Shown: piece by piece, positions 1-42,086 of the stretch
Layout: each line of letters starts with the position of its first letter
Position numbering within the stretch: the stretch's first letter is position 1
Source: Thermoplasmata archaeon
Lineage (GTDB): Archaea > Thermoplasmatota > E2 > DHVEG-1
Length of the DNA stretch: 42,086 nt
Direction: 5' to 3'
NCBI GenBank assembly: GCA_014894395.1
Contig: JADBLO010000116.1
Location: forward strand, 1 to 42,086
Notes under the pieces: model-generated
What the model saw: only the letters and a program-made list of their open reading frames with translations
Databases searched by the model: none
What the model was told of the DNA's origin: nothing
Made by a program: the position numbers and the translations under genes

Positions 1-29
1 CCCTTGTTGTTTAAGGGTATCACCAGAAG

Positions 30-41
30 GGACATATGTCC
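30..41. repeat. 12-bp perfect palindrome upstream of sepF
   Basis: The sequence GGACATATGTCC is a perfect palindrome about 45 bases before the sepF TATA box. A dimeric regulator could bind it, but only one copy is seen here and the role is unknown. Confidence 0.3.
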
Positions 42-79
42 TGTCCTAACACAAACGGGTAATTATAGAACACTACAAA

Positions 80-92
80 TGTTTATAAAGAG
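80..92 (+). promoter_or_regulatory. TATA box for sepF
   Basis: The stretch TGTTTATAAAGA matches the archaeal TATA consensus and lies about 50 bases before the sepF ATG. That gives an expected leader of about 25-30 bases containing the purine-rich GGAG. Confidence 0.55.
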
Positions 93-138
93 AAATATAT
101 TTTAGAATACGAGCAAAAATTAGGAGTAGTGTGTCAGT

Positions 139-507
139 ATGGGAATAACAAGTAAAATTTTTGGTGAGAAAAAAACGGGAACAACAGAGGGATATATCGA
201 TCTTGAGAAATATGCAGACGCACAAGTCGGAGGTATGTCCGGTGCACGGATGCATATTGCCATTGCTGAGATTCAACGGTACGAGGAGTTAAAGGAGTTA
301 ACAGATTATGTCTATGGTGGAAATGTGCTGATCCTTGATTTCACCGCCATTTCTGACCAAGAAGTACTCCTCAAGAGAGTCACCAATGAGTTAAAACGAA
401 TTACGGATGATGTCGGCGGCGATGTCGCAGGCATCGGCAACAACCTTATGGTCGTCTCTCCAAATGGCGTGAAAGTCGAACGCCGGAAGTTACGAGGAAA
501 ATACTAA
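139..507 (+). CDS. sepF: Archaeal SepF-like cell division protein (DUF552)
   Basis: This 122-residue protein matches the small SepF/DUF552 family in length and pattern. It has an N-terminal polar linker (residues 1-38), then a compact alpha/beta domain with the run 'VLILDFTAISDQEVLLKRV' and a glycine-rich end containing 'GGDVAGIGNN'. In archaea SepF anchors FtsZ to the membrane and is needed for division. The amphipathic membrane helix normally sits at the extreme N terminus, and here MGITSKIF is a plausible short version. The ATG follows GGAG at about 12 bases and a good TATA box. The gene converges on taw1 and no ftsZ lies beside it. Family assignment is firm; the division role is known from the family, not shown here. 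Confidence 0.85.
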   Translation: MGITSKIFGEKKTGTTEGYIDLEKYADAQVGGMSGARMHIAIAEIQRYEELKELTDYVYGGNVLILDFTAISDQEVLLKRVTNELKRITDDVGGDVAGIGNNLMVVSPNGVKVERRKLRGKY

Positions 508-513
508 AACTTG

Positions 514-545
514 TTTACTTTCCCTTTTTTTATTTTATTTTTCTG
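514..545. terminator. T-rich/A-rich convergent terminator
   Basis: A run of T tracts (CCCTTTTTTTATTTTATTTTTCTG) lies between the convergent stops of sepF and taw1. Oligo-T in the nontemplate strand is the usual archaeal termination signal. No strong hairpin is visible. Confidence 0.4.
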
Positions 546-1486
546 TTTTTTCGCTGCGAAGAAAGCAGAACCACAAGCGAGTCTGCTTTTTCCATGACTT
601 GTTCGTAACCGAGTTGTTCTGCGAGTTTCTGCCCAAAGTTTCTGATCTGGTCATGGGTTGGCATATTGGAGAAATGAAGCCGGTTTCGTGATGAACCAAC
701 AAAAACATATCCTTTTGGTTCGATAAACGTGGGTGACGCCTGAGCATCGAGTTTCGCGTACGCTTCGATGTATTTCTCGTCCATGTTCCAGTCATGGACT
801 AGGGTATGGCGAATCACGGTTCGTGTGCCAAGGGAAGGGAGGAGTGCGAGTGTTTGCTGGATCTTTTCCCACCCATTTGAAATAAGGGGAGCACAGATTT
901 TCTTGTAGAGTTCCTCGGTTGGTGCGACAACCGAGACATAGAGTTGTTTTGGCAAAGGATCTAACTGTTCTAAAGCCGCGGGTGTTGTCCCGTTGGTGAC
1001 CAGAAACGTCGTAATGCCTTTCCGGTGACATGCTTCAAAAAATTCTCCAAGTTTCGGGTACAGTGTTGGTTCCCCGGAAAGCGAGCATGCGAGCATGTTT
1101 GGTTCGTTTGCCTCCTTCCATTTTTTCTGGTCGCACCGAGGATCTCCTTTGAATCCGGTGATGAGTTTTTTTTGCGCCTCAATCGCGTGCTCCAGGATGT
1201 ATCCTGGATCGTCGACGTCATGTAACTCTTTTTCCGTAAAATTTTGGAACCGCCAGCAGAACAGACACATCTGTGTACAATGCGTAATTGCTGGGGTCAT
1301 CTGCAGGCATCGATGTGAATTGATGCCGTAAAAGGTTTGTTTATAGCATTCTCTGCCAAAGAGGAGACTTTGTTTCATCCAATGACAGAGTTTTACCCCA
1401 GAATGTTTCCCGATAATCGCGTAATGCTGTCGTTTCAGGATTTTCTCTAACTCAGGATTCATAGGTAATGGAAAAAGCGATAGCAT
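530..1486 (-). CDS. taw1: 4-demethylwyosine synthase (radical SAM)
   Basis: This is Taw1/TYW1, which builds the tricyclic base of wyosine at guanosine 37 of tRNA-Phe from N1-methylguanosine and pyruvate. The 318 residues carry the radical SAM cluster motif CTQMCLFC (C70, C74, C77). They also carry three further cysteines (C34, C47, C60), 13 residues apart, that fit the ligands of the second 4Fe-4S cluster known in the Methanocaldococcus enzyme. The substrate-side motifs 'SGEPTLYPKLGEFF' and 'TNGT' are typical. Length is normal for archaeal Taw1, without the flavodoxin domain of eukaryotic TYW1. It probably shares a promoter with the small zinc-ribbon ORF upstream. The start at MLSLFPLP is the first ATG of the frame. 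Confidence 0.93.
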   Translation of the reverse strand: MLSLFPLPMNPELEKILKRQHYAIIGKHSGVKLCHWMKQSLLFGRECYKQTFYGINSHRCLQMTPAITHCTQMCLFCWRFQNFTEKELHDVDDPGYILEHAIEAQKKLITGFKGDPRCDQKKWKEANEPNMLACSLSGEPTLYPKLGEFFEACHRKGITTFLVTNGTTPAALEQLDPLPKQLYVSVVAPTEELYKKICAPLISNGWEKIQQTLALLPSLGTRTVIRHTLVHDWNMDEKYIEAYAKLDAQASPTFIEPKGYVFVGSSRNRLHFSNMPTHDQIRNFGQKLAEQLGYEQVMEKADSLVVLLSSQRKNRKIK

Positions 1487-1538
1487 CTTGTCTTATATCA
1501 ATTATGCCACAAAATGGTTTTTCTCCTTAAAAAGGGTT

Positions 1539-1670
1539 CTATGATGCGCAGTCATCAACATCGGGGAACGTATCCTCATTGAAAATAATTGACATCTTGC
1601 ACAGATGACAGATACCTTCCTCGTCAACAGGCAGAAGATTGGTGCCGCAGAGTGAACAATGCTGGTTCAT
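1539..1670 (-). CDS. Small zinc-ribbon protein, 43 aa
   Basis: This short ORF has a near-ideal ribosome site (AAAGGAG, 7 bases before ATG). It encodes 43 residues with two CxxC knuckles, HCSLCG (C5, C8) and ICHLCK (C21, C24), followed by an acidic tail. It should bind one zinc ion. It sits 50 bases upstream of taw1 on the same strand, downstream of a clear TATA box, so the two are probably co-transcribed. The function is unknown; a nucleic-acid or protein adaptor role is the usual guess for such mini-ribbons. Confidence 0.72.
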   Translation of the reverse strand: MNQHCSLCGTNLLPVDEEGICHLCKMSIIFNEDTFPDVDDCAS

Positions 1671-1715
1671 GGAAAAAACTCCTTTTTTTATCCCTTGCCA
1701 GAGTAATGGAGACCG

Positions 1716-1727
1716 TGAGATATAAAG
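1716..1727 (-). promoter_or_regulatory. TATA box for zinc-ribbon/taw1 unit
   Basis: Read on the minus strand, ACTTTATATCTC lies about 50 bases before the zinc-ribbon ATG. It is a canonical archaeal TATA element, back to back with the trpS promoter. Confidence 0.5.
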
Positions 1728-1744
1728 TATTTCTTTTTTAGTAA

Positions 1745-1756
1745 ACCTTATATGAT
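1745..1756 (+). promoter_or_regulatory. Probable TATA box for trpS
   Basis: ACCTTATATGA resembles the archaeal TATA box. It sits about 85 bases before the trpS ATG, implying a leader of about 60 bases that contains a TTGGAGA ribosome site. Confidence 0.4.
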
Positions 1757-1839
1757 AATTATTTCCCTGGTCTTCTGTTTATCCTCCGCCAACAACGGTA
1801 AGTTTTTGTAAGGATACCTGATTTGGAGATAGAACGCCT

Positions 1840-3156
1840 ATGAAGATAGACCCATGGAGCTCCACAACATATCAGGATTACACACGACTGCGTGATGAAT
1901 TCGGGATTCAGGAATTCTCTGATGATCTCTGGAAGGACCTGCCACATCCTCATCGATTGTTGCGACGAGGCGTGGTGTTTGGCCATCGAGGTTTCGAGAT
2001 GATCCACGAGGCGATCCAGAGGAAGAAACCATGGGCGATCTTAACAGGGCTGATGCCGTCTGGGCGAATGCACCTGGGCCATAAGATGGTGATTGACGAG
2101 GTCATGTATTATCAGAGCCTGGGCGCAGATATTTTTATTGCGGTTGCTGACATTGAAGCGTACGCAACCCGGGGTTTGACCCTGGAGGAGACTAAGGAGC
2201 TGGCTGTGAACGAATACATCGCCAATTACATCGCGCTGGGGTTGAAACCAGAGCACTGTCATCTCTACTTCCAATCAAAACACCAGGATGTGAAAGATCT
2301 TGCTTTTCTTCTGGGGAAGAAGGTGAACTGGTCGCAGATGGTGGCTACGTACGGGTTTGAAGGATCAACGAATATGGCACATATCTTCTCACCCTTGGTT
2401 CAAACCGGTGATATCCTGCATGTACAGCTTGAAAAGTTTGGTGGCGTACGACCAACCCTTGTACCAGTTGGGGTAGACCAAGACCCGCATATCAGACTCA
2501 GCCGAGATATTGCTCAGGCGCATCGTCTCTATAATGTGACGGTGACAAAAGATAATAAAATCGGCGTGTTCGTCAAGATTGATACGAACATTAAAGAACT
2601 TTTAGATAACGCAGAGAAAATCCTAAAACAATTACAGTTTTTTGATTTGAAACGCATCACCGAATATAAAGCAATTTATATCAACACAGCAAAAGAAGAT
2701 GATATTCCTGGTATTGACGAAGCACTTGCACATATTGAACCAACGCTTGGCGGATATGGGTTCCTACAGCCGTCATCCACCTATCATCGTTTTATTACCG
2801 GTTTGACTGGGGAGAAGATGTCGTCGTCGAAACCAGAAAGTGCGATCTTTCTTACGGACACCCCCGAGGAAGCAAAAAAGAAGATCATGAACGCGAAAAC
2901 CGGTGGTGCAGCAACCCTTCAAGAGCAGAAGAAATCTGGGGGAAGACCAGATGAATGCATGATTTATGAATTGTTTTTATATCATCTGGTTGAGGATGAT
3001 AACGAGCTGAAAGGAATCTATGATTCTTGCAAGAAAGGGGAGTCGATGTGTGGCGCATGTAAGAAACGAGCCGCTGAACAAATGGAAAAACTCCTCATCG
3101 ATCTACAGGAGAAACGAAAAACATCTGCGGGAAAAATGAAGGATTACTTGAAATAA
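1840..3156 (+). CDS. trpS: Tryptophanyl-tRNA synthetase
   Basis: This class I aminoacyl-tRNA synthetase charges tRNA-Trp. The 438 residues show the HIGH-type signature 'SGRMHLGHKM' near residues 73-82 and the KMSKS-type signature 'GEKMSSSKPE' near residue 326. The N-terminal extension before the Rossmann fold ('PWSSTTYQDYTRLRDEFG') is typical of the archaeal/eukaryotic form, which is longer than bacterial TrpRS. The C-terminal part ends in a lysine-rich tail after two CxxC-like cysteines ('CGACKKR'). The ATG is preceded by GGAGATAGAACGCCT. It is a single gene, convergent with the ORF that follows. Confidence 0.95.
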   Translation: MKIDPWSSTTYQDYTRLRDEFGIQEFSDDLWKDLPHPHRLLRRGVVFGHRGFEMIHEAIQRKKPWAILTGLMPSGRMHLGHKMVIDEVMYYQSLGADIFIAVADIEAYATRGLTLEETKELAVNEYIANYIALGLKPEHCHLYFQSKHQDVKDLAFLLGKKVNWSQMVATYGFEGSTNMAHIFSPLVQTGDILHVQLEKFGGVRPTLVPVGVDQDPHIRLSRDIAQAHRLYNVTVTKDNKIGVFVKIDTNIKELLDNAEKILKQLQFFDLKRITEYKAIYINTAKEDDIPGIDEALAHIEPTLGGYGFLQPSSTYHRFITGLTGEKMSSSKPESAIFLTDTPEEAKKKIMNAKTGGAATLQEQKKSGGRPDECMIYELFLYHLVEDDNELKGIYDSCKKGESMCGACKKRAAEQMEKLLIDLQEKRKTSAGKMKDYLK

Positions 3157-3158
3157 AG

Positions 3159-3713
3159 TTATTCGTATGATTTGTAAATTCCATCGTCAGAAACCATTTT
3201 TTCAAAGCAGGTTCCAAGTTTTTTTTGTTGCGCGGAGAACGTGTTTTTAAGGCTATGAAACGTGTCTTTTGAGGTAGACACGTGTCCTTGGACAGGTATT
3301 GTGATTCCGAGGTCTCCACCCTTCATCGCGGTGGTAAGGATTTGTTGCGGAGGTATTCCTCTGTTGATATTTGTAAGGATTTTCTTGATATCTCCTTGGA
3401 TGATGCCGAAGTCTCCCGATTTTCTGGTTATTTGTTCTTCGATGTCTTCGTCGATGTGTCGTGCGAGTTTTGACCCTATTCCTTTGACTTCAAACGGGTT
3501 TTTGTTATATTCTTTTAACAGGTAAATTCCAATGCGAGGGTGGAAGATATAGCAGTCATGAGAGAATAAATCAGAATCTTGACCGAATGCTGCGTTCCAT
3601 CCTTTTGGGTGTTTTTTTGCATCCCGGATGATATCTGAGAGAATGTCGTTTCTTGGTTTGATTTTCACGGGTACCTTATATAAGATAGTAAGATAAGAAT
3701 GTATTGAATTCAT
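3159..3713 (-). CDS. Hypothetical protein, 184 aa
   Basis: I do not recognise this family. The 184 residues are soluble, with no signal peptide or membrane segment. A basic N-terminal half carries 'DAKKHPKGWNAAFGQDSDLF' and 'FHPRIGIYLLKEYNKNPF'. A central helical stretch reads 'LARHIDEDIEEQITRK'. The C-terminal part has 'GITIPVQGHVSTSK'. The stop lies two bases from the trpS stop, a tight convergent pair. The first ATG at 3713 follows a TTGAA-rich leader without a strong ribosome site, so the start is uncertain. Confidence 0.6.
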   Translation of the reverse strand: MNSIHSYLTILYKVPVKIKPRNDILSDIIRDAKKHPKGWNAAFGQDSDLFSHDCYIFHPRIGIYLLKEYNKNPFEVKGIGSKLARHIDEDIEEQITRKSGDFGIIQGDIKKILTNINRGIPPQQILTTAMKGGDLGITIPVQGHVSTSKDTFHSLKNTFSAQQKKLGTCFEKMVSDDGIYKSYE

Positions 3714-3753
3714 TTCAAGAATAATATAGAGAATTTTTCGAGATATTATAGTT

Positions 3754-5328
3754 TTATTTTTTAATCATTGTTAGAATAAAGAACTGTTTTCCTTCTACTG
3801 TTTTCGTTTCTTCATTCGCCATCACTGTTATCTGAATGTTTCCGATGCCAAAAAGTAATCCCGTTGAGATAGTTTTAGATTCACCTGCTATAATGTCAAT
3901 CGTCCCATTCACCGTCTTATTTATTAATCCAAGGATACCACCTTCAACGTGAATCTGCCATTCAACACCACTGACGTTTGCTGTCCCATTGTTTGTAATA
4001 ACCACTTTAACCCCAAGGCTACCTTTGATATCGATTTCTAAACCACTATCGCCTTTTGTGAACACGTACACCGATCCAGAAGAGTCTCCGTTGTCATCAT
4101 CCCACATTGCTCCGATGAGGGCGGTGTCTCCATCAAGAGAAATAAGGTTGCCAAAAACGTCCTCTGCTGCACCGTCTGAGGCGAGCAGCTTTTGTTGCTG
4201 TGTCCAAGTGGTTCCGGTGCGGGTGAAGACATACGCTGACCCGGAATAGTTTCCATTGTCATTATCCCAGTGTGCTCCGATGAGGGCGGTAACTCCATCA
4301 AGAGAAACAATGTTGCCGAAGTAGTTCTCTGCTGCGCCGTCTGAGGCGAGAAGTTTGGCTTCCTGTGTCCAGGTGGTACCAGTGCGGGTGAACACATACA
4401 CAGAACCAGAACCAGCTCCATTATCATCATCCTTCATTGCTCCGATGATGGCGGTGTCATCAGAAAGAGAAACAGAACAGCCAAAAAAATCATTTATTGT
4501 GCCGTCTGAGGCAAGGATCTTAGCCTCTTGGGTCCAGGTGGTACCGGTGCGAGTGAACACATACGCAGAACCAGAATCAACTTCGTTGCCATCACCATAT
4601 ATCGCTCCAATGAGAGCGGTGTTCCCATCAAGTGAAACAAATAAACCAAAACAATCATTTGCTGCGCCGTCTGAGGCAAGGAGTTTTGCCGGCTGTGTCC
4701 AGTTGGTGTCAGTTCGGGTGAACACATACGCAGAACCAGAATCGACTCCGTTGTCATCATCTAGGTATGCTCCGATGAGGGCGGAATCTCCTGAAAGGAA
4801 AACACAACAACCAAACTCGTCATTATTTGCTCCGTCTGAGGCGAGGAGTTTTGCTTGTTGGGCCCATGTTGTACCGGTGCGGATGAACACGTACGCAGAA
4901 CCAAGAGTTCCATTGTTACCATCATCAGGTGCTCCGATAAGGGCAGTGTCCCCGTCAAGAGAAACAGAATAGCCAAAAGCATCTCCTGCTGAGCCGTCTG
5001 AGGCGAGGAGCTTTGCCTGTTGGGTCCAGGTGGTACCTGTACGGGTGAACACATACGCAGAACCAGACATATCTCCGTTGTCATCATCAAATGGTGCTCC
5101 GATAAGGGCGGTGTTCTCATCAAGGGAAACAAACCAGCCAAACTCGTCATTTGCTACGCCGTCTGAGGCAAGAAGCTTTTGTATTTCAGTCCAGTTCTCA
5201 TCTGAACCAGTTTGAGTGCTAGTTGGAACTATTGGATATGATCTATTATTTTTTAATGACTCGACGGCGGGAACTGCAAAAAGAATCAATAACAGGCAAA
5301 GAAACATACTGATTAGCTTTGTTTTCAT
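3754..5328 (-). CDS. Exported seven-bladed FG-GAP repeat protein
   Basis: A cleavable signal peptide (residues 1-24, 'MFLCLLLILFAVPAVES') leads into seven tandem repeats of about 55 residues. Each runs roughly LLASDG-x3-D-x-FG-x-SVSLDGDTALIGA-x-DDDNG-x3-GSAYVF-x-RTGTTWTQ. These are FG-GAP_2-type repeats with Asp-rich loops that probably bind calcium. Seven copies fit a closed beta-propeller. After residue 415 comes a beta-sandwich-like tail ('VVITNNGTANVSGVEWQI') of the kind seen in archaeal surface proteins. It is probably cell-surface or secreted; no sortase or transmembrane anchor is visible. GGGGAGG precedes the ATG. The repeats are also conserved as DNA, so copy number may vary. Confidence 0.85.
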   Translation of the reverse strand: MKTKLISMFLCLLLILFAVPAVESLKNNRSYPIVPTSTQTGSDENWTEIQKLLASDGVANDEFGWFVSLDENTALIGAPFDDDNGDMSGSAYVFTRTGTTWTQQAKLLASDGSAGDAFGYSVSLDGDTALIGAPDDGNNGTLGSAYVFIRTGTTWAQQAKLLASDGANNDEFGCCVFLSGDSALIGAYLDDDNGVDSGSAYVFTRTDTNWTQPAKLLASDGAANDCFGLFVSLDGNTALIGAIYGDGNEVDSGSAYVFTRTGTTWTQEAKILASDGTINDFFGCSVSLSDDTAIIGAMKDDDNGAGSGSVYVFTRTGTTWTQEAKLLASDGAAENYFGNIVSLDGVTALIGAHWDNDNGNYSGSAYVFTRTGTTWTQQQKLLASDGAAEDVFGNLISLDGDTALIGAMWDDDNGDSSGSVYVFTKGDSGLEIDIKGSLGVKVVITNNGTANVSGVEWQIHVEGGILGLINKTVNGTIDIIAGESKTISTGLLFGIGNIQITVMANEETKTVEGKQFFILTMIKK

Positions 5329-5345
5329 TAGTTCGTATTCCTCCC

Positions 5346-5359
5346 CTGATATATCAGGT
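5346..5359. promoter_or_regulatory. 14-bp palindrome at predicted start of FG-GAP transcript
   Basis: CCTGATATATCAGG is a perfect palindrome lying between the TATA box (5381-5392) and the ribosome site of the FG-GAP gene, where transcription should begin. Archaeal repressors commonly bind there, so it is a candidate operator. Confidence 0.35.
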
Positions 5360-5380
5360 GTTATTTTATATTCTGCCGAC

Positions 5381-5392
5381 TTATTTAAATGT
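5381..5392 (-). promoter_or_regulatory. TATA box for FG-GAP gene
   Basis: Minus-strand CATTTAAATAAG lies about 55 bases before the ATG of the FG-GAP gene and matches the archaeal TATA consensus. Confidence 0.5.
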
Positions 5393-5482
5393 TTTTAAAA
5401 GTTTTTACCAGTCTTTAGTTAAGAATATAACGGAGCGGCTCAATACTAATCTGTTTCTAATAGGTAAAATGGTGCATACAGT

Positions 5483-5902
5483 ATGCTGGTAAAAGAGATC
5501 ATGATAAAAGATGTCGTAACCATTGATGCTGACGCGTCTGTGTTTGACGCATGCATGATGTATAAAGAGAAAAAAGTCGGATGCTTGGTAGTGATTGATA
5601 ATGAAACCTGTGTTGGTATTGTCACTGAGCGGGATCTGATTGAGCGTTCGATTTGTCAACATCAGAACCCTGAGAAAACCAAGGTTCGTGAGATTATGTC
5701 TCAGAATATCAAAGTCGTGTATGCTTTGGATACGGTAGAGAAAGCGTTGGAGACAATGAAGCAATATAAAATCAAGAAGCTCCCTGTGATTTCTTCTGAA
5801 AAAGTCGTAGGGATCATCACCATAACCGATATTGCGAAGGCTAGGCCCGATCTCTCAAAACGATTTATGGAGTCGTGGATGAAAGCACAATGGAGAGACT
5901 AA
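5483..5902 (+). CDS. Tandem CBS-domain protein
   Basis: The 139 residues form two CBS domains (about residues 1-60 and 65-125), which together make a Bateman module that senses adenine nucleotides or similar ligands. Characteristic runs are 'GCLVVIDNETCVGIVTERDL' in the first and 'KKLPVISSEKVVGIITITDI' in the second. The first domain starts with the usual 'IMIKDVVTIDADASVFDA'. No catalytic domain is attached, so it probably regulates another protein in trans or acts as a stand-alone sensor. It is divergent from the FG-GAP gene. The ATG at 5483 gives the standard length for stand-alone CBS proteins. Confidence 0.88.
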   Translation: MLVKEIMIKDVVTIDADASVFDACMMYKEKKVGCLVVIDNETCVGIVTERDLIERSICQHQNPEKTKVREIMSQNIKVVYALDTVEKALETMKQYKIKKLPVISSEKVVGIITITDIAKARPDLSKRFMESWMKAQWRD

Positions 5903-5912
5903 CAAAATTTTT

Positions 5913-6140
5913 TTAAAGATACGTGAAAGGTTCTTTATGCCCATCCATGCGTTTTGCACCTATGGTTAAAAACAGTACCTCAAGTCGTGTGAGTTGTTCA
6001 GAGGTGATTCCGGTGTGTTTTAGGATGATTTCGTCTCGTTCGTTATACACAATAAGGGTACAGTCCGTAGAGTTGTAAACTGCTTTATGGAGTTCGTTTT
6101 CTTGCAGCCATATCCAGATACGTGTGTTTTTATTCGTCAT
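5913..6140 (-). CDS. Small hypothetical protein, 75 aa
   Basis: This is a soluble 75-residue protein with no recognised family. Visible features are an aromatic N-terminal strand ('RIWIWLQENELHKAVYN'), a strand 'CTLIVYNERDEIILKHTG' and a short helix. That gives a beta-rich fold with one conserved-looking Cys. An upstream in-frame TTG at 6149 would add three residues. It lies directly downstream of the 39-residue ORF, and the two probably form one short transcript from the TATA box at 6311-6324. Confidence 0.5.
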   Translation of the reverse strand: MTNKNTRIWIWLQENELHKAVYNSTDCTLIVYNERDEIILKHTGITSEQLTRLEVLFLTIGAKRMDGHKEPFTYL

Positions 6141-6158
6141 AGATTTCAACTCGGTTGA

Positions 6159-6278
6159 TTAGTGTTTGAGGGTGCGTGCCAGTTCCTTAATCCGGTTGGC
6201 TACGACAAAGTTTTTCGTGATAAACTCGATCTCGTTTGCTTCTTCGGGGCTTGAGATTTGGCCAACGATCATCAACAT
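6159..6278 (-). CDS. Small hypothetical protein, 39 aa
   Basis: The sequence TGAGGAG stands 9 bases before an ATG that opens a 39-residue frame ('MLMIVGQISSPEEANEIEFI' then a basic helical end 'KNFVVANRIKELARTLKH'). The good ribosome site, the TATA box upstream and the immediate downstream ORF support expression. Function is unknown. It is predicted to be mostly helical. Confidence 0.45.
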   Translation of the reverse strand: MLMIVGQISSPEEANEIEFITKNFVVANRIKELARTLKH

Positions 6279-6310
6279 AGGTTTTCGCTCCTCAGATTAC
6301 TCTTTTGTTT

Positions 6311-6324
6311 GTTTTATTTAAAAC
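6311..6324 (-). promoter_or_regulatory. TATA box for the two small ORFs
   Basis: Minus-strand GTTTTAAATAAAAC lies about 40 bases before the 39-residue ORF and fits an archaeal TATA box. Confidence 0.4.
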
Positions 6325-6421
6325 GAGTTGTTGTACAAACGATACCCGGCGCCTGTACAATTGTTACCGAAACAAGAAGAAGCCCTGCTTTTCGTCTCAC
6401 GAACATCTGGTTCTGCACAAA

Positions 6422-6433
6422 ACATTTAAATTA
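6422..6433 (+). promoter_or_regulatory. TATA box for the universal stress protein
   Basis: ACATTTAAATTA is centred about 43 bases before the ATG at 6470, consistent with a short leader containing GAGGG. Confidence 0.45.
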
Positions 6434-6469
6434 GTCTCACCTGATTCAGATTATGGTTGAGGGTTGTGG

Positions 6470-6931
6470 ATGAAGGGCATCAATCGAGTTGTCATTCCTG
6501 TTGATACTTCCGATGTTTCGAAGGTAGCCGCAGAACAAGGGGCTTTTTTTGCGAAACTGTTGAATGTAGAAGTCTCGATTATTTCCGTGAACGACTCACG
6601 TCAGTATATGTTGTCAAAAATACTTGAGGAAAAGATACAAAAAGAGAAACAATTCGCAATTGACGAAGTGAAAAAAATCACGGAAGAACAAGGAGTGATG
6701 ACGACAACGAAACTGGCTGCTGGTGCACCTGCTATAGAGATCGTGAAGTACGTCAAGGATGATGACCTTATCGTAATGGCAAGCAAGGGAAAGAAGGGAT
6801 TCAATAAATTCTTTCTCGGGAGTGTCTCTGAAGAGGTGTTGAAGACAGCGCCGTGTGCGGTAATGGTCATCAAAGAAAAAACAAAGAAATGGACTGTGGA
6901 TGACTTCACAACGCTCATTAAAGAAAAATAA
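6470..6931 (+). CDS. Universal stress protein (UspA family)
   Basis: A single-domain 153-residue USP with the usual Rossmann-like alpha/beta fold. It begins 'RVVIPVDTSDVSKVAAEQ', has the central 'DLIVMASKGKKG' and ends 'APCAVMVIKEK'. The ATP-binding signature G-x2-G-x9-G(S/T) is nearly complete: the second glycine, nine residues and GS are present ('GKKGFNKFFLGS'), but the first glycine is alanine ('MASKG'). Nucleotide binding is therefore likely but not certain. A TTG at 6464 could add two residues; the ATG has better spacing to GAGGG. It converges on dnaK, nine bases apart, in the position where dnaJ is often found. Confidence 0.9.
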   Translation: MKGINRVVIPVDTSDVSKVAAEQGAFFAKLLNVEVSIISVNDSRQYMLSKILEEKIQKEKQFAIDEVKKITEEQGVMTTTKLAAGAPAIEIVKYVKDDDLIVMASKGKKGFNKFFLGSVSEEVLKTAPCAVMVIKEKTKKWTVDDFTTLIKEK

Positions 6932-6939
6932 AGGAGTTT

Positions 6940-8820
6940 TTATTCAGTGTCTTCGTCTTTCTTTTTCTTTTTTTCTCCTTTGACTTTATAATCTGCGTTG
7001 ATGGTAGAATCATCATCTGAAGGGTGTCCTTGCCACGCATCTCCTTGTTCTGTACCCTGTCCTGGCTGTTGTTGGTAGTGTTGCGCTGCTTGCTGATAAA
7101 TCTTCGTTGATGCTTTCTGCAATTCTTGAGTTAATTTGTCTGAGTTTTCCTTAATCTTATCGGTATCATCACCCGTAAGTGCTTCTCGAAGTTCCTTTAA
7201 TGCTTTTTCGAGATTCTCTTTATCTTCGCTGGAGAACTTATCTTTTAATTCATCCAGTGTTTTTTCGGTGCTGTGTACAAGTGAGTCTGCAGTGTTCCGT
7301 ATTTCGATTTTTTCTTTGCGTTTCTTGTCTTCGTCTTCATGTTCTTTTGCTTCTTTTCGCATCCGTTCGATTTCAGAATCAGAGAGTTTCGTCGATCCAG
7401 TGATGCGAATAGACTGCTCTTTACCGGTCCCAAGGTCTTTTGCAGAAACGTTCATAATACCGTTCACGTCAATGTCAAAGGTGACTTCGATTTGTGGCAG
7501 TCCCCGTGGTGCCGGAAGGATGCCATCAAGGTGGAACCGTCCAAGACTTTTGTTGTCCGCTGCCATGGGTCGTTCTCCTTGTAAAACATTGATTTCGACG
7601 CTGGTTTGGTTGTCAGCGGCCGTGGAAAACACCTTGCTTTTTCGCGTAGGTACGGTGGTGTTGCGGTCAATCAATGGTGTCGCGACACCGCCAAGGGTTT
7701 CGATACTTAAGGTCAATGGGGTGACATCAAGGAGTACGATATCTTTATCGATTTCACCAGAGAGCACACCAGCTTGAATTGCGGCACCGATCGCGACACA
7801 TTCCATTGGGTCGACCTCTCGTTTCGGTTTCTGTCTGAAAATCTCCTCGACTTTCTTCTGTACCATCTGCATGCGGGTGACACCGCCAACAAGCACGACG
7901 TGATCAATATCTTCTGGTTTCAGTTTCGCATCTTGTAATGCTTGGCGACAGGGTTTTTCGCTACGCTGGACAATCGGAGAGATAATTTCTTCAAGTTTGG
8001 TTCGAGTCAGTTTTATTTCAAGATGTTTTGGTTCTCCGGTGACGACGTAGATGTAGGGAAGGTTGATATCGGTTTGAAGCGTCGAAGATAATTCTATTTT
8101 TGCTGTTTCTACTGCTTCTAAAACTCGTTGTAACGTTTTCGGTTCTTTACGGAGATCAACACCATGTCGTTTCTTGAATTCTTCAGCGATGTAGTCAACC
8201 AAGGCTTGATCCATGTCTGAACCGCCGAGTTGCGTATCACCACTAGTGGATAAGACTTCGAAGACGCCACCTCCAACTTCCATGATCGTGACATCAAGGG
8301 TTCCCCCACCGAAATCATACACCGCGATTTTCTGATCGCCCTCCTTATCTAACCCGTAGGCGAGAGCGGCAGCGGTCGGCTCATTGATGATTCGTTTCAC
8401 ATTGAATCCCGCAATCGCACCAGCATCCTTGGTTGCCTGCCGTTGATCATCATTAAAGTAGGCAGGAACCGTAATCACTGCATCGGTAATCTTTTCACCA
8501 AGAAAATCCTCAGCATCTTTCTTGATCTTCTGAAGGATAAACGCAGATATCTGCTGCGGCGTATAGGTTTTCCCACGTAGATTGACTTTCTCATTTGTCC
8601 CCATCTTTCGTTTTATTCGTTGGACAGTTCCTTCGGTGTTGGTGACTGCTTGTCGTTTCGCTGCTTCACCAACCAGCATTTCCCCGGTTTTTGTAAACGC
8701 GACAACTGAGGGAAAATATGGTTGTCCTTCTACGCTCTTTATGACGACTGGTTTTCCTGCTTCGATATACGCTGCCTCAGAATTTGTGGTTCCGAGATCA
8801 ATTCCTATAATCTTACTCAT
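6940..8820 (-). CDS. dnaK: Chaperone DnaK (Hsp70)
   Basis: An ATP-driven Hsp70 of 626 residues. The nucleotide-binding domain shows '[10 protein letters not shown]', '[17 protein letters not shown]', '[10 protein letters not shown]' and '[10 protein letters not shown]'. The interdomain linker is '[19 protein letters not shown]'. The substrate domain and helical lid follow, then a Gln-rich and Lys/Asp/Glu-rich tail. The start is fixed by GGAGGTG seven bases before the ATG of MSKIIGID; an upstream in-frame start has no ribosome site. It is the last gene of a thermosome-grpE-dnaK unit. Archaeal Hsp70 is generally held to be acquired from bacteria. No dnaJ follows; the next gene is a convergent USP. 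Confidence 0.97.
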
Positions 8821-8845
8821 ATCATACACCTCCAAGGTGGTTTTA

Positions 8846-9355
8846 TTATGGTTTCTTTTTTGCGACAATAACATGGGCTGGTCGGAGGAGTTTTTCTCCC
8901 ACCAGATACCCTTTTTTTATTTCATCAAGGATCGTTCCATCAACGCATTCAGATTGTTCTATAGTTGAGATTGCGTTATGAAGCTGATAGTTGAAAGGTT
9001 TTCCTTTACAGTCAATGTAGGTTATTCCTTCTTTTTCTAGGAATTTGTCAAGGTTTTCTAGTAAAAGTTTTAATCCTGATTTTGGGTCGGAATCCTCATA
9101 TGCTTTTTTCAAGAGTTCGGTTAGGTCGAGGAGTTCGAGCAGGTATTTTTTCTTGATATCTTCTTTTTGAGCTTGTAGTTCTTTTTCCATGCGTTTCTGG
9201 TAGTTTTGAAAATCAGCGAGCGTTCGTAGATATTTGTCGTTTTTATCCATGATCTCTTGATGGAGTTGCGTGTTTTCTTCTTCTAATTTTTTTATAGTAT
9301 GATGTGCTGTTTCTTGTGTATTTTTCTTGGTGCCAGTTGGTTTTTTTGTTGGCAT
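8846..9355 (-). CDS. grpE: Nucleotide exchange factor GrpE
   Basis: GrpE releases ADP from DnaK. This 169-residue version has a basic start, a long coiled coil (about residues 20-75, '[20 protein letters not shown]'), then the four-helix and beta-wing region. The wing carries the hallmarks '[14 protein letters not shown]' and '[15 protein letters not shown]'. The ATG opening MPTKKPTG follows GGTGATT. It lies 25 bases upstream of dnaK and 40 bases downstream of the thermosome stop, so all three are probably co-transcribed. Confidence 0.94.
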
Positions 9356-9395
9356 AATCACCAAAAAAATAAAAAAAAGGAAAAAAGGGGTTGGA

Positions 9396-11054
9396 CTAGT
9401 AGTCGTCCATCCCGCCGCCACCAGGCATTCCACCAGGCGGCATACCGCCAGGCGGCATTCCGCCGCCGCCACCACCGCCCTTTGATGAGATGATGTCGTC
9501 GATCCGGAGGATCATGGTTGCCGCTTCAGTTGAGGCTTGAATTTCTTGGACGCTGACGCGGAGTGGTTCGATGACATTGTTTTTTATCATGTCCACGACT
9601 TTCCCAGTAAAGACATCAACACCAGCGTTTTTATCGCCCTTCTTATGGACTCTGCGCATCTCAATCATCATGTCAATCGGATCGAGCCCTGCGTTTTCTG
9701 CGAGGGTCTTGGGGATGATTTCGATGGCGTTTGCAAAGGCCTCTATCGCCATTTGTTCTCGTCCGCCAACGGAGGATGCATAATCTCGGAGTGCCATTGA
9801 TACTGTAGTTGCTGCTGCGCCACCGCCAGGAGTGAGTTTTCCATCTTCTAACGCGATTTTGACAACGAACAAAGCGTCATGCATACCACGGTCAAGTTCA
9901 TCGACGACGTGTTCAGTACTGCCGCGGATGAGGACGGACACTGCCTTGGGGTTTTTACAATCAGTGATGAATGTCATTTTATCATCGCCGATTTTTTGTT
10001 CCTCAACATTGCCAGCGAATCCAAGATCTTTTGGAGAAATCTCGTCAAGGTTTGCGACGACGATAGCACCGGTTGCTTTTGCGAGTTTATCCATGTCGCT
10101 TTTCTTCGCTCGTCTGACCGCGTAGATGCCTTCTTTGGAGAGGAAGTGTTGTGCAAGGTCATCAATGCCTTTCTGACAGACCAGGACGTTCGCTCCGCTT
10201 TTTTTGACTTTTTCGACCATTTTCCGCAACATGGATTCCTCTTCATCAAGGAATGCTTGCAGCTGGGTAGGGTCTTGGATTTGAATGCGCGCATCAACCT
10301 CTGTTTTTTTGATTTCTAACGCTGCGTTCACGAGTGCTATTTTTGCGTTTTTCAGTTGTCGTGGCATTCCCTCATGGACACGTTCTTTATCCAGGATGAT
10401 TCCTTTTATGATCCGGGTGTCCTGGATACTGCCACCGTGTTTCTTCTGGATCTGAATGTTGTCCATATCCACGATGGTTTTGTCACCGATTTGTTCGGCT
10501 ATACTGGTAACTGCGTCAACGACGACGTCCGCGAGGAGTTCTTTTGATGCGCTCGCACCTTTGCTAGCCATCGATGTCATAGCGATGTTTTTTAAGGTTT
10601 TTTTATCACCGGGTTTAATAGGGGTTGCCATTTTGTTGAGCTCAGCAATTGCTTTGGTTGCTGCGAGCTTGTATCCCGTGCAGATAACGGTTGGGTGGAT
10701 GTTCTGCTCGATAAGTTCTCCAGCGTATTTTAACAACTCACCGGTGAGAATCACGGCTGATGTTGTACCATCACCGCATTCGTCATCTTGTGATTTGGCG
10801 ACTTCTACGATCATCTTTGCTGCAGGGTGTTCAACATCGATTTCTTTGAGAATGGTTGCTCCATCGTTCGTGATGACCACATCACCCATGGAGTCGACCA
10901 GCATCTTGTCCATTCCTTTTGGACCGAGCGTTGATTTCACTGCGTCTGAGATTGCTCGTGCTGCCATAATGTTGTTTAATTGTGCGCCTTTTCCTTTTTC
11001 TCGCTTAGTTCCTTCTCTAAGGATGATAATTGGTTGCTGTCCTCCAGCCATCAT
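9396..11054 (-). CDS. thsA: Thermosome subunit (group II chaperonin)
   Basis: A 552-residue group II chaperonin subunit that folds proteins inside a double-ring cage without a GroES lid. ATPase motifs are present: '[13 protein letters not shown]', '[10 protein letters not shown]' and '[14 protein letters not shown]' in the equatorial domain, and '[19 protein letters not shown]' near residue 405. The C terminus is the typical Gly/Met repeat ending GGMDDY, which lines the cavity floor. AAAGGAGG precedes the ATG and a strong TATA box sits about 55 bases upstream. An IS5-type element is inserted immediately upstream of that promoter, on the same strand, so read-through from the IS could add to expression. 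It heads the operon with grpE and dnaK. Confidence 0.96.
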
Positions 11055-11107
11055 AATGTTTGCCTCCTTTTAACTCTATTAAAAGCAAAAAGAGCATGTA
11101 TACACTT

Positions 11108-11118
11108 CTATATAAAGG
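11108..11118 (-). promoter_or_regulatory. TATA box of the thermosome operon
   Basis: Minus-strand ACCTTTATATAG is a strong archaeal BRE/TATA match about 55 bases before the thermosome ATG. The left IS end starts only 14 bases further upstream, after the 9-bp duplicated target. Confidence 0.6.
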
Positions 11119-11122
11119 TTAC

Positions 11123-11131
11123 TGTTTCGGG
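11123..11131. repeat. Target-site duplication, thermosome side
   Basis: TGTTTCGGG directly abuts the IS inverted repeat and is repeated at 12155-12163. Nine bases is the duplication size known for IS903-group elements of the IS5 family. Confidence 0.8.
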
Positions 11132-11140
11132 GGCTTTGGT

Positions 11141-11734
11141 TCATAATTCACCTCTTGTAACCGCCAATCGTATTGTTCTATGGATCAATTGTCGTATATT
11201 GTACCCTATGGTTTTAAGCCATATTTCGTTGGTTTGACATTTTCGGTTTCTGCTGGAAAGATAGGAGTTGGTTTGTTGTTTGAATGAGCTGAATCCTGCT
11301 TCGCTGTTGGAACGTTTGTGGTATCGTTTGTCCCATGCTTTTTCGTCTTTTTCTCTGGATTTGTGCATCTTTCGCCAGGCAGGGTATCCTTTGCTTTTTC
11401 TGGTGCTGTTCTTTTTCATCATGAGAAATGGTGTTCCACCTCGTTTGGCGATGTATTGTGCGTTGCGTCGTGACGAGAGTCCTTTATCGCCGCAGACATC
11501 GCCTATCTCTCCGTTGATCTGTTCGAGCAAGGGAATCAATAGGGGTGAATCATGTCGTGTTGCTTTGGTGACCTCGATGGAGTAGATAGGTTTTTCAGGG
11601 CCTTTGATTTCCATTGCGACATGGATTTTTTTGAAGTCACGTTTTCTGGTTTTCTTCTTGGTTCTTAGACAATACCAAGGTGAGTAGTGGTCGGTTGTTT
11701 CTCCACTGGAATCTACGCCGATGTGTTTTCGCTT
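11141..11734 (-). CDS. IS5-type transposase, C-terminal DDE part (second frame)
   Basis: This frame continues the transposase after a -1 shift at an A7 tract (minus-strand bases 11739-11733). It begins 'KRKHIGVDSSG', which supplies the first catalytic Asp. It continues with 'VCGDKGLSSRRNAQYIAKRG' (second Asp) and 'KRSNSEAGFSSFKQ', whose Glu fits the third acidic residue, then ends 'VTRGEL' inside the terminal inverted repeat. The first ATG-initiated stretch starts at 11614, after the first Asp, so the protein is only catalytic if made by frameshifting from the upstream frame. It is either a programmed fusion or an inactivating indel. Confidence 0.75.
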   Translation of the reverse strand, partial: KRKHIGVDSSGETTDHYSPWYCLRTKKKTRKRDFKKIHVAMEIKGPEKPIYSIEVTKATRHDSPLLIPLLEQINGEIGDVCGDKGLSSRRNAQYIAKRGGTPFLMMKKNSTRKSKGYPAWRKMHKSREKDEKAWDKRYHKRSNSEAGFSSFKQQTNSYLSSRNRKCQTNEIWLKTIGYNIRQLIHRTIRLAVTRGEL

Positions 11735-12105
11735 TTTTTAAACTCATTAACAATAGCTTCGTTCGCTGTTCGCAGCCATGCTTTATCCAATTTCTTCATG
11801 GTTCGTTGAAGGGTTGATCTGCTTGGTGTTTTCTTGAGTTCTAATTGTTCTCGGAGTCCGGGGAATCCCTTGGCAAATGAGGTGATCTCCCGGAATTTCA
11901 ATCGGTAAAACATCTTCAATAGCAGAAGTATCACAAGTCCTTTCCAATCATATGCAGGTGGTCTTCCTGGTTTCTTTTTCTTTGTTCTCCAGTGTTGTGG
12001 TGGTTGTTGGTTCCAAATGATCTTTTTGCTGATTTCAAGGAAGAGGCGGAACTCTTCCTCTTCTGCTTTTTCGTAGACTTTCCAATTTGTTTTTCGCATA
12101 CCCAT
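11713..12105 (-). CDS. IS5-type transposase, N-terminal part (first frame)
   Basis: About 130 residues. The highly charged start ('TNWKVYEKAEEEEFRLFLE') is followed by the proline/basic stretch 'RTKKKKPGRPPAYDWKGL'. A helical DNA-binding region ('REITSFAKGFPGLREQLEL', 'TPSRSTLQRTMKKLDKAW') resembles the domain preceding the DDE fold in IS5 transposases. The frame ends shortly after TTT AAA AAA AGC, where a -1 slip joins the catalytic frame. AAAGGG precedes two close ATGs (12105 and 12099); a GTG at 12132 is also open. Confidence 0.72.
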   Translation of the reverse strand: MGMRKTNWKVYEKAEEEEFRLFLEISKKIIWNQQPPQHWRTKKKKPGRPPAYDWKGLVILLLLKMFYRLKFREITSFAKGFPGLREQLELKKTPSRSTLQRTMKKLDKAWLRTANEAIVNEFKKSENTSA

Positions 12106-12154
12106 CCCTTTGTACAGGTATGCAATTCTCACTTATTAATTATGAACCAAGGCC

Positions 12155-12163
12155 TGTTTCGGG
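12155..12163. repeat. Target-site duplication, far side
   Basis: TGTTTCGGG, identical to 11123-11131, marks the other edge of the IS insertion. Confidence 0.8.
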
Positions 12164-12263
12164 TTCTGTATCATATAGGATTGTTATATTAGTGTTGTCA
12201 CATTAGAGTTGTTATAGAAAAAATTGCATAAGATTATTAAAGAATAATATAATTTGTAGATAT

Positions 12264-12899
12264 ATGCCATTCTCACCGACTGTAAAAGAAGAAGCATTAA
12301 TCAAGTCAAAAAGAAGTTGTTGCATCTGTAATGAATTTTGTGGTCTTTATTCATATGTCCATCATATTATTCAAGAAGCAGATTTGGGACCAAATACTAT
12401 TGATAATGCTATTGTTCTTTGTGATCGCTGTCATGGAGAAGCAGGTCGTTATAATGTCCATCATCCAATCGGAAATAAATATAGTGTGGAAGAATTGAAA
12501 AAACAAAGAGATAAATGGTGGGACTGGTGTAAAAATAATCCTTTGGTTCCTCCACCAAAACACCCAATTTCAATTAAACCTTCAACAATTTTTTTAGGAA
12601 GCGGCAAATGGAAGGTTGATAGAGCAATTCAAATACATAATCGAACAACTGAAATTTTATATCAAGTATGGACAAAATTTATTTTTGATACAAAAGAAGT
12701 TATTCCTGAAGATATTGAGATTAAGATACTAAATATGAAGGAACAACTTGAATTGGAATCAGGTGATGCAGTAATATCGGGAGATATTTTTAATATAATA
12801 GGGGTAGATGAAAAAGGTAATAATTCTTTATATTTACAAATATCTTCAATAAATCCAAATGAAGTAATTAGCATTAGAGTCACCCCTTCCACATCATAA
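12264..12899 (+). pseudogene. HNH-nuclease-like protein, N-terminal part of an interrupted gene
   Basis: Residues 17-60 form an HNH-type zinc module. There is a first CxxC (C19, C22), a His pair 'YVHHII' (H33, H34), Asn48 and 'LCDRCHGEAGR' with C53, C56 and H57. This is the pattern of HNH/HNHc endonucleases found in phage, restriction and toxin contexts. The remaining 140 residues are a beta-rich region I do not recognise. The frame ends at a stop inside an inserted element (12883-13012); the same kind of coding sequence resumes at 13014 and runs open to 13203. The intact ancestor was thus about 60 residues longer. The region is AT-rich compared with the flanking core genes. The truncated protein may still be made, with the HNH module intact. 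Confidence 0.68.
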
Positions 12900-13012
12900 A
12901 TGATGTGGCTTTCCCCTCCGAGGGGAAGAAAATGCCTGGCGGCATTTTACCAATAACTTTCCGGGCGATTCATCCCTGACTTAAAAGTCATGGATTTCTC
13001 GCTCGGAATCCT
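12883..13012 (+). mobile_element. Miniature IS200/IS605-like element (about 130 bp)
   Basis: The segment is noncoding, GC-richer than its surroundings and full of hairpins. CCACATCAT-AA-ATGATGTGG is a 9-bp stem, followed by TCCCCTCCGAGGGGA and AATGCC-TGGC-GGCATT. The end, CGATTCATCCCTGACTTAAA followed by a stem partner and TTTCTCGC, has the form of the right end of IS605-type tnpB transposons. No transposase is inside, so it would need one in trans. It cuts the HNH reading frame. Exact borders are uncertain by a few bases because these elements make no target duplication. Confidence 0.62.
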
Positions 13013-13013
13013 T

Positions 13014-13203
13014 AAAAAATAAATTAAATAAAGAATTATCTTCGGCAAAAAATCATATTTTATACCCTGTAATTTTAAGATTTTCTAATGAACCAGAATA
13101 CACTGGAACATCAGATGATGGCGAAGTTCAACTTAATTTCACTCCACCAGAAAATTTTACTATGAAAAGCTTTGGAATTTTAATAAAAAAGAAAAGGAAT
13201 TAA
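13014..13203 (+). pseudogene. Displaced C-terminal part of the HNH-type gene
   Basis: The frame is open from TTAAAAAATAAATTA to the TAA at 13201. It reads 'LKNKLNKELSSAKNHILYPV' then 'ILRFSNEPEYTGTSDDGEV' and ends 'GILIKKKRN'. It has no start codon or ribosome site of its own and shares base composition with the upstream half. It is best explained as the tail of the interrupted HNH gene. Confidence 0.55.
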
Positions 13204-13211
13204 AAAAAATA

Positions 13212-13358
13212 TTAGAAATTTTTTTCTAATGAAGAATATATTTTCATGTATAAATTTAACACATTTTTTCCGTTATCTCCATACCTTTCGTTTAATGCGG
13301 ATATTATACTGTTTTCAAGAGACATTTTTAAGATGCATAACTCATTGTCATCAAACAT
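13212..13358 (-). CDS. Small hypothetical protein, 48 aa
   Basis: AAGGAG stands 7 bases before an ATG that opens 48 codons ('MFDDNELCILKMSLENSIIS', continuing with 'ALNERYGDNGKNVLNLYMKI'). It is acidic and helical. The start overlaps the end of the upstream transposase fragment. The good ribosome site and non-random composition favour a real gene, but no family is recognised. Confidence 0.42.
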   Translation of the reverse strand: MFDDNELCILKMSLENSIISALNERYGDNGKNVLNLYMKIYSSLEKNF

Positions 13359-13533
13359 GTTTTTTCTCCTTATTACTCCTTTGATATTGAATTGCTTTAT
13401 GCATCAGAGTAACCCATTTGTCCTTCCCCTCGATAGTGATACCTGCTTCCTCGGAAGGTGTTCTTCCATCTAGTGCTTCATGTGGTTTAATGAGGTTCTG
13501 TGTAATATTGTGATGGTAAAATAGGGTTGTCAA
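13351..13533 (-). pseudogene. DDE transposase C-terminal remnant
   Basis: About 60 codons match the extreme C terminus of rve-type DDE transposases common in archaea. 'HHNITQNLIKPHEALDGRTP' is followed by 'SEEAGITIEGKDKW'. The usual form is YHNxIRPHxALxGxTPAExAGI. The catalytic core is absent, since the frame begins at a TTG just before the motif. It is a remnant of an older insertion. Confidence 0.65.
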
Positions 13534-13589
13534 ATCAGAGTTGGTGCTGCCAAAGATATGTTTTTAAAGACAAAAAAAAATAGAATTGA

Positions 13590-14048
13590 AAAATCGAGGA
13601 AAGACATACGAGTTTAATATCTTATATTAAATCTTCTAAATGGTGGTTAATCATCGGGACCATCTTTTTTCTTATATATATTGGTGCTTTCATTTATGTT
13701 TTAACATTTAAAATATGGGAACGACAATATGCAGATGATCTACGTCTTATAATAATTCTATTTCTTGGCGGAATTATTGGAGAAATCATAAGTAAATCTA
13801 GGAAATTTTTTTATTCTTTTATAGCTTGGATATGTATTGGTCTTTACCAAGGTGTCTTATTCTTACTTATATATTTTATTGGCTTTGAGTATATTATGAA
13901 ACAAACATTAGACGAATCTATTATTGGATATTTGTATATTTATGCTGTGATAACATTTGGTCTCATAATAACAGTCTTTATTCCAACAAATCTTATAGGG
14001 GGATTAATTGTATTTCTTGGTAAATTTTTCATATTTAAAAAAAAGTAG
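13590..14048 (+). pseudogene. Membrane-protein frame without a start codon
   Basis: An open frame of about 150 codons reads as a four-helix membrane protein. The segments are 'WWLIIGTIFFLIYIGAFIYV', 'LRLIIILFLGGIIGEII', 'FIAWICIGLYQGVLFLLIYF' and 'YIYAVITFGLIITVFIPTNL'. It ends FKKK-stop. No ATG, GTG or TTG precedes the first helix in this frame. An ATG at 13558 in another frame (MFLKTKK...) would need a one-base shift shortly before 13615 to join. It is therefore a decayed or frameshifted gene, or a sequencing indel in an A tract. Family not recognised. Confidence 0.45.
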
Positions 14049-14187
14049 TAATGTTATTAATTTGTCAATTTAGTGTTTGCAGGGGCATAGAAATCCTCTA
14101 TGATGAACTAAATCAAAGAGAGAGGGTTTCTACAGACCTGTCGATGGTTCGTTGCACAACTTTCCCCAGTGAATTGAAACTGTGTAT

Positions 14188-17100
14188 TTATTGTTGCAGT
14201 ACATCTGCTTCGAAGAAACCAATAGCAACCCGTGGTCCGATGTATCCAAATTTAGTATCCTTTGAAACAATAAAGTGTTCACCAGCTTTGTAAATCACAG
14301 GTTCGATAGTGTCTAACGTCAACGAGAAAAGAAACCGTGCTGTAAAAGTGATGGTATCACCGGTATCGTTTTTTTCTTTGATAAACCCGATGAGGAAATA
14401 CTTGCCGAAACTCCCCTGATTCTTAATGTATACCCAGACCTCATGTGTCCAGCTTTGTCCTGACTGGTCAAAGACCCGGGCGCGTATCATTTTATTCACC
14501 CCGAGACTTTGAGCGCCATCTGACGGAGTTTTGCTCCCACTATTCATCTCAGAAATGTTACAGAACCATTCATAGGGCGGCTCCGTGTCGACATACGGGA
14601 GTCCCGGGTGTTGCCCAAACGGCTCAATATCGAATTCGACGCGATCAACCACCGCATTGTCTGACGCATTCGCCCGTACCCAGAAGGGCAAATTGACCTG
14701 CTGCTCATCGACCGGTTCTTTTATCTCGACATAGGGGCGTTCTGCATCGATTTTTATCTGAATGGTATTATCCGGTTGTGTGTTATCTTCAACGTTTCCC
14801 GAGCGGTCAACAGACCAGAAATTGACATCCCAGGTACCCATCCAATGTGTTTCTTGTGTCACAACAAGAGGGATGCCACTCCCGAGGATGTATTCTTGCG
14901 TAGGCCCATCATTGAGAGTGTAATAGGTATGATTCACCCCACTCCCTGTACCTTCAGGGAGATCATAGGAGGTGAGCCACACCGTGACTCCCTCGCTGGT
15001 ATACCAGCCGTTCAGTCCTTGACTACCCGAGATATGATCAAGCGTAGTCACAGGTGGTACCTCATCCAACCCGATATAGCGTACCGTCCAACTATTGAGG
15101 GTTGGTGTATACGACGGGTTGCTCCTGATGAAATGCGCTCTCAGACGTATTGCCAAGGGATCGAGCGATTGCAAGGATTGCCCTGGATTTATCCCTTGAA
15201 TGAGTACGGTGTCACCTGCACCATTTAATATATCAAAGGTTATCGTTCCTTCAGAAATCGCATTGAAATCATACCATGCTAAAAGATTCTCTGGGTCGAT
15301 AGCTATTGAAGTAAGTTGGGCTTCAAGCAGAAGTGTTTTTTCGTCCCCCATACTGTAGGTGACCTCCGAACCACTCGGTATATTCAAATGCCATATGTTA
15401 CCGTAAGCATCAGACATGTCATTCCATGGAGAAGGATAGTACACGCGTACGTCCTCCCAAGCGACGAAGATCTTTCCGTTTCCCACTGCCATATTTCCCC
15501 AATCAGCCTCAGCCGAGGTACTGGCTGACAATTGAACTTCACCAGTGTAGACCTCTCCATCTGAAGATACCAGTTTGCCCCAGATGAGTCCTGAATCGCT
15601 CTCCGGTGCTTTACTGTTAAAAGAAACGAAGAATGACGAGGAGAGATAGGGGACGATGTCGGTCCGGACGAACTCCCCGGATTTGATTTGGAAGGTATCG
15701 ACAACAACATTTCCTGTATCATCACAGATCATGCCCCAGATGTTTCCCCAAAAATCACCAGAACTAATATCATCATTGTTGTAGGTAATGAGGTAGCACT
15801 GGGTTTCTGAAGAAAACTCGACGCAGGGGAAGTTATAATCAACGGAGTCACTCCCTGTAGCGACAGTGATGGTATTCCCAATTTGATTGAGGTTTTCATC
15901 AAATACTCCAGCTTTCAAACTGAATGGTCCATTGTCTGCGGTGAGTCCTTCCTCCCAGACGATCATGTACTGTCCGTGAATCGGATCGAAAGCAACCCAC
16001 GGCTCGCATTGGCTATTTGCTGCGGTGCATATGTTTTTTTCACCACCAACCGGGTTCCCATTGGTATCATACAGCCGTCCGTAGATGTTGTAGTTGGTCT
16101 CACCGTTTCGCGCATCTTCCCAGACGACACAGAACCGATTGTGTACCGAATCAAATTGAACGTTCGCATCTGCTTGGCAATCCGCTGCACTACAGACATT
16201 AATGACGGTACCGAGTTGCAATTGATTGCCATTTCTCACCACCGTTCTTGCTTTAATGTCCTCTGTAGTTGCACTGGGGTGTGCGACCGTATCATAATGC
16301 TCCCAGGCAACAAAGAATTTTCCTCCACCATAGTCAATGGATGGATTCTCATTTCTATAATAGAGAGTTGAATCTTGATACACTAAATTATCAAAAACCA
16401 CACGATTTCCATCGGGGTCATACATGGATGCCCTGATTTCTTGTTTAAAACCCCAGGTGTATGGTGGCCACCATGGTTGTCCTTCTTCCCAAGCAACGAG
16501 GAATTCACCGCCCCCATACGCCACATCAGCATCCCATGCTCCCTCATTGTTCGAATGGTAGGATATCTGTTCATCATTAGGCCAATGTTCTTCCCAGTCC
16601 GTGAAAACACCATAGAAATCGCTTTGACTTGTTGCCGATGGATTTCCGTAAAAGAGGTACATCATGCTATTACCGGTGGGGATATAGGGAATCTTTACCC
16701 AAAAGCTCGCAGAACTTGAGTCATAATTCTCCAGCCAATAATTGCACAAAACATCGCCGCTACCTTCGTGTTTAAACCGTATATCACCAAAGTCTGGTCT
16801 CATGTCGGAATCATAGGTAACGGTGAGATGTATCGCATAGTTGTACAGCAATTCTCCAGCATTATTCGTAATCGTAATTGGTTTCATTCGTATCCATGCA
16901 GGATCGGTCCATAATGCATATGTATTTTTCATCTTAACAGAACCACTAGCAACTTCATAATTGTACGACATCGTTGGATCAATCTTTGTTGCGTCATTGA
17001 ACAGATCCTCCCATGTAAAGTAATTGTCTTCGAGGAGAGGTATGGAAAGAGGTGGTGTTGTTTTAGAGACGTTATCAATATGTTTTGTATCGAATTTCAC

Positions 17101-17193
17101 CATTGCCTGTGTTGCAGACATCATCAAGAGTACCACAAGAAGCGAGATTACGACTAGCCTTCCAAATTTTTTATTTACCAGATTTTTTTTCAT
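14188..17193 (-). CDS. Large exported surface protein with DUF2341 and Ig-like domains
   Basis: A signal peptide (MKKNLVNKKFGRLVVISLLV...) opens a 1001-residue protein. A DUF2341 domain occupies about residues 85-185 ('WIRMKPITITNNAGELLYNY', 'DIRFKHEGSG', 'SFWVKIPYIPTGNSMMYLFY'). Residues 190-610 hold several beta-propeller-like repeats with the recurring 'FLVAWEE/FCVVWEDARNG' pattern. Near 720 comes a glycosyl/Ig-type module ('PPVTTLDHISGSQGLNGWYT'). Near 815 is a bacterial Ig-like domain ('PYVEIKEPVDEQQVNLPFWV'). No membrane anchor is visible at the C terminus. GGGGGAT precedes the chosen ATG. It lies 28 bases after the 946-residue exported gene, clearly one operon. It probably belongs to the cell surface or matrix; substrate unknown. 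Confidence 0.82.
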   Translation of the reverse strand: MKKNLVNKKFGRLVVISLLVVLLMMSATQAMVKFDTKHIDNVSKTTPPLSIPLLEDNYFTWEDLFNDATKIDPTMSYNYEVASGSVKMKNTYALWTDPAWIRMKPITITNNAGELLYNYAIHLTVTYDSDMRPDFGDIRFKHEGSGDVLCNYWLENYDSSSASFWVKIPYIPTGNSMMYLFYGNPSATSQSDFYGVFTDWEEHWPNDEQISYHSNNEGAWDADVAYGGGEFLVAWEEGQPWWPPYTWGFKQEIRASMYDPDGNRVVFDNLVYQDSTLYYRNENPSIDYGGGKFFVAWEHYDTVAHPSATTEDIKARTVVRNGNQLQLGTVINVCSAADCQADANVQFDSVHNRFCVVWEDARNGETNYNIYGRLYDTNGNPVGGEKNICTAANSQCEPWVAFDPIHGQYMIVWEEGLTADNGPFSLKAGVFDENLNQIGNTITVATGSDSVDYNFPCVEFSSETQCYLITYNNDDISSGDFWGNIWGMICDDTGNVVVDTFQIKSGEFVRTDIVPYLSSSFFVSFNSKAPESDSGLIWGKLVSSDGEVYTGEVQLSASTSAEADWGNMAVGNGKIFVAWEDVRVYYPSPWNDMSDAYGNIWHLNIPSGSEVTYSMGDEKTLLLEAQLTSIAIDPENLLAWYDFNAISEGTITFDILNGAGDTVLIQGINPGQSLQSLDPLAIRLRAHFIRSNPSYTPTLNSWTVRYIGLDEVPPVTTLDHISGSQGLNGWYTSEGVTVWLTSYDLPEGTGSGVNHTYYTLNDGPTQEYILGSGIPLVVTQETHWMGTWDVNFWSVDRSGNVEDNTQPDNTIQIKIDAERPYVEIKEPVDEQQVNLPFWVRANASDNAVVDRVEFDIEPFGQHPGLPYVDTEPPYEWFCNISEMNSGSKTPSDGAQSLGVNKMIRARVFDQSGQSWTHEVWVYIKNQGSFGKYFLIGFIKEKNDTGDTITFTARFLFSLTLDTIEPVIYKAGEHFIVSKDTKFGYIGPRVAIGFFEADVLQQ

Positions 17194-17221
17194 ATGATAT
17201 CCCCCTTTTCCAACCTCCATA

Positions 17222-20062
17222 CTATGGCCATGGCCATACATCGTACCAATTGTAATTCAATAACACATCCATATGGAGCTGGCCGCTGACCTGGATGACC
17301 CGCCATATATGGAAACCACTTTGATAGTACCATTCCACACAAACATACAGGGCGAAATTCGTAAGGGTGACATCTGCACCCCACCGATCATTCCCAGATT
17401 CATCTTTATAGATGAAGTCAAATGCTATCTCCTTCAGGTTTGGCTGATTCGTACCTTCATTGATTTTGAAATACCCTGGATCCTCAAGACTTTCTCCTTG
17501 TTTCCATTTCCAGCTCATATCATAATGGAGGGTATTGCTTAAAATCACATAGCCGTTCAGATCAAGACGCCCACTGTAGTTATCAAGGTGGATCAAGTCA
17601 ATACGTACATCCGCATTCTGTTGTAAATCGATGCTAAAACCACCGGTTTCACCGAGAGACCAATCTCCCGTGAAATCAACGCTTTCACCATCGAGAGCTA
17701 TCGCGACATCGAAATCATTTAATGCATTAAGAGTACCGGTGAGCGCTAAATTCTCTACTTGTAGCTGTGGACCCGAGGTATTGAGACCCCAAGCTGCTTC
17801 AAAATTCTGGGCTGAAACAGTACTCGCACCTATGGAAAATGAGTTGCCGGTGGCTGAATTGCCAACTGAAAACGTATTGCCGAGTACATCATGAGCTGTG
17901 TCAAATTTAAAGTATCCATTCTCCGCTATCTTAAAATCAGTTTGTATATGCCCATCGCCAATGCTAAAAACATCGCTCAAGGTGAGCGTGTCAAATACGA
18001 GGTTGAAATGAACAGGATCTGGATTCTGACTCGCGGATGATCGCTCTGCCCTTCCAAATCCCTTCAGTTGATTCCACCAGAATGTCCCCGTAGCATAGGC
18101 ATTGGCCGGGATATCAGTTATTTGAACAATCGGTACAGCAACGCTTGGGAGGTAGAAATCCAACTCATTGAAATTCGAATCTGCTTGACGCTGGACTTTT
18201 CCATACACATAGTTATTGACATTGCTAAAATTATCGGCATCAACATAGAGGGTGGCTTCAGCACTGACTCTTTGACTGTTGATGCTACCTGCAGGAACCC
18301 TCATAAGAGCAACATTTGGATCGTCAGGGTTTGCTTGTGGATAAAAGACGGTGATATCACCGAGCGGACCACTCTTGGTGAGATCAACATATCCATCCGC
18401 ATCTATCCGTAACATACTTCCATTTTGTATGTTGAGTGTTGCCTTTGCTTCCAATCTTCGAGAGCTAGGGATATTGTTCACTTTTAGAAAAGGAACATCA
18501 GCTTCATTTGGATCTTTTAATTTTGGATAATAGACGATTATCTCATTAATCGGGCTACTCATCGTAACATCTGCATATCCTCGAACATTAACGTAGAACA
18601 ACTCGCCTTGGACAAATGTCACCTCAAAATCATCAAATATCTTCCACTCGTAAGAGAGAGTCTTCGGAAGTCCATTGATTCTCACTTTCTGACTAAACCA
18701 GGGTGAATCTACGATGACTGCGACATTGAATATATTACTTGATTCATAATCAAATCCATGGGGATCCTTTCGAAGACTAAAGCTCATCCATCTGCCAGTT
18801 TGTGCCATAGTATTGTCAATTTTATCAAAAACAAGAGAGAGACTCACGCCATCCCCACCACCCACATGGATGTCTGATGAAAACGTAATTTTTGTTTCAC
18901 TACTGTGTTGACTGTCCGTGTCAAAATGATAATAAATGTACCCACCCAGAGGGATAAATTGAGTAGTCAGAGTAACAAAAGGACTAAATCCAACTGAAAA
19001 TGCGATATCATATTTGAGTTCATTAGTACTACCATTGTATGATCGGAAGCCGTATAATAACTCCAGAGGATCTATTCCACTGGGTTCGGTTTTCATTACT
19101 TGTTGGAATATTGTCGGGCTGAAAATGTTCTCTTTTGCAAATGCAAATCTTTTTTCGACATATTGAGGTATCCTATCACCAGGTGCAGTGCGATATCCGA
19201 CACCTACGGAGAAATAATCGTCATCAGCTGGTAATACTCCTGAATTTAGCATTGGTTGACCCTGAAGTGTGGTACCCTGAGAAGTTTTTAGTGTATCGCC
19301 TAGCATTCTCTGCAAGAGGTTGAACACGATATTTGTGTTTTGTGCTGTTCTCTGTTTCAATACTTGTGTAAATAATGAACAAGATTTGATTGATTGTGAA
19401 ATCATCTGTGGTGAACTAACAACTTGATAACTCTGAGAAGAGAGGTAATTATTTACACTATAATCATCCACAAGTCCCCAGTTGACATGGATTTCCGACC
19501 ATACTTCTAATCCCGCGTAGATATCTGAAGGTCCTCCATTTATCTGTCTTACTCGAACCATATCTTCCAGAGATGTATGTTCCACATTCGTTTTCATATT
19601 GAGTATTGTCTCCCAATAAAATCCGAAGGAGACTTTCATATCATCCTCGGGGTCAGCATCGACGTTGAAAAAGACATCTTCGGAGTAATAGGGATGTTTG
19701 AGAAATTTTTGTTGGAAATCATTTATCGAGACGTCGAGTTGTTTTTCAAATGTTTGTCCGTTGTAGATTAATCGGACCCACCATTCGAAGATGTTGCTGG
19801 TGGGGCAAATCCAAGGTGCGGTAATATTATTCTGAACGTGTTCCTCATAGGTACCGTAGCGGTTTTCATCCATATTCAAATACGAATACACCGATTTTTT
19901 CAAATGCTCCATCGCACCAGTACTTGTTTTTTCTACGGTCTTAAAATCGGCAGAACTACTTTTTGTTTCTTTTTTCGTCGAAGTTATTGTGAAAGAAGTT
20001 GCAATCCCTGACATGCCAATACATAGCATTCCTACTAAAATTACAATTAATAGCTTTTTCAT
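17222..20062 (-). CDS. Very large exported protein of unknown function, 946 aa
   Basis: The signal peptide is MKKLLIVILVGMLCIGMSGI. The mature part is beta-rich and repetitive. Between about residues 490 and 640, three related stretches recur of the form 'YADVTMSSPINEIIVYYPKL', 'YVDLTKSGPLGDITVFYPQA' and 'YGKVQRQADSNFNELDFYLP'. This suggests stacked beta repeats. A later region ('NTFSVGNSATGNSFSIG') is Ser/Asn/Gly-rich. I recognise no enzyme motif. GAGGTG lies before the ATG and a TATA box about 50 bases upstream, so this gene heads the operon with the DUF2341 protein. It is likely a surface or adhesin-like structural protein. Confidence 0.78.
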   Translation of the reverse strand: MKKLLIVILVGMLCIGMSGIATSFTITSTKKETKSSSADFKTVEKTSTGAMEHLKKSVYSYLNMDENRYGTYEEHVQNNITAPWICPTSNIFEWWVRLIYNGQTFEKQLDVSINDFQQKFLKHPYYSEDVFFNVDADPEDDMKVSFGFYWETILNMKTNVEHTSLEDMVRVRQINGGPSDIYAGLEVWSEIHVNWGLVDDYSVNNYLSSQSYQVVSSPQMISQSIKSCSLFTQVLKQRTAQNTNIVFNLLQRMLGDTLKTSQGTTLQGQPMLNSGVLPADDDYFSVGVGYRTAPGDRIPQYVEKRFAFAKENIFSPTIFQQVMKTEPSGIDPLELLYGFRSYNGSTNELKYDIAFSVGFSPFVTLTTQFIPLGGYIYYHFDTDSQHSSETKITFSSDIHVGGGDGVSLSLVFDKIDNTMAQTGRWMSFSLRKDPHGFDYESSNIFNVAVIVDSPWFSQKVRINGLPKTLSYEWKIFDDFEVTFVQGELFYVNVRGYADVTMSSPINEIIVYYPKLKDPNEADVPFLKVNNIPSSRRLEAKATLNIQNGSMLRIDADGYVDLTKSGPLGDITVFYPQANPDDPNVALMRVPAGSINSQRVSAEATLYVDADNFSNVNNYVYGKVQRQADSNFNELDFYLPSVAVPIVQITDIPANAYATGTFWWNQLKGFGRAERSSASQNPDPVHFNLVFDTLTLSDVFSIGDGHIQTDFKIAENGYFKFDTAHDVLGNTFSVGNSATGNSFSIGASTVSAQNFEAAWGLNTSGPQLQVENLALTGTLNALNDFDVAIALDGESVDFTGDWSLGETGGFSIDLQQNADVRIDLIHLDNYSGRLDLNGYVILSNTLHYDMSWKWKQGESLEDPGYFKINEGTNQPNLKEIAFDFIYKDESGNDRWGADVTLTNFALYVCVEWYYQSGFHIWRVIQVSGQLHMDVLLNYNWYDVWPWP

Positions 20063-20106
20063 ATGCAATTCACCTCTTCCTAAATGTATCAATTTCCCTT
20101 TCTCTA

Positions 20107-20118
20107 CCTTATATAATT
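20107..20118 (-). promoter_or_regulatory. TATA box of the large surface-protein operon
   Basis: Minus-strand TAATTATATAAGG lies about 50 bases before the ATG at 20062, giving a short leader with GAGGTG. Confidence 0.5.
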
Positions 20119-20193
20119 AGTAACAAACCATATTTATACTTTGTTATGTTTTTATTTAATATTCCACTAATTTTTTGGTATTGAACCATTTGT

Positions 20194-20273
20194 GAATGCT
20201 TTCGTCACTCACAATAGTGCATTCTACATAGAACCCAATGTCCAAGGATAGTGGGATGGCAGTATGGTTCTAT
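20194..20273 (+). promoter_or_regulatory. Inverted repeats before the hydro-lyase operon
   Basis: Two imperfect stem-forming pairs lie in the 290-base intergenic region: GAATGC...GCATTC, and ATAGAACC (20228-20235) with GGTTCTAT (20266-20273). They could be operator or leader structures controlling the operon that starts at 20381. No known riboswitch class is recognised, and no strong TATA box for the operon is obvious. Confidence 0.25.
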
Positions 20274-20380
20274 CATTTATTACAGGGAAATACACCACAA
20301 CGTTTTCATACTCTCAACTGATGTGAGGTATCAACGGGGAAAACATTGTAAAAAAAAATAATCCTGGAGAGACAAGTACT

Positions 20381-22186
20381 ATGGGAAAAACCATTATCCA
20401 AAAAATTTTCGAAGCTCATTCAAAAAGTACCGCAAATATCGATGAGATCATTGATGTCACTATTGACGTGAGAGTTGCACGTGATTTCGGTGGAGCAAAC
20501 GTCGTCAAACACCTTGAAGAAAACAACCTTTCTATTCATGATCCAAAGCATACGTTCTTCACCTTTGATTGTAACCCTGGCGGCTGTGATCAGAAATACG
20601 CGGAGAACCAACAGATATGCCGGGTGTTTGCCAGAAAATATGGCATTAAAATTTATGATATTAATAGCGGCATCGGAACCCATCTCGCTTTCGAAGAAGG
20701 GCTTGTTTATCCAGGGTATACGTTCGTATCAACAGATTCTCATGCGAACATCCTCGGCGCACTCGGAGCATTCGGCCAAGGAATGGGGGACATTGATATT
20801 GCGCATGCGTTCGCCCATGGGAAGATCTGGTTTAAAGTCCCCCCATCAATAAAAATTATTCTCAAGGGAAAGCCATCAAAAACTGCAACCCCGAAAGATG
20901 TTGTGTTGAAAATGAATAAAGAACTTGGAGCGAACGGACTGCTTGGGTATTCCGCTGAACTCTACGGCGAATACATTGATTCATTATCATTAGACGGAAG
21001 GGTCACAATAGCATCGATGGCAACGGAAATGGGCGGTATCATCATCTTGTTTTCCACCAATGAGAAAGTCATGGAGTACTACAAGAAAACGTTTGGAATC
21101 ACCATCAAACCAATCAACGCTGATCCTGACGCATATTACGAACGAACTATGGAAATGAACATCTCAGAACTTCCACCACAGATATCACGTCCTGGTCATC
21201 CAGAGGATGTTGTCAATGTTGCAGACGTCAGAGGCGTACCTGTTGATTCTGGGTTTGTCGGATCGTGTACCAACGGTCGCCTCGAGGATATGCGGGCGGT
21301 TGCTGCCATTCTGAAAGACAAAACAATAGCACCAGGAAGAATCCTGAAGATCGTTCCTGCTACTGACACAATATGGAACACCTGTCTGAAGGAAGGGCTA
21401 GTGAAGATTTTCAAAGACGCGGGAGCATTGGTCGGTTCTGCGGGTTGTGCTGGGTGCGCCGCTGGACAAATCGGCCAAACCGGAATAGGAGAGGTTACGA
21501 TTTCTTCTGGGAACCGGAACTTCCTTGGGAAACAAGGAAAAGGGGACATTTTCCTGGCATCACCAGAAACCGTTGCCGCATCATTACTCGCTGGGTATAT
21601 CACTACCGTTGATGCGATTCCGAAGAAACCAACACCCGTGAAAGTTGAAAAGATTCTTACAAAATGTGAGACACTTCAGAAGAAAGAGCTGGTTGCTCCG
21701 CCACTCACCGTTGAAGGCAGGGTGTGGGTCATCCAAAAAGACAACATTGACACCGATATGATCTACCACAACCGCCATCTTGCGATCACAAATATTTCGG
21801 AGATGGGGCTCTATACGTTTGGGAACCTGAAAGGATATGAGCAATTTGCTAAAGAAGCAAAGAAAGGCGATATCGTCGTGGTCGGAAAGAATTTCGGTTG
21901 TGGCAGTTCTCGTCAGCAGGCAGTCGATTGTTTCAAAGCTCTGGGAATTAGTGTGATTGTCGCAGAATCATTTGGTGCAATCTATGAGAGAAATGCAATC
22001 AATAGTGGGATGCCGATTCTCACTGCAGAGGGCATTACGAAAAAGATCCATGGGCAAGACATTGTTTCCATTGATTTTACCACAGGCATGATTAAGGATA
22101 AGACACAAGGAAAAACATATCAGGCAAAACCATTTTCTGAAGCACAAAAAGAAATCTATTTCCGTGGAGGTTTGTTAGGAAGGTGA
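20381..22186 (+). CDS. Fused aconitase-superfamily hydro-lyase (large + small domains)
   Basis: A 601-residue protein joining a LeuC-like catalytic part (about 1-420) to a LeuD-like swivel domain (about 445-601). 4Fe-4S ligands are visible: C296 in 'GSCTNGR', and C356 and C359 in 'GCAGCAAG'. Other active-site elements are H101 in 'GIGTHLAF', 'TDSHANI' (D119, H121) and the swivel-loop 'NFGCGSSRQQ'. The usual Asp-His pair after the first strand is Asp-Cys here ('FTFDCNPGGCDQ'), which is atypical. The reaction should be a hydro-lyase isomerisation like aconitase, isopropylmalate isomerase or homoaconitase, but the substrate cannot be fixed. TGGAGAG precedes the ATG. It is directly followed by separate large and small subunit genes. 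Confidence 0.85.
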   Translation: MGKTIIQKIFEAHSKSTANIDEIIDVTIDVRVARDFGGANVVKHLEENNLSIHDPKHTFFTFDCNPGGCDQKYAENQQICRVFARKYGIKIYDINSGIGTHLAFEEGLVYPGYTFVSTDSHANILGALGAFGQGMGDIDIAHAFAHGKIWFKVPPSIKIILKGKPSKTATPKDVVLKMNKELGANGLLGYSAELYGEYIDSLSLDGRVTIASMATEMGGIIILFSTNEKVMEYYKKTFGITIKPINADPDAYYERTMEMNISELPPQISRPGHPEDVVNVADVRGVPVDSGFVGSCTNGRLEDMRAVAAILKDKTIAPGRILKIVPATDTIWNTCLKEGLVKIFKDAGALVGSAGCAGCAAGQIGQTGIGEVTISSGNRNFLGKQGKGDIFLASPETVAASLLAGYITTVDAIPKKPTPVKVEKILTKCETLQKKELVAPPLTVEGRVWVIQKDNIDTDMIYHNRHLAITNISEMGLYTFGNLKGYEQFAKEAKKGDIVVVGKNFGCGSSRQQAVDCFKALGISVIVAESFGAIYERNAINSGMPILTAEGITKKIHGQDIVSIDFTTGMIKDKTQGKTYQAKPFSEAQKEIYFRGGLLGR

Positions 22187-23461
22187 ATGGATATGGGAAT
22201 GACCTTTGCAGAAAAAATCCTTGCAAAATATGGTGGCGAGAAAAAAGTCGTACCCGGGCAGATCCTGACGGTAAAACCTGATCATTTGCTCATGCATGAT
22301 AATGCAGCACCAATTGTCTCAAAGATACAACCAGAATTAAAAGAGTACGGTATCTTCAGCAAAGACCTTCCAGTTATTGTCCTTGATCATGTCATTCCAG
22401 CAGCAGCAGAAAAAAATGCAGTGCAACATAAACAGATCCGTGAGTTTGTCAAGAAATATAAGATAAAACATTTTTTTGACGTCGGGTACGGTGTCTGTCA
22501 TCAGATTATCGTTGAGAAAGGTCTTGCGTTACCAGGAACAGTTGTACTAGGGAGCGATTCCCATACATGCTCGTATGGTGCGATTGGTGCGTTTTCCTCA
22601 GGAATTGATCGAACCGAGGCAGCCGCATTATTGCTCACGGGTGAGACATGGCTGAAGGTTCCTCAGAGCATTAAGATAACATTGAAAGGTCAGTTACAGC
22701 GTATGGTCACTGCGAAGGATGTGATACTTTCCATTATCGGGGACGTTTCAGCGTCTGGTGCTGATTATTGTTCCGTGGAGTTCCATGGGAACGTTCATCG
22801 ATTCTCTGTTGAAGAACGATTTACCATCGCAAACATGGGAGTAGAGATGGGAGCAAAAAACGCGGTGTTCCCCGTTGATGATGTGACCATAAAGTACCTC
22901 CGCTCTATCGGTATTTCAAAATCAAAGTATACATCCATCAACCCCGATGACGATGCAACCTATGATCGAGAACTGACGTATAATCTTACAATGATTGGAC
23001 CGGTTATCGCGGTACCGCACAGTGTTGATAAAGTCAAGCCGATAAAGGATGTTGAAGGAATCGAAATCCAGCAGTGTCTCCTGGGAACGTGTACGAACGG
23101 GAGGTTATCTGATTTTCAGATTGCCGCGAAAATTTTAAAAGGAAAGACGGTGCATCCGAATGTACGGTTGTTGATTCTTCCTGCGTCTCGAAAAATATAT
23201 CTTGATGCATTGAAAGAAGGTCTTATTAAAACTTTTATTGAAGCAGGGGGCACAGTACTCCCACCAGGCTGTGGACCGTGTTTGGGCGCGCATCAGGGCG
23301 TGCTTGCGCCTGGTGAACGATGTCTCAGCACATCGAACCGAAATTTTAAGGGGCGCATGGGATGTAACGAAGCAGAAATCTATCTGGCGAGCCCGGCAAC
23401 CGTTGCTATGTCTGCTGTGCATGGGAAAATCACCGATCCTCGAAAGGAGGTACGAAAATGA
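22187..23461 (+). CDS. leuC: 3-isopropylmalate dehydratase/homoaconitase-type large subunit
   Basis: A 424-residue catalytic large subunit of the LeuC/HacA family. The Asp-His pair is in 'VIVLDHVIPAAAEKN', the second His in 'YGVCHQIIVEKG' and the third site in 'VLGSDSHTCSYGAIGAF'. The cluster cysteines are in 'GTCTNGRLSDF' and 'PPGCGPCLGAHQ'. Its length fits the archaeal two-subunit enzymes. It begins right after the stop of the fused paralogue (TGAATG) and overlaps the small-subunit start by four bases (ATGA), showing translational coupling. The likely reaction is 2- to 3-isopropylmalate in leucine synthesis, but homoaconitate or methylmalate are possible; no leuA or leuB is nearby. ATG at 22193 is an alternative start. 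Confidence 0.88.
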   Translation: MDMGMTFAEKILAKYGGEKKVVPGQILTVKPDHLLMHDNAAPIVSKIQPELKEYGIFSKDLPVIVLDHVIPAAAEKNAVQHKQIREFVKKYKIKHFFDVGYGVCHQIIVEKGLALPGTVVLGSDSHTCSYGAIGAFSSGIDRTEAAALLLTGETWLKVPQSIKITLKGQLQRMVTAKDVILSIIGDVSASGADYCSVEFHGNVHRFSVEERFTIANMGVEMGAKNAVFPVDDVTIKYLRSIGISKSKYTSINPDDDATYDRELTYNLTMIGPVIAVPHSVDKVKPIKDVEGIEIQQCLLGTCTNGRLSDFQIAAKILKGKTVHPNVRLLILPASRKIYLDALKEGLIKTFIEAGGTVLPPGCGPCLGAHQGVLAPGERCLSTSNRNFKGRMGCNEAEIYLASPATVAMSAVHGKITDPRKEVRK

Positions 23462-23949
23462 CGGTCTGGAAGTACAGAGAAAACATCAATACCGATATGC
23501 TCTTCCCAGGAAAATACACCTACACCTGCAGCACTGCTGAAGAAATCAAACCACATCTGCTTGAGGATTTGGATCCCCTGTTTGCGAAAAATGTGAGAGA
23601 AGGTGATCTTATTTTTGCCGGGAGGAACTTTGGTTGTGGGAGCTCTCGTGAACAACCAGTGCTTGGACTAAAAGCGGTTGGTATTGCTGCAGTTGTTGCG
23701 GGAAGCTTTGCTCGGATCTTCTACCGATCATCCATCAATCAGGGTCTGTTGCTTATTGAATGTCCTGAAGTGGTGAAAGCATATAAGCAAGGAGATAGCG
23801 TCTGGCTTGATGTTGAGAGAGGCACGATTTCGATTGGTTCGAATACCTTCTCGTTCCCGAAGCTCCCAAAAGAAATCCTTGCGATCCGTGATTCAGGCGG
23901 GTTATTGCCGTACACAAGGGAGAAACTCAGACGGAAGAAAAAACGGTAA
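23458..23949 (+). CDS. leuD: 3-isopropylmalate dehydratase/homoaconitase-type small subunit
   Basis: The 163-residue swivel subunit pairs with the large subunit just upstream. It begins 'MTVWKYRENINTDMLFPGKY' and contains the signature 'GRNFGCGSSREQPVLGLKAV', whose serine acts at the active site. The loop near residue 83, 'SFARIFYRSSINQGLLLIEC', is the region that discriminates substrates in this family. Its YRSS does not let me choose with confidence between isopropylmalate and homoaconitate. The basic C-terminal tail (KLRRKKKR) is slightly unusual. The start overlaps the upstream stop (ATGA). Confidence 0.88.
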   Translation: MTVWKYRENINTDMLFPGKYTYTCSTAEEIKPHLLEDLDPLFAKNVREGDLIFAGRNFGCGSSREQPVLGLKAVGIAAVVAGSFARIFYRSSINQGLLLIECPEVVKAYKQGDSVWLDVERGTISIGSNTFSFPKLPKEILAIRDSGGLLPYTREKLRRKKKR

Positions 23950-24001
23950 AATTATCTCTTTGTTTTAGAAAAAGGGAAGGGTAAAGCGTTGATCTCCACG
24001 C

Positions 24002-24199
24002 TTACTCTTCATCATAGATATCTAAAGTCTCGAAGAATTCCGGTGTAAAGTAATAGCCAAAGGGTGTTTTTTCAATGAGTCCCTTTCGTATGCATCTATC
24101 AAAAAGATCATCCTGCACGGTTACTACCTCTTGATACATAGTTTTTCCTTTGGTTTTAGGTTTTTTTGTTTTGTTTTTCATCTTCGTCATCTCTCTCAT
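24002..24199 (-). CDS. Small hypothetical protein, 65 aa
   Basis: A very basic N terminus (residues 1-22, Lys/Thr-rich) is followed by a compact helical domain, 'EVVTVQDDLFDRCIRKGLIE', then 'KTPFGYYFTPEFFETLDIYD'. The second half looks like a small winged-helix fragment. It has its own TATA box at 24246-24256, and TAGGA stands five bases before ATG. ATGs at codons 4 and 7 are alternatives. Function unknown. Confidence 0.55.
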   Translation of the reverse strand: MREMTKMKNKTKKPKTKGKTMYQEVVTVQDDLFDRCIRKGLIEKTPFGYYFTPEFFETLDIYDEE

Positions 24200-24245
24200 A
24201 TCCTACTATTGATATGCAATAGCATGATATCTGTTATCAGTGAAC

Positions 24246-24256
24246 CTATATAAACG
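24246..24256 (-). promoter_or_regulatory. TATA box for the 65-aa ORF
   Basis: Minus-strand GTTTATATAGG is a strong archaeal TATA match about 50 bases before the ATG at 24199. Confidence 0.5.
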
Positions 24257-24310
24257 CACCTCGTGAAAACGACAAAACGGAAAAATAAACTCCATCAAAA
24301 AAGAGGAAAA

Positions 24311-25324
24311 TTAGGGAGTATCCGTTACCGTGAGTTCCTTTACCGGAGTCCCATCATTCCAGTTCCCCATAAACCGTTGCTCTGGTGTATTGCCAAGACA
24401 AAACTCATGGCTGGTACCATAGAACGCGTAATCAGTGAGCGCGTCAAAAAGCTTCCACGTCGAGTAGTAATCCACTGCATCGACCCAAGAGCTGTTAGGG
24501 ATGCAGACCGGAGCAAAATGATCTGCAACAAGAGCGGGAGACCCATGCCGATCTGTTCTTTGAATAATAAAATCTTTTTGATCAAACGGTATCTGGTCTG
24601 AGGTGGAGAAAATCAATTTGCCTGAGAAATTCCCCGCGATCATGTCATTTTCTCCAACGACGACCAATAGCAAGGTTGTTGCAGGGATATCATGGAAATC
24701 CTTCATCATGGTATCATTTCGTATGAATGGTTGCACAGGCATTACAGCCTTTGGACGAGGAAGCCCCTTTTCTTCAGCAAGCACAGCCATCTCTGCGGTG
24801 ATACCACCACCAAGAGAATGACCAACGATGGCGAATTTATCGAGATCAGGTTGAACATGGTCGCCGTTCTGAAGGATGGTAATTGCTTTTTTTACAGCCT
24901 GGATCGCATGTTGCGTCGCATATCGAACACCAATGATGAAACCAAGCTGGTACCGCGGATAGATCACGATGTTTCCGCGTTTGACCAGATGTTCTATCCA
25001 TGCTTTATAGGCAATAGGAAAAAACGCACTCCATCCGTGGTTGAATACGATAAGGGGCGCAGATGGTGGTGTTGGGTTGGTTGGCTCGAATATCCAGAAC
25101 TCACGGGCACCAAATCCATATCGTGATTGTCGTACACCGTCATGCGAATAATTTGAACCGCCCGGACCAGTTGGTGGTTGTTGCGGTGGTGTTGGTGGTT
25201 CTTGTAGAGTGTATCGATGTTGAGGTATCACCATTCCTTCACACGATGGAGCTATAAACAGGGTCGTAAGGAGGATGAACACAAGAAAATAAGCAATGCC
25301 GATTGGTGAAAGAATTTTTTTCAT
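24311..25324 (-). CDS. Exported alpha/beta hydrolase
   Basis: A 337-residue secreted serine hydrolase. After the signal peptide (MKKILSPIGIAYFLVFILLT) comes a Pro-rich linker ('QEPPTPPQQPPTGPGG'), then the catalytic domain from about residue 85. The oxyanion region is 'LIVFNHGWSAF', the nucleophile elbow 'VGHSLGGG' (Ser near 165), the acid probably 'GENDMIAG', and the His candidate 'ADHFAPV'. The fold resembles the cutinase/PET-hydrolase/dienelactone-hydrolase group, but no specific substrate can be named. GAGGGA sits before the ATG. The upstream neighbour on the same strand is the PQQ-repeat protein. Confidence 0.82.
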   Translation of the reverse strand: MKKILSPIGIAYFLVFILLTTLFIAPSCEGMVIPQHRYTLQEPPTPPQQPPTGPGGSNYSHDGVRQSRYGFGAREFWIFEPTNPTPPSAPLIVFNHGWSAFFPIAYKAWIEHLVKRGNIVIYPRYQLGFIIGVRYATQHAIQAVKKAITILQNGDHVQPDLDKFAIVGHSLGGGITAEMAVLAEEKGLPRPKAVMPVQPFIRNDTMMKDFHDIPATTLLLVVVGENDMIAGNFSGKLIFSTSDQIPFDQKDFIIQRTDRHGSPALVADHFAPVCIPNSSWVDAVDYYSTWKLFDALTDYAFYGTSHEFCLGNTPEQRFMGNWNDGTPVKELTVTDTP

Positions 25325-25418
25325 ACATTTCCCTCGTTTTCCCATACTTTTCTATAGAAGAGATTGAGAATATAAATCTATCTAGGGTCAGACTAATTAG
25401 TCAGGATTTCCTACCTTC

Positions 25419-27053
25419 TTAATTTTTTAACAGATGGAAATACATCACATCGATTGATTCACTCCACTCACAGCCGCCTTTATAAAATGCGGTGACTGTT
25501 ATTGTATGTCTAAGTGGGAATAATTTTCCATAGCGTTGGTTCATGTTCCATTCAAACGGTGGTATGGTAATATTATATTGGTCTGCTCCATCGATGTAGA
25601 AATGAACACTCTCGATTTCATTCCACGAATAGGCATGGACTTTTACCTTCACAGAGCCAATAATAACCGTGTTTCCCGATAGTGTGTTACCCATACCTAG
25701 GCCAAAAAGATAGAGTTTACCGGGTTCTGGTTGCTGGATCTCAATTTTCTTTGGTTCACCGGGGCCAAATGCATTCAAGTAACCATAACCATTACCATCC
25801 ATTGATCCGATGTAGATCGTACCGTCCTCTCCGATGGCTGGGGCCGATTCACATTGACCAATAGGTGCTCTCCACTGCTCGGTGCCATTAGGATTCACTG
25901 CAATAAGATAACCGCTGATCGTCCCAAAATAGATCGTTCCATCCAGGGAATTACACGGTGTGCCGCCTTGGATTGCTCCGCTGGAGTTGAATATCCATTT
26001 CACCGAACCATTCACTGGATTCACTGCGTAAAGCTGGCTCCAACCCGCATAGATCGTCCCGTCCTGACCAATGGTCGGGGATGTCCCGGCCTCAACCCAG
26101 GTTCTCCATTTCATGGTCCCATTCTCGCGAATAGCGTAAAGGTACCCATCGGTGGACACACAATAGATAGTTCCGTCGTCGGCGATACAGGGGCTGACTC
26201 GTATCCAATCGCCGGTTTTAAACATCCATTTCACGGTTCCATTATTCGGATAAAGAGCATATAAATAGGTGTCATGGCAGCCGCAATAGACAGTTCCATC
26301 ATCTCCGATAGCTGGGGATGAATAGACCACGTGGTTTGTTGAATGTTGCCAGCGAAGTGTTCCATTTGGAAAAAGCGCAAGTATGGATTGTCCGCAGCCA
26401 CAATATATCGTTCCATCGGAGCCAATAGCTGGTGATGAGAAGATATCGTTTCCGGTATAATATCTCCATTTCATGCTTCCATTCGGATACAAAGCATAAA
26501 TGTAATTATGATCACCATAAGCCGATGCTACGTAAATCGTCCCATTTGAATCAATAGCAGGACAGGAATCCCCTCGAAGATCTAGCGCAAATTGCCATTT
26601 CATCGTTCCATTGGGATAAATTGCATATAAATCATTGGCAGCGGTATAGATGATCCCATCTGAATCAATGACCGTTGATCCATACAAACTGAAATGGTGT
26701 GTTTCAAAGATCCATTTCAGAATTCCAGGGGGATTGTCAGCAGTGCTATAAGGACTTCTCCCGGTATGGTGTGTGTCATGGCAGTACATCGGCCATGATG
26801 AATTCATAGGTCCACCAGTAGACAAAGCTGATCTTTCATTGATAACTGCGGGTGGTCGTCCATTGCTTATGGATGATTCATCATACGGATATTGGAGACA
26901 CCATGATGTTTGTTGTTCATCGGACTGATGGTGATAGATGTTATAATTATCTCTCGATGAAAAAGATCGCATACTCATTGAAGATACCACTGGGATAATA
27001 AAAAGAATAACAACCGCAAGAACAAACAACGATTCCAGGATTTTCCTTTTCAT
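25419..27053 (-). CDS. Exported PQQ-like beta-propeller protein
   Basis: A signal peptide (MKRKILESLFVLAVVILFII) precedes a 544-residue protein with eight PQQ-like (WD40-type) blades between about residues 100 and 420. Each is of the form SPAIGSDGTIY-(x)n-LYALYPNGTMKW. The tryptophan docking motif is well kept in every blade. The Cys-bearing blades 'TIYCGC' are less common. The C-terminal 110 residues form an Ig-like sandwich ('EIQQPEPGKLYLFG', then 'VKVHAYSWNEIESVHFYIDG'). This type is usually a surface or secreted binding protein rather than a quinoprotein dehydrogenase; no PQQ catalytic residues are recognisable. TATA at 27091-27101. Confidence 0.85.
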   Translation of the reverse strand: MKRKILESLFVLAVVILFIIPVVSSMSMRSFSSRDNYNIYHHQSDEQQTSWCLQYPYDESSISNGRPPAVINERSALSTGGPMNSSWPMYCHDTHHTGRSPYSTADNPPGILKWIFETHHFSLYGSTVIDSDGIIYTAANDLYAIYPNGTMKWQFALDLRGDSCPAIDSNGTIYVASAYGDHNYIYALYPNGSMKWRYYTGNDIFSSPAIGSDGTIYCGCGQSILALFPNGTLRWQHSTNHVVYSSPAIGDDGTVYCGCHDTYLYALYPNNGTVKWMFKTGDWIRVSPCIADDGTIYCVSTDGYLYAIRENGTMKWRTWVEAGTSPTIGQDGTIYAGWSQLYAVNPVNGSVKWIFNSSGAIQGGTPCNSLDGTIYFGTISGYLIAVNPNGTEQWRAPIGQCESAPAIGEDGTIYIGSMDGNGYGYLNAFGPGEPKKIEIQQPEPGKLYLFGLGMGNTLSGNTVIIGSVKVKVHAYSWNEIESVHFYIDGADQYNITIPPFEWNMNQRYGKLFPLRHTITVTAFYKGGCEWSESIDVMYFHLLKN

Positions 27054-27090
27054 AGAAAAACGCCCCTTACACATTATTAATCTACATGTT

Positions 27091-27101
27091 CTTTATAAAT
27101 C
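27091..27101 (-). promoter_or_regulatory. TATA box for the PQQ-repeat gene
   Basis: Minus-strand GATTTATAAAG lies about 40 bases before the ATG, with a short leader containing AAGGGG. Confidence 0.5.
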
Positions 27102-27198
27102 TTTTTATGAATCTATAAATAACTAATGATAAGATAACAAGGAAAAAATCATATCAATTTCTTAAAAAAAGAAGAAATCATTATAAACAAATTTCTGA

Positions 27199-27288
27199 AG
27201 GTTGGTATTAAGGTGAAGATGGGGGGAGCCGGGAGGAGGTGGTGAGGAGAGATGGGAAAAATAGGGATCGCCCCCCATCAACAAACCT
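27199..27288. ncRNA. Candidate structured RNA or long hairpin
   Basis: An island of high GC in a 500-base AT-rich gap. GATGGGGGG (27218-27226) can pair with CCCCCCATC (27271-27279). The outer bases AAGGTTGGT and ACAAACCTT extend the stem. The 44-base loop is purine-rich (AGCCGGGAGGAGGTGGTGAG). ATTATAAAC just upstream could be a TATA box for the plus strand. No known RNA family is recognised. A 37-codon minus-strand frame also crosses it. Confidence 0.35.
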
Positions 27289-27408
27289 TAAACTTATATT
27301 ATTTTAATAAGTATATAAATTTTGTTATAAAATTATTATCCTGTCTTTTCCCGAAATTACTTTCTCCTAGAAAAAAGGAAAAGTAAGATAAGATATGGAG
27401 AATTGAAC

Positions 27409-27540
27409 ATGAAAAAATCTCTATATGTTTCCTTCCAGGTTATTTTTTGCCCAGCATGTTGTAATATTTCTTCGGATTTAAATAAATTCTTGCGGTCAGC
27501 GATGGATGTAGATATCCAGAAGAACAAAGCGACCTACTAA
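27409..27540 (+). CDS. Tiny HMA-like cysteine peptide, 43 aa
   Basis: ATG follows TGGAG at about 10 bases and AT-rich promoter-like DNA. The 43 residues ('MKKSLYVSFQVIFCPACCNI', then 'SSDLNKFLRSAMDVDIQKNK' and ATY) follow the order of a heavy-metal-associated domain: strand, CxxC on a loop (C14, C17, plus C18), helix, then a strand 'DVDIQKNKATY'. It lacks the second half of a normal 65-residue HMA fold, so it is either a minimal metal-binding peptide or a truncated chaperone. No metal transporter lies nearby. Confidence 0.45.
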   Translation: MKKSLYVSFQVIFCPACCNISSDLNKFLRSAMDVDIQKNKATY

Positions 27541-27575
27541 AAACACGACAAAAAAAGTAGAAGGAACCTACCTTG

Positions 27576-29135
27576 TTATTGTTTTATTTCTTGTAGCGTC
27601 TTGCATTCTGTGACATTCCGCGATATCCCCAGGGTCCCGATGATCTTTCCTCCAAGATCATACCGTGGTACTTTAGTCACCGAATACCAGTGCTCAGCAC
27701 CATCGGTATCCGTGATTTTTTCGATACAATTAATGATCGATTTCCCGGTCTGTAGTACCTTGTTATCCTCATCAAACTCTTTCTGCGCCTGATCAGCGGG
27801 TATAAAATCAAAATCAGTCTTACCGATCATCGCCTCTGGCCGAACCATTAAATGCTCTGCTTTTACTTTGTTAACGAGTACGAACTGGTTCTGCATATCT
27901 TTAAAATACACGGAATCAGGGATGTTATCCAAAAGTATCTGCAACAACTCAATGTTTCTCGCAAGTTCCTCCTCCGCGTGTTTCCAGTCTGTCACATCCC
28001 GTGAAACACCCATCGTTCCAATAATATCTCCTTCCGCGTTGTATCGAGGGATCTTGGTTACGGACACCCACCGCTCCAAACCATCATCACTACCAAGATG
28101 CTCCAATTTATTGATGATTACATGTCCAGAACGCATAATCGCGTTCTCATCGTCCACGATTCGTTGCGCCTGTTCCCGAGGAAGGAAATCGAAATCAGTC
28201 TTTCCCATCATTTCCTCCGGGGTAACATTCGAATGTGCTGCCTTTGCTTTATTCACCAGGATAAAACGATTCTGATCATCCTTAAAATACACTGAATCAG
28301 GAACATTATCCATTAGGGTCTTTAACAATTCATGTTCCCATGTACGTTTCAGCTCTGCCTCATTGCGCGAGGTGATATCGCGAACAATTAAAACAAAATT
28401 ATCAACCTCATTATCCTTTTTTACCAGGAAAAATGAGCTGATTTCCACATCCAAAACCTGCCCCTGCCGATTCTTTACTTCAGTGGTGTAACTCGCCGCG
28501 ATTTTCTCTGAAAGTAGCTGCTCAAACTGTTGGATCACCACCGGCAGTGATCTCGCAGTCAACAAGTCCATGCTAAACAGGTTTTTATTCAACACAGATG
28601 ACTTCATAACATCAAGGATCTCACACATCCGGGTATTAATATCAAGGATGTCACCGCGTGTATCCAGCACAAAGATACCATCGGTCGTATACTCAAACAG
28701 TCCATGGTACTTCTTCTCACTTTCCTTTAAGCGTTTCTCCTGGTTTTTCCGTTCAGTGATATCCCAAAGTAAAACAAACATAACCAGTTTACCATTCATC
28801 CGGAAAATCGAGATGTTGACGTCAACAGGGAATTGGGTACCGTCTTTACAGATAGTTTCTGATTCAAGAGTAAGACACCCGTGTGCCGCAAGCTCATCGC
28901 GACATTCCGCCCAATCAAGTTCCTTTGAGAGGATGTCTTGTAGGGTAAGCCGCAGGAGTTCATTCCAGTCGTACCCGAGGAACTCATATGATTTTTGGTT
29001 CGCCTCCTGGATTTGACCATCAAAACTAGTGAGAAACGCAGCAGCGTTGATCCTTTCAAACAACGTGTTATATCGATCATCAAAAGTAGTGATTTTTGGT
29101 TTTTCCTTTATCAAATTTCCTTTAGTTTCTTGCAT
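27576..29135 (-). CDS. Four-PAS-domain sensory protein without output domain
   Basis: The 519 residues are four PAS domains in a row: about 23-130 ('AAFLTSFDGQIQEANQKSYE'), 145-255 ('GIFVLDTRGDILDINTRMCE'), 270-390 and 395-510. The last two are close duplicates, 'DNVPDSVYFKDDQNRFILVN' versus 'DNIPDSVYFKDMQNQFVLVN', each followed by 'GKTDFDF'. Each ends in a typical PAC motif ('VSRDVTDW', 'ISRNVTEC'). The chain stops right after the fourth PAS, with no HisKA, HATPase or GGDEF. There is no signal or membrane segment. It must signal by protein contact, or it is a kinase that lost its catalytic end. Own promoter likely near 29204. Confidence 0.87.
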   Translation of the reverse strand: MQETKGNLIKEKPKITTFDDRYNTLFERINAAAFLTSFDGQIQEANQKSYEFLGYDWNELLRLTLQDILSKELDWAECRDELAAHGCLTLESETICKDGTQFPVDVNISIFRMNGKLVMFVLLWDITERKNQEKRLKESEKKYHGLFEYTTDGIFVLDTRGDILDINTRMCEILDVMKSSVLNKNLFSMDLLTARSLPVVIQQFEQLLSEKIAASYTTEVKNRQGQVLDVEISSFFLVKKDNEVDNFVLIVRDITSRNEAELKRTWEHELLKTLMDNVPDSVYFKDDQNRFILVNKAKAAHSNVTPEEMMGKTDFDFLPREQAQRIVDDENAIMRSGHVIINKLEHLGSDDGLERWVSVTKIPRYNAEGDIIGTMGVSRDVTDWKHAEEELARNIELLQILLDNIPDSVYFKDMQNQFVLVNKVKAEHLMVRPEAMIGKTDFDFIPADQAQKEFDEDNKVLQTGKSIINCIEKITDTDGAEHWYSVTKVPRYDLGGKIIGTLGISRNVTECKTLQEIKQ

Positions 29136-29217
29136 TACCCATCACGTTGTTTGCATCCCAATTTTCTAAGAAGGTCGTTCAGTAAACAAATACATTGTTT
29201 GTATTTAAATTTGTGTT

Positions 29218-30246
29218 TCATTTGACGACAATTCGAATAACATCCTGTTGCTGTGTCACCTCGAAATCTACATTAAAAAATTGTTTTATCAACCACATGT
29301 TGGTTTTCGTATGATTACTCAACTCTCTGATCAGACAGACAGATCCTTTCGGTGCAAGCACGAGGTACGGGATGAGTTGATCAATTGCGTACCGATCAAC
29401 GGTTGCACCACTGGTGATTTCCTGGATGAGCTGCTTTGCTGCGTTCTCCCCGACAGCTTCAGCAGATATATTTTTTTCTCCAAGAATCGTGGAGCCAAGA
29501 ATCGTTGGTCCTGATGCAGACCACAACGTGATTCCAGTCCCAGAAGACGACGAGGGTGCAGCGTCAACATGCAGTACAGATCGAAGATTATGTTTCATCG
29601 CGATCTTTATCGCTGCATGCTTCATGCGCGTACCGATATGTTCAGGGAGATTCGCAAGATGTATAATACCATTCATATCATGGAAGCTCTGTGGCTCTTC
29701 TGCGTGAAACGAAAAAAGTTGTTCAACCGGATGAATCGTCAGAACAGCTTCTCCACCACCTGTTGGGTAATACCCACGTTTTATCAATTGTGCTTCAGTT
29801 TTAATCCCAATTCTTGAAATCAACGGTAGAAAGACATGGGCAAAATAATCCCATGACGGCGCCCATCGTACATCGGTTCCTCCTCGCAATCGTATGGTCA
29901 GAGGTGCTGTGGTGTTAAACGCGCTTAGCAAACATGCTTGAAACACCAGCGTCATACTTCCCGCAGTGCCGATATCAAAGCTATATGTTCCTGGTTTGAT
30001 ATCATGGGGCGTAAACGTAAGACTCGTCGAATTCACTGACAGGCCATCTACCTCTGCATCGCACATCGCTTGGATACAGGAAAGGGTTGTATAATGTTGC
30101 GGTCGTAGTCCAGGGATCGGACGGTGTGCCCTGATATTAGTAATCTGTATTGGTTGTTTGGTAAGGACTGAGAAAGCAATCGCGGTACGCGCGATCTGTC
30201 CACCGCCTTCACCGTATGAGCCATCGATCAACAACACGTTTTTCAA
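29218..30246 (-). CDS. rtcA: RNA 3'-terminal phosphate cyclase
   Basis: RtcA converts a 3'-phosphate RNA end to a 2',3'-cyclic phosphate using ATP. The 342 residues begin with the family signature 'LLIDGSYGEGGGQIARTAIA'. Further conserved runs are 'RAHRPIPGLRPQHYT' and 'GTAGSMTLVFQACL'. Near the C terminus 'LSNHTKTNMW' contains the likely adenylated histidine. The length is normal. The start is a TTG overlapping the upstream stop by four bases (TTGA), so the gene is translationally coupled to the cinA-like gene; no ATG is available at that end. Confidence 0.93.
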   Translation of the reverse strand: MKNVLLIDGSYGEGGGQIARTAIAFSVLTKQPIQITNIRAHRPIPGLRPQHYTTLSCIQAMCDAEVDGLSVNSTSLTFTPHDIKPGTYSFDIGTAGSMTLVFQACLLSAFNTTAPLTIRLRGGTDVRWAPSWDYFAHVFLPLISRIGIKTEAQLIKRGYYPTGGGEAVLTIHPVEQLFSFHAEEPQSFHDMNGIIHLANLPEHIGTRMKHAAIKIAMKHNLRSVLHVDAAPSSSSGTGITLWSASGPTILGSTILGEKNISAEAVGENAAKQLIQEITSGATVDRYAIDQLIPYLVLAPKGSVCLIRELSNHTKTNMWLIKQFFNVDFEVTQQQDVIRIVVK

Positions 30247-30740
30247 CTCTTTTTCCGAGATATTGTTTCTAAGAGAAGTTCCAATGCAGCGGTGCAGGTA
30301 CTGTCTTTATTGGTGAGTCGATCACCAGAGAAGAGAAATTCTTTGACAACAACAGTATCCTTTGTGGAAACACCGATAAAGACCAATCCAACCGGTTTAT
30401 CTTTCGTGCCACCGGTCGGTCCTGCAATGCCTGTGGTCGCAATTCCAATATCAACCTGTGACCGTTGCTGTATTGCTTTCGCCATCGCTGCTGCTACCTG
30501 TTTGCTCACAGCACCATAATTTGTTAATAATTGTTCTGGAACGCCAAGCAACTCCATTTTTGCTATGTTACTATAGCAAATAACACCTCGATCAAAATAC
30601 TCGGAACTTCCGGAAACGTTCGTCAACGTATGCGCAAGAAGACCACCGGTACAAGACTCTGCTGTTGCAATAGTCACTTGATGTTTTTTGAGTTCATCAG
30701 AGACTTTATTAACAAGTTTTATATCTACCAACGAACACAC
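30243..30740 (-). CDS. pncC: CinA C-terminal-type nicotinamide-nucleotide amidase
   Basis: A stand-alone CinA C-terminal domain of about 165 residues. It carries the family signatures 'TIATAESCTGGLLAHTLTNV', 'YFDRGVICYSN' and 'GIATTGIAGPTGGTKDKPVG'. Such proteins deamidate nicotinamide mononucleotide to nicotinate mononucleotide in NAD salvage. The frame opens at GTG 30740, but GAGGTG lies six bases before a TTG at 30731, which may be the real start (162 residues). It is coupled to rtcA by a four-base overlap. TATA at 30767-30776. Confidence 0.9.
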   Translation of the reverse strand: MCSLVDIKLVNKVSDELKKHQVTIATAESCTGGLLAHTLTNVSGSSEYFDRGVICYSNIAKMELLGVPEQLLTNYGAVSKQVAAAMAKAIQQRSQVDIGIATTGIAGPTGGTKDKPVGLVFIGVSTKDTVVVKEFLFSGDRLTNKDSTCTAALELLLETISRKKS

Positions 30741-30766
30741 CTCATCAGAGGTAAACTCATTTGAGT

Positions 30767-30776
30767 GATATAAGGT
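30767..30776 (-). promoter_or_regulatory. TATA box for pncC-rtcA
   Basis: Minus-strand ACCTTATATC lies about 30-40 bases before the possible GTG/TTG starts of the cinA-type gene. Confidence 0.45.
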
Positions 30777-30777
30777 T

Positions 30778-32433
30778 TCACAAACGTGAAAAAGTTATAT
30801 AGGATAATTCTAATCCCGGACCCATTACACTAAAAATAATAGCTAGCCCCGTAGTGTAGTGGTCAATCATACTGGCCTCTTTGGAGCCAGCGACAGAGGT
30901 TCGAATCCTCTCGGGGCTACTTGAACCATTGATGCTCCTGTAGTGTAGCGGCCAATCATGTCGCCCTTTCGAGGCGACGACTCGGGTTCGAATCCCGACA
31001 GGAGCATAGATTTTTCTCCTGTTGCCATGCTCGCAAAAGGTCTTTTTTCGTTGTTTTTTGATTTTTTGTCTCGTCTGGTTGGTTGTTAGTTGAGAACTGT
31101 GTGCTACGACCTGTTTAGTTGTTCCAAAACATTCTCTGGAATGTTCATGGAATTTCAACACAGCCCGTAGCCAGTCGTAAGGGTCTTTTCGGTAGTAATT
31201 TTTTGCGAATTTCACGTAGGTCTCTGTCGTGTCCTCGTGCCGGTGTCCCAAGTCTTCTTTAACATCTCTAATAGCCCAGTTACCCGTCTCGACTTTGGTT
31301 CGTATTATTCTCGCAATTGCACTCCAATCCCGCATTATTTTTGGACAAAATGGGTTCCATACTGGTTTGCAGTAAGGGCTGAGAAACATCCGCAATGCAT
31401 CTTCCGAGGGAAATGGTGTTCCGTCTTTTTGAATGAACAGAAAATCCCCTGATAGCTCATTTGCTTGTCGTTTTCTCCAGATATAGACCCAGTTCCTCAG
31501 ACTGCTATTTCGTCGGCAATTCATTACACGGTCGTCCAGCCATACCTGACGTGGTCGGTTCTTTTTCTTTTGCTCGTGGATGATGATGTAGCCATCATCA
31601 AAGTAGATATCTCTGATTTTCAGAAAGACAAGTTCTTCGGGTCTTGAGCCAATGTGGAAACCTACTGTCATTAACGTTCTTATCAGAGCATTTGTGAACT
31701 TATCACCCGAATAATTGTGATGCATCAGTTTATGTACGATATGGGGTCTTGGTACCTGTTTTACCTGCGGGTCGGGTTGTGCCGGTGGTGAATATCCCCA
31801 ATACGAAATGTCTTCGCCAAATGCTTCAGCAAATGTGTTCACTGTTTTCCAGTCGTTATGAAGTTGGAAGATTCCGAAATTTTCTTTTCCCATTTGTTTT
31901 GCTTTCTCAGGGTATTCGTAGATTTGTTTGTGGAGTAGTAAATTGAGTATCTGCTCAGGCTCAAACTTCAGCCAATTCACGGGATATATCGGATGGTTCG
32001 TCATCTTCCTTGCGTACCGAAGTCTTTCTATGATTGTCTTCTTACTCCGTCCTTTAAGGTTAACCCACCAGTTGTAGAGGTCATTGTATAGTTCTTCATG
32101 TGTGTCATATTTCGTCCTATCGATGTGAAGAGGGATGAGCAGTTTGCTACTATCAATAGTGCGACCTTGTGAACGGGTAGATGGGTTCTTCGATTTTTCA
32201 ACATCAAGAATTTGTTTTACATCATGTGAGTGTTTCACCTTTCTCCCCCAATCTATGTTGGGCGATGTATAGTCTAAAAATTCCTGGCTTTCGTTCGTTT
32301 CGGTCTTCTGACAATTTTGTTTTTTACCTCCTACCTTTCTTTTTAAAGGTAAGAGATAATTATCTTTATCTCTTAATAAATGTTTGGGGGACGAAAAATC
32401 GTTAGTTCGTGAGTTGTTATTCCGGTTATTCAT
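30778..32433 (-). CDS. Tyrosine recombinase (integrase), frame extends across both tRNAs
   Basis: A phage-type site-specific integrase. The N-terminal core-binding region covers about residues 110-210. The catalytic domain follows with R264 in 'HIGSRPEELV', Lys near 290 in 'EQKKKNRPRQVW', R368 in 'KIMRDW' (the usual His three residues before is Lys), H397 in 'LGHRHED', and the nucleophile Y406 in 'TETYVKF'. The catalytic part is complete by about residue 430. The frame has no stop until 30778, so the last 75 codons (after about residue 476) are antisense to tRNA-Glu and tRNA-Gln. The native stop was probably exchanged when the element integrated. AAGGAA lies before the ATG. Confidence 0.85.
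   Translation of the reverse strand: MNNRNNNSRTNDFSSPKHLLRDKDNYLLPLKRKVGGKKQNCQKTETNESQEFLDYTSPNIDWGRKVKHSHDVKQILDVEKSKNPSTRSQGRTIDSSKLLIPLHIDRTKYDTHEELYNDLYNWWVNLKGRSKKTIIERLRYARKMTNHPIYPVNWLKFEPEQILNLLLHKQIYEYPEKAKQMGKENFGIFQLHNDWKTVNTFAEAFGEDISYWGYSPPAQPDPQVKQVPRPHIVHKLMHHNYSGDKFTNALIRTLMTVGFHIGSRPEELVFLKIRDIYFDDGYIIIHEQKKKNRPRQVWLDDRVMNCRRNSSLRNWVYIWRKRQANELSGDFLFIQKDGTPFPSEDALRMFLSPYCKPVWNPFCPKIMRDWSAIARIIRTKVETGNWAIRDVKEDLGHRHEDTTETYVKFAKNYYRKDPYDWLRAVLKFHEHSRECFGTTKQVVAHSSQLTTNQTRQKIKKQRKKTFCEHGNRRKIYAPVGIRTRVVASKGRHDWPLHYRSINGSSSPERIRTSVAGSKEASMIDHYTTGLAIIFSVMGPGLELSYITFSRL
30793..30803 (+). promoter_or_regulatory. TATA box for the tRNA pair
   Basis: AGTTATATAGG is a TATA match about 45 bases upstream of the tRNA-Gln 5' end, on the same strand. 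Confidence 0.4.
30845..30919 (+). tRNA. tRNA-Gln (TTG), with an expanded 9-nt anticodon loop
   Basis: A full cloverleaf can be drawn. The acceptor is AGCCCCG/CGGGGCT with discriminator A, and the A1-U72 pair is the identity mark of archaeal tRNA-Gln. The D arm is GTG/CAT, the anticodon stem CTGGC/GCCAG, the variable loop CGAC, and the T arm AGAGG-TTCGAAT-CCTCT. The anticodon loop reads CTCTTTGGA, nine bases instead of seven. Without one CT it would be the normal tRNA-Gln loop CTTTGGA with anticodon TTG (30881-30883). CCA is not encoded. The gene may be functional, decayed or misread in assembly. Confidence 0.8.
30934..31006 (+). tRNA. tRNA-Glu (TTC)
   Basis: A normal 73-base cloverleaf. The acceptor is GCTCCTG/CAGGAGC with discriminator A, the D arm GTG/CAT, and the anticodon arm TCGCC-CTTTCGA-GGCGA with anticodon TTC. 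The variable loop is CGAC and the T arm TCGGG-TTCGAAT-CCCGA. CCA is not encoded. It lies 14 bases after tRNA-Gln. Its 3' end faces the integrase gene, the usual arrangement where an element has integrated into a tRNA. Confidence 0.95.
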
Positions 32434-32459
32434 TCTCGTTCATTCCTTATAATAAGTGG

Positions 32460-32505
32460 CAAGGTGACCGTCTTTTTTGTGTCGAGCGTCTGAACAATCA
32501 CCTTG
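32460..32505. repeat. Inverted repeat upstream of the integrase
   Basis: CAAGGTGA (32460-32467) is mirrored by TCACCTTG (32498-32505) across a 30-base spacer, just upstream of the integrase start. It could be an arm-type recombinase site, a regulator operator or a hairpin in the int leader. Confidence 0.35.
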
Positions 32506-32547
32506 TTCTCGATTTAGATATGAAAAAACTAGCTTTTAGGGGATGCG

Positions 32548-32560
32548 GATATATAAATAG
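32548..32560 (+). promoter_or_regulatory. TATA box for the 401-aa gene
   Basis: GATATATAAATAG lies about 38 bases before the ATG at 32593. The implied leader is only about 12-15 bases and lacks a ribosome site, as in many leaderless archaeal messages. Confidence 0.5.
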
Positions 32561-32592
32561 TGAAATGAAGATGCCATAGTTGTTGAGCGCCA

Positions 32593-33798
32593 ATGAATTT
32601 TCAAGAGGAAGAAATAAAAAAAATTCTCGTTTCAGTACCTGGTCAACGATTACTTGCATGTTTGCTCTTGATTCAACCTTTAACTGCGGAGGAATTGAGG
32701 AATTTCTTTGATTGTTTAATATCTGTTTTCTCCAAAAGGAACCGGATTTCAAATATGGCAAATGAAAAAAATTCCCTTTTTAATCCAATTTTTGATTTTA
32801 CTGACCTTTACGATAAAGATAGAACATTGAAAAGAGCGATAAAGAGTGGGTTAATAATTGAAGTTCCTGTGAAAAAAAACTGGGATAAAACTCATTATTA
32901 TTTTTTAAATTCTGATTTAGTTTTTAATCTAAGTAGCGATGGTTTAAAAATCACAAATAACAGGATTGTATTCCCCAGATTTTATAATCATCATATATAC
33001 TATAAGAGAAGTAATCAAACAAGGATTATAAAAGAATACATTGCTTTTCAACGACCAACACGAATAGCTAAAGTTCGATATAGCACATTAAAAGAATTTT
33101 CTACTCTATGCTGGTGGCTAATACGACATCCAAGACTCATTTCAGACACAATTGACATCTATCGTCATTTTTATTACGGTCCTATTACTAATCAAAAACA
33201 TCGCAAACAAATATCGATAGACGATTTACCAAAAAAGTGGAAAACAATATTTAAAAAAGCAAATGGAGAGGTATTCATGCGGCAAGAAAACCCTCATGAC
33301 TCGCCACTTCTGTATCCTTGGTTTAATACTTTAATTAATAATAAAATTTCTTTGTCATTTACTCCATCGTATTCTATTTTTGAGTGTTTCTCAAATTTTA
33401 AAGAACATGTTGGAGAAATAATCGAATACAACAAAGGATTAAGGGCAGTAGAAAAAAGGACACCTATGACCTTATTAAAAAAATTGACATCCGAAGAATA
33501 TGAGATAATACCTCAGAACCGTCAGTGTATCTTTTCATCAATTTTAAGATACGAAGATGTAGACGAAAGAACAAAATATATCCCACAAAATATCTCTGAA
33601 AAACAAAAACTCCACTTACAGAAATTGAACGAATCAGAAATAAAATCGGAAGAAACCTGTTGGATTGATAAAAATATAGAATTTACCAAGGAAGTTGTTT
33701 CCAGGTGGTTAAAGTTCAAATTTGATGTAGAATACTTACATTCCAAACTATCGACGCACAAAGAATTAAAATACACCGACATCAGAAAGGAGATTTGA
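32593..33798 (+). CDS. Hypothetical protein of the island, 401 aa
   Basis: I do not recognise this protein. It has no signal peptide or membrane segment. The N-terminal 60 residues are helical with a Leu-rich run ('LLACLLLIQPLTAEELRNFF'), possibly a winged-helix module. Then come basic and aromatic stretches ('RLISDTIDIYRHFYYGPITN') and a lysine-rich C terminus. It is AT-rich (abundant Lys, Asn, Ile), unlike the core genes. The stop TGA lies inside the first T-arm-like repeat (33787-33814). It is convergent with the Shedu-type gene. Its place beside the integrase suggests an accessory or defence role, but nothing in the sequence proves it. Confidence 0.65.
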   Translation: MNFQEEEIKKILVSVPGQRLLACLLLIQPLTAEELRNFFDCLISVFSKRNRISNMANEKNSLFNPIFDFTDLYDKDRTLKRAIKSGLIIEVPVKKNWDKTHYYFLNSDLVFNLSSDGLKITNNRIVFPRFYNHHIYYKRSNQTRIIKEYIAFQRPTRIAKVRYSTLKEFSTLCWWLIRHPRLISDTIDIYRHFYYGPITNQKHRKQISIDDLPKKWKTIFKKANGEVFMRQENPHDSPLLYPWFNTLINNKISLSFTPSYSIFECFSNFKEHVGEIIEYNKGLRAVEKRTPMTLLKKLTSEEYEIIPQNRQCIFSSILRYEDVDERTKYIPQNISEKQKLHLQKLNESEIKSEETCWIDKNIEFTKEVVSRWLKFKFDVEYLHSKLSTHKELKYTDIRKEI

Positions 33799-33814
33799 AC
33801 CTATGTTTACCGGT
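33787..33814 (-). repeat. tRNA T-arm-like repeat, copy A
   Basis: On the plus strand it reads AAGGAGATTTGAACC-TATGTTT-ACCGGT. With copies B and C it shares GATTTGAACC, a 7-base spacer and ACCGG. Read on the minus strand it resembles the T loop of a tRNA (GGTTCAAATC). It contains the stop codon of the 401-residue gene. Confidence 0.55.
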
Positions 33815-33828
33815 AAAAATTATGGTTT

Positions 33829-34779
33829 CTATTTTTTGTAACCTTTAATATCGCTTATCTTCCTTTCTTTAATGTTTTTTACTGTCTGTTTTGCCCTATC
33901 CAACACATCATCATATGTCCAAATTTCTATTCTATGAAAAATTATTTCATGTGCTTTTAACAATTCTTTCTCATTTTCTTTTCTACGACCAATAACGATT
34001 ATGCCCTTTGGATAAAGAACATCCAGCCCCGTTTGCTCCTTATGAGATAGATAATGTTTAGAGTAGTAATCCATATATCTTGCCATTTGAGATATTGCAT
34101 TTTTCAGTTCATTTGCCATGGTTTTATTTTTAGTGAACAATAGATGTTCTGGTTTCTTGAGTTCGATAATATCATAATATCCTGGCTCAATTTCAATGAG
34201 GAAATCATTTCTACCCTTCATTCCAGCCCAGGTTTCTTTGTGGACTGACCTATATCGTGAACCAAAAATCCAAAAGTCTTTGTAAAGGAAATTTTGAATT
34301 TCTTTCTCTTTTCTCACCGAAGACCGTTGTAATAACCTCTCAAAGCTTCTTATTTTTGTTTCCATATCTGGAATTTTGTTCTTTTGTGCTTTTAGTCTTG
34401 CTTTATTTAATTCTGCTTGCATCAAAACCAAATGTTTTGCCATTTTGTCATAAACTGTTATCTGCCTTCCTTTTTTTGGGGATTCTTCTAAAAAAATCTG
34501 AAGAGAAGTCAATATGTCTCCGACATAACTGGTGGCAGAGATGTTAAATTTTTGTCTTGTTTTATATTCACCGTTTTTTAAACGCCATCCGTATAATCGT
34601 AATTGAAATTTATCTTTTTGACCTACTTTTGTTTTTACTAAAATAATTGCCTTCCACCAATTCCTTGCTTTTGTCAATGTTTTTCCGCATATGACTTGTC
34701 CACCAATGGAACTTAATTTTGGTGGGAAAGTCTCCCCATCTTCATTTAATAACTGTCGTAATACATTAAATTCATTCAA
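33829..34779 (-). CDS. sduA: Shedu-type immune nuclease (DUF4263)
   Basis: A 316-residue protein whose C-terminal half (about 150-316) matches the Shedu/DUF4263 nuclease domain, known from a bacterial anti-phage system. Visible signatures are 'IQNFLYKDFWIFGSRY', then 'GRNDFLIEIEPGYYDIIELK' with D192 and the E-x-K pair E206/K208 (PD-(D/E)xK type). Next come 'KKPEHLLF', 'ISQMARYMDYY' with Q231 and Y235, 'GIIVIGRR' and 'EIWTYDDVLDRAK'. The N-terminal 150 residues are a separate sensor-like region with a coiled-coil stretch. GGAGGTGAT stands before a TTG start, and the downstream ATG is out of frame. It is second in an operon, 15 bases after a HEPN-like gene. Confidence 0.84.
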   Translation of the reverse strand: MNEFNVLRQLLNEDGETFPPKLSSIGGQVICGKTLTKARNWWKAIILVKTKVGQKDKFQLRLYGWRLKNGEYKTRQKFNISATSYVGDILTSLQIFLEESPKKGRQITVYDKMAKHLVLMQAELNKARLKAQKNKIPDMETKIRSFERLLQRSSVRKEKEIQNFLYKDFWIFGSRYRSVHKETWAGMKGRNDFLIEIEPGYYDIIELKKPEHLLFTKNKTMANELKNAISQMARYMDYYSKHYLSHKEQTGLDVLYPKGIIVIGRRKENEKELLKAHEIIFHRIEIWTYDDVLDRAKQTVKNIKERKISDIKGYKK

Positions 34780-34794
34780 TTATAATCACCTCCA

Positions 34795-35814
34795 TTAAAT
34801 TTTTTTTAAAACTTGAATCATTTGATTTATCACATTCAATGCGTTTTCAGATTCATCCTTAGTAACAACTAATTGCCCATTGTGGATAATATCATGTCTC
34901 AGTTGTCTCACACCATTTTTTGGGTTATCCCATAAAGACCACAAATCTTTATCTTTCTCAGAAAAAGATGTACCTACACTTAATCTTAGACCATGATTGA
35001 GCATATGATTAAGTTCATTTCTGTTCATCAAATAATAAATTAGATTTTTATCATATTTCTTTTCCTCATATTTTTTTCTTAAATACTCCATCATGAAAAT
35101 TTCGAAACCTGTATACATCTCAACGATAGCCATGCGATATTTACCTCGTCTATGAAATCCTAAGGCATTTTCAATTGTTAAAAGCCAAGATGGAGGGACA
35201 TAATCTGTTTTCAATTTGTGTGCAATTTCGCTTTGAACTTGTTTATCTATTTTTAAAGGTGGATTTCTTATCACGGGATATGCATCTAATCCCAATCTAA
35301 CTCTTTCTATAGGTTTATCATCTAATAGAAGTGTATGCCACCAATTAAATGATAAGTCATATGTATCTAATGCTGTTGGGATTTTATCCTCAATTCCAGA
35401 TGTTCTATAGATTTCAATAAATCTATTTACCGATTTGTTAAATGATTGGGTGCACCAGTTCCATTCTTTTTTCATCTTTATTTTTGCATCATTTTCTGTT
35501 GCTTTATCATGTATATTCCAAGCCCATCGCATTTCTAAGACTGTTCTCATTTTTGTTTTGTGATAATAAGGTTTTCCTGGAAGAATTTTATCAAATTTCT
35601 TTGCATTGTTTGTCGTTGTAATTGCCACAAGTTCTTCTTGTCCATCAATTACATTTCCCATTTCAATTAGCCATTTATCATTAGACAGGCCAATCTTCCA
35701 GGGCTTTCCATCTACTAAACATGGTTTTCCATCTATCAAAATATCATAGTCACCATCATCCATGCATAGCCAAAAAGGAAGTTCTGCTTCAAAATATGCT
35801 TTAACCATGCTCAT
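34795..35814 (-). CDS. HEPN-like protein paired with the Shedu nuclease
   Basis: A 339-residue protein. The C-terminal domain (about 215-339) has the all-helical pattern of HEPN domains. A first helix pair, 'GKYRMAIVEMYTGFEIFMME', is followed by a catalytic-looking RX4H motif, R306-HDII-H311 ('QLRHDIIHNG'). Many HEPN proteins are ribonucleases in toxin, abortive-infection or CRISPR systems. The N-terminal 200 residues are unrecognised and rich in Trp and Lys, possibly a sensor. GAGGGAG lies before ATG 35814. The longer frame up to 35961 lacks a ribosome site and crosses the promoter and a T-arm-like repeat. It is the first gene of the operon with the Shedu nuclease, which argues for a shared defence function. 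Confidence 0.7.
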   Translation of the reverse strand: MSMVKAYFEAELPFWLCMDDGDYDILIDGKPCLVDGKPWKIGLSNDKWLIEMGNVIDGQEELVAITTTNNAKKFDKILPGKPYYHKTKMRTVLEMRWAWNIHDKATENDAKIKMKKEWNWCTQSFNKSVNRFIEIYRTSGIEDKIPTALDTYDLSFNWWHTLLLDDKPIERVRLGLDAYPVIRNPPLKIDKQVQSEIAHKLKTDYVPPSWLLTIENALGFHRRGKYRMAIVEMYTGFEIFMMEYLRKKYEEKKYDKNLIYYLMNRNELNHMLNHGLRLSVGTSFSEKDKDLWSLWDNPKNGVRQLRHDIIHNGQLVVTKDESENALNVINQMIQVLKKI

Positions 35815-35854
35815 AGATTTTTTCTCCCTCAACTGCAATTTAAAAACAACTAAT

Positions 35855-35866
35855 CCTTTATAAACC
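35855..35866 (-). promoter_or_regulatory. TATA box of the HEPN-Shedu operon
   Basis: Minus-strand GGGTTTATAAAGG is a strong TATA match about 45 bases before ATG 35814. T-arm-like copy B lies just upstream of it. Confidence 0.55.
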
Positions 35867-35892
35867 CTCAGATAACAGATGCTAATTTGTAT

Positions 35893-35922
35893 AGGGAAGA
35901 GATTTGAACCCAAGATAACCGG
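35893..35922 (-). repeat. tRNA T-arm-like repeat, copy B
   Basis: On the plus strand AGGGAAGAGATTTGAACC-CAAGATA-ACCGG has the same spacing as copies A and C. It sits upstream of the HEPN-Shedu promoter, between that operon and the beta-helix gene. Confidence 0.55.
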
Positions 35923-35954
35923 CATGATATTCATTGACAGACAACGATTATCTT

Positions 35955-37055
35955 TCAACACATTACTGGAATGTCATAAGGTTCTTTTGCTGGATGCCAA
36001 TCGAAATTCACCCATGCAAAACCATACCCTAAAATGATTTTAGGTCCTATTCCCTTCCAATCATCCCAATAATTACGAAACCAGCGCATTCCTATTGATT
36101 TCATAAATAAAGCGCTGACAGAATTATTTATGAAATTATTTTCTTTCACAGTAGTAAAAATTGAGTTAATAAGTAAAAAACCACAATCTTCACAGAATGT
36201 AATGTTGTTATTTGTAATAAAATTGAAAACTGATTCTTCAACGAAAATACCCTGCCCACAGTGTGAAATATTGTTATAAGAGATGCTATTTATTACTGAA
36301 AATCCTAAGTAGATACCATACTGTGACCCATTAGAAATAACATTTCCTTCAACTAAACAATGTGTGAATGAGAAAGCCATACCGGACACACGTGTATTAA
36401 GAATCGTATTTCCTCTAATGGTTGATGATGCAGCTTCTGACTTAATACCATCACTGGTGGTATTTTTAATTCCATCAGGAACACCCATTGAAGTAATGAG
36501 ATTTCCAGAGATAATTGTATGAAATGTTTTGTATTCCATAATTCCAGTCGCTGTGTTTACGAAAATGTTCCCAGAGACATTGGCATTGAAAACAGTTTTA
36601 ATGTCTCTGAAATGATTAATACCGTGGTCTTTAGCATGACCAATATAAATCCCTGTATCTTCAAGAGTTCTACTACAGTTTTGTATAGTAAAACCAGTGA
36701 CCTTCACTTTATTTGCGGAAATGCGGATGACATCTATTCGATATCCTCCCCCTCCCCCGTCTATGATAGTCGTATATCTGTTTTCACCAATGAGATTGAT
36801 TGATGTATTTATCCAAATAGTATTTTCATAGTAAGGAGATGAATCGTGATAAACGAAAACCGTATCTCCATTTGATGCATTATTCACAGCATCTGTGATT
36901 CTGCTATAGTTCCCAGGCCCACTCCCACCAACATAGAGTGTCTTGCCTTTCGACATCGACAAGGAAGCCTTTTCTGTCTTTTGTGCGCTTGATGGAATGA
37001 TGGCGGTCCCAACGAACAAGAGAATGATTCCAACCGCCAAACATTTCCTTTTCAT
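35955..37055 (-). CDS. Exported right-handed beta-helix (NosD-like) protein
   Basis: The signal peptide (MKRKCLAVGIILLFVGTAII) is followed by the classic entry motif 'LYVGGSGPGNYSRITDAVNN' and 'ASNGDTVFVYHDSSPYYENT'. Ten or more parallel beta-helix (PbH1) turns follow, such as 'VTGFTIQNCSRT', 'NVSGNIFVNTAT', 'SSTIRGNTILNTR' and 'ISYNNISHCGQG'. It ends 'FRNYWDDWKGIGPKI', a common closing motif of these proteins. It is 366 residues long. Such proteins are usually surface-bound carbohydrate or polymer binders; a catalytic site cannot be assigned. It lies inside the AT-rich island, which is unusual cargo for a plain mobile element. Confidence 0.86.
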   Translation of the reverse strand: MKRKCLAVGIILLFVGTAIIPSSAQKTEKASLSMSKGKTLYVGGSGPGNYSRITDAVNNASNGDTVFVYHDSSPYYENTIWINTSINLIGENRYTTIIDGGGGGYRIDVIRISANKVKVTGFTIQNCSRTLEDTGIYIGHAKDHGINHFRDIKTVFNANVSGNIFVNTATGIMEYKTFHTIISGNLITSMGVPDGIKNTTSDGIKSEAASSTIRGNTILNTRVSGMAFSFTHCLVEGNVISNGSQYGIYLGFSVINSISYNNISHCGQGIFVEESVFNFITNNNITFCEDCGFLLINSIFTTVKENNFINNSVSALFMKSIGMRWFRNYWDDWKGIGPKIILGYGFAWVNFDWHPAKEPYDIPVMC

Positions 37056-37117
37056 TGAATTTCCTCTTTCATACTTCCTCTTTTTGCCTCATTCATAAGC
37101 AATGACAATCATTAGTG

Positions 37118-37759
37118 TTATGAAGGAGTAAAACCACAATAAAGAATTGTAGTATAATCACAGTGGAATATCTTAGATATAATTTCAATTATAACAATTA
37201 TAATATTCAAAGGAAGAAAAATTATGAACAAAATAATTATACCTACTATTATTATAGCAAGTTGTATAAGGAATTTTAAACATTCAACTCTGTCAATAGT
37301 AAAACATGCAGGAGGTATTAATGTAGGAGGCTCTTGAGATGGCGACAGAAGTCGTATATCAGCTTGTTTTCTTATTTCAGTTAACACTTCGTTTATTTCA
37401 AGTAATTGCATTTTATTCAAGGATGTTGTTTCTTTCAGACATTGTCTTAATAGAACGAGAAATCTCTGGAAGGTTGCATCATCCATTTTTTTAATTGATT
37501 TAAAGATGTTTTTCAGTAATTCAGTGTTGTTATCTCGAAATGGAAATTGTAAGAGATTTCCGTTTCCCTTCCCAAGATACTCAGGTAGGAGGATGTTCTG
37601 CTGTTGATTCGTCGCTTTCCGGGTTCTTATGCTAAATAATGGAGAATCACTAATACCAGTTGATTTTACAGATTGATACCCAACCACAGTACTCAACGAA
37701 CCAAGAACAAGAAGAACCACAGCACAGATACTAACCAAGACAAGAGGTTTCTTATCCAT
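37118..37759 (-). CDS. Exported/membrane protein with LGSL-VVGYQ signal, 213 aa
   Basis: The N terminus (MDKKPLVLVSICAVVLLVLG, then SLSTVVGYQSVKST) is a signal or anchor shared with the neighbouring 179-residue gene. The middle is helical and Leu-rich ('FQRFLVLLRQCLKETTSLNK'). Near residues 165-200 is a strong membrane segment ('IIVGIIILFIIFLPLNIIIV'), flanked by Cys residues. Function unknown. It overlaps the stop of the upstream gene by eight bases, so the two are coupled. Confidence 0.62.
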   Translation of the reverse strand: MDKKPLVLVSICAVVLLVLGSLSTVVGYQSVKSTGISDSPLFSIRTRKATNQQQNILLPEYLGKGNGNLLQFPFRDNNTELLKNIFKSIKKMDDATFQRFLVLLRQCLKETTSLNKMQLLEINEVLTEIRKQADIRLLSPSQEPPTLIPPACFTIDRVECLKFLIQLAIIIVGIIILFIIFLPLNIIIVIIEIISKIFHCDYTTILYCGFTPS

Positions 37760-38291
37760 TACTTTTCCGCCTCTGCTCTATTTTTTCAATATTCGGGATG
37801 TCCCCTTTATAAAGAATTTTCACTCGTAATGCATAACCTGAGAGTGTACCATCTCCAAGTCCCCCAGTAGGTTGATAATATCCAACGAAAAGGTTCACTT
37901 TTATTCTTATGTAGGTGTCATTAAAATCATTTTTAATTAGATGTGATATTTGTAATGTAGTTTCATTATTATCAGTGAAATAATCTCTTTGTAGGTCTAG
38001 TTCAAACGACCCGACACCAAAATGACAAAATCCATATTCGGGATGATTTACTGGAGAACCGAAGAACCATCCATTGAAGTTCTTATGTCTGACATCGCCA
38101 CTTTGAATATCACACAATCGGTAAATCGTCTTCTCCCAAGGTTCATTACTAATTTCATTGTTTATACCTAGTGATACAACTTCGGGTATTGATTTTTGAC
38201 AAGTTTGATACCCAACAACATTGCCCAATGAACCAAGAATAAAAAGTATCACGACAAGGATACTTACTCCAATCAGAGGATATTTGTTCAT
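37752..38291 (-). CDS. Exported protein with LGSL-VVGYQ signal, 179 aa
   Basis: The signal is MNKYPLIGVSILVVILFILG followed by SLGNVVGYQTCQKS, nearly the same as the downstream gene. The mature part is beta-rich ('NGWFFGSPVNHPEYGFCHFG', 'FVGYYQPTGGLGDGTLSGYA') and looks like a single sandwich domain. AAAGGA lies before ATG 38291 and a TATA box at 38328-38339. I know this N-terminal style as common in archaeal families of short exported proteins, but the function is not known. Confidence 0.65.
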   Translation of the reverse strand: MNKYPLIGVSILVVILFILGSLGNVVGYQTCQKSIPEVVSLGINNEISNEPWEKTIYRLCDIQSGDVRHKNFNGWFFGSPVNHPEYGFCHFGVGSFELDLQRDYFTDNNETTLQISHLIKNDFNDTYIRIKVNLFVGYYQPTGGLGDGTLSGYALRVKILYKGDIPNIEKIEQRRKSNG

Positions 38292-38327
38292 CTGTTTCCT
38301 TTCCCCTATAGAAAAGAACAATCCTTG

Positions 38328-38339
38328 CTTATTTAAACC
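38328..38339 (-). promoter_or_regulatory. TATA box for the exported-protein pair
   Basis: Minus-strand GGTTTAAATAAG lies about 40 bases before ATG 38291. T-arm-like copy C lies immediately upstream. Confidence 0.5.
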
Positions 38340-38358
38340 TTTGTCAGTATAAAAAAAG

Positions 38359-38393
38359 TGCAGGGGAAGGGATTTGAACCCCAGTTTACCGGT
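38359..38393 (-). repeat. tRNA 3'-end-like repeat, copy C (best preserved)
   Basis: Minus strand: ACCGGTAAACTGGGGTTCAA then ATCCCTTCCCCTGCA. This reads as a tRNA T arm plus acceptor strand CCCCTGC and discriminator A, closest in style to tRNA-Leu or tRNA-Ser. No matching 5' acceptor (GCAGGGG) lies upstream, so it is not a complete tRNA. It is probably an attachment-site relic or a mobile-element end. Confidence 0.58.
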
Positions 38394-38519
38394 TATATTC
38401 TGAGTGAGGGATAATAATTACTCCTGTTGAATGTTACCACTTAACCTAACAGTAACAAGAATGGCAATGATTCCTATGATTACGAGTTGTTTTTTCATAT
38501 TCTTTGGCCCATTCCTTTA

Positions 38520-38708
38520 TCATAATGCCTTTGCAAATACTTCTCCTCTGATTTTGGATGATTCTTCTTCAGTTAAAATATAATCACACCAACTTACTCT
38601 ACATTTGAGTCTTCCATTCTTCGTTTTAGATTTTTTTATATTATTTATACTATAGTTGATGTTTTCTCCACATTTAGGACATTTAAAACTGCCAGATTTT
38701 ATAGACAT
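38520..38708 (-). CDS. Small zinc-ribbon-like protein, 62 aa
   Basis: The protein has a CPKCG knuckle and a second Cys pair further on ('RLKCRVSWCDYILT'), so one zinc site is likely. GAGGA lies five bases before ATG 38708. A GTG at 38738 overlaps the upstream stop (GTGA) and would add ten residues. It is the last gene of a four-gene zinc-ribbon operon. Function unknown. Confidence 0.5.
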   Translation of the reverse strand: MSIKSGSFKCPKCGENINYSINNIKKSKTKNGRLKCRVSWCDYILTEEESSKIRGEVFAKAL

Positions 38709-38734
38709 TTTTTCCTCAACCCTTAACTTATTGT

Positions 38735-39091
38735 TCACCCTTGCGGAATCTTCATTTTACAATGAGGACATACCAAGAAGGGTTTGTTTCCTATTGCTCT
38801 AACTATACCCCATGGAAGAAATACTATTCCCCTTCCAACGTTCCCTGAAGTGCTGTATTTCTTTTGTTCTTTGATGTTACCATCCCATTTTTTTGGTGGA
38901 CTAAAGAATTTACTACAGAATGGGCATTTGATTTCTCCAGGTTGAGGTTCAGGTTGATATTCAGACTTTGTTTCTATTTTTACAGGTGTAATTACAGGTG
39001 CAATATTATCAGAAAGTGGATGGCCACATTCTGGACAAAAACTCGGAGTTCCCTCAAGTTTATTCCCACATTTTGTACAAAATTTCGGCAT
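38735..39091 (-). CDS. Multi-zinc-ribbon protein, 118 aa
   Basis: The N terminus holds two paired knuckles ('FCTKCGNKLEGTPSFCPECG'). A Pro-rich linker leads to 'IKCPFCSKFFSPPKKW' and a final 'FLVCPHCKMKIPQG', giving four CxxC pairs and probably two zinc sites. A hydrophobic stretch near residue 90 ('GIVFLPWGIVRAIG') may touch a membrane or partner. The start directly follows the stop of the upstream gene (TAAATG), so translation is coupled. Confidence 0.6.
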   Translation of the reverse strand: MPKFCTKCGNKLEGTPSFCPECGHPLSDNIAPVITPVKIETKSEYQPEPQPGEIKCPFCSKFFSPPKKWDGNIKEQKKYSTSGNVGRGIVFLPWGIVRAIGNKPFLVCPHCKMKIPQG

Positions 39092-39820
39092 TTAACCTCC
39101 TAATTTTGTTCCACATTTATCGCAGAATTTATTTTTTGATTTATTTACTAAACCACATTCTGGACAGTATTTATTAACAGTAGTTTCATCAAATTTTGTT
39201 CCACACTCACCACAAAAAATATTATTCTGGTCATTTTTTGCATTACATCTAGCACATATTTTCAGGTATTCTGGACTTGTTTTTCGCACTAAATTTCTGA
39301 TTGTTTCAAGCAAAGGAAAACCTGGTTTAGTATAGAAATAAAAAGGAACTGGTTCTTCAATATTCCATCGTTCACCAGATGGGTATTCTGGGGGATTAGT
39401 TATATCCCCTGCCTTTTTTAGAATTTGGTCCGGATGCTTTCTAAAATATTCTTTTTGCTCTTCTTTAAATTTTACCAGAAATCGAGTATGAATTTCATTT
39501 GGAGCTCTTTTAACATGTCCTTGTTGATTACAAAGTGAATTAATATCAATGTCAGGGTAATAGATGTCAAAATTTTGGAAGCCCTCGGTTGTATAATTTC
39601 TTGGTGGTTTCCCGGTTATTATTGTTCTTGGAGTTTTTCTTATTAATATTCTCTTATTTGTTATTAAAGCATTATCTCCAACAGCTGTAATAGTAGCAAT
39701 TAATACTTCTTCATCATCCTTTAATTCATATTTACTTATATTAAAAGTTACTTTAGAAACCGTCGCTGTCCCCTGAATAATTACTTTTCCATTCCTTTTT
39801 AGTTCCTCGTAATCGTTCAT
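39092..39820 (-). CDS. PH-like protein with C-terminal double zinc ribbon, 242 aa
   Basis: The N-terminal domain is beta-rich and resembles bacterial PH/YokE-type domains ('VLIATITAVGDNALITNKRI' followed by LIRKTPRT). A central region of about 100 residues is unrecognised. The C terminus is a double zinc ribbon ('CARCNAKNDQNNIFCGECG', 'YCPECGLVNKSKNKFCDKCG'). This tail is a close paralogue of the tail of the gene upstream. The ATG overlaps the upstream TAA by one base (TAATG), so translation is coupled. Confidence 0.6.
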   Translation of the reverse strand: MNDYEELKRNGKVIIQGTATVSKVTFNISKYELKDDEEVLIATITAVGDNALITNKRILIRKTPRTIITGKPPRNYTTEGFQNFDIYYPDIDINSLCNQQGHVKRAPNEIHTRFLVKFKEEQKEYFRKHPDQILKKAGDITNPPEYPSGERWNIEEPVPFYFYTKPGFPLLETIRNLVRKTSPEYLKICARCNAKNDQNNIFCGECGTKFDETTVNKYCPECGLVNKSKNKFCDKCGTKLGG

Positions 39821-40602
39821 TATTCGCCACCAAGTTTTGTTCCGCACTTCTCACAGAATTGATTTTTTAATTTATTTTTTTCTCCACACTCAGGACAATA
39901 TCGGGTTATCATTTCTTCTTCGAATTTCAATCCACACTCTCCACAAAAGACACTTTCAGGTTCATTTTTTGCTCCGCATTTAGGACAAGGTTTCGTTAGT
40001 TGCTTTACTTCTTCAATTTTTTGTTCTAAAAGTTCTTTTAAAAGGTCATCCAGTTTCTTATTTGGTGTATTAAATATTTCAAATTGGGAATCTTTCGTTT
40101 TAAAATAGACGAGAGGATTGTGATTTGGTTTTGGGTGTTCCTTAGTTATTATTGTATCTTTTATAATTTCAGATAAAGGTATATTTGTGTAGTTTGCGGA
40201 GTTGGGTTCTGCAAACTTTTCCTTAAAAAAGATTATTCTATTGTTCGTAATAAAAACCAATTGTAATGTTCCTGTCCGCTGTTCAGATGGTAAAGTTATC
40301 GCCTTTAAAATCTCTCCAGAATTGAGATAATTTGTAATAATTTTTTTTATACCGTCTCTATGGGGGTTCACTTTTTGAGATGAACCAAGAAGAATCAAAT
40401 TAACATAACCATTTTTTATTATATCCGATAAATCTTTGGTAGTATTCCACTCGGGTTTTGTACTCTCTTCAAGTTGCATTTTTTCCAATATTTCTTGTTT
40501 ATTAATGCTCTTAATACATGTTTCACAATATTTTTTATTTCCAACAAAGTATTGCTTGGAAAAAATACCAATTGTTTGTCCGCATTGTGTACATGCAACC
40601 AT
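39820..40602 (-). CDS. Zinc-ribbon / PH-like / double-zinc-ribbon protein, 260 aa
   Basis: Residues 1-35 form a LIM-like or ribbon knuckle ('CTQCGQTIGIF...KYCETC'). Residues 75-190 resemble a bPH-type sandwich ('LQLVFITNNRIIFFKEKFAE', 'PLVYFKTKDSQFEIF'). The C terminus has two further ribbons ('CPKCGAKNEPESVFCGECG', 'YCPECGEKNKLKNQFCEKCG'). The message has GGAGGCAAAGGAAC before ATG and a TATA box at 40643-40653. It is the first gene of the operon. The modular form suggests a scaffold or sensor; no enzyme motif is seen. Confidence 0.62.
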   Translation of the reverse strand: MVACTQCGQTIGIFSKQYFVGNKKYCETCIKSINKQEILEKMQLEESTKPEWNTTKDLSDIIKNGYVNLILLGSSQKVNPHRDGIKKIITNYLNSGEILKAITLPSEQRTGTLQLVFITNNRIIFFKEKFAEPNSANYTNIPLSEIIKDTIITKEHPKPNHNPLVYFKTKDSQFEIFNTPNKKLDDLLKELLEQKIEEVKQLTKPCPKCGAKNEPESVFCGECGLKFEEEMITRYCPECGEKNKLKNQFCEKCGTKLGGE

Positions 40603-40642
40603 GTTCCTTTGCCTCCGCCTTGCTGATTTGTAATATTTACTT

Positions 40643-40653
40643 CTTTATATACA
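40643..40653 (-). promoter_or_regulatory. TATA box of the zinc-ribbon operon
   Basis: Minus-strand GTATATAAAGAAG lies about 45 bases before ATG 40602. The whole leader resembles that of the membrane-protein gene upstream. Confidence 0.5.
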
Positions 40654-40705
40654 TACTCCATTTCCCACAAGTATAACACTTTGGCATATGGCTTTCTTTC
40701 TAAAG

Positions 40706-41515
40706 TTATAATTCTACTTCTCCTTTTTCGTTTTCATCTAAAGGTTTTATTATCCTAATTTGTTCTACAGTATTATCTGCAAAATAATTTAAATACGCTC
40801 TTTGTGTATTATTTGGGTCAAGCCCAGCGTTTTTAACAAAAAGCATATTGTTCTTATTACCCTCTTTAGAAAGATATTCTATTGATAAAAAATAATTATG
40901 ATTCACTATTTGCTTTTTAGGTACCCCACTCATGCCCCCAACTATCGCACCAAGTCCTCCAGCACCGAGTACGACTTCTCCTATAATACCCCCCGCTATC
41001 GCTCTTTTGATAACGCTACGTTCTTGTTCAGATATTTCGTTCTCATTTTTAACCTTCACATCTAAAATATTTTTTAAAAATACATTATAAGTTTTATTTC
41101 TTCTAATATCAATAACTGATAATTTATCCTTGTAAAGCATTAATTTAGTTGATACTCCTGCTAATAAAGGGATTCCTTCGATGTGGTGCAATCCCTCAAA
41201 TTCTCTAATTATCCCTGCTTTTTCTTTTTCTTCCCTTTGTTTTTTTTCTGCTTTTTCTGCTTCCCGCCTTTTTTTCTCCTTCAATGCCTTCTCGTCCTTT
41301 TTTCCATGATAATAAGCCCAAATCATAAATGCCCAGATAGGTATCGCTGCTATAAACATCACAATAAAATTTCCAGTAATCATCCCATAAATTGCAACAG
41401 GGATTGCTAATATTAATATTCCAAGAATTAGAGCGCCAATAATCCGCTTTGAAATAGATATTTTTTTTAAGGGGGGTTTACTTAAAAGTGATTCTGCTTT
41501 ATCTGTTCCATTCAT
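40706..41515 (-). CDS. Membrane protein with coiled coil and PH-like domain, 269 aa
   Basis: Two membrane helices near the N terminus ('IIGALILGILILAIPVAIYG' and 'FIVMFIAAIPIWAFMIWAYY') are followed by a highly charged coiled coil (residues 70-100, 'KDEKALKEKKRREAEKAEKK'). Next comes a PH-like beta domain ('TKLMLYKDKLSVIDIRRNK') interrupted by a glycine-zipper segment ('AIAGGIIGEVVLGAGGLGAI'). The layout is membrane anchor, stalk and PH-like head. It probably works with the zinc-ribbon/PH-like genes downstream, whose promoter has a matching leader. Confidence 0.62.
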   Translation of the reverse strand: MNGTDKAESLLSKPPLKKISISKRIIGALILGILILAIPVAIYGMITGNFIVMFIAAIPIWAFMIWAYYHGKKDEKALKEKKRREAEKAEKKQREEKEKAGIIREFEGLHHIEGIPLLAGVSTKLMLYKDKLSVIDIRRNKTYNVFLKNILDVKVKNENEISEQERSVIKRAIAGGIIGEVVLGAGGLGAIVGGMSGVPKKQIVNHNYFLSIEYLSKEGNKNNMLFVKNAGLDPNNTQRAYLNYFADNTVEQIRIIKPLDENEKGEVEL

Positions 41516-41565
41516 CTTAAATTCCTGCCTTTGCCTCCACCCTGATGTTTTGTAACAATTCCTTC

Positions 41566-41577
41566 TTTATAAATCCC
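41566..41577 (-). promoter_or_regulatory. TATA box for the membrane protein gene
   Basis: Minus-strand GATTTATAAAGAAG precedes ATG 41515 by about 55 bases. The leader ends in GGTGGAGGCAAAGG. Confidence 0.5.
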
Positions 41578-41642
41578 ATATATCATATATGTAACACATG
41601 TTTTTGTGCATGTGGTCAATGAATTACCATCGGTCAGGGAAC

Positions 41643-41653
41643 CTTTATATAAT
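41643..41653 (+). promoter_or_regulatory. TATA box for the 63-aa gene
   Basis: CTTTATATAAT is a strong match about 38 bases before ATG 41687. Confidence 0.55.
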
Positions 41654-41686
41654 ATTCTCTCCTTATGCTACTCCGAGGAAATAAAT

Positions 41687-41878
41687 ATGGCATTTGAAAA
41701 AGATGGGTATGTCCTACACACACGCGAAGTCCAGCTGAAAGGCGGAAAAGACCAGAAAATATACTATTTTTGCAAAACAGGAAAAAAACCAAAAAGTGGC
41801 AAACCCTGCGATATGCCAGATGGGTATACCACTGGTATCAACAAACGAACTAAATTACCATATCTAAAAAAGAAATAA
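41687..41878 (+). CDS. Small conserved-type protein, 63 aa
   Basis: A compact 63-residue protein, 'MAFEKDGYVLHTREVQLKGG', 'KDQKIYYFCKTGKKPKSGKP', then 'CDMPDGYTTGINKRTKLPYL'. I recall this pattern (YxLHxREVxLKGGxxQxIYFF...G.P.DMP.GY..G.N.RT.LP.LKKK) from small uncharacterised bacterial and archaeal proteins. Function unknown; the basic tail suggests nucleic-acid binding. GAGGA lies before the ATG, which is preferred over an in-frame upstream start without a ribosome site. Confidence 0.68.
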   Translation: MAFEKDGYVLHTREVQLKGGKDQKIYYFCKTGKKPKSGKPCDMPDGYTTGINKRTKLPYLKKK

Positions 41879-41912
41879 ATTTTTCTTTTTCTTCTTTTTT
41901 TCTATCTTTCCT
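41879..41912 (+). terminator. Oligo-T terminator
   Basis: Several T tracts (TTTTTCTTTTTCTTCTTTTT) follow the stop of the 63-residue gene, the usual archaeal termination signal. Confidence 0.4.
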
Positions 41913-41932
41913 CCCAGATTGGACTCCCCTTT

Positions 41933-42086
41933 TCAATTCATGGTTTTTTGTTTGCTTTCAGTTGTGATTTTCCGATATAGTGCCTCCAAAACGATGTGCG
42001 AGAGAACATCTCCGTCAAGAAACATGTACTCTTTTTTGTTGCCTAAACTTTTGACAAGTTGTTCTCGCTTGGGATTCCCATAAAAA
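41933..42086 (-). CDS. Partial CDS, C-terminal end of an unknown protein
   Basis: The minus-strand frame is open from the window edge to TGA at 41933-41935. The last 50 residues read 'FYGNPKREQLVKSLGNKKEY', 'MFLDGDVLSHIVLEALYRKI' and 'TTESKQKTMN'. It is soluble, with a helix at the end. The start lies outside the window and I do not recognise the family. Confidence 0.5.
   Translation of the reverse strand, partial: FYGNPKREQLVKSLGNKKEYMFLDGDVLSHIVLEALYRKITTESKQKTMN

Follow-up and report, generated by a model that had tools for sequence, protein, structure and literature searches.

Why does an archaeal tRNA-Gln gene with a regular cloverleaf have an anticodon loop of nine bases, and is such a gene still needed? 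The question is raised by a stretch of 42,086 nucleotides, referred to here as the window. It forms contig C110 of an archaeal assembly (G000) that comprises 2.73 Mb in 146 contigs and is 92.7% complete. The original prediction described a tRNA-Gln with an intact CTGGC/GCCAG stem whose two extra loop bases resembled a CT duplication relative to CTTTGGA. It further supposed that, if this were the only tRNA-Gln(TTG), the tRNA works with an abnormal loop, the extra bases are removed, or the base calls are wrong. The features discussed below are listed in Table 1.

Table 1. Positions of the tRNA-Gln gene with the enlarged loop and of related features (unprefixed positions are those of the window; C145 and C103 are other contigs of the same assembly)
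Feature	Position	Strand	Basis
A-type (A73, GatDE-route) tRNA-Gln(UUG), nine-base anticodon loop	30845-30919, 75 nt	+	RF00005; 95% identity to relatives; intact stems
Anticodon arm: stem CTGGC 30872-30876, loop CTCTTTGGA 30877-30885, stem GCCAG 30886-30890	30872-30890	+	sequence; alignment to G001, G004 and G005
tRNA-Glu(UUC), normal	30934-31006	+	RF00005, 62.8 bits; 14 nt downstream of tRNA-Gln
TATA-like stretch preceding the Gln-Glu pair	30789-30803	+	identical in G000, G001 and G005; nearly so in G004
tRNA-Gln(UUG), normal, G73	C145:430-500		RF00005, ARAGORN
GlnRS gene, full-length, between the two G73 tRNA-Gln genes	C145:595-2169		glnS model
tRNA-Gln(CUG), G73	C145:2273-2344		RF00005, ARAGORN
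tRNA-Gln(CUG), normal, A-type (A73)	C103:39255-39327		RF00005, ARAGORN

The gene scores 57.8 bits with the Rfam model RF00005 (cut-off 29), which marks two bases of the anticodon loop as inserted, and its acceptor, D and T stems are all intact. The nearest orthologues, in G001 and G004, are tRNA-Gln(UUG) genes of 73 nt with the seven-base loop CTTTGGA, and the window gene is 95% identical to them; therefore, it is not a chance match. Alignment with these genes puts the two extra bases within 30877-30880, where the repeat CTCT makes the exact site ambiguous. The window gene resembles archaeal tRNA-Gln of the route through non-discriminating GluRS and GatDE in its A1-U72 pair, A73 and D-arm, in its identity to the normal orthologues and in its place beside tRNA-Glu(UUC). 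GatDE is described as using the A1-U72 pair and the D-loop of tRNA-Gln (PMC9499178). It differs from them in the loop, which has nine bases instead of the seven that present UUG or CUG. ARAGORN labelled the gene tRNA-Lys(ttt) or, once introns were allowed, tRNA-Lys(ctt) interrupted by an 'intron' of 2 nt. Both labels were rejected on the 95% match to the tRNA-Gln orthologues, the A1-U72 pair and A73. The gene, its regular cloverleaf and its resemblance to a CT duplication were thus as the original prediction had them.

The gene is not the only tRNA-Gln(UUG) of this genome. RF00005 found 44 tRNA genes in the assembly, and three of these are tRNA-Gln genes besides the one in the window (Table 1). 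A normal tRNA-Gln(UUG) on contig C145 offers a functional replacement for the window gene. The gene on C103 has both A73 and the AATCAT D-arm in common with the window gene. The protein gene between the two tRNA-Gln genes on C145 reaches 734 bits with the glnS model (cut-off 425.8) and 358.4 with the archaeal GluRS model (cut-off 401.75); against solved enzymes it reaches 721 bits with GlnRS and 271 with the best GluRS. By its sequence it is a GlnRS, not a GluRS. C145 probably does belong to this genome, since its GlnRS pairs with that of G001 and GatE of G000, encoded on another contig, likewise has the G001 protein as its sister. Intact full-length genes for canonical GatE and GatD are also present in G000. 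What was predicted about the identity of the tRNA and its loop therefore stands. The choice between abnormal function, base removal and wrong calls loses its footing, since all three presupposed a sole tRNA-Gln(UUG).

A GlnRS gene is not what the literature leads one to expect. GlnRS has been stated to be absent from archaeal genomes (PMC7373986), and all known archaeal lineages are described as being without it, the co-evolution of GatDE and tRNA-Gln being given as the cause of its lack of transfer (PMC9499178). One review among PMC7373986, PMC8762117 and PMC9499178 attributes the lack to the divergence of archaeal tRNA-Gln. A passage of PMC8762117, which cites Di Giulio 2020, gives the indirect route to 'almost all archaea' and a few lines later says 'always'. 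In a partial coverage of the literature on archaeal GlnRS, decaying tRNAs and large loops, no title that was found concerns GlnRS in these archaea; given the wording 'almost all archaea', it is possible that an archaeal GlnRS had been noticed earlier.

The distribution of the two kinds of tRNA-Gln was followed in 45 genomes of the family, including G000, and in 389 genomes of the phylum. Anticodon assignments of the tRNA-Gln genes are ARAGORN labels, and the genome sets for the GlnRS, A-type and GatE classes were compiled by hand. The tRNA-Gln genes read in the family fall into two kinds: A73 genes, whose D-arm is AATCAT-like, and G73 genes, in which the D-arm is shorter. GlnRS scored above the cut-off in 28 family genomes, and all 28 have a G73 tRNA-Gln. 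Such a tRNA also occurs in four of the 17 genomes without GlnRS (G011, G041, G058 and G059), and G059 has a GlnRS fragment. GatE was above the cut-off in 15 of the 45 genomes and forms two deep clades, a canonical one (G000, G001, G004, G012, G016, G021, G040, G044 and G045) and another (G003, G005, G019, G042, G051 and G057). The second clade is separate and deep, so its members in G003, G005 and G057 were not taken to prove that the old route is still live there. In G005 this gatE has a gatD gene as its neighbour, and a G73 tRNA-Gln(CUG) adjoins the gatE of this clade in both G042 and G051. Remnants of GatE are found in G006 (with an internal TAG), G048 and G050. Among the GlnRS genomes, four have an A-type gene and canonical GatE and four an A-type gene only; in the other 20 neither an A73 gene nor canonical GatE was found, which is soft evidence because many genomes are incomplete. 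The 17 genomes without GlnRS comprise the four with a G73 tRNA, four with an A-type gene and canonical GatE, one with canonical GatE only and eight in which none of these was found. In the phylum, GlnRS is above the cut-off in 50 of the 389 genomes and is scattered in patches across many families.

The A-type UUG gene itself is in different states in these genomes. G001 (JAPKYG01) and G005 (JAFNFT01), metagenome-assembled genomes labelled Euryarchaeota archaeon, and G004, Thermoplasmatales archaeon SM1-50 (LSSI01), all have it. In G001, G004 and G044 the seven-base loop CTTTGGA is found beside GlnRS, with two G-U pairs in the stem of G001. In G005, a genus mate of G000, the loop has eight bases, CTTTCAAG, and lacks UUG followed by G. 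The gene of G057, from another genus, has a 20-nt arm with the loop CTCTTTG, in which ARAGORN reads a CUU anticodon. In the gene of G050 the loop is normal, but the D stem and the T stem each contain one mismatch. All 11 genomes read that are without GlnRS (G012, G021, G040, G024, G026, G028, G029, G031, G035, G037 and G039) have CTTTGGA. The gene is thus abnormal in four of seven genomes with GlnRS (G000, G005, G050 and G057) and in none of the 11 without it (p = 0.011, kinship ignored). A pattern search of the phylum, in which the tRNA body was fixed and 16 to 24 bases were allowed for the arm, so that only genes with intact bodies are detected, matched 63 A-type genes in 53 of the 389 genomes. 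Sixty of them have 73 nt and three are longer, those of G000, G005 and G057. GlnRS is present in six of the 53 matching genomes (G000, G001, G004, G005, G057 and G078). Over-long A73 genes make up three of the eight matches in GlnRS genomes and none of the 55 elsewhere (p = 0.0014, with kinship ignored and genomes incomplete). Lesions also occur in A-type genes that lie away from tRNA-Glu, namely the UUG gene of G050 and the CUG genes of G005 and G047. In the CUG gene of G005 (C43:20405-20477) the CUG anticodon is lost and ARAGORN reads Lys(ttt); its T-stem mismatch is common to the CUG gene of G004. These cases are only suggestive of a rule that every altered A-type gene located away from tRNA-Glu has a damaged body.

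The two-base insertion is most simply a recent change in the line of G000, after the split from the lineage of G001, because G001 is its sister in both trees, shows 25 differences in 400 columns of the upstream flank and has a seven-base loop. Six comparisons among G000, G001, G004 and G005 indicate which part of the gene is constrained. There were no differences at the 26 positions of the acceptor and D side in any comparison and 0-2 at the 29 positions of the T side, whereas the anticodon arm differed at 3-9 of its 21 positions and the spacer to tRNA-Glu at 1-11 of 18. Judged from these alignments, the tRNA body is constrained and the anticodon arm is not, so that the relaxation along the whole gene that marks a tRNA pseudogene is not seen. 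No tRNA-Glu(UUC) gene other than the one downstream was found in the assembly, and the TATA-like stretch is a probable shared promoter of both tRNAs.

The surroundings of the pair contain traces of mobile DNA. The flank matches G001 as far as the 3' end of tRNA-Glu and diverges beyond it, so a mobile element probably sits at tRNA-Glu. A search for a repeat of the 23-nt tRNA end, which would mark an attachment site, found none. The region 30778-35961 contains a minus-strand tyrosine-recombinase ORF at 30778-32433 (Phage_integrase, PF00589) and, at 33829-34779, a Shedu-like ORF (SduA_C, PF14082). The frame of the recombinase ORF crosses both tRNA genes in antisense. Insertion of the element was rejected as the cause of the two extra bases, as the element borders the 3' end of tRNA-Glu and not the tRNA-Gln loop. 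Elsewhere in the window (11141-12132), two minus-strand ORFs resemble one transposase split over two frames, with DDE_Tnp_1 in 11141-11614.

Our data indicate that redundancy and decay fit the comparative evidence better than the three alternatives proposed for a lone gene. The window gene is likely to be a redundant, decaying relic of the amidation route, whose body perhaps serves as a leader of tRNA-Glu(UUC). It is the ancestral archaeal tRNA-Gln(UUG) of the indirect route, in which a non-discriminating GluRS acts with GatDE. The pair of G73 tRNA-Gln with shorter D-loops, presumably charged by the GlnRS that they flank, most likely reads CAA and CAG now. The old gene probably became redundant, and its loop acquired the two bases once the lineages of G000 and G001 had separated. 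When the 19-base arm was folded as unmodified RNA, the favoured structure, at -7.9 kcal/mol compared with -5.5 kcal/mol for an open nine-base loop, was a lengthened stem that bulges one C and is capped by a UUUG loop. The enlarged loop probably folds into this bulged hairpin and could not present UUG normally, and a tRNA with such a loop most likely does not decode. Given the normal UUG isoacceptor, the loss of decoding would be cheap. The probable reason for the retention of the acceptor, D and T arms is the tRNA-Glu(UUC) gene 14 nt downstream, the only one found, with which the gene probably shares a promoter; as the head of the transcript of an essential tRNA, the tRNA-Gln body would have to fold for 5' and 3' processing. 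Some observations count against a relic. Canonical GatE, GatD and a normal A-type tRNA-Gln(CUG) are still present in G000, so the old route probably still serves CAG codons, and the odd gene may retain a residual role. Redundancy need not bring decay, since G001, G004 and G044 keep a normal A-type UUG gene beside GlnRS. The intact body is also unlike that of a freely drifting pseudogene.

It is conceivable, though we regard it as doubtful, that after GlnRS replaced amidation the old tRNA-Gln was retained as a non-decoding body under selection for a purpose outside translation, either as an obligatory leader for the folding and processing of tRNA-Glu(UUC) or as a tRNA-like molecule with GluRS, GatDE or GlnRS as its target. 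The loop lesions of G000, G005 and G057 would then represent a repeated silencing of decoding that was tolerated or even selected.

A sequencing or assembly error, with two surplus bases in one contig of a metagenome bin and a true loop of CTTTGGA, is unlikely. The nine-base loop is seen in one contig only and the sister G001 has seven bases; viral contigs gave no match to the exact stretch, and the collection of genomes that was searched may omit the window's own genome. However, independent assemblies alter the same arm in other ways (eight bases in G005, a changed arm in G057), the inserted bases lie outside any long homopolymer, and errors would not confine over-long arms to GlnRS genomes (3 of 8 against 0 of 55). 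A working tRNA, which would decode CAA by extruding two bases or shift frame as a natural suppressor, is quite improbable. The constrained body and the GatDE genes of G000 would suit it, and +1-frameshifting tRNAs typically carry an extra base in the anticodon loop (PMC7803779). In known shifters this is one base and in the window gene two, the normal UUG isoacceptor makes such a tRNA needless, and in the folding prediction the stem of the arm lengthens at the expense of the open loop. Nor is the loop conserved, with seven bases in G001 and G004 and eight without UUG followed by G in G005.

The contrast between the nearly invariant acceptor, D and T sides and the variable anticodon arm could also mean that the non-decoding body was repurposed as a selected RNA that acts on GluRS, GatDE or GlnRS beyond any part in processing. 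The body is retained in G005, where canonical GatE was not found, and mascRNA, a cloverleaf without an anticodon loop that binds GlnRS, provides a precedent (PMC9976931). The simpler account of this pattern is a leader that serves the processing of tRNA-Glu, and no trace of such an RNA remains in the many GlnRS genomes where the A-type gene was not found; we consider the repurposing very improbable. A tiny intron of two bases spliced from the transcript, as drawn by ARAGORN when introns are allowed, is hardly credible, since the introns that ARAGORN gives in other tRNAs of G000 have 14 (Tyr), 33 (Leu) and 66 nt (Trp), the relatives simply do not have the two bases and, to our knowledge, the archaeal splicing motif cannot form from two bases.

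Read as a decaying relic, the window gene can be compared with systems already described. It is similar to tRNA genes that decay after replacement of a charging route in that GlnRS and G73 tRNA-Gln are present and that lesions and losses occur in several relatives. It differs from them in its intact body, and the replaced route is one that reviews call universal in archaea. Like the expanded-loop +1-frameshifting tRNAs such as SufB2, it has surplus loop bases in an otherwise intact cloverleaf. Unlike them, it has two extra bases, which are not conserved in relatives, and it is redundant with a normal isoacceptor.

The observation of a nine-base loop is confirmed and its reading changes. Rather than a lone essential tRNA, the gene is most likely a leftover of the amidation route, redundant in a lineage with GlnRS. 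Contrary to the reviews on archaea, this lineage of Thermoplasmatota has GlnRS beside its own pair of G73 tRNA-Gln genes. The loop alone is of modest interest; as the mark of a switch of charging route it is of more. Relatives show the stages of the switch, with the old route only, with both routes, with a damaged old tRNA, and with no old route found. This natural series of genomes makes the replacement of an essential tRNA-charging route a testable question.

Follow-up and report, generated by a model that had tools for sequence, protein, structure and literature searches.

A Shedu nuclease gene and a gene for a HEPN-like protein in a putative operon on an archaeal genomic island

A Shedu nuclease gene, sduA, and a gene for a HEPN-like partner protein lie 15 nt apart on a genomic island of a Thermoplasmata archaeon. 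The whole stretch of DNA analysed, a contig of 42,086 nucleotides (JADBLO010000116.1), is called the window below. In the reading that we moderately favour, the two are co-transcribed, independently working defence genes on one mobile segment; that they serve in defence, act independently and move jointly is in each case what we infer to be most likely. SduA would then, like characterised Shedu proteins, cut invading DNA with a PD-(D/E)xK domain under the control of the N-terminal region. In the partner, a sensor-like N-terminal region would activate a HEPN domain at the C-terminus, probably an RNase, and this activation would probably lead to growth arrest. The operon would be carried on a horizontally acquired island, within a mobile segment bounded by repeats of a tRNA-Leu 3' end. 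In a lineage that is poor in Shedu (SduA was found in 5 of the 390 genomes of the phylum), the locus provides an archaeal example whose neighbour is of a type so far unrecorded, together with an orphan family of HEPN-like proteins. If the two proteins did prove to be interdependent, Shedu would be extended from single-chain to two-chain systems.

The downstream gene of the pair is predicted from its sequence to encode an ordinary Shedu SduA. A Pfam search matched residues 157-293 of the product to the SduA_C/DUF4263 domain (PF14082) with an E value of 6.1e-18 and 65.9 bits (cut-off 27), the same domain scored 68.2 bits in a search of the genome, and 19 PADLOC SduA models matched the product; the DUF4263 assignment is far above chance level. 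When SduA was aligned with four other archaeal SduA proteins, D192, E206, K208, Q231 and the C-terminal TYD block were invariant. A profile built from these five proteins matched the solved Shedu structures PDB 8ps4 and 8ti8, with which the D and ExK residues aligned. Translation, Pfam, PADLOC and the structure-profile matches thus confirmed the DUF4263 signature with D192 and the E206-x-K208 pair that an earlier note on this DNA had reported. The N-terminal part of the chain, about 115 aa, is present and has no significant match to any known domain, which is usual for Shedu proteins, a group with diverse N-terminal regions (PMC12137116, PMC12904381). Compared with the Shedu proteins of known structure (8ps4/8ps5, 8ti8/8ti9/8tia), the protein shares the SduA_C/DUF4263 domain, the D...ExK residues, the C-terminal TYDD region, a variable N-terminal region within a 316-aa chain and a position on an island beside an integrase. 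It differs from them in its HEPN-like neighbour, which is predicted to be co-transcribed, and in that its N-terminal residues match no described Shedu sensor domain.

Table 1. Positions of the pair and of the features around it, in window coordinates, with the domain make-up of the two proteins.
Feature	Position	Strand	Remarks
Tyrosine recombinase ORF	30778..32433	-	PF00589, E 8.8e-10
tRNA-Lys	30845-30920		Read antisense by the recombinase ORF
tRNA-Glu(UUC)	30933..31007	+	Left island edge; ARAGORN and Rfam
401-aa divergent ORF	32593..33798	+	Between integrase and sduA; no Pfam, NCBIfam or PADLOC match
Decayed tRNA-Leu-3'-end-like repeat	33790..33813	+	Just downstream of sduA; overlaps 3' end of the divergent ORF
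sduA	33829..34779	-	316 aa, TTG start
Intergenic gap, 15 nt	34780..34794	-	Shine-Dalgarno sequence (GGAGGTGAT) for sduA; from sequence
Partner gene	34795..35814	-	339 aa; upstream of sduA
Candidate archaeal TATA box (TTTATAAA)	35850..35865	-	Upstream of operon; consensus resemblance only
Decayed tRNA-Leu-3'-end-like repeat	35899..35922	+	Upstream of operon
Intact tRNA-Leu-3'-end repeat	38360..38392	+	Closes next unit, orf189-orf213-NosD
SduA domains			N-terminal ~115 aa unrecognised; PD-(D/E)xK nuclease domain with D192, E206, K208, Q231
Partner domains			N-terminal ~198 aa without recognised family; HEPN-like C-terminal ~140 aa with R306-H307-D-I-I-H311

The positions, order and 15-base spacing of the two ORFs given in the earlier note were all borne out by the sequence. 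A strong Shine-Dalgarno sequence (TGGAGGTGATTATAA-TTG) occupies the gap directly after the stop codon of the partner gene, making translational coupling of sduA plausible. Together with the TATA-like box upstream of the partner gene, it also makes a two-gene operon plausible. The partner ORF is formally open from a GTG at 35961; the ATG at 35814 or 35808 is the putative start that fits the Shine-Dalgarno sequence, the TATA-like box and the single homologue described below. The partner sequence P0001 comprises residues 2-339.

The island has a sharp left edge. To the left of the tRNA-Glu gene, synteny was found with four genomes of the same genus (G222, G044, G100 and G114; 78-94% identity), and with all four it ended exactly at the tRNA-Glu 3' end, at 31006/31007. 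This is a classic tRNA integration edge, and the island is real. Over the length of the integrase gene the GC content dropped from 0.40-0.48 to about 0.31, and it was low up to the end of the contig. The 3' end of tRNA-Glu appears to be a hotspot for integration; a tRNA-Leu-like repeat was found within about 200 nt of it in both G222 and G100. The recombinase matched XerA-type and integron models weakly. Its true C-terminus is uncertain, as the ORF overlaps tRNA-Glu and tRNA-Lys in antisense over its last ~75 codons. The GC drop, the synteny break and the PF00589 ORF support the previous placement of the pair in an island adjoining an integrase, from which it is parted by the single divergent ORF. 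No attR-type direct repeat of the tRNA-Glu 3' end was found in the window, which is the whole contig, and the right edge of the island lies outside it. On contig C64, a 24-bp stretch that matches tRNA-Glu proved to be a tRNA-Arg gene. Immediately right of tRNA-Glu, at 31009-31030, AGATTTTTCTCCTGTTG resembles by eye GTTTTCTCCTGTTGA, the flank of one class of tRNA-Leu-type repeats, and could be a related recombination site beside the integrase. Elsewhere in the window, tandem genes for zinc-ribbon proteins with internal similarity occupy 38735-40602 on the minus strand.

Three direct repeats of GRGATTTGAACCCNNGTTTACCGG were located at 33790, 35899 and 38369, where none was expected, and a repeat finder agreed. 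They bracket the sduA-partner operon exactly, as a 2.1-kb unit, and then the NosD block, and none lies between the two genes. The 24-mer had 20 matches in the genome at up to 2 mismatches (0 for a reversed-pattern control) and the 20-mer GCAGGGGAAGGGATTTGAAC had 38 at up to 3 (control 0), while in each of the other genomes of the genus the 24-mer matched only 1-4 times. The repeat corresponds to the 3' end (T arm and acceptor strand) of a tRNA-Leu(CAA) gene, located at C12:2358. A few of its matches are tRNA-Leu or tRNA-Ser genes and most are non-tRNA copies, which form arrays of one orientation on contigs C33 (14.4-25.3 kb), C92 (4.4-6.8 kb), C103 (1.9-6.3 kb), C12 (1.2-2.4 kb) and C110, often 15-160 nt past the 3' end of a gene. 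The repeats appear to be what site-specific integration at the tRNA-Leu 3' end has left behind, or else an array system based on it. Since the pair is bounded by two copies, acquisition of sduA and the partner gene as one unit is suggested, and the two may have moved together; both adjoining copies are decayed, so that they do not point to recent mobility. More broadly, the tRNA-Leu-fragment-punctuated gene units suggest how this archaeon may gather and shuffle genes. They may outweigh the Shedu pair in importance, and could possibly be the subject of a study of their own. About 27 non-tRNA copies have the form GTTCAAATCCCTTCCCCTGCAC, with ACCGGTAA before them in the direction of the genes and often TTTTTT after them, and the arrays that they punctuate are often of genes for secreted proteins, with one to several genes per unit.

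The distribution of the two genes bears on whether they form a system. The partner family was found in 2 of the 390 genomes of the phylum, and two loci are known. The sole other homologue, 63% identical, belongs to Thermoplasmatales archaeon RS_5_57. When 84,980 species genomes were scanned for a pattern, an approach that detects close relatives only, the one match was again this RS_5_57 locus. There the partner gene occurs singly and antisense among the genes of an integrated element that also encodes an integrase, a D5-like helicase/primase and a ParB-like protein, and no SduA was found beside the gene or elsewhere in the RS_5_57 MAG (63% complete). No relative of the partner was found within 4 kb of SduA at any of 11 other SduA loci (4 from the same phylum, 7 on plasmid or viral contigs). 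The RS_5_57 gene without SduA and the 11 SduA loci without a partner relative are the reason for considering the two proteins independent.

Recurrent adjacency therefore amounts to one of two partner loci paired with SduA and none of the 11 other SduA loci with a partner, and with only two partner loci sampled, the lack of pairing in one proves little. The pairing was not found elsewhere in the 390 genomes of the phylum or in the whole order (52 genomes). Protein, alignment and motif-pattern searches found no partner relatives in viral contigs, none was found in phages, and plasmids gave chance-level matches only. The earlier note had proposed a two-gene Shedu-HEPN variant, to be checked by co-occurrence of the HEPN-like family with DUF4263; this check gave no second adjacent pair, and a conserved variant is not upheld, the pairing having been seen in one genome only across everything searched. 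The passages of the literature retrieved by a term search did not describe a Shedu partner of the HEPN type.

An obligate two-gene Shedu variant, in which the HEPN protein is a sensor, regulator or second effector and DNA and RNA cleavage are coupled, is unlikely. The 15-nt spacing and the common repeat-bounded unit would fit an obligate pair, and to that extent count against independence, as would the Shine-Dalgarno sequence directly after the stop codon and an SduA N-terminus that matches no known domain. However, the RS_5_57 partner has no adjacent SduA, all other SduA loci examined are without the partner, and in published descriptions a Shedu protein is complete in itself, a single chain holding both sensor and nuclease (PMC12137116, PMC12904381).

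We regard it as slightly more doubtful still that the two are chance neighbours, a HEPN gene of a selfish element (a toxin, or a factor in inter-element conflict or anti-defence) having come to lie beside a Shedu gene in a hotspot. The shared strand, the 15-nt gap, the adjacent Shine-Dalgarno sequence and the lack of an intervening repeat instead point to an operon that moved as one, even though the RS_5_57 homologue is integrated-element cargo and the region downstream of tRNA-Glu is unlike that of the four congeners.

Marginally more doubtful again is a two-component Shedu module in which an SduA DNase and a HEPN RNase that has a sensor domain of its own are made together and respond to one trigger, borne as a two-gene cassette in an integron-like array that uses tRNA fragments in place of attC. 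Integron arrays, including archaeal ones (PMC9668308), do resemble the units described here: direct repeats at the 3' ends of genes punctuate units in one orientation, and a tyrosine recombinase shares a contig with one array. They differ in that the repeat here consists of a fragment of a tRNA-Leu 3' end flanked by ACCGGTAA, not of a conserved foldable attC, and in that the recombinase is assigned as a tyrosine recombinase and not as IntI. An attC-type structure was rejected for the repeats: 20 copies gave no consensus structure and have no conserved fold, indicating that they are not attC sites.

The preferred reading, of two independent defence genes, also draws on the assignment of the C-terminal ~140 aa of the partner as a HEPN domain, which we consider quite probable; the domain would then probably act as an RNase. 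With the start at ATG 35814, R306, H307 and H311 are all present in the translation, and R306-H307-D-I-I-H311, with its polar residue after R, is conserved in the 63% identical homologue. The R-x4-H motif was nevertheless rejected as stand-alone evidence after shuffles of the partner sequence: 1.16 occurrences of Rx4-6H are expected per shuffle and 69% of the shuffles had at least one, so that the motif alone is uninformative. PF18735 (HEPN_RiboL-PSP) scored 16.6 bits with the full-length partner. With the trimmed last 140 residues it scored 23.4 bits (E 6.4e-5), and with the trimmed domain of the homologue 24.2 bits (E 3.6e-5), in each case below the cut-off of 28.4. It was the only credible Pfam family for the trimmed domain in both homologues, whose scores, the two being related, are not two independent tests.

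An AF2 model of the C-terminal domain, made from two sequences, reached a pLDDT of 69 and a pTM of 0.64, the other four models being much poorer (pLDDT 43-48). In this model the R306-H311 motif lies at the end of a helix, followed by a loop and the last helix. The HEPN motif carries a polar residue and is likewise placed at a helix end before the last helix (PMC3710099). The modelled position of the motif thus appears more telling than the motif itself. When the domain model was compared with 350,542 PDB chains by Foldseek, the top entries were Csx1, P95883_SULSO and AF0298 (E 0.31-0.53). All three are HEPN proteins by description or by family. No single fold match was significant, none having an E value below 0.3. 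The HEPN-like domain with R306-HDII-H311 proposed in the earlier note therefore stands as far as the residues are concerned, and a HEPN fold is probable, with profile scores below the cut-off and Foldseek E values of at least 0.3. The full-length AF2 model of the partner (pLDDT 40) was too poor for use. It is very improbable that the partner is some other helical protein, such as a regulator or inhibitor of SduA: the low full-length Pfam score, the uninformative full-length model and the chance expectation of R-x4-6-H would allow this, whereas both trimmed domains gave 23-24 bits with one Pfam family and HEPN proteins rank first in the fold search.

Relative to the HEPN superfamily (PF18735; structural echoes in Csx1, 8y7g, and AF0298, 2hsb), the partner shares the R-x4-H motif with its polar residue at a helix end, and its C-terminal domain of ~140 aa is all-helical in the model. 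It differs in a score below the family cut-off, in a 198-aa N-terminal domain without a known family, and in that no MNT, CRISPR or TPR partner was seen at this locus. Profile and PDB sequence searches gave no match to these 198 N-terminal residues, in keeping with the long unrecognised region noted before. Searching PDB sequences with a profile of the partner returned nothing beyond chance-level matches, and a viral structure library gave no meaningful match. PHROG 28299, a weak collinear match to the partner, was discarded when a genome search with its profile retrieved no relative of the partner. Between the partner and the RS_5_57 homologue, differences at the three codon positions were 0.30/0.20/0.44, with dN 0.29, dS 1.18 (near saturation) and dN/dS about 0.25, indicating that the partner is a real protein under constraint.

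In the congener G100, contig C41 carries a gene for a CBS-domain protein (7338-8144, plus strand) that ends in a HEPN-like RDRLAH motif; a different SduA gene (8224-8946, minus strand) lies beside it in convergent orientation. This locus is a possible second HEPN-Shedu neighbourhood, and a lead rather than a pair of the same kind.
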